Shown piece after piece: positions 1 through 64,000 of a stretch of 64,000 bases of DNA (position 1 is the stretch's first letter; each line of letters opens with the position of its first letter). A program made the translations under genes and the position numbers. Source of the stretch: Flavobacteriaceae bacterium PS02337 (GTDB taxonomy: Bacteria; Bacteroidota; Bacteroidia; Flavobacteriales; Flavobacteriaceae); contig JASCOE010000005.1 of assembly GCA_029959285.1 (NCBI GenBank), forward strand, positions 1 through 64,000. Reading direction: 5' to 3'. Below the pieces are notes generated by a model that saw nothing but the letters and a program-made list of their open reading frames with translations, made no database searches and was not told the DNA's origin.

Positions 1-59
1 TCGTAACTTAATCGTACTGCTGATGATTTAAACTCAGCACTGTAAACTCGTTTTTTCAT
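1..59 (-). CDS. IS3-family transposase OrfA, N-terminal fragment
   Basis: The minus strand reads ATG at 59 and gives MKKRVYSAEFKSSAVRLSY before leaving the window. The pattern of a basic N-terminus, then Y-S-x-E-F-K and a V-R-L run, is typical of the start of the HTH_Tnp_1 domain in OrfA of IS3-family elements, which binds the terminal repeats. Only 19 complete codons are visible, so OrfB and the frameshift site cannot be seen. The gene lies inside the insertion that interrupts the AsmA-like gene. Confidence 0.7.
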   Translation of the reverse strand, partial: MKKRVYSAEFKSSAVRLSY

Positions 60-109
60 AATTCTAAGATATTTATTTTTATTTAAACAGTCTTAAAATT
101 TATGTCCCA
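1..109 (-). mobile_element. IS3-family-like insertion sequence, one end only
   Basis: Read on the minus strand, an AsmA-like reading frame breaks off at about position 110. It is followed by TGGGACATAAATTTTAAGAC, which starts with TG as IS3-family terminal repeats do. About 50 nt inside the end, an ORF starts at 59 and resembles IS3 OrfA. The other end lies left of the window, so the target duplication and the second inverted repeat cannot be checked. The assignment rests on the orfA N-terminus and the end structure; the boundary is inferred to within a few bases. Confidence 0.75.
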
Positions 110-1324
110 GTAAATGTAGCAACTCCAAATTGTGGCTTGCGCAATTCTGAGCGGAATATTTGCATAATCTCCTTTAAAATTCTTTAAAACAATCGCAGAA
201 TTTGGATCGTTGAATCCGTTTTGGGGTTTGAAATTATTCGTAAAAATTCCTTTAAAAGAACAATTCGTAAACAAACCATCAGGAATCGTCAATTCGTTAT
301 TTCGAATATCGGCCTGAACCACAATTTTCGGATCGCCTTCTGCATTCAAATCACCTCTAATGTCACAATTTACCTTAATCGGTTTTTTTAAATCAAATTG
401 ATTCAATTTCGAACTAATATTTCCAGATAATAAATTAGACGCATTTCGCCATAAAATATCCGTTCCGATATTGATTCCGAACAACGAATTGTTTTTTCCG
501 ATATTAAAGAAAGCTGCAATATCAAAATCATCAGAACCAATTTTAAGTTTCTGTGTTTTAATATCTATTTTTTGAGAAGCTTCGGCATACGAAATATCAA
601 AATTGCCTTCGAGCATTTTTTCTTTGGCAAAACTTCCGTGAACGGTATTAAATGCCAAACTATTTATTTTGGTTTTCAAATATAAATTCGTCTGCCAATT
701 TTCATCGTCATAATCGACTTTCGAATCTAAATTGGAAACATCAAAATCAAACAACTTGTGACCCAAATGATTGTCAATAATCACGTGAACATTGTTGAGG
801 TTTACTTCATCAATTGTCGTTTCAGGTTTTTCTGTATTGGTTTCGGGTTTTTTCTTTTTAGGTTTGAAAATATTGACGTTCGAATAACCGTTTTCGGCTT
901 TATAAATATAAATTTCGGCGTCGTTTATTAAGATTTTATGAATGTTGATTTCCTTCTGCAATAAACTCCAAATGTTTAAACGCGCTTCGATTTCTTTGGC
1001 TTTCAATAAAGTATGTTTATGAACTTGCCATTGATTGTCTTTTATTTCTACTTCTTTTAAAGCTAAAGTAAAATTCGGAAAACCAGTTAGAAACTTATAA
1101 TGAAAATCGGTAATATGAAATTTCCCATTAATATTTTCATTGATTTTATGATTGACTTTCGCAATAATTTCCGCTTTATTTTGATTGAAATAAATCGACA
1201 ACGCTCCGCAGGCAATCAAAAGTATTCCGATTAATCCCAAAACAAAAAAGCCAAAACGTTTGGCGTACTTTTTAAAAGAATCCGACTGAAGAAAGGTTTT
1301 TATTTGAAGTAAAGTTTGCTGCAT
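83..1324 (-). pseudogene. AsmA-family protein interrupted by an IS element
   Basis: The ORF is 413 residues. A transmembrane helix at about residues 24-44 is followed by a large periplasmic region with the repeated beta-rich pattern of AsmA-like proteins, which in this phylum are usually around 800-1000 residues. AsmA/TamB-type proteins are inner-membrane anchored and linked to envelope lipid or outer-membrane homeostasis. The last eight codons (from W406) come from the insertion sequence end, so the native protein is cut after about residue 405. The rest of the gene should lie beyond the insertion, left of the window. The truncated product is probably non-functional, though the N-terminal half could still be made. 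Confidence 0.8.
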
Positions 1325-1488
1325 TTTAAATTAAATCTTTGGAATACTAAAGATACTACAAAAAAGATTAACATTTTATTGGGTTGGTTTTCAGTGGAAT
1401 AAGTTGTAATTTCAGCTAAAAGAAAACTCTTATACCGTTGATAATTAATGACAATACATTTATAATGAAAACTAATTTAGTAATGGTG

Positions 1489-1516
1489 TTTGATTTATTT
1501 TAAATTTTTAAATTTG
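1489..1516 (+). promoter_or_regulatory. Predicted Bacteroidota promoter of trxA
   Basis: TAAATTTG at 1509-1516 matches the TANNTTTG -7 consensus. TTTG at 1489-1492 is a possible -33 element with a 16-nt gap, a little shorter than usual. It lies 53 nt upstream of the thioredoxin start. Confidence 0.45.
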
Positions 1517-1568
1517 TACTGTAGTTTGAAAGTTAATATTTCAGACCTAATTTTAATCTTAATATATT

Positions 1569-1886
1569 ATGGCATTAGCAATAACAGATGCTACTTTTGA
1601 TGAAGTAGTTTTAAAATCAGATAAACCAGTAATGGTAGATTTTTGGGCAGCATGGTGTGGTCCTTGTAGAATGGTTGGTCCAATCATTGACCAATTGAGC
1701 GACGAGTACGCTGGTAAAGTAGTTGTTGGTAAAGTAGATGTAGATGCTAACCAAGAATTTGCTGCAAAATATGGTGTGCGTAACATACCAACCGTTTTGG
1801 TGTTTCAAAATGGTGAAGTAGTAGGAAAACAAGTAGGAGTAGCTCCGAAACAAGCCTACGCAGATAGCTTAGACGCTTTATTGTAA
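1569..1886 (+). CDS. trxA: Thioredoxin
   Basis: A 105-residue, single-domain cytoplasmic thioredoxin of the usual length. The active site W-C-G-P-C lies at residues 29-33 (Cys30 and Cys33), the buried Asp is D24 in VDFWA, and the cis-proline is P74 in NIPT. It reduces disulfides in client proteins and is itself recycled by thioredoxin reductase, which is not in this window. It stands alone, with its own likely promoter and a downstream terminator hairpin, so it is probably monocistronic. Nothing unusual is seen. Confidence 0.98.
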
Positions 1887-1906
1887 TCTTAGATTACGAT
1901 TTATAT

Positions 1907-1938
1907 AAAAAAGGTTTGGCGAAAGTCAAGCCTTTTTT
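1907..1938 (+). terminator. Rho-independent terminator after trxA
   Basis: The hairpin AAAAAAGGTTTG / CAAGCCTTTTTT contains one G-T wobble, begins about 20 nt after the trxA stop and ends in a T run. Confidence 0.8.
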
Positions 1939-1944
1939 ATTTGT

Positions 1945-2069
1945 TTTTTGCCACGAATTTCACAAATTGGCACTAATTTTTATCAATAAGAAAGGAGAAA
2001 CGAATCTATTAATTTCGCAAATTTAATTCGTGAAAATTCGTGAAATTCGTGAAATTCGTGGCAAACTTT
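1945..2069. repeat. Palindromic intergenic repeat, family A (GCCACGAATTTCAC)
   Basis: The left arm starts TTTTGCCACGAATTTCAC at about 1947. The right arm ends AATTCGTGGCAAA at 2065. The right arm contains three tandem copies of the 9-mer AATTCGTGA. It lies between the convergent ends of trxA and the histidine kinase. Other family A copies in the window are at 37339-37463, 56476-56541 and 59078-59153. Confidence 0.85.
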
Positions 2070-2074
2070 TTTAA

Positions 2075-4156
2075 TTATATATTAAAAATAATAGTAAATG
2101 TAGTTCCGACTTCTGGTGTTGAGCAAACTTCAATTTTACAATTAATTGCCGTTGCCAAATCACGAATTAAATGCAATCCTAAGCCAGATTTGATTCCGAT
2201 TACTTCTGAGTCATTGTACAAAGCTTTAAATTTTTCTTGTGTTCCGCCTGGGCCGTTATCTGTAATCGAAAGATAATTTTTCTGATTTTCCTGCCAAGCC
2301 TTCCAAACAATTTTGGCATTGGGAGTTTTGTCTAAAGCTTTTATCGCGTTTCCGGTAAGATTTCTAATAATGGTTTTGAGATAATTTTCGTCTGTTTCTA
2401 AAGTGATACTTTCTAGATTTTCAAAAACAATTTCGACATTTTCTATGTTTGAAAAATGTTTTTCTATTTCTTCGAATAAAACTTCAATTTCTATTTTTCT
2501 AAACTGAGGTTTAAAGTTTTCCATCTGACCTTTGCTCCAAAGCAGAATATCTTCCATCGAAGACAATAAATTTTCGGCTCCAGTTGTCACTTTATGCTGC
2601 ATTCTGATTGCCGTTTCTTCGTCAATCAATTCTGGATTTTCTTTTTGAAGATGCAGAAAATGAATCAGATTTGAAACTGGACTTCGTAAATCATGATTCA
2701 AAATACTGAAAAATCTCGCTTTAATTTTATTCGCTTCATCCAATTCTTGGTTTAAAGCCTGAAGTTTTAAATTGGTTTTTTTTCTGCTCTGACTTTGTTT
2801 CATCAATAATAATCCGATAATACAAACCAAGGCAATTCCACAAATTAAGAAAATGCGCTGAATTTTGGCATCTTCAATTTGAATGTTCTTGATGGTGTTT
2901 TCAGTCGAAAGATATTTGATTTTTTGTTGTTTGGTTTTGTTCTGATAACGAGCTTCAGCATTTGCAATACTTTGTTTGGCAGATTGCGTCATCATTTCAT
3001 CATTATTTTTGCTGTAGATTTCGTTATAATAATAGGCTTCTTTCCATTGTTCGAGCGCAGCATAACTTTGAGAAAGTTTTTTATTGATAATTACAAAAGA
3101 TTCTTTGTCATATTTTAAAGCCTTTTCAGATGCTTTTTTTAATACTTCGATTGCCTTTTTGTGTTCTCCTTTTTCATTTAAAACCTTTCCGTAAATGGTG
3201 TTGGCTTCCATTAAAATATCTGGATCATTCGATTTTTGGGCATACAAAACGGCTTTTTTTGCAAAAACATACGCTTGGTTTATCTTGCCTTCGTCTGCAA
3301 AATGCTCAGACATACTTCTATTCGCAAAACTCAGATTGATAAAAAGAGAATCTTTTTTGGTCGGATATGTATAGACTAAATTGTAATATTTACGAATACT
3401 GTCTTTTACCTTCAATACAACATAACTGTGCAGGTAATAATTGCATAAAAAAGCATTGACGTACGGAGACTTTTTTACGTACGGTTTGGCCTCGTTAAAA
3501 TATTCAATCGCCTTTTTAAACTGCTTCATTTTGGTGTAAGCGCTTCCAATTTGAAGATAAGATATTCCGATATTTTCTAAGTTGGCCTTGTCTTTTTTGA
3601 GTAATTTTTTATATGAAATTGCTTTTAATTGATAACCAATAAAAGTCTCATATTCAGCATTATTTTGATGGTATTCGGCCAAACTTCCGTTTAAAACGGC
3701 TTTGGTGTAATTGCTTTTTGTGGTGTCAACGACTTGCTTAATATATTTTGCCAATGATTTGCCTTTTGCCGTATCCTGAACGGAATAATAAACATAATTA
3801 AGGCGCATCAAAATAGTAGTTTCATTCTTTAGATGTTTGGCTTTTCGAGCAAATTTCCAAGCTTTTTCATAATTTTCTAAAGCCTTTTGATATTGATTAT
3901 TGCTGAATTCATAAGCCAATCCTTTTTGAATATAAAACCGGCTTAAGTACGCATTATGATTTTTAGAAATAGAAATTCCTTTTTCTGATGCCTTTATAAG
4001 TTTAGCATAATCTTCGGCATCTAAAAGCGTATTGGTATATTTCAGCCAGACTTTAAGTTTTTCGTCTACTGTTTTATAGCGTGCCAAATTAGGTTCTTGC
4101 TGTGCAAAAGCATTAAAACTTAAAAGCAATAACAACAAGAACTTTAGATTTCTCAT
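2075..4156 (-). CDS. TPR-domain sensor histidine kinase
   Basis: A 693-residue protein with a signal peptide (about 1-18), a long periplasmic region of TPR-like helical repeats (about 25-400), one transmembrane helix (about 434-452), a short coiled coil and a cytoplasmic kinase core. The H-box NHDLRSP places the phospho-acceptor at His488. The N-box is NLTGNAIKAL, and the glycine boxes are DNGPGG and SGLGL. It should autophosphorylate in response to an unknown envelope signal and pass the phosphate to the LytTR regulator encoded immediately upstream, whose stop codon overlaps its start by 4 bp (ATGA). The HisKA-type H-box differs from the His_kinase family most often paired with LytTR regulators. 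Confidence 0.93.
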   Translation of the reverse strand: MRNLKFLLLLLLSFNAFAQQEPNLARYKTVDEKLKVWLKYTNTLLDAEDYAKLIKASEKGISISKNHNAYLSRFYIQKGLAYEFSNNQYQKALENYEKAWKFARKAKHLKNETTILMRLNYVYYSVQDTAKGKSLAKYIKQVVDTTKSNYTKAVLNGSLAEYHQNNAEYETFIGYQLKAISYKKLLKKDKANLENIGISYLQIGSAYTKMKQFKKAIEYFNEAKPYVKKSPYVNAFLCNYYLHSYVVLKVKDSIRKYYNLVYTYPTKKDSLFINLSFANRSMSEHFADEGKINQAYVFAKKAVLYAQKSNDPDILMEANTIYGKVLNEKGEHKKAIEVLKKASEKALKYDKESFVIINKKLSQSYAALEQWKEAYYYNEIYSKNNDEMMTQSAKQSIANAEARYQNKTKQQKIKYLSTENTIKNIQIEDAKIQRIFLICGIALVCIIGLLLMKQSQSRKKTNLKLQALNQELDEANKIKARFFSILNHDLRSPVSNLIHFLHLQKENPELIDEETAIRMQHKVTTGAENLLSSMEDILLWSKGQMENFKPQFRKIEIEVLFEEIEKHFSNIENVEIVFENLESITLETDENYLKTIIRNLTGNAIKALDKTPNAKIVWKAWQENQKNYLSITDNGPGGTQEKFKALYNDSEVIGIKSGLGLHLIRDLATAINCKIEVCSTPEVGTTFTIIFNI

Positions 4157-4857
4157 GCAATTAGATTTAAGTTCTCTTTGTAACTTCTTCCAATCGGAAT
4201 TACGGCGTTATTATTCAAAATAATTTCAGTCGAATTGATTTTTTGAACATATTGTTTCTGCACGGCAAAACTTCTATGAATACGAATAAAAGACTGAAAA
4301 TGATCCTCTTTCAATAAATTTCCAATACTCGAAAGCACGCAATGCCTTTTTTTATCTGTAACAACCAAAGTGTAATCTTTTAAGGCTTCTAGATATAAAA
4401 TTTCGTGCAGTTTTACTTTTGTCTGTTCGTGTCCTTCTTTAATATAAATCGTGTCGCCGCCAATACTTGCTTCAAACAAAGAGGCTTTAAGTTTAATTTC
4501 CATAAATTCTTCGATGCGATTTATGGTTTGTGTAAAACGATCTAATTTTAAAGGCTTCACAATAAAATCTAAAGTTTCGATTTGAAAACTTTCTACCGCA
4601 TGTTCAGGATGTGCGGTTATAAAAACGCAAACAGGAATATCTAAAGCTTGTTTTCTAAATTCGATTCCGTTTAAACCTGGCATATCAATATCCAAAAACA
4701 AAATGTCGATTTTTTCTTTTTCTAAAAAAGGAACAGCATCTTCAGCCGATTCAAAAACGCCCAGAATATCTAAAACAGGAAATTTCTTGGCATAAGAAAC
4801 CGCCGTAAGTCTATCTATTTCGTCATCATCAATTATAATACAAGTGTATTTTTTCAT
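4153..4857 (-). CDS. LytTR-family response regulator
   Basis: A 234-residue regulator. The N-terminal receiver domain (about 4-120) has acidic residues D10-D12, the phospho-acceptor D56 in FLDIDMPG and a conserved Lys in VKPLK. The C-terminal LytTR DNA-binding domain (about 135-232) includes the typical FIRIHRSF stretch. It is the first gene of a two-gene operon with the TPR histidine kinase, overlapping it by 4 bp. LytTR proteins bind pairs of direct repeats about two helical turns apart, and such a pair lies in the upstream gap (4904-4931). Targets are unknown; the divergent lipoproteins at 5078-6253 are candidates by position only. Confidence 0.95.
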   Translation of the reverse strand: MKKYTCIIIDDDEIDRLTAVSYAKKFPVLDILGVFESAEDAVPFLEKEKIDILFLDIDMPGLNGIEFRKQALDIPVCVFITAHPEHAVESFQIETLDFIVKPLKLDRFTQTINRIEEFMEIKLKASLFEASIGGDTIYIKEGHEQTKVKLHEILYLEALKDYTLVVTDKKRHCVLSSIGNLLKEDHFQSFIRIHRSFAVQKQYVQKINSTEIILNNNAVIPIGRSYKENLNLIA

Positions 4858-4903
4858 CCAAAATTGATTTTTTCAAATATTAAAAAGCGTAAAATCTGTT
4901 GTC

Positions 4904-4931
4904 TGTCTATTTAAAATGCTGTTTGTCTATT
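4904..4931. promoter_or_regulatory. Direct repeat TGTCTATT, candidate LytTR binding site
   Basis: TGTCTATT occurs at 4904-4911 and again at 4924-4931, exactly 20 bp apart, in the divergent region between the LytTR regulator and a lipoprotein gene. The spacing suits two LytTR domains on one face of the helix. The assignment is inference from spacing and position. Confidence 0.35.
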
Positions 4932-5077
4932 AGCGATTTTTTGCCAGAATTTATTCCCACAACTTTGGCATGTAATTAAATCACAAGGAAAGAAACTGCC
5001 TTACTGATAGTTGCAAAAATAATGTTATTGAATTAAATAAGAACCATTTGACCAATTTTTTAAAGACTAGAATTATT

Positions 5078-5623
5078 ATGAAAACTTTTAAAGCCCTTTT
5101 TTCAATTTTTTTACTTGCAATTAGTACAATTTCATGCAGCGGAGATGACGGTGCTAATGGTGCAGACGGAACAAACGGAGTCGACGGTGCTGCGGGAGCG
5201 GCAGGAACTGCAAATGTTATTTACAGTGCTTGGATAACTGCGCCAGCAGCAGTTGCAGAAACTATCGACGGAACTTCGGGAGTGTCTACTACTATTAATG
5301 CGCCACAATTATCAACAGATATTCTAAGCAAAGGAACTATATTGGTGTATGTATCTTTTGGATCAGGAACTTACACGGTGCCTTATACTTCTACAGCTGG
5401 AGGATTTGCAAATACAATTACTGCGATTTCAACCGCACAAAAAATCAAATTATTTAGATTTAGACATGATGGAGCGGGAACAGTTGGTCTTCCAACATCA
5501 CTTAGCTGGAGATATATTTTGATTCCAGGTGGCGTGGCTGCGGCAACTTCAAAAACAGCAAAACTGGATTATTCTAAAATGAGTTACGAAGAAGTTTGTG
5601 CACGTTTTAATATTCAGCCATAA
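5078..5623 (+). CDS. Lipoprotein with short collagen-like Gly-X-Y tract
   Basis: 181 residues from the ATG at 5078. That start gives a clean lipoprotein signal (MKTFKALFSIFLLAIS) with lipobox ISC before SGDDG; an in-frame ATG at 5048 would bury it. Directly after the lipid-anchored Cys come about seven Gly-X-Y triplets (GADGTNGVDGAAG), then a roughly 130-residue beta-rich domain I do not recognise. It is probably anchored to the outer membrane. It precedes another lipoprotein gene by about 50 bp and diverges from the LytTR two-component operon. The function is unknown. Gly-X-Y tracts followed by a small globular domain are common in Bacteroidota surface lipoproteins. Confidence 0.8.
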   Translation: MKTFKALFSIFLLAISTISCSGDDGANGADGTNGVDGAAGAAGTANVIYSAWITAPAAVAETIDGTSGVSTTINAPQLSTDILSKGTILVYVSFGSGTYTVPYTSTAGGFANTITAISTAQKIKLFRFRHDGAGTVGLPTSLSWRYILIPGGVAAATSKTAKLDYSKMSYEEVCARFNIQP

Positions 5624-5674
5624 TTTTTAACATAACCAATTTCAACCAAACACGAACTATCAAAATTTTATATC

Positions 5675-6253
5675 ATGAAAAAGTTTAAAACCATTTTCGC
5701 CATTTTAGTAACTGCCATTTTAGCGATTTCGTGCAGCAGTGATAAAGAGGATAAAAAATCATATGCAACAGAAAATCCGTTAGCGGCTTATTATACAGCG
5801 ACAGGTTTCAGTACAGTAACCAATTTTATTAACGCTGGAGATTACGAATTCGGTTTGGTTTTTACGCCAACTGTAAAAGGTAGCATTAAAGCCATCACTT
5901 TAAAATTGCCAGCAACAAATCCTACTGTGCGCGTAACGATCTGGGACTACACAGCAAAATCTGTATTGCGTTCTGAATCTATAAATATTGCAACAGCTGA
6001 TGTTGAAGTGAAAAAAGAAATCAGTGAATTAGTTTTAGATAAAGATAAAAAATACATGATTACCATGAATTCTAATGATTGGTACAAAAAAAACAAAGCA
6101 GATTTAAGTAATGTGACTTACCCAATTATTGCAGGAAACATCACATTTAATGAATACAGATGGGTTTCTGGAACTGCACAAATTTTCCCGACAAACGTTT
6201 CGGCAAATTACAATGCAGGAGATCTAAGCTTTGATTTTCAACAAACAGAATAA
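5675..6253 (+). CDS. Lipoprotein, DUF4082-like
   Basis: 192 residues with a lipoprotein signal peptide and lipobox AISC followed by SSDKED, so it is likely lipidated and exported. The mature part starts ENPLAAYYTATGFS and has features of DUF4082: a stretch about changes to an extreme or 'FTP' strand, VTIWDY, and alternating beta strands. No catalytic motif is seen. It follows the collagen-like lipoprotein by 51 bp and is closed by a terminator hairpin, so the two may be cotranscribed. The domain assignment is tentative; lipoprotein status is secure. Confidence 0.75.
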   Translation: MKKFKTIFAILVTAILAISCSSDKEDKKSYATENPLAAYYTATGFSTVTNFINAGDYEFGLVFTPTVKGSIKAITLKLPATNPTVRVTIWDYTAKSVLRSESINIATADVEVKKEISELVLDKDKKYMITMNSNDWYKKNKADLSNVTYPIIAGNITFNEYRWVSGTAQIFPTNVSANYNAGDLSFDFQQTE

Positions 6254-6286
6254 TTCTTTTTTTGGATAGCTTTGAATTAGTAAAGG

Positions 6287-6316
6287 AAAAGGTTTGACAA
6301 TCGTCAAGCCTTTTTC
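6287..6316 (+). terminator. Rho-independent terminator after the lipoprotein pair
   Basis: The stem AAAAGGTTTGAC / GTCAAGCCTTTT contains one wobble pair and is followed by T residues, about 35 nt after the stop at 6253. Confidence 0.8.
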
Positions 6317-6388
6317 GTTTTCTGTCGAATGGAAAGTTTTAATGTCGTTGCTTTTTTTTATTTTTAACGAATCTTAACTTTCCTAATA

Positions 6389-8953
6389 ATGAAAATTTTC
6401 TACTGCTTTCTTCTTTCTTTTTTATTGATGAATACCAATTTTGCACAATTAAAAAAAGGAGAAAAATTATTTTTAGAAGAAGGTGTTTCAGAGCAATTGG
6501 CTCAATTTAGAAAACATCAAATTTCAAATGTGACTTACGGACTTTCATTTGAAATTCCGAATCAGAAAAGCGAAAATATCAATTCTCAACTGACTTTAGA
6601 GTTGACTTTGTCTGATTTGAGTTCGCCTTTATATTTAGATTTTAAAGAGAAATCTCAAAATATAAAATCAATTTCAGCAAACGGAAAAAACATTACAATT
6701 GTCCGCGAAAAAGGACATATTGTAATTCCTGTTGAAAATTTAATTTCTGGAAAAAATACCATTTCAATTTCATTCATCGCAGGAAATTTATCTTTAAACA
6801 GAAATGATGATTTTCTCTACACTTTATTAGTTCCAGATCGCGCAAGTACTTTGTTTCCGTGTTTTGATCAGCCAGATATAAAAGCGACTTATAAACTGAG
6901 TCTTTCAGTTCCAAAAGATTGGTCGGTTTTGGCTGCAGCCGATGTAAAAGAGAAAGTTGAAAAAGGCGATTTTACATCGTATACTTTTGGAGAATCGGAT
7001 AAAATGAGTACGTATTTGTTTTCGTTTGTAGCTGGAAAATTCAAAAGCGTAACAAAAAAACCAGGTTTAGAAATGACGTTTCTTTATCGTGAAAATGATA
7101 AAAAGAAAATAGAAAGCAGTACCGATACTATTTTCAATTTACATCAGCAATCTTTAGACTTTTTAGAAAAATATACCAATTATAAATTCCCGTTTCAGAA
7201 ATTAGATTTTGCTTCAATTCCTGTTTTTCAATATGGCGGAATGGAACATGTTGGTGCAATACAATACAGAGAATCGACTTTATTTTTGGACAACAGCGCA
7301 ACCGACAGCGAGAAATTGAACCGAGCAAAACTCATCGCGCACGAAACCTCACATATGTGGTTTGGCGATTTGGTTACGATGAAATGGTTTGATGATGTTT
7401 GGATGAAAGAGGTTTTTGCGAATTTTATGGCAGACAAAATCATGAATCCGATTTTTCCGAAAGTCAATCATAATTTACAGTTTTTTACGGCGCATTATGG
7501 TAGCGCTTACGCGGAAGATCGATCTTTAGGAACGCATCCAATAAGGCAACATTTGGCTAATTTAAAAGATGCAGGTTCGCTTTACGGAGCTATGATTTAT
7601 AATAAAGCGCCCATTATGATGCGTCAGTTAGAAGCTTCGATGGGAAAGGAAGCTTTTCAGAAAGGAATCCAAAAATACATTCAAAAATATGCCAACGACA
7701 ATGCCGATTGGAATAATCTCGTAGAAATTTTGGATGCCGAAACGCCTCTAGATATGAAGAAATGGAGTGAAGTTTGGGTAAACAAATCGGGAAGAGCGAT
7801 TTTTTCAGATAAAATCGAATATGATTCTAAAAACCGAATCAAAAAGTTTGAAATTGAGCAAAAAGCAGAAGATAAATCTAGCAATATTTGGCCTCAGATT
7901 TTTCAGATTGGTTTCGTTTATAAAGACAATGTAAAGGTTTTAAATGCAAATATTAAAGACAAAAATCTGATTTTAAGAGAAGCAGTCGGACTTGAAAAAC
8001 CGCTTACGGTTATTTACAATTATAACGGTTTTGGATACGGAGTTTTTCCGCTTGACGGGAATAATTTAAATTATATTGCTACATTAAAAGATGAGGTTGC
8101 ACGAGCTTCGGCGTACAGCAATCTTTACGAAAATACTTTGATTGGAAATATTTCGCCAGACAAAGCTTTTGATTGTTTTTTAAAGGGAATTCAGAGTGAA
8201 GAAAATGAATTGGTTTTGAGAATTGTTTCTAATAATTTGAATACGATTTATTGGAGATTCTTCACGGAAAAACAACAGAATAAAGTGCAGAAACAGCTTG
8301 TGGATATTCTGTACGAACGTTTGCAAGTTAATTTATCTTCAAATATTAAAAAGACATTATTCGGTTTATTTAGTTCGGTTGCGTATTCAGATTTGGGAAA
8401 AGTGAGTTTATATAAAGTTTGGAATAAAGAAATCTCGATTCCGAATTTGAAATTAAACGAAGACGATTACACCAATATGGCAATGAATCTGGCTATTTTT
8501 AAACATGAAAAAGCTGATGAAATTTTGGAGAAAACTAGAAATTCAATTTCAAATCCAGATAAAAAGAAACGATTTGAATTTCTGCTCCCATCTTTATCAA
8601 AAGACGAATCGGTTCGAAATGCTTTTATAGAATCACTAAAAGACGACGCGAATCGCGAAAAAGAATCGTGGGTTTCTGTTGGTTTGGCAAACGTAAATCA
8701 TCCGCTTCGTCAGGAAAGTGCACAAAAATATATTAGATTTTCATTAGATTTGGTAGACGAAATTCAGCGTACGGGAGATATTTTCTTTCCGAAAGACTGG
8801 CTTGATAATACTGTTGGGAACTATTCGTCGAAATATGCTTTTGATGAAGTGCAGCGATTCTTAAAAGAAAATCCTAATTTTAGTCCGATCTTGAAACGCA
8901 AATTATTTCAGTCGACAGATTTGCTTTATAAAGCACAAAATATTAAAAAATAA
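6389..8953 (+). CDS. M1 family aminopeptidase
   Basis: 854 residues with a cleavable signal peptide (about 1-19), so it is probably periplasmic or envelope-associated. The gluzincin zinc site is H318-E-T-S-H322 with the third ligand E341 exactly 18 residues after the second His. The substrate-recognition motif is GGMEH, in place of the common GAMEN. It should remove N-terminal residues from peptides. The C-terminal half is the helical domain expected for M1 enzymes. The DUF58 gene begins 5 bp after its stop, so the two probably share a transcript. Full length; nothing is broken. Confidence 0.95.
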   Translation: MKIFYCFLLSFLLMNTNFAQLKKGEKLFLEEGVSEQLAQFRKHQISNVTYGLSFEIPNQKSENINSQLTLELTLSDLSSPLYLDFKEKSQNIKSISANGKNITIVREKGHIVIPVENLISGKNTISISFIAGNLSLNRNDDFLYTLLVPDRASTLFPCFDQPDIKATYKLSLSVPKDWSVLAAADVKEKVEKGDFTSYTFGESDKMSTYLFSFVAGKFKSVTKKPGLEMTFLYRENDKKKIESSTDTIFNLHQQSLDFLEKYTNYKFPFQKLDFASIPVFQYGGMEHVGAIQYRESTLFLDNSATDSEKLNRAKLIAHETSHMWFGDLVTMKWFDDVWMKEVFANFMADKIMNPIFPKVNHNLQFFTAHYGSAYAEDRSLGTHPIRQHLANLKDAGSLYGAMIYNKAPIMMRQLEASMGKEAFQKGIQKYIQKYANDNADWNNLVEILDAETPLDMKKWSEVWVNKSGRAIFSDKIEYDSKNRIKKFEIEQKAEDKSSNIWPQIFQIGFVYKDNVKVLNANIKDKNLILREAVGLEKPLTVIYNYNGFGYGVFPLDGNNLNYIATLKDEVARASAYSNLYENTLIGNISPDKAFDCFLKGIQSEENELVLRIVSNNLNTIYWRFFTEKQQNKVQKQLVDILYERLQVNLSSNIKKTLFGLFSSVAYSDLGKVSLYKVWNKEISIPNLKLNEDDYTNMAMNLAIFKHEKADEILEKTRNSISNPDKKKRFEFLLPSLSKDESVRNAFIESLKDDANREKESWVSVGLANVNHPLRQESAQKYIRFSLDLVDEIQRTGDIFFPKDWLDNTVGNYSSKYAFDEVQRFLKENPNFSPILKRKLFQSTDLLYKAQNIKK

Positions 8954-8958
8954 ACCGA

Positions 8959-9885
8959 ATGAAAATTGAATCGGAAATAGAGAAAGTCTCCAGTTTTCAG
9001 CACCTCGAAATGCTGGCGAATCAGGTTGTGGAAGGTTTTATATCGGGAATGCACAAGAGTCCGTTTCATGGATTTTCGGCTGAATTTGCTGAGCATAAAG
9101 TGTATAACGCAGGCGAAAGCACCAAACATATCGATTGGAAATTATTTGCCAAAACAGATCGTTTATATACGAAGCGTTTTGAGGAAGAAACCAATCTACG
9201 TTGCCATTTGATTGTCGATAATTCGTCGTCAATGCATTATCCAGAACTCAAATCGAATCAGCCTTTTTATGAAAAGAAGATTGGTTTTGCTGTTTTGGCT
9301 TCGGCGGTTTTAATGAATATTTTGAAGAAACAGCGCGATGCGGTTGGTTTGAGCGTTTTCTCGGATAAATACGAATATTATGCTCCAGAAAAAGGAAGTG
9401 ATCGTCATCATAGAATGCTTTTGAATAAATTAGAAGAATTATTGGTTCAGCCAAAAATCAAAAAAACAACGGATACAATTACGTATTTGCACCAAATTGC
9501 TGAGAAAATGCATCGCCGTTCGATGATTATTTTGTTTACCGATATGTTTCAAACCGAAGACGACGAGAAATTATTCAACGCATTGCAACATTTAAAACAC
9601 AACAAACATAAAGTAGTTTTGTTTCATGTAGTTGACAATCAAACCGAAATGAAGTTTGATTTTGATAACACGCCAAGAAAATTCATCGATTTAGAATCGG
9701 GAGAAGAGGTCTCTATTTTTGCTGATAATGTAAAAGCAGAATATGAAAAAAGGGTAGAAGCTTACTTTGAAAACCTAGCTTTAACGTGCGCAAAGAACCA
9801 AATTAAGTACGTTTCGGTAAATGTTGGTGATAATTTTGAAAAAATATTGACTACATATTTGGTTGAAAAACAAAACTTTGGATAA
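8959..9885 (+). CDS. DUF58 domain (VWA-like) protein
   Basis: 308 residues, cytoplasmic. It shows the DUF58 signature of G-E-S-x-x-H-I-D-W-K near residue 55, then a VWA-like fold with a MIDAS-type D-N-S-S-S-M around residues 85-90. DUF58 proteins often sit beside MoxR-type AAA ATPases, where they are thought to act in protein complex assembly or metal insertion. No MoxR gene is near here; the gene follows the M1 peptidase by 5 bp instead. The exact role cannot be derived from the sequence. Confidence 0.9.
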   Translation: MKIESEIEKVSSFQHLEMLANQVVEGFISGMHKSPFHGFSAEFAEHKVYNAGESTKHIDWKLFAKTDRLYTKRFEEETNLRCHLIVDNSSSMHYPELKSNQPFYEKKIGFAVLASAVLMNILKKQRDAVGLSVFSDKYEYYAPEKGSDRHHRMLLNKLEELLVQPKIKKTTDTITYLHQIAEKMHRRSMIILFTDMFQTEDDEKLFNALQHLKHNKHKVVLFHVVDNQTEMKFDFDNTPRKFIDLESGEEVSIFADNVKAEYEKRVEAYFENLALTCAKNQIKYVSVNVGDNFEKILTTYLVEKQNFG

Positions 9886-9923
9886 TATTTTAAAGAATTT
9901 TTTAATTTTTTTTATAAAAACAC

Positions 9924-9953
9924 TTGCAGAAATGAAATTCTGTTATATCTTTG
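9924..9953 (+). promoter_or_regulatory. Promoter of first tRNA-Asp
   Basis: TTG at 9924-9926, a 19-nt spacer, then TATCTTTG at 9946-9953. This is an exact match to TTG-N19-TANNTTTG, 18 nt before the tRNA. The same arrangement precedes the second copy. Confidence 0.8.
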
Positions 9954-9971
9954 CAACCGCAATAACGCAGA

Positions 9972-10045
9972 GGTTTGGTAGTTCAGTTGGTTAGAATACA
10001 TGCCTGTCACGCATGGGGTCGCGGGTTCGAGTCCCGTCCAGACCG
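9972..10045 (+). tRNA. tRNA-Asp (GTC), copy 1
   Basis: A 74-nt cloverleaf. The acceptor stem GGTTTGG pairs with CCAGACC with one G-T pair. The D-loop is TAGTTCAGTTGGTTAGAATA, the anticodon loop CTGTCAC has GTC, and the T-arm is GCGGGTTCGAGTCCCGT. The discriminator is G and CCA is not encoded. It is identical to the copy at 10608-10681. Confidence 0.97.
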
Positions 10046-10056
10046 CAATATTGGGG

Positions 10057-10085
10057 AAAGCCTTTCGTAACAGAAAGGCTTTTTT
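10057..10085 (+). terminator. Terminator after tRNA-Asp copy 1
   Basis: AAAGCCTTTC-GTAACA-GAAAGGCTTTTTT, a perfect stem with a T run 12 nt after the tRNA. Confidence 0.85.
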
Positions 10086-10560
10086 GCCCAAATACGGTAT
10101 CTAAGATTAGTTGTGTTGTTTTGCTACGACTTTGTAACTCGTAGCTGGTTTAGTAGTTAGACCAATGAAAAGCTTTCCACTTTTGTGGATGGCTTTTTTG
10201 ATTTATACCCTTTTACAAATTCCATTTTTTTTAACGCAAAGGGCACAAAGATTTTACGCAAAGCTCGCCAAGATATTTTTTTTAAGATTTTTAAAAGTTC
10301 TCAAAATTTATAATCATTAAGTCTTGAGAATTTTATGTTTAATACAATGATCTATATTCTTTTTCAAATTCAAAATTCCATACAGTTTGTCATTCTGAGG
10401 AACGAAGAATCTTCACAAGAAACTCTACAAAGATTAGTATTGTGATTTGTCTTTACAGTTAAAAAGAAAGAAACTTCTTCTTTTTTGATTTTGTTGCCAA
10501 TTTTTAAAATATTGGAATTTAACCAATTAAAAATTTCTCAAATTTTATTCGTAAAAACGC
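10086..10560. other. Gene-free spacer between the two tRNA-Asp copies
   Basis: No coding ORF is supported. It holds a second hairpin with a T run (about 10167-10200), a single arm of repeat family B (10229-10275, TTAACGCAAAGGGC) and a single arm of family C (10387-10436, TCATTCTGAGGAACGAAG). These look like decayed copies of the interspersed palindromes. Confidence 0.6.
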
Positions 10561-10590
10561 TTGCAGAAACGAAATTCTGTTGTATTTTTG
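10561..10590 (+). promoter_or_regulatory. Promoter of second tRNA-Asp
   Basis: TTG at 10561-10563, a 19-nt spacer, then TATTTTTG at 10583-10590, 18 nt before the tRNA. Flanking bases are largely conserved with the first copy, for example AAATTCTGTT and CGCAATAACGCAG. Confidence 0.8.
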
Positions 10591-10607
10591 CACTCGCAAT
10601 AACGCAG

Positions 10608-10681
10608 GGTTTGGTAGTTCAGTTGGTTAGAATACATGCCTGTCACGCATGGGGTCGCGGGTTCGAGTCCCGTCCAGACCG
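10608..10681 (+). tRNA. tRNA-Asp (GTC), copy 2
   Basis: Identical over all 74 nt to the tRNA at 9972-10045, with the same promoter layout and its own terminator. The two look like a segmental duplication. Confidence 0.97.
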
Positions 10682-10692
10682 CCTAAGTTGTT

Positions 10693-10724
10693 AAAAGCCT
10701 TTCTTAACGGAAAGGCTTTTTTTG
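10693..10724 (+). terminator. Terminator after tRNA-Asp copy 2
   Basis: AAAAGCCTTTC-TTAACG-GAAAGGCTTTTTTT. It is the counterpart of the hairpin after copy 1. Confidence 0.85.
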
Positions 10725-10743
10725 TTTTTATATGGTATAAAGT

Positions 10744-10864
10744 TTAACCGCAAAGAACGCTAAGATTTACGCAAAGTTCGCAAAGTTTTATATCCATATA
10801 GCTTTGCGAACTTTGCGTTTATGGGTGTAACATTAGAAAAAATCCTTGCGTGCTTTGCGGTTAA
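10744..10864. repeat. Palindromic intergenic repeat, family B (TAACCGCAAAG)
   Basis: The left arm starts TTTAACCGCAAAGAACGC. The right arm ends CTTGCGTGCTTTGCGGTTAA. A shorter inner palindrome (CGCAAAGTTCGCAAAG / CTTTGCGAACTTTGCG) lies around 10770-10818. The AraC gene starts 21 nt after it. It has the same outer ends as the element around the GxxExxY gene at 38222-38757. Confidence 0.85.
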
Positions 10865-10884
10865 ATTTCTCCTATCTTTATATT

Positions 10885-11706
10885 ATGGAACCAGGAACTT
10901 TTAAAGTAGACAAATATTACATCAAGAAAGTAGACGCTGATAAAAAAAGCATTTACTGTCATCATGATATAATGGGTGAATTACTTGTTCCAACGCACAA
11001 ACACGACAAGGCGCAAATGCTATACGCAGAAGGCGATGTGGTTTTTGTGACTACTGAAACGAAATCCTACTTTCTCCCTGCAAGACATTTTATTTGGATT
11101 CCCGCTGGATTAGAACACAGCATCGAACCAAAGTCGGAACACGTGATGATGCGAAATTTATATTTTCCGGTTGAAAAGGATGAAAATGAGTTTTATAAAA
11201 ACGAAGGCATTTATCCCGTCAATAATTTATTGCTTCAAATGATGCTTTTTACGAATCAATGGAATGGAGATTTGAAAAAAGGTTCTCCAAACTTTACCAT
11301 TGCAAAAGCGATAAAAGCGATTCTGCCTCAAATATGTGCAAATAATCTTCCTTTAGAACTTCCGCAGCCAAAAGATAAAAGATTAGGTAAAATTCTTCGT
11401 TATATCGAAAACAGTCTTGGAGAAACGATTCTCTTTGCCGATGTGGCGCATGAATTTGGTTATAGCGAACGCTCTTTGTATCGTTTGTTTCAAAAAGATC
11501 TCAAAATGTCGTTCATTCAATATTATACTATTCGAAGAATTTTAAAAGCAATCGAACTTTTATTAGAAAGAAAACTTTCTGTAAAAGAGGTAGCTCAAGA
11601 AGTTGGTTATAATAGTGTTCCGACTTTTAGCAATACATTCTTCAAGATTTTAGGACAAAGACCTTCCGATTACTTAAATGGAAAAGAAATCTTGGAAAGA
11701 AAATGA
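10885..11706 (+). CDS. AraC-family transcriptional regulator
   Basis: 273 residues from the ATG at 10885. The longer in-frame start at 10846 lies inside the family B palindrome and adds an unlikely peptide. The N-terminal half is cupin-like (H-K-H-D-K-A-Q around residue 38, FIWIPAGLEH). The C-terminal half carries two helix-turn-helix motifs (ADVAHEFGYSERSLYRLFQK and KEVAQEVGYNSVPTFSNTF) ending with GQRPSDY, as in AraC proteins. It lies 268 bp upstream of, and in the same direction as, a TolC/HlyD/MFS efflux operon, which it probably controls in response to a small molecule. A 7-bp inverted repeat at 11861-11894 is a possible operator. Confidence 0.93.
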   Translation: MEPGTFKVDKYYIKKVDADKKSIYCHHDIMGELLVPTHKHDKAQMLYAEGDVVFVTTETKSYFLPARHFIWIPAGLEHSIEPKSEHVMMRNLYFPVEKDENEFYKNEGIYPVNNLLLQMMLFTNQWNGDLKKGSPNFTIAKAIKAILPQICANNLPLELPQPKDKRLGKILRYIENSLGETILFADVAHEFGYSERSLYRLFQKDLKMSFIQYYTIRRILKAIELLLERKLSVKEVAQEVGYNSVPTFSNTFFKILGQRPSDYLNGKEILERK

Positions 11707-11720
11707 TTGTTTTTTTTTCC

Positions 11721-11797
11721 CGTAGATTTGGCAGATTGTGCAGATTTTATTTAATACATTAATTATCTGCTTGATCCGCTAAATCTGCGAGAGAAAT
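11721..11797. repeat. Palindromic intergenic repeat, family G (CGCAGATTTAGC)
   Basis: CGTAGATTTGGCAGATTG is followed about 30 nt later by the complementary CTGCTTGATCCGCTAAATCT. The arms are imperfect (about 20 of 26 paired). It lies between the AraC gene and the efflux operon and may end the AraC transcript. A related palindrome is nested at 37375-37447. Confidence 0.6.
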
Positions 11798-11860
11798 AAA
11801 AAAACAATCACAATTCAAATTATTTATAATAAATTGTTTTTCAGTGTTTTAATATAACGT

Positions 11861-11894
11861 TTTCGGAAAATCCAATTTTAACATTTGTCCGAAA
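11861..11894. promoter_or_regulatory. Inverted repeat TTTCGGA / TCCGAAA, possible operator
   Basis: TTTCGGA at 11861-11867 and TCCGAAA at 11888-11894, with centres about 27 bp apart, upstream of the efflux operon and downstream of the AraC regulator. Its role as an operator is inference from position. Confidence 0.3.
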
Positions 11895-11974
11895 TGAATA
11901 TGTTATTGACTTTTTAGAATTATCAGTCACGGAAAAAATGCAGGAACTTTGCAGCATAAAATATTTATGTATTC

Positions 11975-13330
11975 ATGTTCCTTAAAACAACAAACTCTAA
12001 AGAAGATTGTTTTCTCAAAAGCATATTGATTTTTCTAATCCTTTTAGTATTCAATGGCTTACAAGCTCAAGAAGTTCATACGGTTTCTTTACAAGAAGCA
12101 ATGAAACTGGCGAAGGAAAACAACAAAAAAGTACTAAAATCTCAACTAGAGATTACGCTCGCAGAGCAAAACATTAAAGAAAGAAAAGAACTTAGATTGC
12201 CGGATGTAGAATTAAACGGCATGTATTCGAGAATTACCAACATTACCGAATTTAAAGGAAATGGTTTCTTAAGCGGAAAAGAAGTTACAAAAGCAATTCC
12301 TGAAATCTACGAGGTAAATTCGACTTTTAAAATGCCAATTTACGTTGGAAACAAGATTAACAATGCGATTAAAATTGCAAATCAGGAAAACGAAATTGCC
12401 AAAATAAAATCGGAAAAAACAGAAAATGATATTGAACTGGAAGTTGTTGCTAACTATCTGGCGATTTATAAAATGATGGAACTTCAAAAAATATTTGAAG
12501 AAAACATCAAAGAAGAAAAAAGCCGATTGAAAGAAGTGCAATCGCTTCAAAAACACGGAACGGTAACCAAAAATGAGGTTATACGTGCCGAATTACAGCT
12601 CTCAGATCGCGAATTGAATGCGCTTACAAACTCCAAAAACATTAAAATCGCACTTCACGATCTGAAGACTTTAATTCAGTTTCCTGAAAACGAAGAAATT
12701 GCAATTGACACTACTTCAAATCTAGACGAAACAAACGGTTTAGATCCGTATGATTTTTATTTGAATAAAGCTTTTCAAAATGAAGAAATGCGAATGGCAA
12801 GTCAGGAATTAAACATTAGCAAAACAGAACTGAAATTGGTTAAAGGAAATTATTTGCCAAGCGTAAACTTCTTCGGCAATTATGGTTTTTATTATCCGAA
12901 CTATAAATTTTTTCCGCCAAATCCGTATTTGTATACTTTAGGTCGGGTCGGAATCGAGGCGCGTTTTGATCTTTCGTCTTTATATAAAAACAAAACAAAA
13001 GTTGCGCAGGCGAATACCAAAATCGAAATGCAGCAAATGCAATCTGAAATTATTAAAGATGAGATTAAGGATAAGCTGTATAAAGAGCATACACAATACC
13101 AAGAAATATTGGAAAAGTTTGTGGTTGTTGACAAAGCTTTGGATTTAGCCAATGAAAACTACCGAATCGTAAAGCTGAAATACTTAAATCAATTGGTTTT
13201 GATTACCGAAATGGTCGATGCTGATAATGCTTTGCTTCAAGCGAAATACAATAAGATTTCTACACGATTGGATGCGATTTTAAAACATTATGAGCTGCTT
13301 CATACGGCGGGCATTCTTCCGCAAAGTTAG
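11975..13330 (+). CDS. TolC-like outer membrane efflux protein
   Basis: 451 residues with a signal peptide ending about residue 31 (LQAQ). The mature protein has the repeated long alpha-helical layout of the OEP family: LQEAMKLAKENNKK near the start, then two helical hairpin repeats broken by short beta segments such as FKMPIYVG and RFDLSSLY. It should form the trimeric outer membrane channel for the adaptor (13525-14577) and inner-membrane pump (14579-16162) encoded downstream. An upstream AraC regulator is the likely controller. The 195-bp gap before the adaptor gene contains a pair of REP-like repeats. Confidence 0.92.
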   Translation: MFLKTTNSKEDCFLKSILIFLILLVFNGLQAQEVHTVSLQEAMKLAKENNKKVLKSQLEITLAEQNIKERKELRLPDVELNGMYSRITNITEFKGNGFLSGKEVTKAIPEIYEVNSTFKMPIYVGNKINNAIKIANQENEIAKIKSEKTENDIELEVVANYLAIYKMMELQKIFEENIKEEKSRLKEVQSLQKHGTVTKNEVIRAELQLSDRELNALTNSKNIKIALHDLKTLIQFPENEEIAIDTTSNLDETNGLDPYDFYLNKAFQNEEMRMASQELNISKTELKLVKGNYLPSVNFFGNYGFYYPNYKFFPPNPYLYTLGRVGIEARFDLSSLYKNKTKVAQANTKIEMQQMQSEIIKDEIKDKLYKEHTQYQEILEKFVVVDKALDLANENYRIVKLKYLNQLVLITEMVDADNALLQAKYNKISTRLDAILKHYELLHTAGILPQS

Positions 13331-13364
13331 AAGTTTTGGAAGCAAGAGAATAGAGTAAGGAGTA

Positions 13365-13500
13365 TAGATTTTCAGTTCCGGAGAAATGATTTATATTGTA
13401 GCGCAGGATTTTAATCCTGGGGATAATAGAAAAAAAATAGATTTTAAGTTCCGAAGGAACGATTCATATTGTAGCGCAGGATTTTAATCCTGGGGAAAAT
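13365..13500 (+). repeat. Tandem pair of REP-like elements (family D, GTAG foot)
   Basis: Two direct copies of a roughly 62-bp unit, at 13365-13429 and 13438-13500. Each has a first hairpin (GTTCC-GAA-GGAAC in the second copy at 13448-13460, degenerate in the first), then ATATTGTAG and a hairpin CAGGATTTTAATCCTG (13404-13419 and 13477-13492). A GTAG tetranucleotide just 5' of a hairpin is the layout of REP sequences used by REP-associated tyrosine transposases. Two more copies lie at 18667-18768. Confidence 0.8.
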
Positions 13501-13524
13501 TAGACAAAAAAAGATATAAAGTTT

Positions 13525-14577
13525 ATGGTTAAGATAAAAAATGAAACTAGACGAAACAGAACGTTTCATATATTAATAACAGTTATTGCGTGCGCGCTTG
13601 TGATAAGCGGAGTTATTTTGGGAATTTGGTTTTATGTATTTAACAGAAATCACGAAGAAACCAATGATGCGCAGGTCGAACAATATGTAACGCCAATTAT
13701 GTCGCGTATTACGGGTTATGTGCAAGAAGTTCGATTTAACGAAAATCAGTTTGTGCATAAAGGCGATACTTTGGTTGTAATTGACAATCGAGAATATAAA
13801 TCAAAATTGAATGTGGCGCTTGCCGATGTTCAAAATGCGCAGCAAAACAATGTTGTGGCGCAAAAAAATGCGGTTACAACAGCAAGTGCAACGGCAATTA
13901 ACGAATCACAGTTAGAAGGTGCAAAATCGAATCTTTGGAAAACAAAATTAGAATACGAAAGGTATAAGGCTTTGGTAAAAGACGAAGCGGCTACTTCTCA
14001 GCAATTAGAAAGAGTAAAGGCAGATTACGAATCGGCACAGGCGCATTTTCAGGAAATGAAAAATAGAATTCATTCTGCGACTTTAAGCACTTCTGTTGCA
14101 GAAGCAAATGTTCCGACAACGCAAACCAATATTGCTTCAAAACAAGCTGTGGCTGACAATGCTGCATTGTTTCTTTCGTACACGATAATCACAGCGCCGT
14201 ATGATGGTTGGGTTGGAAAACGAACTTTACAGCCTGGACAATTGGTAAAAGAAGGTCAATCTTTGCTTTCTATTGTAAGTAAAGAAAAATGGATTACAGC
14301 CAATTTTAAAGAAACGCAATTACAATATTTAACCGTTGGACAAGAAGTTGAAATAAAAGCAGATGCCGTAAGCGACAAAGTTTTTGAAGGAACAATTGCT
14401 TCATTATCGCCTGCGAGTGGCGCGAGATTTTCATTGCTTCCTCCAGATAATGCAACAGGAAACTTCGTAAAAATCGAACAAAGAATTCCAGTTCGAATTC
14501 AGTTGAAAGACAACGATAAACAAACCGATTTTTTAAGAGCAGGAATGAACATTACGGTTGTTGCTGCGCACAAATAA
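13525..14577 (+). CDS. HlyD/EmrA-type membrane fusion protein
   Basis: 350 residues. There is one N-terminal transmembrane helix (about 12-37), then the adaptor layout of a biotinyl-lipoyl-like half (ITGYVQEVRFNENQFVHKGD), a coiled-coil hairpin rich in Ala/Gln/Glu (about 90-205), the second lipoyl half (ITAPYDGWVGKRTLQPGQ) and a beta-barrel with the G-N-F-V-K motif near the C-terminus. It should bridge the MFS pump and the TolC-like channel. The MFS gene starts 1 bp after its stop, so the two are certainly cotranscribed. Confidence 0.94.
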   Translation: MVKIKNETRRNRTFHILITVIACALVISGVILGIWFYVFNRNHEETNDAQVEQYVTPIMSRITGYVQEVRFNENQFVHKGDTLVVIDNREYKSKLNVALADVQNAQQNNVVAQKNAVTTASATAINESQLEGAKSNLWKTKLEYERYKALVKDEAATSQQLERVKADYESAQAHFQEMKNRIHSATLSTSVAEANVPTTQTNIASKQAVADNAALFLSYTIITAPYDGWVGKRTLQPGQLVKEGQSLLSIVSKEKWITANFKETQLQYLTVGQEVEIKADAVSDKVFEGTIASLSPASGARFSLLPPDNATGNFVKIEQRIPVRIQLKDNDKQTDFLRAGMNITVVAAHK

Positions 14578-14578
14578 A

Positions 14579-16162
14579 ATGGAAGATAAAAGTATATTTA
14601 AATCATGGGTTCCAAAATGGGCGATCATTATTATTTTGTTCGTCTGTTTGTTGCATTCCATGATTTTATTGGGAGTTTATACGTCAAACGTAACATATGC
14701 GGCAAGTTTTCTGGACATTGAGCCCGAAGATTTGCAGTTTGCGATGTGCGTTACGTATGGAACTTTGCTGGCAACGATTTTAATAGAAAGCCGATTTTCG
14801 AGTTTTTTTCCTGCCAAAAATTACCTGATGGCATTATATTCCTTGATCGGAATTACGATTGTTACATCGGCTTATATTACCAATTTTTCGGTTTTTTTAT
14901 TGATGAGAGTTGCAGAGGGAATCTTGATGGCGCTTCCGGTAATTACAATCAGGCAATTGCTTATTGAGCAGTTTAATTCTAAAAATGCTATTATCATCGG
15001 GTTTTCATTTTATTATGGCTCGCTGTTGTTGTCCACGCCCTTTATTATGAATATTGCCGTTTGGTTTCTAGATCATTACGACTGGAAATACATGCTGTAT
15101 GTTTCAGGCGGATTGCAGGTTCTCAATGTATTTTTAATCTTAGTTACTTTCAGAGGGCACCGAATTACAAAGAAAATTCCGTTGTATCAAATCGACTGGA
15201 TGAGTTATTTTTTGGTTTTAATTTCTATTCTTTGCGGTGCCTATTTTTTCGTTTATGCCGAAAAGAAATACTGGTTTCAATCTTCAGAAATGGTTTTAAT
15301 GCTAATGATATCGCTGATTACGGGCGGATTATTTATCTTTAAAGAACGTTTGGTAAAAAGACCAAGTTTTAATTTTGAAGTGATAAAATACGCTAATCTG
15401 CGAATAGGGTTTTTATTGTTTTTCCTTTTTTATATTAGCAGAGCAACGCTGAGTTTATGCCATTCGGCAATGTTTTCTATCTGGAATTGGGATCCATCGC
15501 GCGTTGCGGGCGTGCAATATATAAACGGTTTAGGAAATGTAATCGGACTTATTTTAGCCGCATTTTTTCTGATGAAATCTATTTCGACCAAAATCATTTT
15601 TATGATTGGTTTTACGTTAATTGCCATTTTTCATTTTTGGTTTACGTTTCTTTTTGTGCCCGATGTTGCGTTGAGTGATATTATAATTCCATACATTTTA
15701 CAAGGAATTGGCGTTGGATTTTTATTCGTTCCTTTAATATTATTTACTACATCTTCGGTTCCGGCAAATATGGCCGTTTCTTCTGGAATTGTTGGAGTTT
15801 CTGGTCGTTTTTGGGGAAGTACAATCGGTTTTTGTGTGATGCAGAATGCAATGGTTTTTCTAAATAAAAAACATTTTTTAAAACTAAGTCAGTTTGTAAC
15901 GGGAGAAAATCCCGAAGCGCAACAAACGATAACTGCAACAGCGCAGAGTTTTATGGCAAAAGGATATTCTGCAGATAATGCCAATACTTTGGCCTTGAAA
16001 AAAGTCTTCGGAACAGTTGCCAAACAAGCCACTTTATTGGCCGATATGGAAATTTATACTGTCGTTGGTTATGGTTTGGTGGTTTTGATTATTCTGATTG
16101 CTTGTAATCAGCATTTGAGACAAACTATGACTTTGGTGAAAAGCAAGATTTGGATTGGGTAA
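14579..16162 (+). CDS. MFS multidrug efflux transporter (EmrB-like)
   Basis: 527 residues from the ATG at 14579, which directly follows the stop of the adaptor gene; an earlier in-frame ATG at 14558 overlaps that gene. About 14 hydrophobic segments fit the DHA2 (14-TM) drug:H+ antiporter group. The MFS loop motif between TM2 and TM3 is weak (ESRFSSFFPAK). With the HlyD and TolC proteins it would form a tripartite pump expelling drugs or toxic metabolites. The substrate is unknown. EmrAB-like assignment rests on gene order and topology. Confidence 0.88.
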   Translation: MEDKSIFKSWVPKWAIIIILFVCLLHSMILLGVYTSNVTYAASFLDIEPEDLQFAMCVTYGTLLATILIESRFSSFFPAKNYLMALYSLIGITIVTSAYITNFSVFLLMRVAEGILMALPVITIRQLLIEQFNSKNAIIIGFSFYYGSLLLSTPFIMNIAVWFLDHYDWKYMLYVSGGLQVLNVFLILVTFRGHRITKKIPLYQIDWMSYFLVLISILCGAYFFVYAEKKYWFQSSEMVLMLMISLITGGLFIFKERLVKRPSFNFEVIKYANLRIGFLLFFLFYISRATLSLCHSAMFSIWNWDPSRVAGVQYINGLGNVIGLILAAFFLMKSISTKIIFMIGFTLIAIFHFWFTFLFVPDVALSDIIIPYILQGIGVGFLFVPLILFTTSSVPANMAVSSGIVGVSGRFWGSTIGFCVMQNAMVFLNKKHFLKLSQFVTGENPEAQQTITATAQSFMAKGYSADNANTLALKKVFGTVAKQATLLADMEIYTVVGYGLVVLIILIACNQHLRQTMTLVKSKIWIG

Positions 16163-16206
16163 AGATTTTGTTTCAGGTTTAAAGTTTCAAGTTCTTTGCG
16201 CACAGT

Positions 16207-16323
16207 TTGTCATCCTGAGGAACGAAGGATCACACACGGGATTCTGCAAAGATTGGCAACTTGCCTTATGAAATTACTTTGTGGAGCTTCTAGTATGATC
16301 CTTCGTTCCTCAGGATGACAAAT
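16207..16323. repeat. Palindromic intergenic repeat, family C (CCTGAGGAACGAAGG)
   Basis: The left arm TTTGTCATCCTGAGGAACG begins at 16207. Its complement CGTTCCTCAGGATGACAAA ends at 16322. The arms are about 27 nt and essentially perfect, with a loop of about 60 nt. It lies in the gap after the efflux operon. Short decayed motifs follow (about 16349-16382, CTCTGCGGAACTCTGCGG). Confidence 0.85.
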
Positions 16324-16417
16324 AGTAATTTAAAAAATGCTGGGAATCTCCGCGAAAAACCTCTGCGGAACTCTGCGGAAAAACTTATCTTGCAATCATT
16401 AAAAAACAAATAAAAAT

Positions 16418-17077
16418 ATGAGCCAGCAATGTGTAATTTTTGATATGGATGGCGTGATATCGCACACTAATCCGCATCATGTTAAAGCTTTTGAGGCGTT
16501 TTTCGATAAATATAATGTTCCTTATACCAATGAAGAATTTGAAGAACATATGTACGGAAAACATAACAGTTATATTATGACGCATTTCTTCAAGCGCCCG
16601 ATTGCGGGAGAAGAACTCTTAAAACTCGAAGACGAAAAAGAAGGAATGTTTCGTGAAATATATAAAGACAAAGTCGATACGATTCCGCATTATTTGGATT
16701 TTTTAAGCGAATTAAAATCTCGCGGATTTAAAACGGCTGTTGCAACTTCAGCGCCGCGTGCGAATCTAGATTTGATTGCAAATGCACTGAAAATCTCAGA
16801 CAAAATGGATTCGATGATGTCAAGCGAAGATGTAACGTTTCATAAACCAAATCCCGAAGTATATTTAAAATCTGCAGAACGTGTTGGTGTTTCTCCGTCT
16901 GATTGTGTGGTTTTCGAAGATTCTTTTTCAGGCGTTACAGCGGGATTAAATGCCGGAATGAAAGTCGTAGGCGTTTTGAGTACGCATACAAAAGAACAAC
17001 TTCCTGTATGTGATTTTTATATTAATGATTACAGTGAAATTAATGTCGATAAGATAATTGAGTTATTGGGAAAATAA
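16418..17077 (+). CDS. HAD-superfamily hydrolase (beta-phosphoglucomutase-like)
   Basis: 219 residues, cytoplasmic. HAD motif I is FDMDGVIS (nucleophile D9 and general acid D11 by position), motif II is a Thr/Ser in ATSAPRAN, motif III is the Lys in HKPNPEVY, and motif IV is FEDSFSGV. A helical cap between motifs I and II places it in subfamily I with beta-phosphoglucomutase, phosphoglycolate phosphatase and similar sugar-phosphate phosphatases. The substrate cannot be fixed from the sequence. It is flanked by repeats on both sides and is followed by a strong terminator, so it is probably monocistronic. Confidence 0.92.
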   Translation: MSQQCVIFDMDGVISHTNPHHVKAFEAFFDKYNVPYTNEEFEEHMYGKHNSYIMTHFFKRPIAGEELLKLEDEKEGMFREIYKDKVDTIPHYLDFLSELKSRGFKTAVATSAPRANLDLIANALKISDKMDSMMSSEDVTFHKPNPEVYLKSAERVGVSPSDCVVFEDSFSGVTAGLNAGMKVVGVLSTHTKEQLPVCDFYINDYSEINVDKIIELLGK

Positions 17078-17107
17078 ATTCCAATAATTTTAATTCCAAA
17101 CTATATG

Positions 17108-17151
17108 AAAAACCTTTGTCAAAGTTTTAAACTTTGACAAAGGTTTTTTTT
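17108..17151 (+). terminator. Terminator made of palindrome family F (CTTTGTCAAAGTT)
   Basis: A perfect dyad, CCTTTGTCAAAGT / ACTTTGACAAAGG, lies at 17113-17143 with a following T run, 31 nt after the HAD gene. Further copies of this dyad are at 21522-21554, 22910-22936 and 25827-25854. Confidence 0.85.
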
Positions 17152-17175
17152 CGCAATTAATTAACCATAAAGTAT

Positions 17176-17352
17176 TGTCATTTCGAGGTGAGGAGAAATC
17201 TTTGCAAGTAACTCCGCTAAGCTTTTTCCACATTTTAACCACAAAGTATTTCATTCTGAGGAACGAAGAATCTCCACAAGTAACTCCGCAAAGTAAATTC
17301 CCAATCTTTGTTGAGCTTCTTACGAAGATTCTTCGTTCCTCAGAATGACAAA
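17176..17352. repeat. Compound palindromic repeat, family C
   Basis: The main palindrome runs from TCATTCTGAGGAACGAAGAA (from 17251) to TTCTTCGTTCCTCAGAATGA (to 17348). A diverged extra left arm (GTCATTTCGAGGTGAGGAG, from 17177) precedes it. Both left arms continue with AAGTAACTCCGC, which shows that the arm was duplicated. No gene is seen between 17078 and 17419. Confidence 0.8.
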
Positions 17353-17383
17353 CTAGACGGATTTACTTCATTAAATAATAAAT

Positions 17384-17421
17384 TTATATGAATTGCCTCC
17401 TGCTTTAGCTGGAGGTTTTTT
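17384..17421 (+). repeat. Palindromic repeat, family E (CCTCC..GGAGG), copy 1
   Basis: TATGAATTGCCTCC leads into the hairpin CCTCCTGCTTTAGCTGGAGG (17396-17415) and a T run. It lies directly against the 3' end of the 148-residue ORF. A direct copy lies on the other side of that ORF at 17873-17914. Confidence 0.8.
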
Positions 17422-17866
17422 ATTTTTCTTCCCAGAATATTTTTTCATTATGCCCTACTAGATAAAAGCAAGTCGTATCTATAAGTCGTGCATCTTTTTT
17501 CAAGTCAAAAGAATAAGTTCCTTTAGATCTTGTTTCTCTTCCTTCTCCGCAATCACTCCAATAGTCTTGGTGTATTTTTTTGTTTTTCATAAATCCGCTA
17601 ATTTGTTCGTATGGAAAATTATCAGCAAATTCAAATTCTTTAAAACTAATATATTCTGTCGATTCACCTTTTTTTAAAGATCCAATGAAAGTTCCCGCAA
17701 TTACTAAAGAATCAATATCTTCTCCAGTTTTATTGTAAAACTTAACCTGAAAACCTTTGAAATTGAAATAGCCAATTAAAACAAATACACTTAAGATTAT
17801 AATTATAAAAAATCCAATTTTTCTTCTCTTCGATATTTTCATTTGGTTAAAATCATTTATAAACAA
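17420..17866 (-). CDS. Hypothetical membrane-anchored protein
   Basis: 148 residues, or 140 if the ATG at 17842 is used. That start gives a basic N-terminus (MKISKRRKIG) followed at once by a transmembrane helix (about residues 17-34). The rest is a soluble region with three cysteines, for example SDCGEGRE. No family is recognised. The gene is bracketed by direct copies of family E repeats, 17384-17421 and 17873-17914, with almost nothing between repeat and ORF on either side, which suggests it arrived or duplicated together with them. The role is unknown. Confidence 0.6.
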   Translation of the reverse strand: MFINDFNQMKISKRRKIGFFIIIILSVFVLIGYFNFKGFQVKFYNKTGEDIDSLVIAGTFIGSLKKGESTEYISFKEFEFADNFPYEQISGFMKNKKIHQDYWSDCGEGRETRSKGTYSFDLKKDARLIDTTCFYLVGHNEKIFWEEK

Positions 17867-17872
17867 ATCTAA

Positions 17873-17938
17873 TAATAAATGAATTGCCTCCAGTTTTAAC
17901 TGGAGGTTTTTTATGTTTGATAGGGAAAGGCTTTAGCC
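17873..17938 (+). repeat. Palindromic repeat, family E, copy 2
   Basis: AATAAATGAATTGCCTCC leads into CCTCCAGTTTTAACTGGAGG (17887-17906), a T run, and then the small dyad GGCTTTAGCC (17929-17938). Both parts recur in inverted order at 22962-23030. Stem bases differ from copy 1 but stay mostly paired. Confidence 0.8.
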
Positions 17939-17944
17939 GAATTA

Positions 17945-18175
17945 TTATTTCAAAGGAAAATCAAGCAACTCTTTAGGTTCAATATCTAACCCTTTTGCAA
18001 TTTTTACGAGAGTTTTTATTGAAGTATTAATTTTAGCGGTTTCTATTCTTGCTATTTGAGATTTAGTCATGCCAGAATCATCAGCTAAATCTTGCTGCGA
18101 TAAGTCTTTTTTTTCACGTAATTGTCTAATGTGAATGCCAAGATTTATAATATAATTTTCTTCTGAAATGTTCAT
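17945..18175 (-). CDS. XRE-family transcriptional regulator (HTH_3)
   Basis: 76 residues, a bare Cro/C1-type helix-turn-helix domain spanning about residues 12-67. The conserved pattern is LRQLREKKDLSQQDLA, then GMTKSQIARIE for the recognition helix, and a leucine-rich end. It should bind DNA as a dimer. It is divergent from the 77-residue gene at 18263 across an 87-bp gap that contains a TATATTTG box, so that gene is the obvious candidate target. No toxin or phage gene is next to it. Confidence 0.92.
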   Translation of the reverse strand: MNISEENYIINLGIHIRQLREKKDLSQQDLADDSGMTKSQIARIETAKINTSIKTLVKIAKGLDIEPKELLDFPLK

Positions 18176-18232
18176 ATTTCAAAAGTGGAAAGATTTATTT
18201 CGCTTTCGATAGCATACATGCCTACAAATTAT

Positions 18233-18240
18233 TATATTTG
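18233..18240 (+). promoter_or_regulatory. -7 promoter box TATATTTG
   Basis: TATATTTG matches TANNTTTG 22 nt before the start of the 77-residue gene. No TTG is found at the usual -33 distance, so activation by the divergent XRE regulator is possible. Confidence 0.45.
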
Positions 18241-18262
18241 CTTCAAATAAAAAAATAAGACA

Positions 18263-18496
18263 ATGGCTACAAATGATCTTTCGAAAGAAACAGAAAAAAG
18301 ACTCTTAGATTTTTTTAATAATGTAATTGATGCCAAAGATTTGGCAAAAGCGATAAGACAATTAACTTATGTAATTGCTTTAAGTTTGGTTATGGAAGAA
18401 GAAACGGCATACTCACAAAAAGAAAACCTCAAAAAAGGATTTTATTGGCTGACTGAATTAGCCGAAATTTTACATCCGTATTTGGAAGTGGAATAA
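18263..18496 (+). CDS. Small hypothetical protein
   Basis: 77 residues, acidic and predicted almost wholly alpha-helical: about three helices, KETEKRLLDFFNNVID, LAKAIRQLTYVIALSLVME and LKKGFYWLTELAEILHP. There is no signal peptide. I do not recognise the family. It is divergent from a small XRE regulator and has a plausible -7 promoter box. Size and context resemble accessory regulatory cassettes, but no toxin-like motif is present. Confidence 0.65.
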   Translation: MATNDLSKETEKRLLDFFNNVIDAKDLAKAIRQLTYVIALSLVMEEETAYSQKENLKKGFYWLTELAEILHPYLEVE

Positions 18497-18666
18497 GAAA
18501 GAGCATTATGTTTTAAGATATTCATTTCGACGAAAGGAGAAACTAAAAAGCAAAACCGACAAAAAATTCCAGAGTGATTTCCGCAATTTTTTTCATGTGT
18601 ACAAACTGTTGGTTTGCTGAAAGGCTCCTTTCGTCAAGGTGATATCTTTGTGGTTACTTTGTGTTT

Positions 18667-18768
18667 CAAGGGATTGAAATCCCTTGCTACAAAATAAATC
18701 ATTTCTTCGGAATTTTATATAGCGTTCCAAAGGAACAAATTATATTGTAGGGATGGATTTTAATCCAT
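18667..18768. repeat. Inverted pair of REP-like elements (family D)
   Basis: One element on the minus strand has its hairpin at 18667-18686 (CAAGGGATT / AATCCCTTG) and GTAG complementary at 18687-18690. One on the plus strand has a first hairpin GTTCC-AAA-GGAAC (18724-18736), GTAG at 18747-18750 and a hairpin ATGGATTTTAATCCAT at 18753-18768. Head-to-head or tail-to-tail REP pairs of this kind are called BIMEs in enterobacteria. Stem bases differ from the 13.4-kb copies by paired changes. Confidence 0.8.
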
Positions 18769-18793
18769 TTTCGCAATCATAATCGTCATTTTT

Positions 18794-18895
18794 TGTCATT
18801 CAGAGGAACGAAGGAATCTCACTATAAATCCACACAGAAAAGCGTCAATCTTTGTCGATTTGCGCGTGAGATTCCTTCGTTCCTCGGAATGACAA
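18794..18895. repeat. Palindromic intergenic repeat, family C
   Basis: TTGTCATTCAGAGGAACG at the left and CGTTCCTCGGAATGACAA at the right, with inner arms GAAGGAATCTCAC / GTGAGATTCCTTC. Together with the family D pair it fills the 414-bp gap between the 77-residue gene and the 252-residue gene; no other gene is seen there. Confidence 0.85.
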
Positions 18896-18910
18896 GAATG
18901 TGAAATTGGT

Positions 18911-19669
18911 TTAACTTCCTAAGAAGTTTGAAATAGTATTAACTAATCTAGGTAATGTTTCTACGCCTTTTAATAAAAGATATTTTATGACTTCTTTTTT
19001 TGCGACGTCATATACGTCTTTAAAAGTTATAGGATTGAATTTTTTTATTTTTGCAAGAACTTGAGAGAATCTCTTGCTTGCAATTCGCTTTGTTAGTGTA
19101 GGGATTTCATTTTTAAGGGAATTTGCTTCGTCTATAATTTCGTCTACAATTTCATTATTTGTATATTCTTTTTCTAAATAATTTATTGTTGCTTGTAGAA
19201 AAGTATATAAAATTATTTGCTGATTAGAGTCGAAAGGCTTCGCTTCTGCATCATCATCAATAATCTCAAAATCTGAAAAAATTTCTTCTTCATAGTTTCT
19301 TAAGAAATCTTCTTCTTGGTTGAAGTTGACAGAGTTATAATCTTTGATTATGTTGATCCAATCAATAAGGTGTTTAAGAATTTGATCTTTATCTAATTCT
19401 CCTGTAATTACTGCTTTGGTTTCATGACTTCCAGGTGTATATTGAATAGGGAAACGTGTGGGCGTTCCTTTGGATTTTTTATCTGGAATGCCAATTAAAA
19501 AAACAAAATCTCTGTGATTTTTATCTTGAAAATAAAAGAGCTGATCTGCTAAATCTATGGCTTTAATTATATCCGAATAATTAGCCTCGAAATTCCTTAA
19601 AGAATAGAGTATACTTCGAATATCTTTTGCAACATTATATATGTAGTCTTTTGGATTAAGTGTTGCCAT
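18911..19669 (-). CDS. Hypothetical protein
   Basis: 252 residues, soluble, mostly alpha-helical with an acidic middle (about residues 120-150) and no signal peptide. A central segment GTPTRFPIQYTPG looks like a beta hairpin. The C-terminus (LLKGVETLPRLVNTISNFLG) is amphipathic. I recognise no family. It stands alone between family C/D repeats and the tRNA-Leu gene, a position typical of strain-variable cargo. Possible roles such as effector or immunity protein are guesses. Confidence 0.6.
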   Translation of the reverse strand: MATLNPKDYIYNVAKDIRSILYSLRNFEANYSDIIKAIDLADQLFYFQDKNHRDFVFLIGIPDKKSKGTPTRFPIQYTPGSHETKAVITGELDKDQILKHLIDWINIIKDYNSVNFNQEEDFLRNYEEEIFSDFEIIDDDAEAKPFDSNQQIILYTFLQATINYLEKEYTNNEIVDEIIDEANSLKNEIPTLTKRIASKRFSQVLAKIKKFNPITFKDVYDVAKKEVIKYLLLKGVETLPRLVNTISNFLGS

Positions 19670-19812
19670 TTTGGTAAGATTTAATTTATTCGAATAATAA
19701 AAACTTTATTTAGGTCTTTCTCAAAAATAAAAAAGACTAAGAATAAATGTAGTATCGTATTAAAATCTTTATCAACAACTTTAACAACAAAAAATCAAAA
19801 TATCTCCAAAAC

Positions 19813-19849
19813 AAAAAAGCTTCTGAAAAAATATTCAGAAGCTTTTTTA
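19813..19849 (-). terminator. Terminator after tRNA-Leu
   Basis: AAAAAAGCTTCTGA / TCAGAAGCTTTTTT is a perfect stem directly downstream of the minus-strand tRNA. Flanking A and T runs make it work in either direction. Confidence 0.85.
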
Positions 19850-19850
19850 G

Positions 19851-19932
19851 TGCGGATAATAGGACTCGAACCTACACGCCTTGCGGCACCAGATCCTAAG
19901 TCTGGCATGTCTACCAATTTCACCATATCCGC
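19851..19932 (-). tRNA. tRNA-Leu (TAG)
   Basis: 82 nt on the minus strand. The acceptor GCGGATA pairs with TATCCGC, the anticodon stem is CCAGA/TCTGG with loop CTTAGGA (anticodon TAG), a class II variable arm (GTGCCGCAAGGCGT) is present, and the T-arm is TGTAGGTTCGAGTCCTATT. CCA is not encoded. Its 3' end faces the accessory-looking stretch at 17.4-19.7 kb. Confidence 0.97.
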
Positions 19933-19945
19933 GGAATTGTGGGTG

Positions 19946-19974
19946 CAAAGATAAGCATACTTTCGAATATTCAA
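19946..19974 (-). promoter_or_regulatory. Promoter of tRNA-Leu
   Basis: On the minus strand, TTG (19974-19972), an 18-nt spacer, then TATCTTTG (19953-19946), 13 nt before the tRNA. Confidence 0.75.
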
Positions 19975-20041
19975 AGAAAAATTTCAAAAAAATTATTAAT
20001 TCTCTTTTTTGTACATTTGGTTTTCTATAAAAATAATTTAA

Positions 20042-21430
20042 ATGGAAAATATTAAGTCCTACGTTCAACAACATAAAGATCGGTTTATCAACGAATTGAT
20101 CGAATTATTAAAGATTCCGTCGGTAAGTGCCGACACTGCATATTCTCAAGATGTTATTGACACAGCAGAGGCTGTAAAAGAAAGTTTATCTAAAGCAGGC
20201 TGCGATTTAGTCGAAGTTTGCGACACTCCAGGTTACCCAATTATCTACGGAGAGAAAATTATAGATCCAAATCTTCCAACGGTTTTAGTTTACGGTCACT
20301 ACGACGTACAACCGCCAGATCCATTAGAATTATGGACTTCACCACCTTTTGAACCTGTTATCAAAACTACAGATATTCACCCAGAAGGCGCGATATTTGC
20401 GCGTGGAGCGTGTGACGACAAAGGTCAGATGTACATGCACGTAAAAGCGCTAGAATATATGGTGCAAACAAATAATTTGCCTTGTAACGTAAAATTCATG
20501 ATCGAAGGTGAAGAAGAAGTAGGTTCGGCAAGTTTGGCTTGGTTTGTAGAACGCAATCAGGAAAAACTGAAAAACGACGTTATTTTAATTTCAGATACAG
20601 GAATGATTTCTAACCAACAACCATCTATTACGACAGGTTTAAGAGGTTTGAGTTATGTTGAGGTAGAAGTTACAGGTCCAAACCGCGATTTGCATTCTGG
20701 TTTATACGGTGGCGCTGTGGCGAATCCGATTAATATTTTGGCGAAAATGATTGCTTCGCTTCACGATGAAAACAATCATATTACGATTCCAGGTTTCTAC
20801 GATAAAGTTCAGGAATTATCTGCAGAAGAAAGAGCTGAAATGGCAAAAGCGCCTTTTAGTTTAGAAAAATATAAAAATGCTTTAAACATTGCTGATGTTT
20901 ATGGTGAAAAAGGTTATGTAACCAACGAGCGCAACTCAATTCGTCCGACATTAGACGTAAACGGAATCTGGGGCGGTTATACTGGCGAAGGTGCAAAAAC
21001 GGTTATTGCGAGTAAAGCTTTTGCTAAAATCTCGATGCGTTTGGTTCCAAATCAGGAATGGGAAGAAATTACAGAGCTTTTCACTAAGCATTTTACAAGT
21101 ATTGCGCCAGCTGGAGTTACGGTAAAAGTAACGCCGCATCACGGTGGTCAGGGTTATGTAACGCCAATTGACAGTATCGGATATCAAGCCGCTAATAAAG
21201 CGTATACAGAAACGTTTGGAGTTCCTGCAATTCCGGTTCGTTCTGGCGGAAGTATTCCAATTGTGGCTTTGTTTGAAAAGGAATTAAAAAGCAAAACAAT
21301 CTTAATGGGATTTGGTTTAGATTCTGATGCTATTCACTCACCAAACGAGCATTTCGGAATCTTTAATTACTTGAAAGGAATTGAAACGATTCCGTTGTTT
21401 TACAAGTATTTTGTAGAACTTTCTAGGTGA
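20042..21430 (+). CDS. M20 family dipeptidase
   Basis: 462 residues, cytoplasmic by lack of a signal peptide. The M20 dinuclear zinc site is visible: H86-x-D88 in VYGHYDVQPP, the bridging Asp D125 in GACDDKGQ, catalytic Glu in MIEGEEEVGS, the Asp in SDTG, and the final His in IHSPNEHF. A dimerisation domain with DLHSGLYGG lies in the middle. It hydrolyses dipeptides or related amide bonds in amino acid recycling. TACATTTG at 20012-20019 is a likely -7 box 22 nt before the start. Length and motifs are those of the CNDP/PepV-like dipeptidase group. Confidence 0.94.
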   Translation: MENIKSYVQQHKDRFINELIELLKIPSVSADTAYSQDVIDTAEAVKESLSKAGCDLVEVCDTPGYPIIYGEKIIDPNLPTVLVYGHYDVQPPDPLELWTSPPFEPVIKTTDIHPEGAIFARGACDDKGQMYMHVKALEYMVQTNNLPCNVKFMIEGEEEVGSASLAWFVERNQEKLKNDVILISDTGMISNQQPSITTGLRGLSYVEVEVTGPNRDLHSGLYGGAVANPINILAKMIASLHDENNHITIPGFYDKVQELSAEERAEMAKAPFSLEKYKNALNIADVYGEKGYVTNERNSIRPTLDVNGIWGGYTGEGAKTVIASKAFAKISMRLVPNQEWEEITELFTKHFTSIAPAGVTVKVTPHHGGQGYVTPIDSIGYQAANKAYTETFGVPAIPVRSGGSIPIVALFEKELKSKTILMGFGLDSDAIHSPNEHFGIFNYLKGIETIPLFYKYFVELSR

Positions 21431-21434
21431 TTTT

Positions 21435-21512
21435 TTAACGCAAAGAGCGCTAAGAATTTACGCAAAGTTCGCTGTGTTTTTTGCTCGCAAAGGCGCAAGG
21501 TCGCAAAGTTTT
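21435..21512. repeat. Family B repeat, rearranged copy
   Basis: TTAACGCAAAGAGCGCTAAG is followed by ACGCAAAGTTCGC and then CTCGCAAAGGCGCAAGG, so direct rather than inverted half-units. Family F follows at 21522-21554. Together with a terminator and the direct repeats below, this accounts for the 347-bp gap before the GT61-like gene. Confidence 0.65.
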
Positions 21513-21521
21513 TAGATGTAG

Positions 21522-21554
21522 AACTTTGTCAAAGTTTTAAACTTTGACAAAGTT
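21522..21554. repeat. Palindrome family F
   Basis: AACTTTGTCAAAGTT joins TTAAACTTTGACAAAGTT, a near-perfect dyad without a following T run. Confidence 0.8.
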
Positions 21555-21565
21555 AACTTCATTAT

Positions 21566-21595
21566 AAATCCGTTCAGAAATGAGCGGATTTTTTT
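21566..21595 (+). terminator. Terminator hairpin
   Basis: AAATCCG-TTCAGAAATGA-GCGGATT, a stem followed by a T run. It probably ends the M20 dipeptidase transcript. Confidence 0.7.
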
Positions 21596-21634
21596 GTTTT
21601 TAAAGGTTTGAAATCTGACTTTTTTAATATTAAA

Positions 21635-21766
21635 ATTTTAATGTTGACTTTGTGTTTTGTTAGATAAATTAACTTAAATTTGGTTTTTTTACTAGCAAGT
21701 CCCATTTTCTATTAAAAATAATAATGTTTTGTAAAAACTTTTTAATGTTATTTTAATGTTGACTTT
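21635..21766 (+). promoter_or_regulatory. 17-bp direct repeat upstream of the GT61-like gene
   Basis: ATTTTAATGTTGACTTT occurs at 21635-21651 and again at 21750-21766, the second ending 11 nt before the start codon. A partial copy (TTTTTAATGTTATTTTAATG) lies at about 21740. Its position suggests regulator binding or duplicated promoter DNA. Confidence 0.45.
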
Positions 21767-21777
21767 AATATTGAAAA

Positions 21778-22875
21778 ATGGATTCAGTTGAAAAAAAGAT
21801 TAGCTTTTCGCCTATAGCATACACAAGATATCTTAAAGGGCTGAAGAAGTGCCATTCGATGTTTCGAGAAGGAAAAGTTCTAGAAAGTCTAGCTGTAAAA
21901 TCGTGGCAAATTGCGGAAGGAAATACCACTATATCTTCAAAAGCTTTTTTTTTAGAAGGTCAATTAGAGCGTATAACAGGTACGGCTTATACAGATGATC
22001 CGTTTAAAGAAATGCATGGCGGTTTTGAGATTGAACATGCGCCAACACGTGCTTATAAACTCAAAGAAACTTGGATGATTAATGGTTTTCTTTATAAAGG
22101 ACTTCACAGTTTTAGACTTCATCCAGCTTTTCAAATTTCAAAAAAAATGAATTATTTTCCGAAGGTTCTAATGAATACGGAAATTGATCATGCGGCGCTT
22201 TACAGCACTTCTGAAGGAAATCAATATTTTGGACTTTGGCTTACAGATGATTGCGCTAATTATGCTTTGGCTTCAGCCGAAGGAACTCCAGTAACTTCCA
22301 ATATTATTCCGTATTCGCACATGGAAGAATACGAATCATTTTTAGAAATGAACCCGATTCGAACTAACGCTGCTTATCTTAAAAATGCAGTTTTGTTTGA
22401 TGATAATTGGGGAAATAACGAAAACAAACATCTCAGATTTGCGGCAAATAGAGCAAAATTATTAGCTCGATTTCCAGCAAATTCTCATCCCGGAGTTTTT
22501 ATTTTAAGACGCAATTCGGGAATTTCACGCGTTATGTTAAACGAACTAGAAATTGCAGAACAACTTCGAGAAAAATACGGATTTAAAATTGTAGACGTAA
22601 CCCAAAATACGGCTTCAGAAATATTGGCGGCTTGTTCAGGCGCCAAAGTTCTTATTGGAATAGAAGGAAGTCATTTATTTCACGGTTTAATGATGCTCGA
22701 ACCAGGTTCTTCGGTTTTAGTTCTTCAGCCTCCAACTCGTTTTAGCGCAGTTATTAAAAATACAACCGACATGGAAAACATCAACTACAGTTTTGTTGTC
22801 GGAATTCAAAAAGAAGAAAACTTTTATATTGATCTAGAAGAAGTGGAGCGAACGCTTTCTTTATTGAGGCTCTAA
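21778..22875 (+). CDS. Glycosyltransferase family 61-like protein
   Basis: 365 residues, no signal peptide. The C-terminal half fits the GT61/DUF563 pattern: FILRRNSGISRVMLNE, then ASEILAACSGAKVLIGIEG, SHLFHGLMMLEPGSSVL, where an Asp/Glu-G-x-H and the PGSxV segment are typical. GT61 proteins transfer sugars such as xylose or GlcNAc; many bacterial members lie in polysaccharide clusters, but this gene stands alone. The acceptor is unknown. A conspicuous 17-bp direct repeat precedes it. Confidence 0.75.
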   Translation: MDSVEKKISFSPIAYTRYLKGLKKCHSMFREGKVLESLAVKSWQIAEGNTTISSKAFFLEGQLERITGTAYTDDPFKEMHGGFEIEHAPTRAYKLKETWMINGFLYKGLHSFRLHPAFQISKKMNYFPKVLMNTEIDHAALYSTSEGNQYFGLWLTDDCANYALASAEGTPVTSNIIPYSHMEEYESFLEMNPIRTNAAYLKNAVLFDDNWGNNENKHLRFAANRAKLLARFPANSHPGVFILRRNSGISRVMLNELEIAEQLREKYGFKIVDVTQNTASEILAACSGAKVLIGIEGSHLFHGLMMLEPGSSVLVLQPPTRFSAVIKNTTDMENINYSFVVGIQKEENFYIDLEEVERTLSLLRL

Positions 22876-23121
22876 GTTGCTAAGATTCTGTGTGACTAAG
22901 TTTTTTTCGTTTGTCAAAATTTTAAGCTTTGACAGAGATTCTTAATATAAACAATTACGAAAATTTGGCTAAAGCCAATATATTTTCTCTTCATAATCTC
23001 CCGCTAAAGCTGGAGACAATTCATTTTACGTTATATTTTTTCGCAAAGCAAACAACCTCTGTTTGTTAGGATCTTTGGCACTTTGTATCTAAAAATTAGC
23101 AACTTAGTACTTCAGAGTCTG
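22868..23121. repeat. Nested palindromes: family H enclosing F and E
   Basis: The outer arms TCTAAGTTGCTAAGATTCTG (from 22871) and AATTAGCAACTTAG (about 23093) are inverted with respect to each other. Inside lie a diverged family F dyad (22910-22936) and an inverted family E unit (GGCTAAAGCC at 22967-22976, CTCCCGCTAAAGCTGGAG at 22998-23015). This accounts for nearly all of the 357-bp gap before the operon; the remainder is the promoter. Confidence 0.65.
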
Positions 23122-23141
23122 AAAAAAAATTAAACTTTTTC

Positions 23142-23171
23142 TTGCATATTAAAATTTTAACTCTACATTTG
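23142..23171 (+). promoter_or_regulatory. Promoter of the BlaI/M56 operon
   Basis: TTG at 23142-23144, a 19-nt spacer, then TACATTTG at 23164-23171. It is an exact consensus match, 62 nt before the first gene. Confidence 0.8.
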
Positions 23172-23176
23172 TAGAG
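23161..23176. promoter_or_regulatory. Predicted BlaI-type operator overlapping the -7 box
   Basis: CTCTACATTTGTAGAG has perfect 7-bp arms around a 2-bp centre. Its core TACA-N2-TGTA is the form of known BlaI/MecI operators. It covers the whole -7 promoter element, so a bound repressor would exclude RNA polymerase. A BlaI-family repressor is the second gene of the operon that starts here. Confidence 0.75.
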
Positions 23177-23232
23177 CAATGTCTATGATTGTAGAATTTG
23201 ATAATTTGAAAAACCACTAACTTTTTAGCTCT

Positions 23233-24195
23233 ATGAAAAAATTATTTGCTTTCTTTTTTATCGTTATCAACTGTTTTTTTGCTCAGGCTCAAACTTACAA
23301 AGAGTGGGTTCAAAAAGCAGATTCTTGTTACACAGCAGAAAATTATAAATTGTCTGTAAGTTATTACGAAAAAGCCTTTAAGATAGAACAGAAAGATTCG
23401 GGTGATTTATACAATGCAGGATGTTCTGCGTCTTTGGCTTTAGAAAATAAAAAAGCATTTAAATGGCTGAATCTTGCTATTGATAACGGATACGAAGGTA
23501 TTGCGCATATGCAGGTAGACGGCGATTTGAAACGTCTTCATACAGAGAAAGAATGGAAAAAAACAATTGATAAATTGCAAAAGAAATTAGATGTTCTTGG
23601 AGCAAATTATGATAAGGTGCTGGAAAAAGAACTTTTGGAGATTTATGCTGAAGATCAGGAAATTCGTGGAGAATTTATGAATGTCTATAAAGCTCCAAAA
23701 CCAGATAAGCGAAAAATTGACAGCATTGGTAAAATTATGGAAAAGAAAGACAGTATTAATCTCATTAAGGTTATAAAAATACTGGACGAAAAAGGATGGG
23801 TAGGAAAAAATCTTGTTGGAACACAGGCCAATCAAACCTTGTTTTTGGTGATTCAGCATTCTGATTTAAAATACCAGCAAAAGTATTTGCCAATGATGAG
23901 AGAAGCGGTCAAAAAAGGCAACGCAAATCCTGCTAATTTAGCTTATCTAGAAGACAGAATTGCTTTGAGAGAAGGTAGAAAACAAATTTATGGAAGTCAG
24001 GCTGCCAAAAATAAAAAGACTAATAAAATGTATATATCGCCTATGATAGATCCGGATAATGTAGATAAAAGGCGCGCAGAGGTCGGACTTGGAACTATGG
24101 CAGAATATGCTGCAAAAATGAATATAGAATGGAATTTAGAGACTTATAAGAAAGAATTGTCGGAAACAGAAAAACTTGAAAATATTAAAAAATGA
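23233..24195 (+). CDS. TPR-like / DUF6624-type exported protein
   Basis: 320 residues with a signal peptide (about 1-19, ending AQA). The N-terminal half (about 25-120) has two or three TPR-like helical pairs, for example YKLSVSYYEKAFKIEQ. The C-terminal half (about 130-290) contains the run ANQTLFLVIQHSDLKYQQKY and LAYLEDRIALREGRKQIYG, as I recall for DUF6624. It is the first gene of the operon with the BlaI repressor (4-bp overlap) and M56 protein, so it is the likely output of this regulatory system. Its biochemical function is unknown. Confidence 0.75.
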   Translation: MKKLFAFFFIVINCFFAQAQTYKEWVQKADSCYTAENYKLSVSYYEKAFKIEQKDSGDLYNAGCSASLALENKKAFKWLNLAIDNGYEGIAHMQVDGDLKRLHTEKEWKKTIDKLQKKLDVLGANYDKVLEKELLEIYAEDQEIRGEFMNVYKAPKPDKRKIDSIGKIMEKKDSINLIKVIKILDEKGWVGKNLVGTQANQTLFLVIQHSDLKYQQKYLPMMREAVKKGNANPANLAYLEDRIALREGRKQIYGSQAAKNKKTNKMYISPMIDPDNVDKRRAEVGLGTMAEYAAKMNIEWNLETYKKELSETEKLENIKK

Positions 24196-24566
24196 CACAA
24201 TTATCAAACGCAGAAGAACAATTAATGGAACATTTATGGAAGCTTGAAAAAGCATTCATGAAAGATTTGCTGGAGGCATATGCAGATCCAAAACCAGCAA
24301 CGACAACTGTAGCAACGCTTCTAAAACGAATGATCGACAAGAAATTTGTGGCGTACAACGAATTCGGAAATTCGAGAGAATATTATCCTTTGGTGAAAAA
24401 AACAGATTATTTCTCGAAACACGTAAAAGGATTAATTAGTAGTTTCTTTAATAATTCGGCTTCGCAATTTGCTTCGTTTTTTACAACCGAAACCAATTTG
24501 TCGGCTTCAGAATTGGAAGATCTTAAAAAAATAATCGATTCAGAAATTCAAAAAAAGAAAAAATGA
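24192..24566 (+). CDS. BlaI/MecI/CopY-family transcriptional repressor
   Basis: 124 residues. It is a winged-helix DNA-binding domain (about 1-75, LSNAEEQLMEHLWKLEKAF and ATTTVATLLKRMIDKKFVA) with a C-terminal dimerisation helix. Family members bind TACA-N2-TGTA dyads as dimers and are inactivated by cleavage after their partner M56 protease is activated. It overlaps both neighbours by 4 bp (ATGA), so all three genes are translationally coupled. The upstream operator at 23161-23176 implies autorepression. Confidence 0.95.
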   Translation: MTQLSNAEEQLMEHLWKLEKAFMKDLLEAYADPKPATTTVATLLKRMIDKKFVAYNEFGNSREYYPLVKKTDYFSKHVKGLISSFFNNSASQFASFFTTETNLSASELEDLKKIIDSEIQKKKK

Positions 24567-25789
24567 TAACATATCTTTTAAAATCAGGTTTGCTGCTTAT
24601 GGTGTTTTTTGCAGTTTATAAAATACTGTTGGAGAACGAAAAAATGTTTCGTTTTAATCGTGCTTATTTGCTCGCAAGCATTGTTTTTAGTTTAACGATT
24701 CCGCTTCAGTTGTTTTCGATTGATTCTCCTTTTTCAACGAAAATCACGACTATCCAATTGGATGGAATCATGATTGTGGCAGATAGATCGGTTTTAAACA
24801 AAATAAATTACAGCGAGATTCTAACGTACTTTTTGAGTGTTGTTTATGTTGTAATTGCAGCAATTTTAATTGTTCGTTTTGTGCGAAATGTGTTTTCTTT
24901 TTATCTCAGAATGAAAAAGAATAAAGTTGAAATTGTTAAAGGACAAAAAGTTGTTTTGACAAAAGAACCTGTTTTGCCACATTCGTTTTGGAATGCCATT
25001 TTTATCAATCAAGAAGATTTTAAAAATGGTAAAATTCCATCAGAATTAATAGCGCACGAAAAAGCACATTTAGAACAAAAACATACTTTGGATATTCTAT
25101 TTGTTGAGGTTATGCAAATCGTGTTTTGGTTTAATCCGATGTTTCTGCTCTATGAAAAAGCAATTAAACTCAATCACGAATTTTTAGCAGATGAAGCTGT
25201 AAACAAGCAATTTGGTGAAGTTCAAAATTATCAAAATCTTCTGTTGGATTTTGCTTCTCATAAAAATACAGTTTCTCTTGCCAGTAATATTAATTATTTA
25301 ATCACAAAAAAACGTTTACTTATGATGACTAAAGAAGTTTCTCCAATTAAAATGATTTTGAAAGTTGTATCTACAACTGCTGTTTTTGTTATGTTGCTGT
25401 TTGTTTTTAGTACAGAAGCAATTTCACAATCAAGTATAAATTCAAAAAAACAAAAGGATTATAAAGTCAGTTACGATTCAACAAGCGTAAAAGAACCACA
25501 ATTTCCTGGTGGAATAGAAAAGTTCTATATGTTTGTTGGTCAGAATTATAAAATGCCAGCTGAAGTGTCAAAACAAAAGTTAAACGGAAAAGTTTATCTT
25601 CAATTTATGGTTGAAACCGATGGTTCTCTAACTGATATCAAAATTTTAAGAGATAAGTTGGGCAATGGAGCAGGAGAAGAAGCCGTTCGTGTTTTGAAAC
25701 TTTCTCCAAAATGGATTCCTGCTTCTGAAGGAGGAAAACCTGTGCGAGTAATGTATAATCTGCCTATTACAGTTCAAGGAGCTAAATAA
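24563..25789 (+). CDS. M56 (BlaR1-type) metallopeptidase with TonB C-terminal domain
   Basis: 408 residues. The N-terminal half has transmembrane segments (about 1-22, 36-52, 92-112) and the gluzincin site H165-E-K-A-H169 in SELIAHEKAHLEQ, followed by a fourth helix (about 270-290). The extracytoplasmic C-terminus (about 310-408) is a TonB_C domain (PQFPGGIEKFY, LNGKVYLQFMVETDGSL, VRVMYNLPITV) instead of the penicillin-binding sensor of BlaR1. It probably cleaves, or triggers cleavage of, the BlaI-type repressor on an envelope signal. What it senses is not evident; beta-lactam sensing is not supported. Confidence 0.92.
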   Translation: MITYLLKSGLLLMVFFAVYKILLENEKMFRFNRAYLLASIVFSLTIPLQLFSIDSPFSTKITTIQLDGIMIVADRSVLNKINYSEILTYFLSVVYVVIAAILIVRFVRNVFSFYLRMKKNKVEIVKGQKVVLTKEPVLPHSFWNAIFINQEDFKNGKIPSELIAHEKAHLEQKHTLDILFVEVMQIVFWFNPMFLLYEKAIKLNHEFLADEAVNKQFGEVQNYQNLLLDFASHKNTVSLASNINYLITKKRLLMMTKEVSPIKMILKVVSTTAVFVMLLFVFSTEAISQSSINSKKQKDYKVSYDSTSVKEPQFPGGIEKFYMFVGQNYKMPAEVSKQKLNGKVYLQFMVETDGSLTDIKILRDKLGNGAGEEAVRVLKLSPKWIPASEGGKPVRVMYNLPITVQGAK

Positions 25790-25796
25790 ATTCTTT

Positions 25797-25902
25797 TAAA
25801 GGTTCAGAGGTTCAGAGGTTTTTTCTCTTTGTCAAAGTTTTGAACTTTGACAAACATTGAGACTTGAGAAACCTTTGAACCTTTGTCCCTCTAAACCTTT
25901 GC
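25797..25902. repeat. Nested palindromes: family I enclosing family F
   Basis: The outer left arm is AAAGGTTCAGAGGTTCAGAG and the outer right arm AACCTTTGAACCTTTG, in inverted orientation. The family F dyad CTTTGTCAAAGTT / GAACTTTGACAAA (25827-25854) lies in the middle. Confidence 0.65.
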
Positions 25903-25909
25903 TCCTCCA

Positions 25910-25946
25910 AAAAAAAAAATCCGCTTTCAGAATTTTGGAAGCGGAT
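25910..25946 (-). terminator. Terminator of the saccharopine dehydrogenase gene
   Basis: The stem ATCCGCTT / AAGCGGAT at 25919-25946 is followed, on the minus strand, by a run of at least nine T. It lies 48 nt after the stop of the gene at 25994. Confidence 0.8.
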
Positions 25947-25993
25947 AAAATTACAAACTAAAAAAAAATCTAAAAAAACATGCAGAATCCAGA

Positions 25994-27358
25994 CTAAAAT
26001 AGATCTGGATTATATCCAAAATACGGTACTTTTTGTTCATTAAAAATAACGCCGTATTCTTCTAATTCTTTCAAAATCGGTTCGTAAACTTCTTTTTTTA
26101 TCGGAAGCTGAACGCCAGGAGTTGTTATTTTTCCGTTTAAAATCAATAAAGTGGCAATTGCAACTGGAAGTCCGACTGTTTTTGCCATCGCGGTATAGGT
26201 TTGGTCGTCGCCAATGCAAACCATTTTAGAGTCGATTTGTTTTTTTTCTCCGTTCAATTCATAACCAAATTTATGATACATCACAATCATGTCTTTGTCG
26301 TCTGGTTCTAAAGCCCAGCTGTCGGTCAAGATTTTTTCTAGAATTTGTGCCGGAGTTGCGTGCGGAAGATTTACTTTTTTGTTTGGATTGAATAAATCTA
26401 GTTCTAAAAGTTTATCCCACATAATATCGTCTTGATCGATTTTTAAAATCAATCTAGTTTTAATTTCCACAGAATCTGTCGGATGATAAGGCAAAAAAGA
26501 ATTGATAAACTGACGATAACTCATATCTTCAGAACCTTCAATAACATAACTGTCATCCGTCATTCCGAGTTGTACAAACATATTCCATGCTCTCGAATAT
26601 CCAACTCTTCTGATCGTTCCTCTGTACAAAGTCAAAATATCATCCAAACCATAAATGGATCTGTATTTGAGAGAATCTCGATTTGAATATGCTTCGAATT
26701 TTCCGTAACCTTCCACTTCCAGAAATTCAGTTCTGCGAAATAAAGCGCTGTACGGAATATATTTATAAGTTCCTTCTTGAATAAATTTTGCTGCGCCGCC
26801 TTGTCCTGCTAACACAACATTTCGAGGCGCCCAAGTAAATTTGTAATTCCATAAATTATTGTCAGATTCTGGAGCTACAAGTCCGCCGCAAAAAGATTCA
26901 AACAAAAGCATTTTTCCACCTTTTGCCCGAATTTCATCAATAACCTTCATGGCGCTCATATGATCGATTCCAGGATCAAGACCAATTTCATTCATAAAAA
27001 TCAAATTGTTCTTTATTGCTTCTTCGTTTAAAGCCTGCATCGGATCACTTATGTAGGAAGCCGTAACCAAATGTTTTTTGAATTCTAGGCAATCTTTTGC
27101 AATTTCGATATGCAAATGCGCCGGAAGCATCGAAATTACTATAGAAGCATTTTCAATCGCTTTTTTTCTTTCTACAGAATTGAAAATATCCAAGGCAAGA
27201 GGAGTGGCATTCGGATGTCCTTGCGTTTTAGCTTTTGCTAAAGACAATGAAAGATCAGCTACCGTTATATGCAGTTGTTCTTCATTAGATTTTGATAATA
27301 AATAGCGAATCAAAGACGATGCAGATCTTCCTGCTCCAATTATTAAAACGTTTCTCAT
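25994..27358 (-). CDS. Saccharopine dehydrogenase family protein
   Basis: 454 residues, cytoplasmic. The N-terminal Rossmann motif is VLIIGAGRSASSLIRYL, with an acidic residue (VAD) at the end of strand 2. The middle has NEIGLDPGIDHM, a signature of LYS9-type saccharopine reductases and their relatives, followed by the catalytic and substrate-binding domain. The family interconverts lysine-alpha-ketoglutarate adducts; in Bacteroidota it may serve lysine degradation, or polyamine metabolism if it is a carboxynorspermidine dehydrogenase-like member. It stands alone with its own terminator. Confidence 0.9.
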   Translation of the reverse strand: MRNVLIIGAGRSASSLIRYLLSKSNEEQLHITVADLSLSLAKAKTQGHPNATPLALDIFNSVERKKAIENASIVISMLPAHLHIEIAKDCLEFKKHLVTASYISDPMQALNEEAIKNNLIFMNEIGLDPGIDHMSAMKVIDEIRAKGGKMLLFESFCGGLVAPESDNNLWNYKFTWAPRNVVLAGQGGAAKFIQEGTYKYIPYSALFRRTEFLEVEGYGKFEAYSNRDSLKYRSIYGLDDILTLYRGTIRRVGYSRAWNMFVQLGMTDDSYVIEGSEDMSYRQFINSFLPYHPTDSVEIKTRLILKIDQDDIMWDKLLELDLFNPNKKVNLPHATPAQILEKILTDSWALEPDDKDMIVMYHKFGYELNGEKKQIDSKMVCIGDDQTYTAMAKTVGLPVAIATLLILNGKITTPGVQLPIKKEVYEPILKELEEYGVIFNEQKVPYFGYNPDLF

Positions 27359-27512
27359 GTCTTAAATATTTAACACAAATATATTTAAATGTTATAAATG
27401 TAACAATTTTAATTAAATAAAAGATAATTTTGGTATAAAATTGAAATAAAAAATAATTTGATTTTGTTCTAAATAATATTCAAACGGAAGCGGTTTTTTG
27501 AATGCTTTGAAT

Positions 27513-27520
27513 TATTTTTG
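27513..27520 (+). promoter_or_regulatory. -7 promoter box TATTTTTG
   Basis: Matches TANNTTTG 25 nt upstream of the DUF423 gene; no well-spaced -33 element is seen. Confidence 0.4.
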
Positions 27521-27545
27521 TTTGAAATTTCAAAAGATATAAATC

Positions 27546-27932
27546 ATGAAAAGAAAACTTGTTCTTACTGGAGCTTTTATAGGTATGTTAGCTATTATTT
27601 TGGGTGCTTTTGGAGCTCATTTATTAAAAAAATACCTTTCAGTTGATCAATTAAATACTTTTGAAGTTGGTGTTCGTTATCAAATGTATCATGCACTTTT
27701 TCTTTTCTTTTTGTCTACCCAAAAAGACCTTGCCGAAAAAACACTAAAAACAATCTACAATTTTATAGTTGCTGGTGTTGTTCTTTTTAGCGGTTCAATC
27801 TATTTGGTAGCTACAAAAGACTACACATTGTTTTATTCTAAAATTATCGTATTCGCAACGCCAATAGGTGGTTTTCTATTAATTATTGGTTGGGCGCTAT
27901 TATTCTTTACGATTTTGAAGCGAAAATCATAA
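27546..27932 (+). CDS. DUF423 family membrane protein
   Basis: 128 residues with four hydrophobic segments (about 7-24, 45-57, 72-90, 98-122). The family signature is visible in GAFGAHLLKKYL followed by TFEVGVRYQMYHALFLF. The function of DUF423 inner membrane proteins is not known. The gene is monocistronic, preceded by a TANNTTTG box and followed by a hairpin with T run. Confidence 0.92.
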   Translation: MKRKLVLTGAFIGMLAIILGAFGAHLLKKYLSVDQLNTFEVGVRYQMYHALFLFFLSTQKDLAEKTLKTIYNFIVAGVVLFSGSIYLVATKDYTLFYSKIIVFATPIGGFLLIIGWALLFFTILKRKS

Positions 27933-27978
27933 AATCCCGAAAAAAAAATTCTGTCTAAGAATTAATCTTTAATTTTGT

Positions 27979-28016
27979 CACATAAATAACATATGGCTTT
28001 ATTTATGTGATTTTTT
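27979..28016 (+). terminator. Terminator after the DUF423 gene
   Basis: CACATAAATAA / TTTATTTATGTG, a stem followed by ATTTTTTG. Apart from this and the pckA promoter, the 300-bp gap to pckA shows no other feature. Confidence 0.7.
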
Positions 28017-28167
28017 GTTGTTTTCTGTTTTTAAACAAAAATAATATAACAAATGTTGCGTATTGAGCTGACAATAAACAAATTAAAGGCGCTTATTTTT
28101 TTGTTTTTATTTTTTTTAAAGTGAAATTTTACTTTTATGATATAAATCAGAGTGAAATTTGAGTATT

Positions 28168-28199
28168 TTGAGTCAAATAAAAATTAATCTGTAATTTTG
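28168..28199 (+). promoter_or_regulatory. Predicted promoter of pckA
   Basis: TTG at 28168-28170, a 21-nt spacer, then TAATTTTG at 28192-28199, 34 nt before the start codon. Confidence 0.6.
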
Positions 28200-28232
28200 C
28201 TTTAAACAAAAACCACAACATAACTTAAATTT

Positions 28233-29837
28233 ATGGACACTAACACAGTTTTCGCGCAATCGATTTCGTTAAAAGACTTAGGAATTGAAAATGCAAAAGT
28301 TCGTTATCAACTATCAGCAGACGAATTACATGCTATTACGTTGCAATCAGGACAAGGTGTTGAGAATTCTACCGGAGCGTTAGCAATTAATACAGGTGAA
28401 TTTACAGGTCGTTCTCCACAGGATCGTTTTATTGTAAAAGACGAAGTAACAAACGATCAAGTTTGGTGGGGAAATGTAAATATCCCGTTTGAACCTCAAG
28501 CTTTTGATAAGCTTTATAATAAGGTAACAGCATTTTTATCAGACAAAGAAGTTTTTGTTCGTGATTCTTATGTGTGTTCTGATGCAAATTATAGATTGAA
28601 TGTACGTGTTGTAACAGAAACAGCTTGGTCAAATTTGTTTTGCTACAATATGTTCTTACGTCCAGAAGAATCTGAATTAGCTAATTTTTCTCCAGAATGG
28701 ACCGTAGTTTGTGCTCCGAGTTTTATGGCAGATCCTGCAGTAGACGGAACGCGTCAGTCTAATTTTGCTATTTTAAATTTTACTAGAAAAATCGCTTTAA
28801 TTGGTGGAACTGGTTACACAGGAGAAATGAAAAAAGGAATTTTTTCTGCCTTGAACTTTATTCTTCCAGTTTTCAAAAATACACTTCCAATGCACTGTAG
28901 TGCGAATGTTGGAGAAGACGGAGACACAGCTATTTTCTTCGGTTTATCTGGAACAGGAAAAACAACTTTATCTGCAGATCCAGAACGTAAATTAATCGGA
29001 GACGATGAACACGGATGGACAAACGAAAATACAGTTTTCAATTTCGAAGGCGGATGTTACGCTAAAGTAATTAACTTGACTGAAGAAAATGAACCAGACA
29101 TTTTTAGAGCAATCAAAAAAGGAGCGCTTTTAGAAAATGTAGTTTTCAAAGCTGGAACAAACGAAGTTGATTACGATGATGTTTCAATCACGCAAAATAC
29201 TCGTGTAAGTTACCCAATAACACATATTGATAATGTACAGCCAGGTTTGGTTGGCCAAAATCCTAAAAATATATTTTTCTTAACGGCTGATTCTTTCGGA
29301 ATTTTGCCTCCAATTTCAAAATTGACTCCAGGTCAGGCTGCTTACCACTTTATTTCTGGATATACGGCAAAAGTTGCTGGAACAGAAGCAGGAGTTACAG
29401 AACCACAACCTAATTTCTCTGCTTGTTTTGGAGCGCCATTTATGCCTTTACATCCAACGCGTTATGCTGAAATGTTGAGCAAAAAAATGAAAGATGCTGG
29501 CGTAAAAGTTTGGTTAATCAACACAGGATGGACTGGTGGACCTTACGGAACAGGAAGCCGTATGAAATTGAAATATACTCGTGCAATGATTACTGCAGCT
29601 TTAAAAGGTGAATTGGATAATGTTGAATACGTTAACCATACCGTTTTTGGAATTGCAAAACCACAATCTTGTCCGAATGTTCCTGAGGAAATTTTAAATC
29701 CTAGAAATACTTGGGAAGACAAAGATTTATACGATAAAAAAGCGTTAGAATTGGCTCAGAAATTCAAAGCTAATTTTGCCAAATTTGAAGAGTTTGCAAA
29801 TGCTGAAATCTTAGCAGGAGCGCCAATTACAGAATAA
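28233..29837 (+). CDS. pckA: Phosphoenolpyruvate carboxykinase (ATP)
   Basis: 534 residues, the usual length. It carries the substrate loop RSPQDRF near residue 66, the kinase-1a P-loop GLSGTGKTT (about 237-245), the metal site DDEHGW after LIGDDE, and the adenine-binding end NTGWTGGPYGTG. It converts oxaloacetate and ATP to PEP, CO2 and ADP in the cytoplasm, the entry step of gluconeogenesis, useful when growing on peptides or organic acids. Single gene with its own promoter and terminator. Confidence 0.98.
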   Translation: MDTNTVFAQSISLKDLGIENAKVRYQLSADELHAITLQSGQGVENSTGALAINTGEFTGRSPQDRFIVKDEVTNDQVWWGNVNIPFEPQAFDKLYNKVTAFLSDKEVFVRDSYVCSDANYRLNVRVVTETAWSNLFCYNMFLRPEESELANFSPEWTVVCAPSFMADPAVDGTRQSNFAILNFTRKIALIGGTGYTGEMKKGIFSALNFILPVFKNTLPMHCSANVGEDGDTAIFFGLSGTGKTTLSADPERKLIGDDEHGWTNENTVFNFEGGCYAKVINLTEENEPDIFRAIKKGALLENVVFKAGTNEVDYDDVSITQNTRVSYPITHIDNVQPGLVGQNPKNIFFLTADSFGILPPISKLTPGQAAYHFISGYTAKVAGTEAGVTEPQPNFSACFGAPFMPLHPTRYAEMLSKKMKDAGVKVWLINTGWTGGPYGTGSRMKLKYTRAMITAALKGELDNVEYVNHTVFGIAKPQSCPNVPEEILNPRNTWEDKDLYDKKALELAQKFKANFAKFEEFANAEILAGAPITE

Positions 29838-29860
29838 AAGGAATTTCATTAATTCAAATA

Positions 29861-29893
29861 AAAAAAAGCTGTTCAGAGATGAACAGCTTTTTT
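29861..29893. terminator. Bidirectional terminator between pckA and the phytase gene
   Basis: AAAAAAAGCTGTTCA-GAGA-TGAACAGCTTTTTT, a perfect stem with A and T runs between two convergent genes. Confidence 0.9.
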
Positions 29894-29980
29894 GTTTGGT
29901 TTCCAATCGCAGTAAAAAAAAATAAAAAAAATAAATAGAACACTGAAAACTGCGACTGAAAAACCTCAAAAAAAAATAAA

Positions 29981-31039
29981 TTATTTTTTCGCTTCGTCGA
30001 TTCTTTTTTGAATCAAATCCCAAGCATAATAGTGGAAAGTCATTCCGTTGCTCATCGCTACAAAAAGTCCATTTTTGTAAGCTCCGCCTAAGTTAATGCT
30101 AGTTACATCTGCACCGTCACATTCTACAGTAGAAGTTGGAATTTCTGCCAATAACGGATAACTGTTTGGATTTCCTTTTGCACCTTCTCTTGGGTAAACC
30201 ATAAAAGTATTTGCTTGCTGATTTGACACTAAAATATATCCTGTAGAATCTGTTTTCTTGTAGATTGCGATTCCTTCATTATCCGCTTTAAAATCTGTTT
30301 GCCCGAAAAGAGCCAGTTCTTTATTGTCGTTTAAAGCTGGATCTGCTTTGTATTTTCTAATTCCAAATTGTTCGTCACAATATAAAACCGTTCCTAATTC
30401 GTTATCAACTGCAATGGCTTCGATTTCTTTTTTACCGCTGTAATTTCCGAATTTACGAACGACTTTTGCAGCAGCAAATTTTCCGTTTCCAGAAAGTTCA
30501 TATTGCCATAAATAACTTCCAGAAGGTCCAGTTTTTCTTCCCACAATAGCAAAAATCTTTCCGTCAGTTTTACGAGTGTACAAAGCAATTCCCATTGGGT
30601 CGCGTTGTGCTTCTCCTTCAAAAACAGGAATTCCGCCGTTATCAATTGGTTCTAAATCAGGTAAACTAAAGATTCTGATTTTATTTTCTTCACGTTCTGT
30701 AGTTACAGCAACGTCTACTTTTTTTCCATCAATGATTAATCCGTAAGCGATATCAACATTGTTTGGACGTTTTAAAGTAATTGATTTTTTAAGGATTTTT
30801 CCATTCAAATCAAAAGCGTACAAACCGCCATCAGTATCTTTATCTGTTCCAACAATGATACTTTTTGTAGCATCTGCTGGATTAATCCAAATTGAAGGAT
30901 CGTCTGTATCGTGAGGCAAAGCTTCTGTAACAGCTGTTGGTTTAACTGCATTTGGCTGAATTGGCGCTAATTTGTCGTCTTTACAAGCTGTAAAAGAAAT
31001 GCTTAACAATAAAAGAGCAACTAAAGATTTATTTTTCAT
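29981..31039 (-). CDS. Phytase (beta-propeller, 3-phytase type) lipoprotein
   Basis: 352 residues with a lipoprotein signal peptide (lipidated Cys19 in SFTACKDD). The N-terminal mature segment ALPHDTDDPSIWINP and the GTDKDTDGGLYAFDLNGK block, followed by repeated propeller blades with acidic Ca-binding residues (NEGIAIYKK, ECDGADVTS), match the beta-propeller phytase family. It releases phosphate from myo-inositol hexakisphosphate. It is probably anchored at the outer membrane. It follows a TonB-dependent receptor gene in the same direction, with a strong hairpin between, so the pair looks like a phytate or inositol-phosphate scavenging unit. Confidence 0.88.
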   Translation of the reverse strand: MKNKSLVALLLLSISFTACKDDKLAPIQPNAVKPTAVTEALPHDTDDPSIWINPADATKSIIVGTDKDTDGGLYAFDLNGKILKKSITLKRPNNVDIAYGLIIDGKKVDVAVTTEREENKIRIFSLPDLEPIDNGGIPVFEGEAQRDPMGIALYTRKTDGKIFAIVGRKTGPSGSYLWQYELSGNGKFAAAKVVRKFGNYSGKKEIEAIAVDNELGTVLYCDEQFGIRKYKADPALNDNKELALFGQTDFKADNEGIAIYKKTDSTGYILVSNQQANTFMVYPREGAKGNPNSYPLLAEIPTSTVECDGADVTSINLGGAYKNGLFVAMSNGMTFHYYAWDLIQKRIDEAKK

Positions 31040-31061
31040 TTGTGTAATATATTTTAATGCA

Positions 31062-31091
31062 ATTAGACAGAGCGATTAAACTCTGTCTAAT
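31062..31091 (-). promoter_or_regulatory. Intercistronic hairpin of the receptor-phytase operon
   Basis: ATTAGACAGAG / CTCTGTCTAAT forms a perfect 11-bp stem with an 8-nt loop, placed 22 nt before the phytase start. No T run follows, so an RNA stability or processing role fits better than termination. Confidence 0.6.
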
Positions 31092-31115
31092 GTAAGAATT
31101 TTTAAAAGTTGTAGA

Positions 31116-33926
31116 TTACAAGTCTAATTTCAATCCGAAATTGTAACGAGCTTGGTAATATTCAGCTTGTTTTGTGTGAGCTTCGATACCTTGGTAATAA
31201 CGTAACGGCTGATTCGTTAAGTTGTTAGCTTCAGCAAAAAAGCGCAATTTTGGAGTAATTTTATAAGAAGCATTTGCATCTAAGAAAAATTGCTTGTCAT
31301 AGTAACTGTCTTTGTAAGACTCAGAACCTAATTCATCTAAATAATCAGATGTAAAGTTTGTTGAGATTCTAGCAGAAAAACGTTTGTTTTCCCAAGATAA
31401 AGATCCGTTAAACATATGCGGAGTTGTTCCAGGAAGACTGATATTGTTTCTTTCGTTTCCATCTTCATCGGCAATACCTCTTGCTTTAGATTTTGTGTAC
31501 GTATAGTTCAAATAAATACCGAAACCTTTTAAGAATTTACCTGGCAAGAAATCTAACTGACGTTGAAAAGCAACTTCAAATCCGTAAACGTCAACTTTAT
31601 CTCCGTTTCTTGATTGTAAAAATGACCAGTTTTCTCCAACTGGAATTGGGTTTGTCTGATTAGGGAAATCATTAGCAAATTTTACGCTGTCATATTGATT
31701 GTCGCTGTAGTTGTAAATGAAATCATTTAATCTTTTGTAAAAAACACCTCCAGAAATCAAACCAACAGATTTGAAATAGTTTTCTGCCATGAAATCATAA
31801 TTGTATGAATATGTAGCATCAAGACCTGGATTTCCAGCTGTAATTTCTTTATCTGCAGCAATATTGTTTACATAAGGAGCCAAAGCGTAATAGTTTGGTC
31901 TTGCAAGCGCAGTTGTTGCAGCAGCTCTTAAAATTAAATCTTTTGTAGCATTATATTGAAATGAAACACTTGGTAAAAGATTTGTGTATGAGTTTGTATT
32001 GTTGATTTGGCTTTCTAATTCTTCCTCATCTAATACACGGTTTCCTGTATAATCAATATGCGTATTTTCAACACGGAAACCTAAAACCATAGAAAGTTTA
32101 TCGTTAAAATCCTGATCCCATCTTACGTAAGCAGCAGTAATTCTTTCTTTTGCGTTGTAGTTTACAGCTAAATATTCTGCTGGATCTGTTTCTTTGTCAA
32201 ATAAAGAAGTATTGTTTAAATCTAAACTTCCTAAGTATGAAGCCGAAGCAAAAGTTCCTGGTACATATTTACTTCCTGGATTAAAATCTTTTCCGTCGTA
32301 AAAACTTGTCGGAACTTGTGATAATAATTCCATATCACTGTTGATTGGCGAGTAAGAATAGAAATTATTATTTCTTTCTTTTTCTTTCAAACGAAGTCTA
32401 AGACCTGTTCTCAATCTTCCTTTTTCTCCTGCAATAACTGAGAATGGAAAACGGATATTTACTTTTGCACCAAATTCGCTTTCGCTAGTTTCATCTGTGT
32501 TTTCTGTAACTGAATCAAATTCAAATTGATCAAGCGCTTCTCCAGCTGTAGTAACTAATGGAAATCTTTGATCTGTTAAGTTTTCAAAAACATCAAGACC
32601 TTTCTGACGGTATTCGATATAACGCTCACCTGGACGGTATTCTCTAGCTTTTGCATAGTTTGCCGACCAGTCTAAATCTAAAGTTGAGTTAATTAAATGC
32701 TCTCCACGAAGTGAATAATTCTGAACTCTTTGATCTTCTAATCTTCTGTTTTTGTTACGGCTGTTGTCTAAACCACCTTTTGTCTGACGTTTTACACGAC
32801 CTTCAAAACCAGTGATTTCTTCACCATTGTAAATTGGCTCAATATCATCAATTGTAGTTCTGAAACGATTTTCTCTATCATCTCTCCAGTTGTAGATTGC
32901 GTTAGCAAAAATGGTATTGTTTTCGTTAAATTTATAATCTAAAGCAACAGAACCACTGCGACGAATACGTTGTACATCATATTTTCTAATTTCTGAAGCT
33001 TGTAAATATTCATTTCCGAAATCATCTTTAACCCATTCGTTTTCGATGTTATCAGATCCGTAATCTACATTATTATAAGATCCGCTAAAAACTACTCCTA
33101 ATTTATCATTAGCAAAACGGTTACCATAAACTAAACCAGCAGTGTAAGAAGCGTGGTCGCGAATTGGCAAATATCCTCCTGCAAGAGTTGCAGAAATTCT
33201 TTCTCCATTTGGAGTTGCTCTTGTAATTAAGTTTACAGAACCTCCAATTGCATCAGCGTCCATATCAGAAGTAAGTGTTTTGTTTACTTCAATTGTAGAA
33301 ATCATATCAGACGGAATTAAGTCCATTTGTACGTTTCTGTTATCTCCTTCAGCAGATGGAATTCTGTCACCATTTAAAGTTACAGAGTTCAAAGACGGAG
33401 CCAAACCTCTAATAATAATGTTACGAGCTTCACCTTGGTCATTCTGCATTGTGATACCTGGAACACGTTTTAATGCATCTCCAACGTTCGCATCTGGGAA
33501 ACGTCCCATTTGATCAGAAGAAATTACGTTTCCGATATTTTTATTATTTTTTTGCTGATTCAGCGCTTTTGCCTGACCTTTTAAGATATCTCCAACTACA
33601 ACTTCATTCAATTCTGTTCCAGAAGTTTTTAGAGAAAAGTCAATTACGTTGTTTTTTCCTTGCTCAACTTTTATTTCTTGAGTCAAAGCGGTATATCCGA
33701 TATATTTTACTTCAACTTTGTAAGTTCCTTCGGTAATATTTAATAATTCGAAACGACCGTTATAATCAGAAACGGTGTATTTTTTTTCTCCAACAATTTG
33801 AACCATAGCTCCAGGAAGAGGAAGTTTGTCATCGGCGTCTAATATCTTTCCAGATATGATCGCTTTCTGGGCAAAACCTGTAAAGGCGAATAAAAAGAAT
33901 GCGGTTAATAGATAAAATTTTTTCAT
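31116..33926 (-). CDS. TonB-dependent receptor with CarboxypepD_reg domain
   Basis: 936 residues. There is a signal peptide (about 1-19), an N-terminal carboxypeptidase regulatory-like domain (about 24-105, KILDADDKLPLPGAMVQI), a plug domain (about 120-235, GRFPDANVGDALKRVPGI, then NRNVQMDLIPSDMISTIEV and DMDADAIGGSVNL) and a C-terminal beta-barrel ending in the aromatic-rich RYNFGLKLDL. The plug motifs are like those of the TonB-Xanth-Caul group rather than SusC. It transports a ligand across the outer membrane using TonB energy. The downstream phytase suggests phytate-derived products or metal-phytate, but the ligand is inferred only from context. No SusD partner is present. Confidence 0.93.
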   Translation of the reverse strand: MKKFYLLTAFFLFAFTGFAQKAIISGKILDADDKLPLPGAMVQIVGEKKYTVSDYNGRFELLNITEGTYKVEVKYIGYTALTQEIKVEQGKNNVIDFSLKTSGTELNEVVVGDILKGQAKALNQQKNNKNIGNVISSDQMGRFPDANVGDALKRVPGITMQNDQGEARNIIIRGLAPSLNSVTLNGDRIPSAEGDNRNVQMDLIPSDMISTIEVNKTLTSDMDADAIGGSVNLITRATPNGERISATLAGGYLPIRDHASYTAGLVYGNRFANDKLGVVFSGSYNNVDYGSDNIENEWVKDDFGNEYLQASEIRKYDVQRIRRSGSVALDYKFNENNTIFANAIYNWRDDRENRFRTTIDDIEPIYNGEEITGFEGRVKRQTKGGLDNSRNKNRRLEDQRVQNYSLRGEHLINSTLDLDWSANYAKAREYRPGERYIEYRQKGLDVFENLTDQRFPLVTTAGEALDQFEFDSVTENTDETSESEFGAKVNIRFPFSVIAGEKGRLRTGLRLRLKEKERNNNFYSYSPINSDMELLSQVPTSFYDGKDFNPGSKYVPGTFASASYLGSLDLNNTSLFDKETDPAEYLAVNYNAKERITAAYVRWDQDFNDKLSMVLGFRVENTHIDYTGNRVLDEEELESQINNTNSYTNLLPSVSFQYNATKDLILRAAATTALARPNYYALAPYVNNIAADKEITAGNPGLDATYSYNYDFMAENYFKSVGLISGGVFYKRLNDFIYNYSDNQYDSVKFANDFPNQTNPIPVGENWSFLQSRNGDKVDVYGFEVAFQRQLDFLPGKFLKGFGIYLNYTYTKSKARGIADEDGNERNNISLPGTTPHMFNGSLSWENKRFSARISTNFTSDYLDELGSESYKDSYYDKQFFLDANASYKITPKLRFFAEANNLTNQPLRYYQGIEAHTKQAEYYQARYNFGLKLDL

Positions 33927-34104
33927 TGTGTGTGTTTAGTTTGATTTTCGTTAGCGAAGCTAGAACCCTATTATTACTAAACCCTTGAAAAAAAATTAAG
34001 ATAGTGTTACGATTGGCGTGCCGTTGTTAGGATTTATTAATCTTTAAATAACATAAATAAGATCAAATAATTGATTCACAATTAAAAAGAAAAAAATAAT
34101 TTAA

Positions 34105-34133
34105 TTGTAATTGAAAATTTGGCGTTAAATTTG
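34105..34133 (+). promoter_or_regulatory. Promoter of the DUF4407 gene
   Basis: TTG at 34105-34107, an 18-nt spacer, then TAAATTTG at 34126-34133, 31 nt before the start codon. Confidence 0.7.
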
Positions 34134-34164
34134 CCGTATCAATCACAATCAAAAATCATCAATC

Positions 34165-35265
34165 ATGTTAAAACAATTTTTTATCCTATGTTCAGGAGTC
34201 GACAGAGATCTCTTGAAAGACTGTTCAGAAGGCGAACAAACCAAATATGTTGGAATTGGTGCCACAGTATTCTTTACAGCTGTTATGGCTTTCTTAGCCA
34301 GTGCTTATGCGCTTTTTACCGTTTTCGATTCTATTTATCCCGCTTTAATTTTTGGATTTGTTTGGAGTTTACTAATTTTTAATCTAGACCGTTTTATCGT
34401 TTCTACGATTAAAAAAAGAGATCGTTTTATGGATGAATTCCTGCAAGCGACTCCTCGTATTCTATTGGCAGTTATTATTGCAATTGTAATTTCGAAACCT
34501 TTGGAGATTAAAATTTTCGAAAAAGAAATCAATACCGTTTTATTGAAAGAAAAAAATGAAATGGAATTAGCCAATAAAAAACAAATCGGAACGTATTTTA
34601 AAACAGATTTAGATAAAAATAAAGCCGAAATCGCAGCTCTTAAAGCAGATATTGTAAAGAAAGAAAAAGAAGTAAACGATTTGTATTCTGTTTATATTAC
34701 AGAAGCCGAAGGAACTACTGGAACGAAAAAACTAGGAAAAGGCCCAGTTTATAAAGAAAAGCGTGAAAAACACGACGCTGCTTTAAAAGAATTCGAAACG
34801 CTAAAAAAAGCAAACGAAGCTAAAATCGCCGAAAAAGAAAAAGCAGGCGTACAGCTTCAAGCCGATTTAGACAAAAAAGTTTCGCAAACACAACCAATCA
34901 TCGAAGGTTTCGACGGATTAATGGCGCGTATCAATGCATTAAACAAACTGCCTTGGCTTCCATCATTTTTCATTATGTTGTTGTTTTTGGCAATTGAAAC
35001 TTCACCAATTATTGCCAAATTATTAGCACCAAAAGGAGAATTCGACTTCAAACAAGAAGAAGCTGAAACCGCAATGAAAGCGACTTTATCTCAAAATAAA
35101 TACCAACGCGATTTATTGGTTAAAACAAGTGCCGAAATGCACGATAAAGTTTACGCTGATATTGCCGAAGACAAAGGATTATTCGATCTGCAGAGAAAAA
35201 ACGCAAAAGAATTATTGGAACTCCAATCTCATAAATTTGTAGAAAAACAGAAAGCGACACTTTAG
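34165..35265 (+). CDS. DUF4407 domain membrane protein
   Basis: 366 residues. The N-terminal CSGVDRDLLKDCSEGEQ and three transmembrane helices (about 30-50, 53-72, 94-112) match DUF4407. A long periplasmic or cytoplasmic coiled coil (about 125-250, Lys/Glu/Ala rich) and a fourth helix (about 268-285) follow, ending in another charged helix. The family is of unknown function. It has its own promoter and ends in a family B palindrome that contains a terminator core. Confidence 0.88.
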   Translation: MLKQFFILCSGVDRDLLKDCSEGEQTKYVGIGATVFFTAVMAFLASAYALFTVFDSIYPALIFGFVWSLLIFNLDRFIVSTIKKRDRFMDEFLQATPRILLAVIIAIVISKPLEIKIFEKEINTVLLKEKNEMELANKKQIGTYFKTDLDKNKAEIAALKADIVKKEKEVNDLYSVYITEAEGTTGTKKLGKGPVYKEKREKHDAALKEFETLKKANEAKIAEKEKAGVQLQADLDKKVSQTQPIIEGFDGLMARINALNKLPWLPSFFIMLLFLAIETSPIIAKLLAPKGEFDFKQEEAETAMKATLSQNKYQRDLLVKTSAEMHDKVYADIAEDKGLFDLQRKNAKELLELQSHKFVEKQKATL

Positions 35266-35270
35266 TTTGT

Positions 35271-35398
35271 TTAACCGCAAAGAACGCAAAGGCATTCGCA
35301 AAGTTCGCAAAGTTTTTATAAAAGAAAACCATCAGTTTATAGCTGATGGTTTTTTCTTTGTGAACTTTGCGTAAAATCCTTGCGTTCTTTGCGGTTAG
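35271..35398. repeat. Palindromic repeat, family B, with terminator core
   Basis: The arms TTAACCGCAAAGAACGCAAAG and, complementary, CTTTGCGTTCTTTGCGGTTA extend about 42 nt with few mismatches. The centre is a separate hairpin AAACCATCAG / CTGATGGTTT (35326-35353) with T runs. It lies between two convergent genes and can serve as a bidirectional terminator. Confidence 0.85.
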
Positions 35399-35402
35399 AT
35401 TA

Positions 35403-36104
35403 TTACATATAACTTAAAATCTCTTTTTTATAAGTATCATATTCTCCTTGCATAATCAAACCATTATCAAGAAGTTTTTTGTAATTCTGCAATTTGTCAA
35501 AAAGCTCTTCTTTAGATAAATCACTTAATTTACGTTCTCCAGTTGGTTGAGTCGGAAGCGGTTCAAAAGTTTCAGTATAAACAGGAGCCGCAGGTAAAAT
35601 CTCAGCAAAACTTGTAACTTCTTCTGTTTCTACCTCTTCGATTTCGTCTTCAAATTCTGGTTCTGCTTCTTCAACAATTTCTTGAATTGGAGTTGCAGTC
35701 TGAACAGGATTTTTTAATAAATCTAATTGTTCTTTAGCGTAAGTATAAATTTTTCTAGCCTGAATTTTCGGAATATAATCAATAGAAACAGCTAAATCTG
35801 TTTTAGTGCCAAATGAGAATTCAGAACCTAAAATGTTTTCTTTTACAAAAGTGCTCGCAATATCATCCCAAGTATAATCTGTAAAATCCATAGAAAGACC
35901 TAAATTTTTAGGTTTACAGATAATGATACGCTTGTTTGTTAATACAATACTGTCTGGAAAAACAGTAATTGCAGGCTTTTTTTGAACTGCGATATACCCA
36001 ACTTCTTCGCCTTTCATCAATAAATCGTTAAGTTTCGAAGTGATTTTTTCAATCGCTTTTGGATCTTGTTCTTCGTTCAGAAATTTTTTAAATTGTTCTT
36101 TCAT
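35403..36104 (-). CDS. PH-like domain protein with C-terminal SHOCT motif
   Basis: 233 residues from the ATG at 36104; an ORF extending to 36167 adds an improbable leader. An N-terminal bacterial PH-like domain (about 25-125, with FPDSIVLTNKRIIICKPK typical of membrane-protein-associated PH folds) is followed by an acidic linker rich in Glu (about 145-175) and a C-terminal SHOCT motif (about 195-232, DLSKEELFDKLQNYKKLLDN). SHOCT motifs are common short helical tails thought to mediate oligomerisation. No enzymatic motif is seen. Confidence 0.82.
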   Translation of the reverse strand: MKEQFKKFLNEEQDPKAIEKITSKLNDLLMKGEEVGYIAVQKKPAITVFPDSIVLTNKRIIICKPKNLGLSMDFTDYTWDDIASTFVKENILGSEFSFGTKTDLAVSIDYIPKIQARKIYTYAKEQLDLLKNPVQTATPIQEIVEEAEPEFEDEIEEVETEEVTSFAEILPAAPVYTETFEPLPTQPTGERKLSDLSKEELFDKLQNYKKLLDNGLIMQGEYDTYKKEILSYM

Positions 36105-36176
36105 GATGCTATAAATTGCTAATTTGCAAACTGATTCGGGTTTTTTAGTTTTGAACTTACCCTGCAAATGTAATGC

Positions 36177-36548
36177 CTAATTTTCTAAATAGATAATTTC
36201 ATTTTGAATTTTCTTTGTCAAACTTTTGAAAACCAATTCATACGAATGATCAATTAATTCTTTGACAAATTTCGCGGTTAAATTCCCGTTTAATGCAATC
36301 GTATTCCAATGCACTTTGCTCATATGAAATCCAGGTTGAATTTCGTCATATTCGGCTCTGAGTTCTTGTGCGCGCTCTGGATCGCATTTTAAGTTGACCG
36401 ATTGTTCGTTTTTTTCCCATTGAGAAAGTGAAGACAAGGCAAACATTTTGCCTCCGACTTTAAAAACCAAAGTATCTTCATCAAAAGGAAAATGTTCGCT
36501 CGCGCCTTTTTTTGAAAGACAATATTCGTAAAACGTTTCTAAATTCAT
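36177..36548 (-). CDS. MmcQ/YjbR family protein
   Basis: 123 residues, cytoplasmic. The pattern FPFDEDTLVFKVGGKMFAL, then LKCDPERAQELR and the terminal PGFHMSKVHWNTI, is characteristic of the MmcQ/YjbR DNA-binding-like family (double-wing fold). Its cellular role is not established. It is part of a minus-strand run: 6 bp after the DUF4260 gene and before the PH/SHOCT gene. Confidence 0.9.
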   Translation of the reverse strand: MNLETFYEYCLSKKGASEHFPFDEDTLVFKVGGKMFALSSLSQWEKNEQSVNLKCDPERAQELRAEYDEIQPGFHMSKVHWNTIALNGNLTAKFVKELIDHSYELVFKSLTKKIQNEIIYLEN

Positions 36549-36554
36549 ATGTAT

Positions 36555-36908
36555 TTATTTTCCAATTTCACCTAAATGCGTGTATTTAAAACCTTTTTCG
36601 TATTTCAATCCGTAACCAAAAATTCGATCCATTGCGGAGTGTGAAAATAAAATAATTCCAGCTAATTGAATATTTTCAATGCCTAAATAACATCCAATTC
36701 CATAAATTAAAAGAGCAATTCCTTTATGATGAAAAATATTGTACAGAAAAGCACCCACTTTATTTCCAAAAGCATAACCAATCATAGATAAATCGGGAGC
36801 CAAAATTAAAGCTAAAAACCACCACCATTCAAAATTTAAGCGGTTAAAAAGAAATATTCCGAGAATAAATAAAGCCGTTTCTTCGAGTTTAATAATTGTG
36901 TTCATCAT
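36555..36908 (-). CDS. DUF4260 family membrane protein
   Basis: 117 residues with about four short hydrophobic segments. The family signature is visible in APDLSMIGYAFGNKVGAF, the YNIFHHK block and the terminal DRIFGYGLKY. The His-rich core hints at metal binding, but the function is unknown. Its start overlaps the stop of the upstream GNAT gene by 4 bp, and the MmcQ gene follows after 6 bp, so the three are likely cotranscribed. Confidence 0.9.
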   Translation of the reverse strand: MMNTIIKLEETALFILGIFLFNRLNFEWWWFLALILAPDLSMIGYAFGNKVGAFLYNIFHHKGIALLIYGIGCYLGIENIQLAGIILFSHSAMDRIFGYGLKYEKGFKYTHLGEIGK

Positions 36909-37303
36909 ACTATTTTTTCCATCATTTTTTCAGGATGATTCAGTTTTGTAAATCCGAATTTCTCATATAAAAAGTGAGCGTCAGTTGTAGCCAGACGCCA
37001 GATTTTGACATTTTGAAGTTGAGGTTCATTCATCATCGTTTCAATTAAAATCGACGAATACCCTTTTCCGCGATATTTTTCATCAATAAAAACATCCATC
37101 AAATAAGCAAAAACGACATAATCGGTAATGACGCGCGCAAAACCAATTTGTTTGTTGTCTAAATAAATTCCAAAACAAACCGATGCATCAATCGTGCGTT
37201 GAACTTCTTCAATAGTTCTTCCCGCCGCCCAATAAATGTCTTTTAAAAAGTTTTGTATAAACGGAACGTCGAGTTTGGTTTTATCTGTTGATACACTAAT
37301 CAT
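36905..37303 (-). CDS. GNAT-family N-acetyltransferase
   Basis: 132 residues. The acetyl-CoA binding motif is VFIDEKYRGKGYSSIL (about 79-94, R/Q-x-x-G-x-G/A form), preceded by the beta strand IGFARVITDYVVFAYLMDV, and the protein ends with a short region containing YEKFGFTKLN. It acetylates an amine substrate that cannot be deduced. It is the first gene of a three-gene run, overlapping the DUF4260 gene by 4 bp. A nested palindromic repeat lies just upstream. Confidence 0.93.
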   Translation of the reverse strand: MISVSTDKTKLDVPFIQNFLKDIYWAAGRTIEEVQRTIDASVCFGIYLDNKQIGFARVITDYVVFAYLMDVFIDEKYRGKGYSSILIETMMNEPQLQNVKIWRLATTDAHFLYEKFGFTKLNHPEKMMEKIV

Positions 37304-37338
37304 TTTAATTTTAGATTTTAGAGTTCAGATTTTAGATT

Positions 37339-37463
37339 TTTTGCCACGAATTTCACGAATTTACACGAATTAATTTTTTGCCACAGATTAAAGGATTAAA
37401 ATGATTAAATCTGTGTAAATCTTTTTAATCTGTGGCAAAGAAAAAAATAAATTCGTGGCAAAC
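37339..37463. repeat. Family A palindrome with a second palindrome nested inside
   Basis: The outer arms TTGCCACGAATTTCACGAAT (from 37341) and AATTCGTGGCAA (to 37461) belong to family A. In between, 37375-37447 is a complete second palindrome with arms GCCACAGATTAAAGGATT and AATCTGTGGC plus flanking TTTTTT / AAAAAA. The outer right arm is short, as if the insertion removed part of it. Confidence 0.8.
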
Positions 37464-37465
37464 CT

Positions 37466-38215
37466 TTAAATCTTATATAAAATTGGTTTTGATGGACTTG
37501 CATCATTTTCAAACGAAGCGATTTGAAGGTTTAGTATATAATTTCCATCTTCAATTTCGTCTGAAACATAAATCATTTCAGTAATTGTAGCATTAAATCT
37601 TGCATCAGAATTTAAATTGTGTGTGTCTTTTACATTCCAAAATGCTTTATGCGCCAATAATTTTCCTTCGTCGTGTTCTTTGTCAACACTTGGTAAATCG
37701 ATTAATAAATGCTGAATTTCGCTTTCGCGGATAAAAATCGCAGCTTCTTCAGACAAATATGGTGGATTTGTATTGGAATATTTTCTTGATTTCTTTTCCT
37801 TTTGATTAGGAAGTGTTCTAATGATTAAAGCCTCTGTTTTCTCATTTCCTAAACCTGAAACTTGTTCTTTCGTAATCACAAAATCATCTCCAATCTTTTC
37901 AGGTTCAACGGTAATCAATTTAGCAAAAAAGAAAAACTGTTTAAGCGATTGATTAATGCTATAAAAATCATTTGTTATATGTCCCAAACATTCCGTGTGC
38001 GTTCCATGCCCATGCGGATTGAAGAAAATATTATTAAAATTCGTAGATGATTTTCCTTCCGAAACTTTCCCAATCCAATCGCCAAAAACTACGGGTTCAA
38101 TAACTGGTTTTTCGATATACCAAGCAATTGGATTTTCGTCTGTGTTTGTTAATGGAATAGAAATGTCAATTGGTTTTGATAAGTCGATTTCGAAATTGTT
38201 GATTTTTGCTATCAT
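37466..38215 (-). CDS. Cyclase family protein (kynurenine formamidase-like)
   Basis: 249 residues, cytoplasmic. The metal-binding motif H-G-H-G-T-H-T-E-C-L-G-H (FNPHGHGTHTECLGHI, about residues 68-82) matches the HxGTHxDxxxH signature of the cyclase/kynurenine formamidase superfamily, with Glu in place of Asp. The C-terminal part carries HDEGK and the expected closing strands. It hydrolyses a formamide, ester or cyclic bond; the substrate is not certain, and no tryptophan catabolism genes are adjacent. Its start codon lies 6 bp from the edge of the repeat-flanked GxxExxY element, so its promoter may be carried by that element. Confidence 0.85.
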   Translation of the reverse strand: MIAKINNFEIDLSKPIDISIPLTNTDENPIAWYIEKPVIEPVVFGDWIGKVSEGKSSTNFNNIFFNPHGHGTHTECLGHITNDFYSINQSLKQFFFFAKLITVEPEKIGDDFVITKEQVSGLGNEKTEALIIRTLPNQKEKKSRKYSNTNPPYLSEEAAIFIRESEIQHLLIDLPSVDKEHDEGKLLAHKAFWNVKDTHNLNSDARFNATITEMIYVSDEIEDGNYILNLQIASFENDASPSKPILYKI

Positions 38216-38221
38216 GTTGAT

Positions 38222-38757
38222 TTAACCGCAAGGTTCGCTAAGGTTTACGCAAAGGGCGCTAGGATTTTTTACAGATTGTTTGCTATTCTTTTTACTCCAT
38301 GTTTTAGTAAAGCGACATTAAAATTTATCAATAAACCGAGTTTGCAATTTGTTAGTTTTAAGTAAGTCAGTAGTTGGGCAAAATGAACTTCATTTAAACA
38401 ATCGACTGCTTTGATTTCCAAAATTAGTTTATTTTCTAATAAAATATCTAATCGATAACCAACATCTAATTTTACTTCTTCATAAATTAAAGGTAAAGGT
38501 TTTTGTTTTTCAACCGATAAGCCAAGTTTTCTTAATTCATAAAATAGGCATTCTTCATAAGCACTTTCTAAAAGGCCTGGACCTAAAGTTTGATGAACTT
38601 TTAGAGCAGAATTAAATACAATTCGAGATAAATCATTCTCAGACATAAAATCAATATTAAATTTCAAATATAACATTTGAAATTTTAAAATATAAATTTA
38701 TTCCTACAAAAAATAAATAGTGCCCTTTGCGTAAACCTTAGCGAACCTTGCGGTTAA
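38222..38757. mobile_element. Repeat-bounded element (family B arms) carrying a GxxExxY gene
   Basis: The left arm, 38222-38261, starts TTAACCGCAAGGTTCGC. The right arm, 38718-38757, is its reverse complement with a single mismatch in 40 nt. The 456-bp interior is almost filled by one ORF, whose stop is 7 nt from the left arm and whose start is about 70 nt from the right arm. The element sits 2 nt from the hemW stop on one side and 6 nt from the cyclase start on the other. The same terminal motif occurs elsewhere in the window as gene-less palindromes. No target-site duplication is evident. Confidence 0.7.
38269..38646 (-). CDS. GxxExxY protein (PD-(D/E)XK nuclease-like)
   Basis: 125 residues from the ATG at 38646, the usual family length; an in-frame ATG at 38676 would add 10 residues. 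Counted from that longer start, the defining motif G34-L-L-E37-S-A-Y40 follows the helix ALKVHQTLGPG. Then come D77 in YRLDILLE and E87-x-K89 in LILEIKAVD, the spacing of a PD-(D/E)XK nuclease core. Family members are small, often multicopy and uncharacterised. Nuclease activity is inferred from the motif only. The gene lies inside near-perfect 40-nt inverted repeats, which is the most striking context in this window. Confidence 0.9.
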   Translation of the reverse strand: MSENDLSRIVFNSALKVHQTLGPGLLESAYEECLFYELRKLGLSVEKQKPLPLIYEEVKLDVGYRLDILLENKLILEIKAVDCLNEVHFAQLLTYLKLTNCKLGLLINFNVALLKHGVKRIANNL

Positions 38758-38759
38758 GT

Positions 38760-39887
38760 CTAAGCATCCAAATAAAATAAATCTGAAGCAATTCCATCCG
38801 TTAAAAATTTTCCTTTTGGAGTTGGTTTTAAGATGTTATTTTCAATTGAAAGTAAATCGTCATTTAAGAATTTTTGAGCTTGTTCTAATAAATAATTCAA
38901 ATAGTCCAAACCAAATTCATTTTCAATTCTTTCTAAAGAAACGCCCCAAATTGTTCGTAAACCCGTCATAATATATTCATTATAACGATCTGAAATAGTT
39001 AAGGTTTCTGTTTCAATAGGAAGTCCATTATTTTGAATTGCTTTTAAATACAGAGAATTATTCGCAATATTCCAGCCTCTTTTTTCGCCGTCATAACTAT
39101 GTGCAGAAGGTCCGATTCCAATATATTTTTTGCCCAGCCAATAAGCCGAATTGTTTTTAGAGAAATAATTTTCTTTCCCGAAATTGGATAATTCATAATG
39201 AATAAAACCATTCTTTTGAAGCGTTTCGACCAAAATCATAAAATGGTTTGAAGCTACTTCATCTTTAGGCTCAGCAATTTTTCCGGTTTGAATTAATTTG
39301 CTTAAAGCCGTTTTCGGTTCAACCGTCAAAGCATAACTTGAAATATGCGGAACTCCAAAATCTAAAGCCGTTTGAATATTCTGTTTCCACATTTCATCGC
39401 TCATTCCCGGAATTCCATAAATCAAATCAAGCGAAATGTTATCAAAATACTTTGTTGCTTCTTCTAAACATTTTTTGGCTTCCGCCGAATTATGAGCGCG
39501 ATTCATCATTTTCAAATCTTCTTCATAAAAAGATTGAATTCCGATGCTTAAACGATTTATCGGACTTTTAGATAATTCCAAAATTCGTTCAGCAGACAAA
39601 TCATCTGGATTAGCTTCGAGCGTAATTTCTGGATTTTCTGAAACCTTATAATTTTTATAAACTTCAGAAATTATGAAATTGATTTCGTCATTTGACAAAA
39701 CAGAAGGCGTTCCACCGCCAAAATAGATAGTTTCGATTTCGCTGTCACTTTCGTTTTTGCGCATGGCAATTTCTTTGGCTAAAGCCAAAACCATTTCGTC
39801 TTTCTTTTTCATCGAAGTCGAAAAATGAAAGTCGCAATAATGGCAAGCCTGTTTGCAAAATGGAATATGAATGTAAATACCGGACAT
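38760..39887 (-). CDS. hemW: Radical SAM protein HemW
   Basis: 375 residues from the ATG at 39887. The start MSGIYIHIPFC is conserved in the family. The longer ORF to 39929 would translate a terminator hairpin. The radical SAM [4Fe-4S] motif is C-K-Q-A-C-H-Y-C, followed by GGGTPSVL, EANPDDLS, RLSIGIQSF and the C-terminal HemN_C region. HemW proteins resemble coproporphyrinogen III dehydrogenase but act as heme chaperones in the best-studied cases. The short CxxxCxxC without a fourth Cys fits HemW rather than HemN. Confidence 0.9.
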   Translation of the reverse strand: MSGIYIHIPFCKQACHYCDFHFSTSMKKKDEMVLALAKEIAMRKNESDSEIETIYFGGGTPSVLSNDEINFIISEVYKNYKVSENPEITLEANPDDLSAERILELSKSPINRLSIGIQSFYEEDLKMMNRAHNSAEAKKCLEEATKYFDNISLDLIYGIPGMSDEMWKQNIQTALDFGVPHISSYALTVEPKTALSKLIQTGKIAEPKDEVASNHFMILVETLQKNGFIHYELSNFGKENYFSKNNSAYWLGKKYIGIGPSAHSYDGEKRGWNIANNSLYLKAIQNNGLPIETETLTISDRYNEYIMTGLRTIWGVSLERIENEFGLDYLNYLLEQAQKFLNDDLLSIENNILKPTPKGKFLTDGIASDLFYLDA

Positions 39888-39888
39888 A

Positions 39889-39917
39889 ATAAAAAAAGAG
39901 CAAGGTAAATCTTGCTC
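39889..39917 (-). terminator. Terminator between the lipoprotein gene and hemW
   Basis: On the minus strand the stem GAGCAAG-ATTTAC-CTTGCTC is followed by nine T. It ends the lipoprotein transcript, yet the hemW start codon lies only a couple of bases after the T run, so hemW must be read by read-through or from a promoter overlapping this region. Confidence 0.75.
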
Positions 39918-39959
39918 TTCAATTATCAATATTAATTCATAATAAATTATGTTTTTTTA

Positions 39960-40811
39960 TTAGAATCCTGCGCTTTCTTTAAAAGTACCATTCGAAATCA
40001 CAACTTTTGCTTTAGTTGTAGGATGAGTAGCCGTTAAACTAAATGTTCCTGCTGCTAAAACAGCATTTAGAGTTGTAAAAGTAACAGTTCCGTTAACATC
40101 ATAATTAATGTTTTCGTGAGTTGCTACATCGTATTTTTGAAAAGAAATTCTATAAGCGCTGCTATTGCTTGTGAAATTGTAGGCTCCTGCTTTTGCATCA
40201 GAATTAGGATAAGCGATACCAATTGTATACTCACTATCGTTTTCTGTATAAATTATTTTGGTTTGATTTTCAATTGAACCAACAAATGATAATCCGTGCC
40301 AGTCTTTTCCATCAATTTTAGCGAAAGTACCAACACCTTCAATTTGTGGCGTAATTTCTTTGTAAGAAACTTTAAACGAGCCGCTTATATTAACAAAATC
40401 CGATTCGTGATCGTAGCCATCTTCATATACTTTTCCAGAAAATTTTACCTGAACCGTTTTGTCTGTGGTATTTATGTTTTCTAAAGTAAAGGTAAAAGTA
40501 TTAGAAGTAAAATTTTCTGAAGCCTCCATCCAAGGAATATTACTATTTGTTGTTGGATTTGTCAGCGCTTGAAAAAGATTTCCGTAAGTATTAAATTTAA
40601 AATCAATTGCTATTCCTTCTTGAGATGTTCCCATAACTTCTATGAAATCACCTTGTTTTTGGGCTTCCCATGTTTTTACGGTTTGTACTTTACCGTCGTA
40701 AGTAAAGTTAAAATAGGCTTCTGCAGAAGAATCATCATTACTGTCATTAGAAGAACATGAGGCAATAAGCGCCGTAAATAGAACGGACGCAATAACTTTA
40801 AATTTTGTCAT
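39960..40811 (-). CDS. Hypothetical lipoprotein
   Basis: 283 residues with a lipoprotein signal (lipobox IASC followed by SSNDSNDDSS, an acidic Ser/Asp/Asn linker). The mature region appears to hold two beta-sandwich-like repeats of about 125 residues, with similar themes (FNFTYDGKVQTVKTW versus FAKIDGKDWHGLSFV). No family is certain. TATATTTG on the minus strand at 40849-40842 is a likely -7 promoter box. It is followed by a strong terminator. Confidence 0.72.
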   Translation of the reverse strand: MTKFKVIASVLFTALIASCSSNDSNDDSSAEAYFNFTYDGKVQTVKTWEAQKQGDFIEVMGTSQEGIAIDFKFNTYGNLFQALTNPTTNSNIPWMEASENFTSNTFTFTLENINTTDKTVQVKFSGKVYEDGYDHESDFVNISGSFKVSYKEITPQIEGVGTFAKIDGKDWHGLSFVGSIENQTKIIYTENDSEYTIGIAYPNSDAKAGAYNFTSNSSAYRISFQKYDVATHENINYDVNGTVTFTTLNAVLAAGTFSLTATHPTTKAKVVISNGTFKESAGF

Positions 40812-40841
40812 TGGAAGATTTGTTTTTGGGGTTAATTATAA

Positions 40842-40849
40842 CAAATATA
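40842..40849 (-). promoter_or_regulatory. -7 promoter box TATATTTG
   Basis: Matches TANNTTTG 31 nt upstream of the lipoprotein gene, at the 3' end of ruvC. Confidence 0.4.
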
Positions 40850-40850
40850 A

Positions 40851-41405
40851 TTATTTTCTGACTTTATCTTCATTTTGTTTTACAAAAGCATCCCAACCCG
40901 AATAACTTTTTCCTGCAACGACTTTTCCCGAATTAAAATGATGGCAAACAGCAGCCGCTAAACCATCTGTAGAATCTAGGTTTTTTGGTAATTCCTTTAA
41001 ACCTAAAAGTTGCTGTAGCATTTTCGCAACTTGTTCTTTACTAGCATTTCCGTTTCCGGTAATCGCCATTTTTATCTTTTTTGGTTCGTATTCTGTAATC
41101 GGAATATCTCTTGAAAGTCCTGCTGCCATTGCAACGCCTTGTGCGCGTCCCAATTTTAGCATCGATTGCACGTTTTTTCCAAAGAAAGGTGCTTCAATCG
41201 CAATCTCGTCCGGATGATGCGTTTCGATTAATTCGATTGTGCGTTCAAAAATGATTTTTAATTTTTGGTAATGATTGTCATATTTGGACAATTGCAGTTC
41301 GTTTAACTGCAAAAATTCCATTTTCTTGTTGGTGACTTTAATCAATCCAAAACCCATAATTGTGGTTCCAGGGTCAATACCTAATATGATGCGTTCTTTT
41401 GTCAA
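40851..41405 (-). CDS. ruvC: Holliday junction resolvase RuvC
   Basis: 184 residues. The RNase H-like fold carries all four catalytic acids: D11 in LGIDPGTT, E71 in IAIEAPFFG, and D144 and D147 in [14 protein letters not shown]. It cuts Holliday junctions as a dimer with the RuvAB branch-migration machine, which is not encoded in this window. Standard length. Nothing unusual. Confidence 0.97.
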
Positions 41406-41481
41406 AGTTTTTGTTTCAAGTTTGAGGTTTCAAGTTTCAAGTTTTTGAAAAATTAAACCTATTCATTTTCTCATTTTCAAA

Positions 41482-41510
41482 TTGCCACATTTTCAAATTG
41501 ATTACTTTTG
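41482..41510 (+). promoter_or_regulatory. Predicted promoter very close to the flippase-like gene
   Basis: TTG at 41482-41484, an 18-nt spacer, then TACTTTTG at 41503-41510. With the usual distance to the start site, transcription would begin at or next to the ATG at 41515. Confidence 0.5.
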
Positions 41511-41514
41511 CGGC

Positions 41515-42459
41515 ATGATTTCAATTCCACACAAAGCTAAACAATTCCTAGTTCTTCTGGCTAAACTTTTGATCGTTGGCGGCGCATTTTATTTTATTTA
41601 CAATCAGTTGGCAAACAATGACAAATTAGATTGGAACAAATTCATTGTTTTATTTCAAAAAAATCAATCTGTTTTAGGAATTGGATTTATATTGCTTTTA
41701 AGTGTTTTAAACCGTTATTTTGAGATTTTGAAATGGCAGAATCTGGCGCAGGTTATTCACAAAATTTCTGGTTATGAAGCTACAAAACAAGTTTTAGCAG
41801 CTTTAACCGCTGGAATTTTTACGCCAAATGGAGTAGGAGAGTACGCAGGAAAAGCATTATATTATCCAAAATCGGAAGCTAAAAGAGTCGTTTTTCTAAA
41901 CTTAATTTGCAACGGAATTCAAATGGTTCTTACTGTGATTTTTGGAATTTTCGGATTGCTTTATTTCAATGCACAATTTAACGTTATTACAACCAAAACG
42001 GTTCTAATTTTATTTGGCGGATTTTTACTAATTCTGATTGTTTTATTTTCAATAAAAAAAATAAAAGTCAAAGGATATTCAATCGAAAAACTGATTCATA
42101 AAATAAATGAAATCCCAAAATCAGTTCATCAAAAAAATATCTTTCTAGGCATTTGCCGTTATTTGGTTTTTTCGCATCAATATTACTTTTTGTTTTTAGG
42201 TTTTGATGTCGATTTGCCTTATTTAACTTTAATGGCGGCGATAACTTTGGTTTATTTTTTAGCTTCATCTTTACCGACTTTTCAGTTTTTAGATTTTGCC
42301 GTAAAAGGAAGTGTTGCTATTTATTTCTTCGGAATTCTGGGTGTAAACGAATGGATTGTAATTTTTATAAGCACTTTAATGTGGTTTCTAAATGTCGTTT
42401 TACCAGTTGTTTTAGGAAGTTATTTTGTATTGAATTTTAAAACCAAAACCACAGAATGA
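41515..42459 (+). CDS. Lysylphosphatidylglycerol synthase TM-region-like protein
   Basis: 314 residues from the ATG at 41515 (an in-frame ATG at 41482 lies in the promoter). About eight transmembrane helices, with the UPF0104/AglD_N signature LLSVLNRYFEILKWQ and TAGIFTPNGVGEYAGKALYY. Such proteins are thought to move lipids or lipid-linked sugars. Its stop overlaps the glycosyltransferase gene start by 4 bp, so the two probably act in the same envelope glycolipid pathway. Confidence 0.88.
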   Translation: MISIPHKAKQFLVLLAKLLIVGGAFYFIYNQLANNDKLDWNKFIVLFQKNQSVLGIGFILLLSVLNRYFEILKWQNLAQVIHKISGYEATKQVLAALTAGIFTPNGVGEYAGKALYYPKSEAKRVVFLNLICNGIQMVLTVIFGIFGLLYFNAQFNVITTKTVLILFGGFLLILIVLFSIKKIKVKGYSIEKLIHKINEIPKSVHQKNIFLGICRYLVFSHQYYFLFLGFDVDLPYLTLMAAITLVYFLASSLPTFQFLDFAVKGSVAIYFFGILGVNEWIVIFISTLMWFLNVVLPVVLGSYFVLNFKTKTTE

Positions 42460-43559
42460 CTTTCGGTTTTTTTGAAATATTGACTATTTATGCCATAACT
42501 ATTAGTTCGCTTATTTATGGTTTTTTCAAAGTAAAAAAGTATCAAAATAAAGGTTTAAGTCCAAAGACGAGTTTTACAATTATAGTTCCGTTTCGAAATG
42601 AAGCTGAAAATCTTCCGATACTTTTAGAAAGTTTTTCAAAGCTAAATTATCCAACATATTTATTTGAAGTAATTTTGGTTGATGATGCTTCAAATGAAAA
42701 ATTTCGACTGTCAATTATTGATTATAAATTATCAATTATAGACAATATTCGTCTGTCAAAATCTCCCAAAAAAGACGCGATTGTAACTGCAATGCAACAC
42801 GTAAAAACCGATTGGGTAATTACAACCGATGCCGATTGTATTGTTCCAGAAAACTGGCTTTTGACTTTTGATAATTACATTCAAGAAAATAGCGTTTCGA
42901 TGCTTGCGGGTGCCGTAACATATCAATGTGAAAATTCATTTCTAGATCATTTTCAGCAACTAGATTTAACAAGTTTACAAGGCGCAACAATTGGAAGTTT
43001 CGGAATAAATAAAGGTTTTATGTGCAACGGAGCTAATTTTGCCTATAAAAAATCATTGTTTGAAACGTTAAATGGTTTTGAAGGAAATGATAAAATAGCA
43101 AGTGGAGATGACGTTTTTTTACTTCAAAAAGCAATTGAAAAATTCCCAAAAGAAGTTCTTTATTTAAAAGCGGCCGAAGCAATTGTAATTACAAAACCAA
43201 CCGAAAACTGGCGCGATTTATTTTATCAAAGAGTTCGTTGGGCAGCTAAAACAAGTTCGTACAAAAGCGCTTTTGGAAAGTTTTTAGGATTAATTGTTTT
43301 CTTTGGAAATTTGAGTTTCGTAATTGGATTTTTCTTTCTGCTTTTCGGAATCTGGTCTTATCCGATTTTTGTAATTTTTGCTTTTACTAAGTTTTTAGTA
43401 GATTATATGCTGCTTTATTTTACCAATAAATTTTTAACCAAAACTAGAATCAAAAGCCTTTTGCTGAGTAGTTTACTGTATCCGTTTTTTAGTTCTACAG
43501 TAGCTTTATACAGTTTATTTGGATCTTATAAATGGAAAGATCGTCAGTTTAAAAAATAA
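42456..43559 (+). CDS. Glycosyltransferase family 2
   Basis: 367 residues. A short N-terminal membrane helix (about 5-22) precedes the GT-A domain: FTIIVPFRNEAENLPILLES, VILVDDASNEKF, TTDADCIVP (the DxD-type metal site) and later the GDDVF acceptor motif, with R-V-R-W (LFYQRVRWAAK) in the processive-like position. Two or three membrane helices close the C-terminus. It transfers a sugar to a lipid or polymer at the inner membrane. The coupled upstream gene is the flippase-like protein. Confidence 0.93.
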   Translation: MTFGFFEILTIYAITISSLIYGFFKVKKYQNKGLSPKTSFTIIVPFRNEAENLPILLESFSKLNYPTYLFEVILVDDASNEKFRLSIIDYKLSIIDNIRLSKSPKKDAIVTAMQHVKTDWVITTDADCIVPENWLLTFDNYIQENSVSMLAGAVTYQCENSFLDHFQQLDLTSLQGATIGSFGINKGFMCNGANFAYKKSLFETLNGFEGNDKIASGDDVFLLQKAIEKFPKEVLYLKAAEAIVITKPTENWRDLFYQRVRWAAKTSSYKSAFGKFLGLIVFFGNLSFVIGFFFLLFGIWSYPIFVIFAFTKFLVDYMLLYFTNKFLTKTRIKSLLLSSLLYPFFSSTVALYSLFGSYKWKDRQFKK

Positions 43560-43560
43560 A

Positions 43561-44046
43561 CTATTTTTCGTCTTTAGCTTTTAGAATAACAGGAAGAATA
43601 AATTGCGTTTTTACTGGAATTCCGCGTTTTATAGCTGGATTAATTTTTGGGAAATCAACTAGACGCGCGTGCAAAATACTGTCAATTTTTATAGTATCGT
43701 AAGCCACAGAATCTTTTGGAAACTGAGGTTCAAACTTCATTGTAGCATTCGGAAAAACAGTTACTTTAACTTCAATGGTATCCAATTCAGGATATAAAAT
43801 CGATAGAGTGTCAACGTTTAGTTTTTCTTCAATAAGCGTAGACATTACTTCAAAAAAGCATTGTTGGCGCAATTTTCTATCTGCGATTTTTTCACAATTT
43901 GGCAAAGAAGGATATTCGTCAACTTCTTTCCAATTGATTGATTTTAATTCTTTTTGAAGTAATTCTTTTTCAGACGGAACCTGCTTCTCAAAATATTGAC
44001 AAGAATTAAACAAAATACAAATAAAAAAAGGGAAAAACTGCCTCAA
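43561..44046 (-). CDS. TonB C-terminal-like lipoprotein
   Basis: 161 residues with a short signal and lipobox FNSC. The mature part has VKVTVFPNATMKFEPQ and FPKINPAIKRGIPVKTQFILPVIL, which resemble the C-terminal domain of TonB energy transducers. There is no transmembrane anchor or proline-rich spacer, so it is not a standard TonB. Its stop is 1 bp from the stop of the convergent GT2 gene. The role is unknown; a stand-alone TonB_C domain may bind outer membrane proteins or peptidoglycan. Confidence 0.75.
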   Translation of the reverse strand: MRQFFPFFICILFNSCQYFEKQVPSEKELLQKELKSINWKEVDEYPSLPNCEKIADRKLRQQCFFEVMSTLIEEKLNVDTLSILYPELDTIEVKVTVFPNATMKFEPQFPKDSVAYDTIKIDSILHARLVDFPKINPAIKRGIPVKTQFILPVILKAKDEK

Positions 44047-44200
44047 AGTTTTAATGTTGAATGAATAAACAAAAATACAATTATTTTTTTTGAAACTTTC
44101 TATTGCTTAGAATCTTCTCATTTTCAAGGTCAGATTTATGAAAATTTGCGCAATAGAGATTAAAATGGTAATTTGTATGAACAAATTTATCAAAATTTAT

Positions 44201-44701
44201 ATGGATTTACTATTAGTTTTGTTAGGATTTATCTGTATGATTGTCGGTGTTTTCGGCAGTTTCCTTCCTGTTTTACCTGGTTTGTCAAGCTGCTGGGTTG
44301 GTTTACTTTTGCTTTATTTGACGAAAGCCGTAGAAAACAATTATTGGGTTTTAGGAATCACTTTTGTTCTCATGGTTATTATTACAATTCTAGATTATGT
44401 GATTCCGTCTCAAGGAACTAAAAAATTTGGAGGAAGTTCTTATGGAGTCTGGGGAACCAACATCGGATTAATTATCGGAATCCTTTCGCCACTTCCATTC
44501 GGAATGATTATCGGACCATTTGTTGGAGCTTTTTTCGGCGAATTGTTATACGATTCTAAAAATCATAAACGTGCCTTAAAAGCAGCTACAGGATCTGTAC
44601 TTGGATTTCTGGCTTCAAGTTTCATCAATTTTCTGTTTTCAATTGCTTATTTAGGTCTTTTTTTAAATCTTGTATGGGAATATCGAAACATTTTATTTTA
44701 A
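44201..44701 (+). CDS. DUF456 family membrane protein
   Basis: 166 residues from the ATG at 44201; ATGs at 44138 and 44174 are also in frame, but the usual family start is just before the first helix (MDLLLVLLGF). The signature GSFLPVLPGLSSCWVGLLLLYL and the Gly-rich KKFGGSSYGVWGTNIGLIIG block with FGMIIGPFVGAFFGELL match DUF456. There are about five transmembrane helices. The function is unknown. Confidence 0.88.
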   Translation: MDLLLVLLGFICMIVGVFGSFLPVLPGLSSCWVGLLLLYLTKAVENNYWVLGITFVLMVIITILDYVIPSQGTKKFGGSSYGVWGTNIGLIIGILSPLPFGMIIGPFVGAFFGELLYDSKNHKRALKAATGSVLGFLASSFINFLFSIAYLGLFLNLVWEYRNILF

Positions 44702-44962
44702 TTGTGTAACAATTTTTCACTTCATTTATTGTGTTCGAATAAAAAAAAATAAAAAATTTTTCATTTTAATTTGATAATGAAAAGGTTGTGTTTACAGGCG
44801 TTCACAGATTTTCTATGTTAACAGTTGTTTATTAAGAGGCTAATTCTTTAACTTAATTTTTGGAAATGTTAAATTTTTTTATATTTTTATCACGATAAAC
44901 GATAAAAAGCCTCACTTTGTCGATTATTTTAAACGAGTATAAATAATCATTTTTTTTAAGTT

Positions 44963-45571
44963 ATGAGTATGACCCCCAACCTACAAATTGAACTTAGACG
45001 CTTTATTTCTTCTAATGTTGTCTCCAAGTTAAACAAATTTTATTTCGAGAACGACGCACTTTTGATAAAAGGAATTGACGTCTCTATCGGAACAATTTTA
45101 ATGGGACTTTATAACAAAGCCGACGAATCTGATTTTTACTCTAAAATAGTTTCTATGGTCGAAGAAGATTCGACTTTTTATCAAGAAGTCGATTTTAATG
45201 CGGGCAGAATTTTATCAGTAGACGATTGTTATCGCTTAGAAGGAAATGATTTACTGAAAGAATTATTTTCAAACAAAAAAGGCAGAATTTCAGAGATGGT
45301 TTCTAACGAAGTCGGAATCAAAAGCGAAACTGCCAGAGAAATACTTAACTTCTCAGCTCTTCTTGTTGTTTCTTATTTAAGATGTAATCTTCAGTTAATT
45401 GAAAGTTTAAAACTTCTTTTAGAAGATCAAAAAAGAGATATTTTAAACAGCATTCCTCCTGGAATCAAAATTATTCTTGGTTTCTCATCTTACGAAACAG
45501 TAGAAGAAAAAAACCAATCTATCGGAAGATCAATTTTTACACTTTTCGGACATAATTTTTTCAGTTTCTAA
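44963..45571 (+). CDS. DUF937-like protein
   Basis: 202 residues, soluble, largely alpha-helical, with the layout LLIKGIDVSIGTILMGLYNK, then LLKELFSNKKGRISEMVSNEVG and SETAREILNFSALLVVSYL, as in DUF937 proteins. No enzyme motif is present. It is monocistronic; the 260-bp gap before it shows no confident promoter and no repeats. Confidence 0.7.
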   Translation: MSMTPNLQIELRRFISSNVVSKLNKFYFENDALLIKGIDVSIGTILMGLYNKADESDFYSKIVSMVEEDSTFYQEVDFNAGRILSVDDCYRLEGNDLLKELFSNKKGRISEMVSNEVGIKSETAREILNFSALLVVSYLRCNLQLIESLKLLLEDQKRDILNSIPPGIKIILGFSSYETVEEKNQSIGRSIFTLFGHNFFSF

Positions 45572-45578
45572 AATAAAA

Positions 45579-45608
45579 AAATCCCATTTTCAGAGAAAAC
45601 AGGATTTA
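45579..45608 (+). terminator. Weak terminator-like hairpin
   Basis: AAAAATCCC-ATTTTC / GAAAACAGGATTT between the convergent DUF937-like and pseudouridine synthase genes. The stem is interrupted. Confidence 0.35.
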
Positions 45609-45634
45609 GTATAATTTTAAATTTGAAAAACGAA

Positions 45635-46543
45635 TTAGATGTTTTTCAAATTGATAACTTCTTGATCAGTCAAAAAGCGCCAGTTTCCTCTCGGAAGATT
45701 CTTTTTGGTTAATCCAGCAAAAGCAACACGGTCAATACGCAATACATTGTATTCCAGCGATTCAAATATAGAACGAACCACTTTTACGTTTGCCGTACGC
45801 AATTTAAGACCAACTTCGCTTTTCGGCTCATTGTCAATATAACTTACTTCTTCAACAGAAACACGGTGTCCGTCAAGAACTAAACCTTTGCTGATTTTTT
45901 CTAAATCTTCAAATTTCAAGTTTTTGTCTAAAGAAACCTGATAAATTTTAGACGATTTCTGATTCGGTAAAGTAAACTTACGAATCATATCAGTATCGTT
46001 TGTAAACAATAATAAACCAGTAGTATTCTTGTCCATTCTTCCGATAGCTCCAATTTTTGCATTTGTAGCACCGCGAACAAGTTCTAGAACGTTACGAAAT
46101 TCTTGACCTTCGTCAAAAGCAGTCGTAAAGTTTTTGGGTTTATTCAATAAAATATATTCTTTCTTTTCTGGGTTCAAAGTAACACCATCAAAGTTTACAA
46201 CATCATTAATTTTTACCAAATAACCCATTTCGGTAATCACATTTCCGTTAACTTTTACGTTTCCAGATTGGATATAAATGTCAGCATCGCGACGAGAACA
46301 AACTCCAGAATTAGAGATGTATTTGTTCAAACGCATTTCATCAGCAGCTTTTTGTCTCTTCGGAGCCTGATTTTGTTTCTTTATTTTTTCTTCAGCAGCT
46401 TCCTTCGCCGCTTTAACCTCTGGCTTTTCTTTTTTCGGCCCTTGCGCGCGTTTTGCCATTGGTGGTTTTGGCTTGCTAGAGTTTGATCTTGAGCTATTTG
46501 GTCTCGATCCGCCTCTTTTATTATTGCCTTCCTTGTTGTTCAT
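45635..46543 (-). CDS. rRNA pseudouridine synthase (RluB/RsuA family)
   Basis: 302 residues. A basic low-complexity N-terminal extension (about 1-68, rich in Lys, Ser, Asn, Arg) precedes an S4 RNA-binding domain (about 69-125, MRLNKYISNSGVCSRRDAD) and the catalytic domain with GRMDKNTTGLLLFTNDTD, whose Asp is the catalytic residue. The end matches the RsuA/RluB group, which modifies a single uridine in 16S or 23S rRNA. Long basic extensions are common on these enzymes in Bacteroidota. A -7 box (TATCTTTG) on the minus strand at 46568-46561 lies upstream. Confidence 0.93.
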   Translation of the reverse strand: MNNKEGNNKRGGSRPNSSRSNSSKPKPPMAKRAQGPKKEKPEVKAAKEAAEEKIKKQNQAPKRQKAADEMRLNKYISNSGVCSRRDADIYIQSGNVKVNGNVITEMGYLVKINDVVNFDGVTLNPEKKEYILLNKPKNFTTAFDEGQEFRNVLELVRGATNAKIGAIGRMDKNTTGLLLFTNDTDMIRKFTLPNQKSSKIYQVSLDKNLKFEDLEKISKGLVLDGHRVSVEEVSYIDNEPKSEVGLKLRTANVKVVRSIFESLEYNVLRIDRVAFAGLTKKNLPRGNWRFLTDQEVINLKNI

Positions 46544-46560
46544 AAAATCATTAATTTGTG

Positions 46561-46568
46561 CAAAGATA
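46561..46568 (-). promoter_or_regulatory. -7 promoter box TATCTTTG
   Basis: Matches TANNTTTG 18 nt upstream of the pseudouridine synthase start; no -33 TTG at the usual distance. Confidence 0.45.
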
Positions 46569-46654
46569 GTTTTTTCCTGCTAATAAAAGGTAAGTTCAAT
46601 GTTGTTAGATTGATAGCCATAACTTTTTGATGAATTTGAAGCATCACAACAGGC

Positions 46655-46745
46655 TTTTTTTAGGCATCAATTCCCGCTTTCCGTTCCCAATTTTTTATTT
46701 TTTTAAAGAAAAAAATAAAAAGATTTCCACTTCAATCGGGGCTAC
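46655..46745 (-). repeat. Structured intergenic element
   Basis: On the minus strand: TAGCCCCGATTGAAGTGG, a hairpin TTTTTATTTTTTT / AAAAAAATAAAAA (46691-46722), then GGGAACGGAAAGCGGGAATT. The modular layout (conserved-looking boxes around a T/A hairpin) resembles a recurrent Bacteroidota intergenic element I recall, but only one copy is in this window. Confidence 0.45.
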
Positions 46746-46786
46746 ATTTCAAACAATTGGCTTCTTTTAAATATTTAAAAACAGGA

Positions 46787-47347
46787 TTAATCAAAGAAGT
46801 TTTTCTGCATCTCTGTTTTTACAGAATAGATTTTAATTTTACTATCAGCTATTCCTCTTTTGAATTCTTCAAATGTTTTGCAAAATAAATCAGCTCCGCC
46901 AATTCCAGAAGGAGACATTCTGTTTTCTTCAAGAATATAACCATTTTCAAGAACTATATATGCAGTCTGCGAATCATCAAAAGTAAATTTTTCTTCATCA
47001 AGAATATAATAAATGTCTTCAATTTTAGTATTATAAATAATGTTTTTCCATTTATTCATAATTGATTTAGAGCCTTTTTCAACAATAGAATTATCAAAAT
47101 ACTGGTCGCCTGAAAAAGGAAAACAAATTATTCCGTTTTTTTCAAGTCTTATAAACGATATGCTAGTGTCAAGCCAATTATTAATTCCATCTTGCCCATA
47201 ATGCGTTTTAATCTCCAAAATCGTGTCTCCAAGTAATATATTAATATCTTTTTTTGTTTCAATCGATTGACTCTGAATATCTACACATTTATAAAGTCTT
47301 GAGGATTTAAACAATGTGGCTATTCTTTTAATCATTGTAGAATACAA
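46787..47347 (-). CDS. Hypothetical protein
   Basis: 186 residues, soluble, with no signal peptide and no recognised family. The central part is beta-rich (FIRLEKNGIICFPFSGDQYF, YIVLENGYILEENRMSPSG). A second in-frame ATG lies four codons in. It begins 1 bp after the stop of the UbiA-like gene, so it is read with the isoprenoid cluster. Single-domain proteins of this look are often immunity proteins, but no toxin gene is near. Confidence 0.65.
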   Translation of the reverse strand: MYSTMIKRIATLFKSSRLYKCVDIQSQSIETKKDINILLGDTILEIKTHYGQDGINNWLDTSISFIRLEKNGIICFPFSGDQYFDNSIVEKGSKSIMNKWKNIIYNTKIEDIYYILDEEKFTFDDSQTAYIVLENGYILEENRMSPSGIGGADLFCKTFEEFKRGIADSKIKIYSVKTEMQKNFFD

Positions 47348-47348
47348 T

Positions 47349-48275
47349 TTAGTAGTTAGAAATCAATTCTCTACCGTGCCACAAAACACTTGGATTAATC
47401 AAAACAATACAGAAAACTCCCGAAACAATCAGAAATTTCAAAAGATTATGAAGTTTTAAAAACTGTTCTTTCGAGTTCGATTTCCATAAAAAAATCAAGA
47501 AGAAAAGTAAAACTCCGAAACAAACATAAAAGTAAATATCCATATAGCCAACATCATAAATATTGACTAAAATGTAAACTGGAAATATGGTAGAAAATGT
47601 CAAAGCCGTAATAATTTGCTTCGATATTTTTTCTCCATAAATAACCGGAATTGTTCTGTAATTGGTAACTAAATCGCCTTTTAAATTTTCTAAATCTTTT
47701 ATCATTTCGCGAATCAGCAAAAGCAAAAACAAGAAAACGGCATGCGCAGAAATCACCACAAAATGACTCATGTGATTTTCAATATCTTCAAACGAAATCT
47801 TATTATAAAAATACAGTAAAATAGCAAAAAACGGAGTTACAGCAAGCAATGCCGACATTAGATTTCCAATAATCGGATACTTTTTAATTTTATGAGAATA
47901 AAACCAAATCAAGAAAATATATGCCGAAAAGAATAAAAAAGCACGCCAAGAAACGATTGAAGCCATTAAAACTGCCAAAAAGTTTAAGCTAAAATAAACC
48001 GTCAATTTTGTTTTCTGACTAATTAAACGATCCAACATCGATTTGTTGGGTCTGTTTATTAAATCTTTCTGACTGTCGTAAAAATTATTGATAATATAAC
48101 CCGAAGCAATAGTAATCGCAGAAGCAAAAACAATTAAAAACAAGTAAAAATCGAGCAGAATATCCAGCGCTCTAATTTCTGGAGCCAGAATAAAAATCGC
48201 CGATAAATACTGCGCCAGAACAATAATAGGAATGTTGTAACCTCTAACCACAGAAAACAGACTAACAATTTTCAT
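47349..48275 (-). CDS. UbiA-type prenyltransferase
   Basis: 308 residues from the ATG at 48275 (an in-frame ATG at 48305 adds 10 residues). About eight or nine transmembrane helices. The first Asp-rich motif is NNFYDSQKDLINRP (N-x-x-x-D type, about residues 63-76 of this start); a second acidic motif (KDLENLKGD) lies in the latter half. Proteins of this kind transfer a prenyl chain, for example geranylgeranyl to glycerol phosphate. It lies in the same run as mevalonate pathway genes, so its donor is probably made by that pathway. The exact acceptor is uncertain. Confidence 0.85.
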   Translation of the reverse strand: MKIVSLFSVVRGYNIPIIVLAQYLSAIFILAPEIRALDILLDFYLFLIVFASAITIASGYIINNFYDSQKDLINRPNKSMLDRLISQKTKLTVYFSLNFLAVLMASIVSWRAFLFFSAYIFLIWFYSHKIKKYPIIGNLMSALLAVTPFFAILLYFYNKISFEDIENHMSHFVVISAHAVFLFLLLLIREMIKDLENLKGDLVTNYRTIPVIYGEKISKQIITALTFSTIFPVYILVNIYDVGYMDIYFYVCFGVLLFFLIFLWKSNSKEQFLKLHNLLKFLIVSGVFCIVLINPSVLWHGRELISNY

Positions 48276-48365
48276 TATCAAAAGTTTGTGCTGTCTGCTT
48301 AACATAAATAAAGTTTGTAAAGGTTTAGATAAGGGAAGTTAAAGGATATTTTTGGTTTTAAAAAT

Positions 48366-48956
48366 TTAGAGTTTGTTTTTTAACAATTCTTTAGACCCAA
48401 ATCCTAATTTTCTAATGCATGCCAAAGCTTGTTTTTGAGTCATGTCGATTTCTTTGATGTCTTTTTTTTCTACAAAAACCACCGATCCACTCCACGGATT
48501 TGGTGCATCTGGAACAAAAACGGTAAAGTTGTTGTCGTCAATTTGTTCTATTAAAAAAGCAAATTGCCAACCGGCATCAGTAGGAACTAAAATTACTTTT
48601 AAATCCTCTTTAGATTCTAGTCCCATAATGTTTTCATTCATGTTTTTCATAAATGAATATCCTGGAACAAAACTTAAAATACCGTCTTCTAGTTTCTGAA
48701 TGAGTTCTTTAGCTTTACTTGTTTTTGCCAGCAAACCCGCAGCAAAACAAATAATAATAATGATTATAATGCCAATTAGTTCTTGAAGTGCAATTCCTAA
48801 AACATGAACTCTCGGAAGATTTTCTACAAGCGGGAGCGTAATTTTTTGAATAATGCCATATCCTTTTTCAAGAATAAGAAGTAAGACAATTAAGGGCGCT
48901 AAAAAAAGAATTCCTCCTAAAAAAGTTGCTTTGATTATTTTTAAAATACTTTTCAT
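48366..48956 (-). CDS. DUF502 family membrane protein
   Basis: 196 residues with two transmembrane helices (about 10-30 and 54-74). The family features FLAPLIVLLLILEKGYGI, then PGYSFMKNMNENI and VFVPDAPNPWSGSV, are clear. DUF502 function is unknown. It lies between the GHMP kinase and the UbiA-like gene on the minus strand and is probably cotranscribed with them. Confidence 0.92.
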   Translation of the reverse strand: MKSILKIIKATFLGGILFLAPLIVLLLILEKGYGIIQKITLPLVENLPRVHVLGIALQELIGIIIIIIICFAAGLLAKTSKAKELIQKLEDGILSFVPGYSFMKNMNENIMGLESKEDLKVILVPTDAGWQFAFLIEQIDDNNFTVFVPDAPNPWSGSVVFVEKKDIKEIDMTQKQALACIRKLGFGSKELLKNKL

Positions 48957-49020
48957 AATAAAATGCTTTAGGATTAAAAACTTATGAAAATCTACTCAAA
49001 TAACGGCAACTTTTAAAGAG

Positions 49021-49959
49021 TTAAAACTGATAAACGACCTCTAGTTTATAATCTTTTAAAGATGCTTTTGCGCGTTCTAAATCTTCAGTAAAACCAAGAA
49101 TATAACCGCCACCGCCAGAACCACAAAGTTTTAGGTAATAATCGTTTGTGTCAATTCCGTGCTGCCAGATTCCGTGAAATTGTTCTGGAATCATTGGTTT
49201 AAAGTGATTTAAAACAACTTTAGAAAGTTTTTTAGTGTTGGTAAACAAAGATTTCATGTCGCCATGCAAGAAGTTTTCTACGCAGGCATCGGTATATTTT
49301 ACAAACTGGTTTTTAAGCATCGCACGGAAACCTTTGTCTTTTAGGTTTTCCATAAAAATGTTGACCATTGGAGCCGTTTCTCCGACAATTCCAGAGTCTA
49401 ACAAAAATACTGCGCCTTTTCCGTCAAAGCTTTGAGTCGGAATTCCAGTAGCTTCAATGTTATCTTTAGAATTAATTAAAATCGGAATGCTTAAATAGCT
49501 ATTCAACGGATCTAAACCAGAACTTTTTCCATGGAAAAAGCTTTCCATTTGAGAAAAAACATTTTTTAGATGTAATAATTTTTCACGAGTTAGATTTTCT
49601 AAAACTGTAATTTTGTTGATAGCATATTTATCATAAATTGCGGCAACAAGTGCACCGCTGCTTCCAACGCCATAACCTTGCGGAATACTAGAATCAAAAT
49701 ACATTCCAGTTTCGACATCATTTTTTAAAGTTTCCAAATCAAAAGAAACTAATTCAGGTTGCTGTGTATGAAGAACTTCAAGATAAGAAGCAAAACTTCT
49801 TAAGCTTTTGTTTGATGCAATAGCTTCATCCGAAGGTTCTTCAGATTTCTTCAACGCACCGTTGTAAAAATTATAAGGGATAGAAAGTCCTTTAGAGTCG
49901 CGGATAATTCCGTATTCTCCAAAGAGTAATATTTTTGAGTAAAATAATGGTCCTTTCAT
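49021..49959 (-). CDS. GHMP-family kinase, probable mevalonate kinase
   Basis: 312 residues. The GHMP ATP-binding loop is P-Q-G-Y-G-V-G-S-S-G-A (about 94-104), the N-terminus LLFGEYGIIRDSKG is typical of mevalonate kinases, and the C-terminal GHMP motif is LCGSGGGGYILGF. It phosphorylates mevalonate with ATP. The adjacent diphosphomevalonate decarboxylase gene, 49 bp upstream in the same direction, supports the substrate call; phosphomevalonate kinase cannot be excluded from sequence alone. Confidence 0.87.
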   Translation of the reverse strand: MKGPLFYSKILLFGEYGIIRDSKGLSIPYNFYNGALKKSEEPSDEAIASNKSLRSFASYLEVLHTQQPELVSFDLETLKNDVETGMYFDSSIPQGYGVGSSGALVAAIYDKYAINKITVLENLTREKLLHLKNVFSQMESFFHGKSSGLDPLNSYLSIPILINSKDNIEATGIPTQSFDGKGAVFLLDSGIVGETAPMVNIFMENLKDKGFRAMLKNQFVKYTDACVENFLHGDMKSLFTNTKKLSKVVLNHFKPMIPEQFHGIWQHGIDTNDYYLKLCGSGGGGYILGFTEDLERAKASLKDYKLEVVYQF

Positions 49960-50007
49960 GATTTATTTTATGTCTTTTTTCAAAATTTTAATTAAAGGTA
50001 CGGAAAA

Positions 50008-51108
50008 TTATAATGCAATTGAACCGCTTCCAATTTTGTCGCAAATGTACTGACCATTCTGACAAAATACAACTAATTCGTCCTGAATAAATTGTAATAC
50101 TTTTTCTGTAACGTTTTCGGGATAAAGCACATGCACATTTGCACCTGCATCAAGCGTAAAACATACCGGAATTTGCGTTTCATTTCTAAATTTCCAAATT
50201 GCATTTATAATTTGCAATGTATTTGGTTTCATTAAAATGAAATACGGCATTGAAGTCATCATCATGGCATGTAAAGTCAAAGCTTCACTTTCTACAACTT
50301 TGATAAATTCTTCTATATTTCCATTTTCGAAAATAGCGATTAATTTATCTAAGTTTTCGTGTGCTTGTGCAAAACGTCTTTCGGCATACAGATGATTGTG
50401 CATTAAATCGTGTCCAACTGTACTCGAAACTTGTTTTTCGCCTTTATCAACTAACAAAATTGTGTCTTGATAATTATTAAAATTTTCATGAATTGCATAC
50501 GGAAATTCAACTCCAAACAAATCTGTGCTTCCTTCAATATTAGCTTGATTTCCCCAAACAACAACATTTCCTTTTACACTTCTGCAAGCACTTCCAGATC
50601 CTAAACGTGCTAAAAAAGAAGCCTTTTGATAGAAATATTCATCCGTCATTTCTGGATTTAGTTTTCTTTCTAAACTCATAAAATTCATTGCCAAAGCTGC
50701 CATTCCAGAAGCCGAAGAAGCAATTCCAGAACTGTGAGGAAATGTATTTTGTGTATCAATAGTAAAATGATAATCTTTCAAAAACGGCAGATAAACTTCA
50801 ACTCTTTCTAAAAACTTCTGAATTTTCGGTTTGAAGTCTTCTTTTGGTTTTCCTTCAAAAAGTAAATCAAAAGAAAAACCACTTGTCCCGTTGAGCGGAG
50901 TCGAAGCGTCTCTTTTTTCAAAACCTAATTTAGTAATCGTTTTACAATTATTTAAAGTAAAACTTACCGAAGGATTTGCTGGAATTTGATTGTCCTTTTT
51001 TCCCCAATATTTAACTAATGCAATATTGCTTGGAGCGCTCCATTCAAAATTTCCGTTTTCGATTGTTGAAGTATATTTATTTGGAATAAAATCAGCTGCT
51101 GTAAACAT
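50008..51108 (-). CDS. mvaD: Diphosphomevalonate decarboxylase
   Basis: 366 residues. Signature segments are APSNIALVKYWGKKD near the N-terminus, FPHSSGIASSASGMAALAM for the phosphate loop, and LDAGANVHVLY near the C-terminus with the catalytic Asp. It makes isopentenyl diphosphate from mevalonate diphosphate with ATP. It is the first gene of a minus-strand run (mvaD, GHMP kinase, DUF502, UbiA, hypothetical), with a well-formed promoter just upstream. Confidence 0.95.
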   Translation of the reverse strand: MFTAADFIPNKYTSTIENGNFEWSAPSNIALVKYWGKKDNQIPANPSVSFTLNNCKTITKLGFEKRDASTPLNGTSGFSFDLLFEGKPKEDFKPKIQKFLERVEVYLPFLKDYHFTIDTQNTFPHSSGIASSASGMAALAMNFMSLERKLNPEMTDEYFYQKASFLARLGSGSACRSVKGNVVVWGNQANIEGSTDLFGVEFPYAIHENFNNYQDTILLVDKGEKQVSSTVGHDLMHNHLYAERRFAQAHENLDKLIAIFENGNIEEFIKVVESEALTLHAMMMTSMPYFILMKPNTLQIINAIWKFRNETQIPVCFTLDAGANVHVLYPENVTEKVLQFIQDELVVFCQNGQYICDKIGSGSIAL

Positions 51109-51125
51109 GAATTATAAAATTTTGG

Positions 51126-51154
51126 CAAAGATAACTTTTAAATTTTTTCACCAA
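51126..51154 (-). promoter_or_regulatory. Promoter of the mvaD operon
   Basis: On the minus strand, TTG (51154-51152), an 18-nt spacer, then TATCTTTG (51133-51126), 18 nt before the mvaD start. Confidence 0.75.
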
Positions 51155-51255
51155 TAAGTTATATAAGAAATATAACCAGCTTTTCTTAAAATGAACTTAT
51201 CGCTTATATGGTTTAAATTTTCTTTTGACTATTTTTGAATTCAAAATTGAATATA

Positions 51256-51732
51256 ATGAATCAGTTCGTAAAAATCGCTATAGCTATAATTATTTGTTTA
51301 ACAGTTGGATATTCTGCAAGTTTGGTGACAAGACCGAGTATTGAGACTTGGTACGTAACGTTGGAAAAGCCGGTTTTCAATCCGCCAAATTGGATTTTTA
51401 TGCCAGTTTGGACGATTCTTTATATTTTTATGGCAATTGCTGCCGCTTTAGTTTGGGATAAAATAAAAGAACAAACTGAAGAAGTAAAAAAAGCATTACT
51501 TTTCTTTATTATTCAATTGATTTTAAATGCAATTTGGTCTTATTTATTCTTTGGATTAAAAAACCCGATGTTAGCTTTAGTAGAAATTGCGCTTTTATGG
51601 TTAATGATTTACGAAACGTATTTAAAATTCATCAAAATAAATAAAATTTCAGGCTATTTATTGATTCCTTATTTAGCTTGGGTTGGATTTGCTACGGTTT
51701 TAAACGCTAGTATTTGGTGGTTGAATAAGTAA
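51256..51732 (+). CDS. tspO: TspO/MBR family protein
   Basis: 158 residues from the ATG at 51256 (an in-frame ATG at 51235 precedes it). Five transmembrane helices and the family motifs WYVTLEKPVFNPPNWIF, VWTILYIFMAIAA and the Trp-rich C-terminal helices (NAIWSYLFFG, LNASIWWLN) match TspO/peripheral benzodiazepine receptor proteins, which bind porphyrins and cholesterol-like ligands in the membrane. It diverges from mvaD. TATTTTTG at 51230-51237 is a likely -7 box. Confidence 0.94.
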   Translation: MNQFVKIAIAIIICLTVGYSASLVTRPSIETWYVTLEKPVFNPPNWIFMPVWTILYIFMAIAAALVWDKIKEQTEEVKKALLFFIIQLILNAIWSYLFFGLKNPMLALVEIALLWLMIYETYLKFIKINKISGYLLIPYLAWVGFATVLNASIWWLNK

Positions 51733-51776
51733 ACATTTTAGTTTCAGGTTTCACGCTTTCTTTGTTTCAAGTTAGA

Positions 51777-52484
51777 CTATTGTAGTTTTTTAAATTCTTC
51801 ATTTTTAGCATATAAAAAATCCATTATAGACAACACATTCGGATGATCTATAAGTGTTTTAGATTTTGGATCGGCATCGCAGAATTCTAGAAAAAGTTGC
51901 TTTTGCTCTTCATTCAATTTCAAATTATTACGAAAGAAATCTGGCGGACAATATGCAGTCGCCATTTTTTTGAAACGCTCGTCAATCTCATATTTCTCTT
52001 TTGAATGTGCCCTTCCTAAAGGTATATTCATGTTTGCAGAATATCTTATTCTGCCATCATTTACGCCAGTGTATCGTGTAAGGTCGTTTGCAGTTTTTCC
52101 ATTGTTTATCTCATTTACTTTTTCGGCATCAAACTTTACTTTTTGAAATTTCATTTTTGTAATAACAACATCATCTAGTTCTTCTGGTTTAATGACCATA
52201 TTAACTATAATGTTATTTGTCTCAATATCTTTGGCTTTCAATTTTAATCTTGTGAAATAATAATCTTTAGAAAAGAAAAGCAAACTGTCTTGCACTTTTA
52301 CTAAAATAGAGAATTCTCCAGAATCGTTGGTTCTTGTGCTTGTCTTGGCCGTTTTATTAATGACTTCGACGTTCTTAAGAACAGAATTTTGAGAAACGAC
52401 TTTTCCGTGAAGCAATTTTTCTGTTTGAGAAATACTAAGTTGATAAGTAAGAAAAGAAATTGTAGTAAGTAATTTTACTTTCAT
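51777..52484 (-). CDS. CarboxypepD_reg-like exported protein, copy 1
   Basis: 235 residues with a signal peptide (about 1-19). The N-terminal half is a carboxypeptidase regulatory-like domain (about 24-95, LLHGKVVSQNSVLKNVEVIN, then SGEFSILVKVQDSLLF), a fold common as the first domain of TonB receptors, here stand-alone. The C-terminal half is helical and ends with CDADPKSKTLIDHPNVLSIM. It is a diverged tandem paralog of the next gene upstream (52496-53218), with an 11-bp gap. The function is unknown. Confidence 0.83.
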   Translation of the reverse strand: MKVKLLTTISFLTYQLSISQTEKLLHGKVVSQNSVLKNVEVINKTAKTSTRTNDSGEFSILVKVQDSLLFFSKDYYFTRLKLKAKDIETNNIIVNMVIKPEELDDVVITKMKFQKVKFDAEKVNEINNGKTANDLTRYTGVNDGRIRYSANMNIPLGRAHSKEKYEIDERFKKMATAYCPPDFFRNNLKLNEEQKQLFLEFCDADPKSKTLIDHPNVLSIMDFLYAKNEEFKKLQ

Positions 52485-52495
52485 TTAAAGAACTT

Positions 52496-53218
52496 TTAGT
52501 TTTTAATTCCTGAATTTAACTGCTGAAACTCTTTGTTTTTGGTATATAAAAAATCCATTGTGTAAAGTAAATTTTTCTGCTTTACTAAAATTTCTGCTTT
52601 CGGGTCGGCGTCGCAAAATTGTAGAAACAAATCTTTTTCTTCTGGTTTAATTTTTAAGTCATTAGTAAAGAAATCAAGCGGAACAGTCGCTTCAGCTAAT
52701 TTTTTGAAATCTAATTCTTTGAATTTAATCTTCTTAATTTTTTTGTCTTTTTTCATAAACAAACTAAAAATTGCCATCAAATCTGCTCCATTTGCAATGC
52801 CACCAGTATAAACGCCAGGATTAGATATTGCTGGTTTTGGTACTATTAAAGAATTTTCATCTGCTGCGCCAATATGAGGGAGTTTAATAGTGGTAATAAG
52901 AATTTCGTCTAGTTCTTCAGGTTTCAGAACCATATTTACGATAATATTATTTTGATTAATATTTTCCTGAGAAACTTTTAATCGCTTGAAAAAGTAATCT
53001 TTAGAGAAGAAAATCAAACTGTCTTTGGGACGAACTACAATTGAAAATTCGCCCAATTCATTTGTTCTTGTACTGGTTTTGGCAGTTTTGTTAATTACTT
53101 CCACTTTATTAATCGGGATATTCTGCGACAGCACTTTTCCGTTTAATATTTTTTCGTTTTGAGAAACGCTAAGTTGATACGTGAAAATAGAAATTGTGGT
53201 AAGTAATTTTACTCTCAT
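52496..53218 (-). CDS. CarboxypepD_reg-like exported protein, copy 2
   Basis: 240 residues, paralogous to the gene at 51777-52484: same signal peptide start (MRVKLLTTISIFTYQLS), same regulatory-like domain (LNGKVLSQNIPINKVEVINK, TSTRTNELGEFSI) and a shared C-terminal CDADPKAEILVKQKNLLYTM. The middle (about 105-160) differs between the two, so that segment is where they have diverged or been exchanged. The two genes are probably cotranscribed. Confidence 0.83.
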   Translation of the reverse strand: MRVKLLTTISIFTYQLSVSQNEKILNGKVLSQNIPINKVEVINKTAKTSTRTNELGEFSIVVRPKDSLIFFSKDYFFKRLKVSQENINQNNIIVNMVLKPEELDEILITTIKLPHIGAADENSLIVPKPAISNPGVYTGGIANGADLMAIFSLFMKKDKKIKKIKFKELDFKKLAEATVPLDFFTNDLKIKPEEKDLFLQFCDADPKAEILVKQKNLLYTMDFLYTKNKEFQQLNSGIKN

Positions 53219-53300
53219 ACAGGATTAATTAGTTGAGAGTAAAATTATTAGAATAGTCTTAATGAAAACTTACGGAATCTGTAAATTCTTGTTAATTAAA

Positions 53301-53966
53301 CTAAATTGAGTTTTTGAATTTCTCCAATTCACCATTATCAAATAAAACCGGACCGTGACCAAAACACATTATTTTAGGTTTTAGCGAAGCCAATTTTAGA
53401 ATCGATTTTCTATTGGTTTCTTTATCTGCTGTGAATAAATTGGGAGGTTCATGAAGCCCAACTTTTGTTGTCAATAAATTCATGTTGGTTAGAACATCGC
53501 CAACAATTAATACGCCATCTTTTTCTCTAAAAAAAGACAAATGACCTCGCGAATGACCTGGAGTTTCAAGAACTGTAAATCCGCCAATTTCATCGCCTTC
53601 TTTTAAAGTTTTAGAAACTGGATGCCCTTTTCCTGCCCAAAATTGTTTTTGAAATTTCGAAATAATATGATTCGGGTTTGGATATTCTGTAATTACGCTT
53701 CCGTTTTCAGCAAATTCTTTTTCAGATTCACTGCATAAAAGTGGAATATTCAAGCTTTCACAGATTATTTTACTGCTTCCCTGATGATCGGCATGAGCGT
53801 GTGTGAGTGCATGTTTTGCTATCGATTTGTCTTTTAAGGCTTTTAGAATTATTCCGCTTGAACTGCGAATTCCTGCATCAATTAAAACATCTTCAATTAT
53901 ATAACAATTAATTGCATTTCGTGGAAATAGCGGAATTTGATAAACGTCTTTGGCAATATTTTTCAT
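53301..53966 (-). CDS. MBL-fold metallo-hydrolase
   Basis: 221 residues, cytoplasmic. The metallo-beta-lactamase motif T-H-A-H-A-D-H-Q-G (about 56-64) supplies the usual zinc ligands, followed by a His in LETPGHSRGHLSFF, an Asp in LIVGDVLTN and the final His in CFGHGPVL. It probably hydrolyses a thioester, ester or lactone; the substrate is unknown. Monocistronic, but closely spaced with the Crp-like gene. Confidence 0.92.
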   Translation of the reverse strand: MKNIAKDVYQIPLFPRNAINCYIIEDVLIDAGIRSSSGIILKALKDKSIAKHALTHAHADHQGSSKIICESLNIPLLCSESEKEFAENGSVITEYPNPNHIISKFQKQFWAGKGHPVSKTLKEGDEIGGFTVLETPGHSRGHLSFFREKDGVLIVGDVLTNMNLLTTKVGLHEPPNLFTADKETNRKSILKLASLKPKIMCFGHGPVLFDNGELEKFKNSI

Positions 53967-54026
53967 TGTATTGAATTTTATATTGGCAAAGATTTGAATT
54001 CAGAATCTCAATTCACTTGATAAATG

Positions 54027-54599
54027 TTAAGAAATATCCTGACGAATTCTGCTCAAAGATTCTGGAGTAATTCCGAGAAATGAAGCAATATAAATTAATG
54101 GCGTTCGCTGAATTATTTTGGCTGGAGCCGATTCTAGAAAAGTGAGGTATTTTTCTTTTGCCGGAATCATTTGCAATTTTAAAACACGATCTGCCATGCA
54201 AAGGTAATTCTGTTCAGCAAGAATTCTCCCGACACGTTCCCAATTTGGGATTTCATGATAAAGAAACTGCATTTTTTCAAAAGTGATAGAAAGCACTTCA
54301 CAATCTTCAATGCACTGAATATTTTCAAAAGAAACAGATTGATTTATAAAACTAGAATACGATGCAATAAAACCGTCATCACAGCTTAAGTAAGTGGTAA
54401 TTTCTTTTCCGTCTTTTAAGTAATAAACACGCGCCAAACCTTCAACAATAAAAAAGATTTTACTGCTAGTTTTCCCCATTTCAGAAAGAAATTCTTTAGC
54501 AGTAAAATTTTCATATTGAAAACAATTATCAATCATTTCAATTTCTTTTTCAGAAAACGGAGCGATTGATAATATTTGTTTTTGTAATGAAGAATTCAT
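54027..54599 (-). CDS. Crp/Fnr-family transcriptional regulator
   Basis: 190 residues. An N-terminal cyclic-nucleotide-binding-like barrel (about 20-110, FFIVEGLARVYYLKDGKEIT) and a C-terminal helix-turn-helix (about 150-188, PLIYIASFLGITPESLSRIR). The barrel lacks the full phosphate-binding cassette of cAMP receptors (no R-x-A/S-T core is seen), and no Fnr cysteines are present, so the ligand is unknown. It is typical of the many CRP-like regulators in this phylum. It starts 3 bp after the stop of the HAD gene. Confidence 0.92.
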   Translation of the reverse strand: MNSSLQKQILSIAPFSEKEIEMIDNCFQYENFTAKEFLSEMGKTSSKIFFIVEGLARVYYLKDGKEITTYLSCDDGFIASYSSFINQSVSFENIQCIEDCEVLSITFEKMQFLYHEIPNWERVGRILAEQNYLCMADRVLKLQMIPAKEKYLTFLESAPAKIIQRTPLIYIASFLGITPESLSRIRQDIS

Positions 54600-54602
54600 G
54601 AT

Positions 54603-55250
54603 TTATAATATCTCGATTAATTCCGAAGCATTATTAATCACCACTTTTGCTCCACTAGATTTCAATTCGTTTTCAGTTCTATAACCCCAAGTTACACCAA
54701 CAGGAAACATATTCGCATTTACTGCTGTTTTCATGTCAATATCAGAATCGCCTATAAAAAGGATTTCTTCTGGTTTTAAATTCCATTTCTTACCTATTTC
54801 TAAAGCCTCAAACGGATTCGGTTTTTTAAGTTCTTCTGTACTCAAACCAATCGCCGTATCAAAATGATTTGGAAAAATTTCTGATGCTATTTTCTTCGTC
54901 AATTCATCGGCTTTGTTCGAGAAAACTGCCATTTTGATGTTTTGCGAAGTCAGGTTTTCTAACAATTCTAAGATTCCTTTATAAGGTTTTGTTTTCACGG
55001 TGCACATTTCACGATATTCGTTAATCATGCATTCAAAACAAATTTCAATCTGTTCGTCTGAATTGTTTTCTGCGGGAAGTGCTTTGCTGACTAAATTTCG
55101 CAAACCGCTTCCAATAAAATATTGATACGTTTCGTAAGTGTGAGTTGGAAAACTTAGACCTTGAAGTACTTTGTTCATTGCATCCGAGATATCGTGTAAT
55201 GAATCTACTAATGTTCCGTCTAAATCAAAAATAATTCCTTTAAATTTCAT
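54603..55250 (-). CDS. HAD-superfamily hydrolase (phosphoglycolate phosphatase-like)
   Basis: 215 residues. Motif I is FDLDGTLVDS, motif II AVFSNKAD, the Lys is in LKKPNPFEAL, and motif IV is FIGDSDIDMKTA. The helical cap is subfamily I. These are the features of Gph-type phosphoglycolate phosphatases and related sugar-phosphate phosphatases; the substrate is not certain. It is 6 bp from the flavoprotein gene and 3 bp from the Crp-like gene, so the three form an operon on the minus strand. Confidence 0.92.
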   Translation of the reverse strand: MKFKGIIFDLDGTLVDSLHDISDAMNKVLQGLSFPTHTYETYQYFIGSGLRNLVSKALPAENNSDEQIEICFECMINEYREMCTVKTKPYKGILELLENLTSQNIKMAVFSNKADELTKKIASEIFPNHFDTAIGLSTEELKKPNPFEALEIGKKWNLKPEEILFIGDSDIDMKTAVNANMFPVGVTWGYRTENELKSSGAKVVINNASELIEIL

Positions 55251-55256
55251 TTTACA

Positions 55257-56465
55257 TTATATATTTTGAGCCAAAATAAACCCGCTTGTCCAAGCATTTT
55301 GGAAATTAAAACCGCCTGTAATCGCATCTATATTTACAATTTCGCCAGCAAAATATAGGTTTTCATGAATTTTGCTTTCCATTGTTTTGAAATTGATTTC
55401 CTTTAAATCGATCCCGCCAGCCGTTACAAATTCTTCTTTAAAAGTACTTTTTCCGTTGACTTTAAATTCGGCTTTTGTTAATTGTGAAGTCAAATTCTGC
55501 AATTGAATTTTAGATAAATCGGCCCATTTCGTTTCAACTTCAATTCCCGAAGCCAAAACCAAACTTTCCCACAAACGATTTGGAAAGTCAAAAGGAGATT
55601 TTTTAGAAACTGCTTTTTTAGCGTGTTCTTGTTTTAAATCTTTCAGAATTTTTTCGGCATCTTCAAAATCAACATCATTTAACCAATTTACAAAAATGGT
55701 AAACTGATAGTTTTTATCATGAAGAATTCTCGCGCCCCAAGCCGAAAGTTTTAAAATCGCTGGACCGCTCATTCCCCAATGCGTAATTAACAAAGGTCCT
55801 GTCGATTCTAGTTTGGTGTCTTTTACGTTTACAGTAACTTGTGCGGCAACTCCGGGTAATTCTTTAATTCGAGAATCTTTAATGTTGAAAGTAAATAGGG
55901 AAGGGACGGGACTTACAACAGCGTGTCCGTGTTCTTGAAGCATTTCCCAAATTTTAGGGTTACTTCCTGTTGCCATTACTAATTTTTCAGTAGCGAAATT
56001 GTCGTTTTGAGTATCAATTTTCCAATGATTTTCGGCTTTAAAAATTGATTGTACACTTTGACCCGTCAGTACTTTTATGCCTAATTTTTCGGTTGCTTTT
56101 AAAAAACAATCAATTATGGTTTGAGATGAATTGGAAACTGGAAACATTCTTCCGTCTTCTTCAATTTTTAATTCAACGCCGTGTTTTTCAAACCATTCTA
56201 TTGTATCGCCAGAACAAAATTGATGGAAAGGTCCGCGAAGTTCTTTTTCTCCGCGAGGATAAAATTTTACTAATTCGTTGGGTTCAAAACAAGCGTGCGT
56301 TACGTTGCATCGTCCGCCTCCGGAAACACGTACTTTAGAAAGAACTTCTTTACCTCTTTCTAAAATGGCAATTTTTAGTTTCGGATTTTTCTCTGCAATA
56401 TTAATTGCCGTAAAAAAACCTGCAGCGCCTCCGCCAACGATGATTATGTCGAAATTTTTGATCAT
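55257..56465 (-). CDS. HI0933-family flavoprotein (NAD(P)/FAD-dependent oxidoreductase)
   Basis: 402 residues. The FAD-binding Rossmann motif is IIVGGGAAGFFTAINIAEK at the N-terminus, followed by the family signature SGGGRCNVTHA (about 49-59), an insertion domain in the middle, and a C-terminal FAD-contact motif ending with GEIVNIDAITGGFNFQNAW, which is characteristic of the HI0933/YhiN family. Relatives include BaiN, a bile-acid oxidoreductase, but the native reaction is mostly unknown. First gene of the operon with HAD and Crp genes. Confidence 0.93.
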   Translation of the reverse strand: MIKNFDIIIVGGGAAGFFTAINIAEKNPKLKIAILERGKEVLSKVRVSGGGRCNVTHACFEPNELVKFYPRGEKELRGPFHQFCSGDTIEWFEKHGVELKIEEDGRMFPVSNSSQTIIDCFLKATEKLGIKVLTGQSVQSIFKAENHWKIDTQNDNFATEKLVMATGSNPKIWEMLQEHGHAVVSPVPSLFTFNIKDSRIKELPGVAAQVTVNVKDTKLESTGPLLITHWGMSGPAILKLSAWGARILHDKNYQFTIFVNWLNDVDFEDAEKILKDLKQEHAKKAVSKKSPFDFPNRLWESLVLASGIEVETKWADLSKIQLQNLTSQLTKAEFKVNGKSTFKEEFVTAGGIDLKEINFKTMESKIHENLYFAGEIVNIDAITGGFNFQNAWTSGFILAQNI

Positions 56466-56475
56466 ATTTTTTTGT

Positions 56476-56541
56476 TAGCCACGAATTCACGAATTATTTT
56501 TTGACAATCTTTTGGAATAAAAATTCGTGAATTCGTGGCTA
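56476..56541. repeat. Palindromic repeat, family A
   Basis: TAGCCACGAATTCACGAATT at the left is complementary to AATTCGTGAATTCGTGGCTA at the right, with a loop of about 22 nt. The extra TA outside the core pairs too, whereas other copies have paired TTT or CC at the same place. Confidence 0.9.
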
Positions 56542-56550
56542 TTTTAAACT

Positions 56551-57228
56551 TTATATTTTATCTGGATTATCAGAGATAATTCCGTTTACATTGTAACCTT
56601 TTACTTTTTGAATGTCTTCTTCGGAGTTTACCGTCCAGGGTAAAACTAAGAATCCTTTTTTTTGAATTTGTTGCACATTTTCAGCATTCAATAAATTAAA
56701 ATCAGAATGAATTGCTTTTGCATTTATTTTTTCGGCGAAAGCCAGAGCTGTATCTATATTTTCTTCTGTTAAAACACCAATCGGGATATTTGAATTTAAA
56801 GCTGAAGTTTCTTTTAACATATTCCAATCGAAACTTGAAATGATAAAATGCTCGTAATTCCAATTTTTCTCGGAAATATATTTCTCAATTAACGCAACAA
56901 CTTTAGGAGCAGTTCCTAAACCTTTCAATTCAATATTGATAAGACATTTTTTATTTACTAAATCAAAAACCTCATTTAAAGTTGGGATTTGATATTTCCC
57001 ATCAATTAAAAATGATTTTAGTTCTGCTAAAGTAAAATCATTTACTAAACCTTTTCCATTAGTAGTTCTGTCTATGGTTTCATCATGAATTACGATGATA
57101 TGCCCGTCAGAGCTTAAATGAACATCAAGTTCAATTCCGTCTGAATTTAGATCTAAGGCTTTTTGGAAAGCTTGTAAAGTATTTTCAGGTTCATAGGCTT
57201 TGGCGCCTCGATGTGCAATTTTTAGCAT
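56551..57228 (-). CDS. Glycerophosphodiester phosphodiesterase
   Basis: 225 residues, no signal peptide, so cytoplasmic. The GDPD signature is complete: IAHRGAKAYEPENT (catalytic His and Arg), ELDVHLSSDGHIIVIHDET (metal Glu and Asp, catalytic His) and the later NIELKG and VLPWTVNS. It splits glycerophosphodiesters into glycerol 3-phosphate and an alcohol. Single gene between two interspersed repeats. Confidence 0.95.
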   Translation of the reverse strand: MLKIAHRGAKAYEPENTLQAFQKALDLNSDGIELDVHLSSDGHIIVIHDETIDRTTNGKGLVNDFTLAELKSFLIDGKYQIPTLNEVFDLVNKKCLINIELKGLGTAPKVVALIEKYISEKNWNYEHFIISSFDWNMLKETSALNSNIPIGVLTEENIDTALAFAEKINAKAIHSDFNLLNAENVQQIQKKGFLVLPWTVNSEEDIQKVKGYNVNGIISDNPDKI

Positions 57229-57244
57229 TTTGCAGTGTTTTTTC

Positions 57245-57371
57245 TAACCGCAAAGGTCGCAAAGTTTTACGCAAAGGGCACAAGTTTTTTTATTTATATT
57301 AAAAAGGTTCGCAAAGATTTTATAAACCTTTGCGAACCTTGCGATTTTCCCTTGCGACCTTTGCGGTTAAG
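57245..57371. repeat. Palindromic repeat, family B
   Basis: CTAACCGCAAAGGTCGCAAA at the left, complement TTTGCGACCTTTGCGGTTAA at the right; an inner palindrome AAGGTTCGCAAAG / CTTTGCGAACCTT lies around 57304-57339. It lies between two minus-strand genes. Confidence 0.9.
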
Positions 57372-57373
57372 TT

Positions 57374-59041
57374 TTAAATCTCTTCTAATAAAGCAATATC
57401 AAAATCATTGTCGATAATCACTTTTCCATCAATAACTTCAACTTCCTCATTTGAGTAAGTATCTTTTAGTTTTGTTCCGTTTGGGAAGACATCGCCAACA
57501 GGAAGTTCTTTTCTTCCTTTCGGTAAATCTACTCCCATAACAACTTTGTCAGTAAAAGTGCCTTTAGTAAAAGTTCTGGAAAAAGTATAAGGATACGGAT
57601 TAATAAGTTGGTGAACACCCGCTCCAACGGCAGGATGATTTCTTCTGAATTGCCCTAATTTCTGCCAATGTAAAAGTATTTTCTGCGTTTCGGGATTATT
57701 CTGAATATCCTCCCAATTCATGTTTGAACGCAAAGTTGCATCGCCATTTGTTCCTTCAATTACCAAAGAACGATTCGATTCATCACCATAATAAACTTGA
57801 GACATTCCTGGGGAAAGTAAAAGTTTAGTTCCTGCTTCGATACCTTTTACTCGGTTGGCATCAAAAGGCTGTCCGTCGTCGTGCGAAGACATATAATTAA
57901 GGACAGAATATCCTTTTAATTCATTGTTTAATGCATTTGAATATTTAGAAAATAAACCTTCGTGATCGTTTTGAGCTGCATTCCACTTAAATTCAAAATT
58001 GATCATGCTGTTGAAGCCATTTTGGAAATAATTGACTTTTCGATCTCCAAAATCGTAATCCTGTCCGCCGCTGATTCCGTAACCGTAAACTTCTGCAATA
58101 GTGTAAAACGGATTTTGATCTAAAACCTGCATCGGATGATGTTTTTTCCAAGTTTCGAATGCGTAATCACATTCTTTTTTAAAGTCTGCCCAAACGCCTT
58201 CTTCGGTATGTTTTACGGTATCGGCGCGGTAACCGTCAATTCCGAATTCTACAATATAATCGGTAAGCCATTTTATAATGTAATATTTTGGACTTCTTGG
58301 ATATCCAGTTCTTTTGAAGAATTCATCTAATGACGTAATTTCTTTTTCGTAACGACCTTCTTTTTTCCATTTTTCGATTAAAAAAGGAGGCAGTTCTACA
58401 TTTTGAGTACTTTCGGTTTTTACGTCTGGAAGATTTTCTACCAAAGTACACATTGTAGTATTTTCAAAAGATTTGTAATCGCAGACAACGCCTGTTCTAA
58501 CCCAATCAGAAGGCCAAACAGGATCTTCTGGAGTTACTGGTCCTGTATGATTGATTACGCCATCTAGAACTATTCTAATGCCTTTTTCGTGTGCTTTTTT
58601 TACTAAATTGGCTAAATCTTCTTTGGTTCCAAAGTTTGGGTCTAAAGCCGTCCAATCTTTTGCCCAATAACCGTGAAAGCCATAACTCAATCCGGTTCCT
58701 TCGTCAACACCATCGTGAATTTGTTCTACAATCGGCGTAAGCCAAATGGCATTTATTCCTAGTTTTTCAAAATATCCTGATTCTATTTTTTTTGTGATTC
58801 CGATGATGTCACCGCCTTCAAATCCGCGAAGTTTGCCGGGAGTTTTGGTTCGGTTAAAATTGACGTCGTTTGAAGTGTCTCCGTTGTAAAAACGATCTGT
58901 AAGTAAAAAATAAACATTTGCTCCTTCCCAAACGAAAGGTGTTTTCGAAGTATTTTCGTTATTCATTGTAACTGATTTTGAGCCAGAACAGCTCAATGTT
59001 AAGTATACTAAAGATAAAAAAAGGAAAGTGTATTTTTTCAT
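57374..59041 (-). CDS. GH13 alpha-amylase-type lipoprotein
   Basis: 555 residues with a lipoprotein signal peptide (lipobox LSC followed by SGSK), so it is probably anchored at the outer membrane. The four conserved GH13 regions are present: DGVINH (I), GIDGYRADTVKH with nucleophile D274 (II), TIAEVYG with acid/base E317 (III) and YMSSHDD (IV). The start of the catalytic domain (YFLLTDRFYNGD) resembles periplasmic MalS-type alpha-amylases. It cleaves internal alpha-1,4-glucosidic bonds in starch or maltodextrin. It is the last gene of the starch-related run. Confidence 0.93.
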   Translation of the reverse strand: MKKYTFLFLSLVYLTLSCSGSKSVTMNNENTSKTPFVWEGANVYFLLTDRFYNGDTSNDVNFNRTKTPGKLRGFEGGDIIGITKKIESGYFEKLGINAIWLTPIVEQIHDGVDEGTGLSYGFHGYWAKDWTALDPNFGTKEDLANLVKKAHEKGIRIVLDGVINHTGPVTPEDPVWPSDWVRTGVVCDYKSFENTTMCTLVENLPDVKTESTQNVELPPFLIEKWKKEGRYEKEITSLDEFFKRTGYPRSPKYYIIKWLTDYIVEFGIDGYRADTVKHTEEGVWADFKKECDYAFETWKKHHPMQVLDQNPFYTIAEVYGYGISGGQDYDFGDRKVNYFQNGFNSMINFEFKWNAAQNDHEGLFSKYSNALNNELKGYSVLNYMSSHDDGQPFDANRVKGIEAGTKLLLSPGMSQVYYGDESNRSLVIEGTNGDATLRSNMNWEDIQNNPETQKILLHWQKLGQFRRNHPAVGAGVHQLINPYPYTFSRTFTKGTFTDKVVMGVDLPKGRKELPVGDVFPNGTKLKDTYSNEEVEVIDGKVIIDNDFDIALLEEI

Positions 59042-59077
59042 TTATTTCAAATTTAACGAATGTTTATAAAAAAGGTT

Positions 59078-59153
59078 CCGCCACGAATTCACGAATTTCA
59101 CAAATTTAAATATGGATAATTAATTCGTGGAAATTTGTGAAATTCGTGGCGGA
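59078..59153. repeat. Palindromic repeat, family A
   Basis: CCGCCACGAATTCACGAATT at the left, complement TTCGTGGCGGA at the right, with further pairing through AATTTCACAAATT / AATTTGTGAAATT. The flanking CC/GG bases are paired and differ from the other copies. Confidence 0.85.
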
Positions 59154-59163
59154 TAAACTTTGC

Positions 59164-59189
59164 GGAGACGCACCGTTGTGCGCCTCTAC
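59164..59189 (-). repeat. REP-like hairpin with GTAG foot
   Basis: On the minus strand GTAG (59189-59186) is followed directly by AGGCGCAC-AACG-GTGCGTCTC (with one mismatch). The layout is like family D, but the stem sequence is different. It lies between a family A copy and a half family B copy. Confidence 0.6.
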
Positions 59190-59200
59190 GATATATATTG

Positions 59201-59252
59201 TGGCAAAAGCATTGCGAACTTTGCGCTTGTCTTTGCGAACTTTGCGGTTAGA
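59201..59252. repeat. Half copy of family B
   Basis: GCGAACTTTGCG occurs and then CTTTGCGAACTTTGCGGTTA, a right arm without its partner, ending next to the stop of the GH13 gene at 59254. Confidence 0.7.
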
Positions 59253-59253
59253 C

Positions 59254-61116
59254 CTATTCCAATTCTAAAACCAAAGCCGATTTTGGTTCTAAAGTAATTT
59301 CAGAAGCTAAATCAAATGTTTTTCCTGTAATAACATCTTTTCCTGATTTAAAGCTTTTGATACTTTCTTTGAAACGATTTGTTTTTACAGCTTGCTCTTT
59401 TGCATTGTTATTGAAAACAACCATAACCGTTTTAGCATCTGTATATCTGAAATATACATATGTATTATTCTCAGGAATGTAATGCGTCATTTTTCCAAAA
59501 TGAACTGCTTCGTTTGTTTTTCTCCAGTTGAATAATTTTGAAGAGAAATCAAAAAAAGCTGCTTGTTCTTTAGTTCTTCCTGCTGCCGTAAAAGCGTTGT
59601 TTTTATCTCCAGCCCATCCGCCTGGGAAATCCTGACGAATATCGGCATCGCCACCTTTTCCTTTATCTCCGCCCATTCCGATTTCTGAACCATAATAGAT
59701 TTGCGGAATTCCACGAACGGTGGCCAGTAAAGTCATAGCCAATTTGTATTTCGGTAAATCATATTTGAACTTTTCGTTCATACGATCGGTGTCATGATTT
59801 TCTGAAAAAACTAAAATATTATTAGTGTTTGGATATAAAAAATCCATCGCAAAATTGTTGTAGAATTTAATCAATCCGTTATCCCAGCTTGGTTCATTTT
59901 CGTTGAAAGCAGAAGTAATCTGACTTTGAAGCGTAAAATCCATTACACTTGGAAGATTTGAATTGTAGTTTTCAATGGCACCAACTTTACTGTCTTTTTG
60001 CCAAAAAGCTAAATTCGCCTGATTGTGCATCCAGATTTCACCAACAATATTAAAATTAGGATATTCATCTGTAATAGATTTTGCCCAATTCGCCATTGCT
60101 GTTTTATCCGAATAATTATAAGTGTCAACTCTAAATCCGTCAAGATTGGCAAATTCAATCCACCAAATAGCATTTTGAGTTAAGTATTTTGAAACAAGAG
60201 GATTTCTTAAATTCAAATCTGGCATTGAAGGTACAAACCAGCCATCAACACAAACTTCCTGATCTATTTTTGAAGCATGAATATCAGTAATTACTTCACG
60301 TCTGTGGTGTGTTTGAGTAAAAGTTTCAAATTGATTAAACCACGTTTTGGTTGGAATATCTTTCATCATCCAATGCGTAATTCCCCAGTGATTCGTCACA
60401 TAATCCATAACCAGTTTCATGTTCTTTTTGTGCATTTCTGCAGAAAGACGAGCGTAATCGTCATTCGTTCCGTAACGCGGATCAATTTTATAAACATCCG
60501 ATTGTCCGTAAGTATGATACGAATGCTGTTTGTCGTTGTCTTCGCATAAAGGCGTACTCCAAATTGTAGTTGCACCAAGAGACGAAATATAATCTAAGTT
60601 TTTGATGATTCCTTCGATATCGCCACCGTGACGTCCGCTTGGATCTTGACGATTTCCTTTTTCTGTTAAAGAAGCGTCGCTGTCATTTTTAGTATTTCCG
60701 TTAGCAAAACGATCCGGCATGATTAAGTAAATCAAATCCGATGCATCGTAACTTTTTCTTTCTGCCGAATTCGCTCTTCTTTCTTTAAGAACATATTTTT
60801 GTTTAAAGGCAACTTTATTATTGTTTTTGAATGAGAAAACTAGTTCAGAAGCTTTAACATCTTTCGTATCGATAGTTACGAAAAGATAGTTTGGATTTTC
60901 TGTTTTTTCTACATTTTTAATCACAACATTATTAGAAACTGAAGCTTCGTATTGTGCAATATTTTTTCCGTAGAACATGATTTGCAGTTCCGAATTTTTC
61001 ATTCCTGCATACCAAAAAGGAGGTTCTACTTTTTGGATTTGCGCTTTCGCGGAAGCGGAAAACAACAAAACCAATAGAACTAATTTATAAATAAGTGATG
61101 TTTTTTGGTTTTTCAT
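59254..61116 (-). CDS. GH13 cyclomaltodextrinase/neopullulanase-type glycosidase (SusA-like)
   Basis: 620 residues with a signal peptide (about 1-25). An N-terminal beta-sandwich (about 28-112, VEPPFWYAGMKNSELQIMFYG) matches the cyclomaltodextrinase N domain. The catalytic domain has GH13 regions DYVTNH (I), LDGFRVDTYNY with nucleophile D331 (II), IVGEIWM with E360 (III) and FSENHDTDR (IV), then an all-beta C-terminal domain. It hydrolyses maltodextrins or cyclodextrins in the periplasm, as SusA does in Bacteroides. It follows the esterase and GH97 genes in the same direction. Confidence 0.93.
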   Translation of the reverse strand: MKNQKTSLIYKLVLLVLLFSASAKAQIQKVEPPFWYAGMKNSELQIMFYGKNIAQYEASVSNNVVIKNVEKTENPNYLFVTIDTKDVKASELVFSFKNNNKVAFKQKYVLKERRANSAERKSYDASDLIYLIMPDRFANGNTKNDSDASLTEKGNRQDPSGRHGGDIEGIIKNLDYISSLGATTIWSTPLCEDNDKQHSYHTYGQSDVYKIDPRYGTNDDYARLSAEMHKKNMKLVMDYVTNHWGITHWMMKDIPTKTWFNQFETFTQTHHRREVITDIHASKIDQEVCVDGWFVPSMPDLNLRNPLVSKYLTQNAIWWIEFANLDGFRVDTYNYSDKTAMANWAKSITDEYPNFNIVGEIWMHNQANLAFWQKDSKVGAIENYNSNLPSVMDFTLQSQITSAFNENEPSWDNGLIKFYNNFAMDFLYPNTNNILVFSENHDTDRMNEKFKYDLPKYKLAMTLLATVRGIPQIYYGSEIGMGGDKGKGGDADIRQDFPGGWAGDKNNAFTAAGRTKEQAAFFDFSSKLFNWRKTNEAVHFGKMTHYIPENNTYVYFRYTDAKTVMVVFNNNAKEQAVKTNRFKESIKSFKSGKDVITGKTFDLASEITLEPKSALVLELE

Positions 61117-61128
61117 AGTTTGTATTTT

Positions 61129-61824
61129 TTATTTCTTCTGTTCAAGCATCCATTTATATATTTCTGGATTTTTCTCGTATAGATATTGAATTTCGTGACC
61201 TTCATTTTCTAAACGGGTAAACTTGAAATTGTTTTTAGTTTCACAAGATTCAAGACCTTTTGCAATTCTTTCCGTTTCACTAAACGGGATTTTATCATCA
61301 GCTGTGCCATGAAAAGCCCAAATAGGAATTTTACTGAGATTGCAAACTCTTTTTAGATCGCTGTCGTTAATTCCACCACAAAGCGCAACAACTGCAGCAA
61401 ATTGATCGGGAAAATCTAAAGCTGTAATATAAGCTCCGTAACCGCCCATGCTAATTCCAGTTAGGTAAATTCTGCTTTTGTCTATTCTATATTTTGCTTC
61501 TAAATCGGCATATAATGTTTCGAACCAATTTTCTGTCGACCAGTATTTATTGTCGGGACATTGAGGCGAAGCAATTATAAAATCAAAATCCTGACCTTTT
61601 TCTACTAAATAGGGAAGGCCGTAGATTTTCAGTTTATTCAGATCATTTCCTTTTTGCGAACCGCCGTGTAAATAAATGACAAGTGGATATTTTTTGATTC
61701 CTTTTGTATAGTCTTTCGGCAAATACAAAAGATAATCATAAGATGTTTTTGTTTTGGTTTGCGAATACGTATTACATCCAAAAATCACAGAAAGAAAAAT
61801 CAAGAAATTAAGTTTGAAGCGCAT
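61129..61824 (-). CDS. Alpha/beta-hydrolase, PHB-depolymerase/esterase-like lipoprotein
   Basis: 231 residues from the ATG at 61824; that start gives a signal with lipobox FGC (MRFKLNFLIFLSVIFGCN), while an ORF from 61863 would hide it. The nucleophile elbow is GISMGGYG, the oxyanion region is VIYLHGGSQKG, and the catalytic Asp and His are in FHGTADDKIP and NEGHEIQYLY. It is an exported esterase or peptidase-like hydrolase. It lies 12 bp before the SusA-like gene, so it may remove ester groups from dietary polysaccharides, an inference from context. Confidence 0.85.
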   Translation of the reverse strand: MRFKLNFLIFLSVIFGCNTYSQTKTKTSYDYLLYLPKDYTKGIKKYPLVIYLHGGSQKGNDLNKLKIYGLPYLVEKGQDFDFIIASPQCPDNKYWSTENWFETLYADLEAKYRIDKSRIYLTGISMGGYGAYITALDFPDQFAAVVALCGGINDSDLKRVCNLSKIPIWAFHGTADDKIPFSETERIAKGLESCETKNNFKFTRLENEGHEIQYLYEKNPEIYKWMLEQKK

Positions 61825-61891
61825 ATTCAATTTATCTAGAGATGAAGAAAATAATTCTCTCAAATTTAACTTCTTAATTCGGAATTATATT

Positions 61892-61928
61892 AAAAAGACA
61901 AGTAATTATGGGGGAAATTACTTGTCTT
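61892..61928 (-). terminator. Hairpin between the GH97 and esterase genes
   Basis: AAGACAAGTAATT / AATTACTTGTCTT, a 13-bp stem; on the minus strand it is followed by TTTTTAAT. A partial terminator here would separate expression of GH97 from the downstream genes. Confidence 0.65.
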
Positions 61929-61935
61929 CAAAAAA

Positions 61936-64000
<2,065 letters not shown>

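Follow-up and report, generated by a model that had tools for sequence, protein, structure and literature searches.

RAYT transposases are the established partners of one type of short palindrome. As portrayed in parts of PMC3116915, PMC8049555 and PMC3733652, a RAYT gene is flanked by its own palindromes (REPINs), is present in few copies and is inherited mostly vertically, and its genome contains gene-less copies of repeats that are specific to that gene. Some other families of short bacterial palindromes lack a known dedicated enzyme, as PMC3733652 states for CGTC repeats; the word Flavobacterium is absent from this GTAG/CGTC survey. MITEs of bacteroidetes with IS5-like ends are treated in PMC4596501. 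The name GxxExxY appears once each in PMC8934634 and PMC12085832, in the former at a position next to a reverse transcriptase at which cas4 is called by another tool, in a passage not concerned with repeats; PF13366 appears in PMC9756366. Among the best matches of broad searches of the open-licence literature, we found no account that connects GxxExxY proteins with repeats.

Here, we describe a GxxExxY gene enclosed by inverted arms in a stretch of 64,000 nt, which in its full length is termed the window. Counts for the genus refer to Flavobacterium, as assigned by the relatives of the window.

The gene element and its protein

The element comprises two arms and a gene:

38222..38261, plus strand: left arm, four CRC-N-RAG-like units (TTAACCGCAAGGTTCGCTAAGGTTTACGCAAAGGGCGCTA), with 39 of its 40 positions pairing with the right arm
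38269..38676, minus strand: GxxExxY gene of 135 aa, predicted PD-(D/E)XK (Cas4/RecB-type) nuclease (TIGR04256, PF13366, AF2, Foldseek)
38718..38757, minus strand: right arm, an inverted copy of the left arm (pairing and unit clusters)

The pairing of the two arms at 39 of 40 positions, given in the original prediction for this locus, was confirmed and extends to 52 nt at 88%, or to 53 columns at 91%. The inverted-repeat score of the arms is 39.0, and the maximum over 20 shuffles was 14.5. The arms are built of CRC-N-RAG units that are mostly 9–12 nt apart and oriented inward, with four units in the left arm and three in the right when a relaxed motif is used. They enclose a single compact ORF, as had been noted, and its product is a clear member of the GxxExxY family, with scores of 146.8 bits for TIGR04256 (cut-off 35) and 141.4 bits for PF13366 PDDEXK_3 (cut-off 22). 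The closest named relative of the protein is from Flavobacterium phragmitis (L066, 94% protein identity). The neighbors also agree with those originally named, HemW (TIGR00539, 285 bits, cut-off 205) and a putative cyclase (PF04199), and all three genes lie on one strand in the same direction. A gene for the Holliday junction resolvase RuvC (PF02075) is located about 2 kb from the element (40851–41405, minus strand), and a Flavo-1 RNA (74 bits) is located at 46666–46747 (minus strand).

An AF2 model of the window protein (pLDDT 90.3, pTM 0.84) was compared with PDB structures using Foldseek. The best match, and the sole one with E below 0.001, was the Cas4 protein SSO0001 (E 2.8e-4; TM-score by query 0.44–0.53 over chains), followed at E 0.02–0.04 by an Argonaute-associated Cas4 protein, AdnA-AdnB, and lambda exonuclease. 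The PD-(D/E)XK-type residues reported for the protein were recovered as D77 (of RLD) and E87-x-K89. Together with the predicted fold and Q101xxxY105, where QxxxY is the label of RecB-type nucleases, they are held in common with SSO0001, ACE1, and lambda exonuclease. Among 194 GxxExxY proteins (see below), E37, E87, K89, and Y105 are present in all, D77 in 193, and Q101 in 185. A Cas4 profile weakly matched the protein of locus L002 (E 2.4e-4) and gave no match for the window protein or that of L004.

The GxxExxY protein is a predicted Cas4/RecB-type PD-(D/E)XK nuclease, and it differs from those nucleases in being a stand-alone protein of about 130 aa. Cas4 proteins have four iron-sulfur cysteines; this set is absent here, C43 being the one invariant cysteine in 54 aligned sequences (alignment A2: the window protein and 53 of 80 named-genome loci, leaving out L085 and L111, which have a stop within their coordinates, and 25 others). 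A Pfam scan of the ten ORFs at 34–42 kb detected no cas genes beside the element. The window protein matches PF13366 and TIGR04256 only and has no Y1 (HUH) domain such as that of RAYTs. No relative of solved structure was found by sequence up to E 1, the protein of L115 had no match in a phage collection, and no PHROG was assigned to the three GxxExxY proteins tested.

Arms and repeats across genomes

To evaluate how general the arrangement is, we compiled 243 loci with 213 domain matches, from which junction loci (L146–L185), a duplicate (L032), and matches under 90 aa were excluded; 196 matches were used and 194 tested, as two flanks were too short. The named-genome scan contributed the best 80 loci, which are mostly from Bacteroidota but carry ten other phylum labels as well, and choosing loci by best match favors orthologs. 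Because a few genomes may have entered twice under different names (L027 and L067, for instance, resemble each other), counts are also given by site group, defined by single linkage on flanking-protein homology; some groups mix loci of different unit class.

Inverted arms (inverted-repeat score of at least 14) were identified on both sides of 155 of the 194 genes as compared to 1 of 367 displaced controls, and at a score of 16 the numbers were 130 and 0, respectively. The remaining 39 genes had arm scores below 14, and 11 of the 155 armed genes have, for the most part, a complete palindrome on either side in place of a simple arm. Counted by site group, arms are present in 62 of 77, a number that falls to 57 when each group is represented by its first member only. 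The search of relatives that the original prediction called for therefore shows a general association, and the situation that it named as fatal to the link, in which GxxExxY genes are usually unarmed, is not what is found. Within 200 bp of 146 genes, 743 CRC[AGT]RAG-type units point inward and 169 outward. The arms fall into the unit classes CRCRRAG (class A), CACRATT, ATTAAG, and ATATAAG, and their outer ends read, by eye, TTAACC, AACAC, or GCCAC.

Arms were found at loci from nine phyla. Outside of Bacteroidota, 12 of 16 loci have arms with scores of at least 14, including 3 of 3 from Cyanobacteriota and 2 of 3 from Chloroflexota; one of the 12 (L071, from a 'Rhizobium' bin) carries a gene 78% identical to the window protein and is probably a misbinned flavobacterial contig. 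Six of eight plasmid matches were examined and four reached a score of 14 (arms in Bernardetia, Bacteroides, and Sphingomonas; palindromes on each side in Gemmatirosa), with those from a Fusobacteria bacterium and Treponema falling below it. Several GxxExxY copies have an internal stop, and L162 (genome G053) yields a partial match only, which suggests that the gene decays in places while the arms persist.

All four clear PF13366 genes of the window genome lie between inverted arms (a weak fifth match without arms, L005, was left out of the counts), and the four sets of arms all differ (TTAACCGCAAGG..., TTTTTTAACGCAAAG..., ACCATTAAGATATTAAG..., and AACACGAATTTCACAAATT...). This indicates that the arms are something other than the most frequent repeat nearby, and the view that they merely mirror the common repeat of the host was rejected on these four different arms together with a Mantel test. 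Since loci of the same clade often share a site, this comparison of arms and proteins was repeated on 62 site-independent armed loci: arm similarity rose with protein identity (from 0.08 to 0.31 over identity bins), and the Mantel r was 0.34, with 0 of 2000 permutations as high and no change after GC correction. Within class A alone, r was 0.31, and again 0 of 2000 permutations were as high.

The 194 loci comprise 77 flank-homology groups, and 23 loci are grouped with that of the window (best-match loci, single linkage). Judged from these flanks, the gene in Flavobacterium mostly stays at few orthologous sites, and the notion of a freely hopping gene was rejected on this distribution. Orientation was scored in 69 site groups: the gene is sense to both neighbors in 55, antisense in 4, and between non-codirectional genes in 10, while other neighboring ORF pairs had a ratio of same to different direction of 344:117. 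Median dN/dS was 0.04–0.08 in three GxxExxY clades, indicating strong purifying selection.

TIGR04256 was detected in 98 of 121 genomes of the genus and in 101 of 198 phylum-drawn genomes (99 above the cut-off), with 1–9 matches per carrier in the genus and up to 12 in the phylum draw. Class-A repeats were counted with the pattern CRCDRAGNNCRCDRAG, including the arms of the genes themselves, and the reversed pattern served as the control. In counts that ignore phylogeny, carriers of the genus had a mean of 39.8 matches (n = 98; control 1.45) as compared to 2.1 in non-carriers (n = 23; control 1.48), and 33 of 98 carriers versus 0 of 23 non-carriers had at least 20. The rest of the phylum, after removal of ten genomes of the same genus, had means of 18.9 in 92 carriers (control 2.9; two of them, G262 and G293, match only below the family cut-off) and 4.6 in 96 non-carriers (control 5.7), with at least 20 matches in 28 and 3 genomes, respectively. 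Pattern matches reached 327 per genus genome, versus 1–9 gene matches. Exceptions occur in both directions. Class-A copies were found despite the lack of a gene in G095 (18), G225 (38, in 120 contigs), G163 (22), and G255 (22; control 8), as were ATTAAG-type copies in G010 and G044 (8 each), and five carriers (G018, G027, G107, G111, and G116) had none of the three patterns searched.

Protein clades largely pair with their own unit, with 29 of 194 loci left unclassed by motif count. With clade carriers defined by at least 69% identity to the L002 protein or at least 70% to that of L004, the median number of ATTAAG repeats among the 121 genomes was 18 in the 20 carriers of the ATTAAG-clade gene and 0 elsewhere, and that of CACRATT repeats was 16 in the 19 carriers of the CACRATT-clade gene and 1 elsewhere. 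When each gene is considered alone, a weaker correlation is also seen between either repeat class and the gene of the other class (p = 0.001 and 0.0005). In a joint rank regression over the 121 genomes, however, the gene of the matching clade stood out, both for ATTAAG repeats (t = 5.2, versus 0.8 for the other gene) and for CACRATT repeats (t = 5.0 versus 1.2), and the number of genes in the genome also counted (t = 6.4 and 6.6). As an exception, the window genome contains a B2-type palindrome, yet none of its four genes belongs, by clade reading, to the B2 clade.

Palindromes without a gene

The window contains the following arrays and palindromes that lack a gene (strand given for half arrays; the palindromes are unstranded):

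1952..2061 (approximate): class-B palindrome (CACRATT units, ++++----), from the inverted-repeat and unit scan
10229..10264, plus strand: half array with outer sequence TTTTTTAACGCAAAG, like L003, another class-A gene element of the same genome
10744..10864: class-A palindrome (++++----), from outer-sequence matches, pairing, and units
21435..21509, plus strand: class-A half array of the TTTTTTAACGCAAAG type, from pairing and units
35271..35398: class-A palindrome (++++----), from outer-sequence matches, pairing, and units
37345..37458 (approximate): class-B palindrome (++++---), from the unit scan
56476..56541 (approximate): class-B2 palindrome (TAGCCACGAATTCACGAATT...), at a site that is empty in G053 and G054
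57244..57370: class-A palindrome (++++----), the loop of which holds other palindromes in some relatives
59082..59149 (approximate): class-B palindrome (+++---), from the unit scan
59158..59251 (approximate), minus strand: class-A half array with end CTAACCGCAA, from sequence matches and units

The three gene-less class-A palindromes are built like the arms of the gene element (++++----). That they are bounded by TTAACCGCAA, as first reported, holds with one mismatch at two of the six ends, and the last of them starts one base earlier than reported, at 57244. Allowing one mismatch, TTAACCGCAA has 14 matches in the window against 7.6 expected, a number reached in 0 of 100 shuffles. Half copies with this outer sequence had also been described. 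Those at 10229 and 21435 do not have it, and start instead with TTTTTTAACGCAAAG, the outer sequence of the L003 element; the third, placed at 59201, is indeed a class-A half array but spans about 59158–59251 and has the minus-strand end CTAACCGCAA.

Other palindromes occur alongside these arrays. A further one, GAGACGCAC..GTGCGCCTCTAC, lies at about 59165–59205, between the class-B and class-A arrays, and is common to junction J3 of the relatives. A separate GTCATTCTGAGGAACGAAGAATCTC-like family is represented, without a gene, at 16204–16322, 17245–17354, and 18790–18898. The short palindrome CTTTGTCAAAGTTTTAAACTTTGACAAAG is found at 21524–21551 and 22910–22937, as well as at junction J1 of G103, G008, G108, and partly G077. 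None of the palindromes corresponded to an RNA family already described: with gathering thresholds applied, only Flavo-1 and three tRNAs were recovered from the window, and ten loci of relatives yielded only matches below gathering score, to microRNA families.

The comparison of the hemW-cyclase junction across species, which had been proposed as a check, revealed several states among 40 stretches and other loci: the gene element, palindromes without a gene that belong either to class A or to the CGCGGATT type, a single bare junction (G035), and a different insert in G007, with about 1 kb more in G096, G102, and G004. Given this variability, the gene with unrelated flanks is not a constant of the junction, the other finding under which the link would have been put down to chance. 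The insert of G007 (L185:402–686, minus strand) is a 94-aa GIY-YIG nuclease gene (PF01541, 1.8e-18) with a CTGAA..TTCAG hairpin at each end, and possibly constitutes a second pairing of a small nuclease with palindromes; a motif scan found no other such pair among the collected loci.

The comparison was extended to three other junctions in 20 relatives. Where the window has its B2 palindrome (56476–56541), G053 and G054 have an empty site, and ATATTTT flanks the window block on both sides, at one AT-rich junction. The difference may reflect either an insertion or a precise loss, the empty site being then a deletion. G042, G109, and the window share an uninterrupted class-A palindrome, the loop of which contains a complete B2 palindrome in G049. 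More generally, gene-less palindromes differ between genomes by the presence or absence of discrete, whole units, some of which sit in the loops of others. Searching with exact arms only, we identified 14 B2 copies in the compared stretches and the window, most of which have, by eye, one asymmetric loop that occurs in both orientations at one junction. The two pairs in which both B2 copies come from one genome had a loop score of 0.88, versus a shuffled mean of 0.45 (maximum 0.58). Near-identical loops at different junctions, discrete presence or absence, and nesting suggest that complete units spread.

Explanations and comparison with known systems

On balance, we consider it probable that GxxExxY genes form cognate partnerships with the unit-array palindromes that surround them, in the manner of RAYTs and REPINs but with a nuclease replacing the transposase. 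A nuclease-linked, transposase-free repeat system, in line with the original proposal, remains the best reading in that the palindromes follow the gene in a class-specific manner and Y1 transposases, the sole family compared, are not the flanked partner. Two other elements of the proposal fared less well. The gene was taken for an autonomous element, but mostly stays at few orthologous sites, more like a resident RAYT gene. The short palindromes were taken for its internally deleted derivatives, but they far outnumber the gene in some genomes and occur at several sites as complete units with their own loop.

Movement of the palindromes by the nuclease is inferred rather than observed. Under the favored reading, the nuclease would recognize its cognate array, probably where the palindrome folds into a hairpin or cruciform, and would cut it; host repair or replication might then copy the palindrome into new intergenic sites, including the exposed loops of other hairpins. 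The gene itself could survive by being transcribed together with the gene upstream, as an additional read-through cistron. The broader proposition is evenly balanced in our estimation: that GxxExxY proteins drive widespread transposase-free mobile palindromes, with each lineage reading its own array of about 3–4 units per arm, cutting the hairpin, and seeding whole palindromes into intergenic sites and the loops of other hairpins, with unit classes and protein clades co-diverging, and with the gene as a domesticated operon resident.

An unlikely alternative is that a cellular nuclease binds or processes the arrays, for example by cruciform cutting or transcript trimming, and that the arrays are binding sites or terminators that decay after loss of the gene. 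Strong purifying selection is what would be expected of a regulator or repair factor with its sites, and the fixed co-directional position of the gene and the class-specific dependence of the repeats fit as well. Such a role does not account for near-identical complete palindromes, loop included, at different junctions (0.88 versus 0.45 when shuffled) or for palindromes of one class nested in the loops of another. This nesting and near-identity make copying look likelier than the upkeep of fixed sites.

It is improbable that the gene is a passenger and that the palindromes are MITEs of another, unrecognized transposase, a few of which carry the gene. One site is empty in two species, and in the window the block there is bounded on either side by ATATTTT, as would be expected of a transposed unit with target duplication. 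Y1 transposases (PF01797) are found in 87 of 121 genus genomes, and among GxxExxY carriers class-A copies are more numerous when Y1 is also present (mean 44.9, n = 78) than in its absence (mean 19.9, n = 20). However, copy number tracks the GxxExxY clade class by class, the gene hardly moves, and genomes with Y1 but without GxxExxY have a mean of 3.9 class-A copies (n = 9). G004 has no Y1 match, yet has 175 class-A and 100 ATTAAG matches. Y1 loci were sampled at 30 sites, and the 28 that were complete enough to score had class-A units that were rare and unoriented (2 inward, 3 outward); 13 had inverted repeats with scores of at least 16, none of which were built of class-A units. With Y1 loci lacking class-A arrays, a Y1/RAYT-type transposase was rejected as the flanked partner of these arrays. 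Several of the Y1 inverted repeats (e.g., L254, L256, L259, L263, L267, and L269) read like CCCGTTAGGG...GGTAG, and these Flavobacterium hairpins resemble the GTAG-type REPs described in PMC3733652.

Homing, in which gene-less palindromes cut by the nuclease of their class would be repaired on the template of the gene-bearing copy and so acquire the gene, is very improbable. It would explain why the gene is located between the arms of its palindrome and why one junction is gene-bearing or gene-less in close species. On a tree of the flanks of the hemW junction (51 rows), at least 20 state changes are required versus a shuffled mean of 24.9; good support is confined to 14 of the 48 inner branches of this tree, and flanking recombination could add changes; such recombination could also swap alleles at the junction. 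Homing would fill the many gene-less copies present in some genomes, but the gene occupies few sites. Lastly, chance or an annotation artifact, for which the commonness of several kinds of intergenic palindrome in these genomes might speak, is hardly credible and is refuted by the displaced controls (155 of 194 versus 1 of 367), along with the occurrence of arms in several phyla and the class specificity.

The partnership favored here would place a RAYT-like signature, namely cognate flanks, class-specific copy number, and vertical residence, in an unrelated, uncharacterized nuclease family. If GxxExxY proteins move or maintain the palindromes, this would provide a function for the family and explain several repeat families. 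It would also mean that a partnership between gene and repeat can rest on a nuclease, that short DNA repeats have a route to spread without a transposase, and that the clade-specific units offer a ready-made series of small DNA-recognition pairs of nuclease and target.

With MITEs, the palindromes have in common that they are short, non-coding, intergenic, and multicopy and have inverted repeats. They differ in that no parent transposon was found (Y1 compared), in that their cognate gene is a mostly resident nuclease, and in that their arms are unit arrays. The likeness to RAYT/REPIN systems is closer: a gene of few copies and mostly vertical descent is flanked by its own palindromes, many copies of which are gene-less, and the repeats are gene-specific and more common where the gene is present. 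In contrast to RAYT/REPIN systems, the gene encodes a predicted PD-(D/E)XK nuclease rather than a Y1/HUH transposase, the repeats are phased arrays of short units rather than GTAG-tagged hairpins (no GTAG tag is seen by eye at their outer ends), and Y1 loci of the same genus carry other repeats. Since it has neither a Y1 transposase nor a GTAG tag, we place the GxxExxY system outside of RAYT/REPIN, and since the two have no defining enzyme feature in common, we count it as a new kind of system whose logic is RAYT-like.
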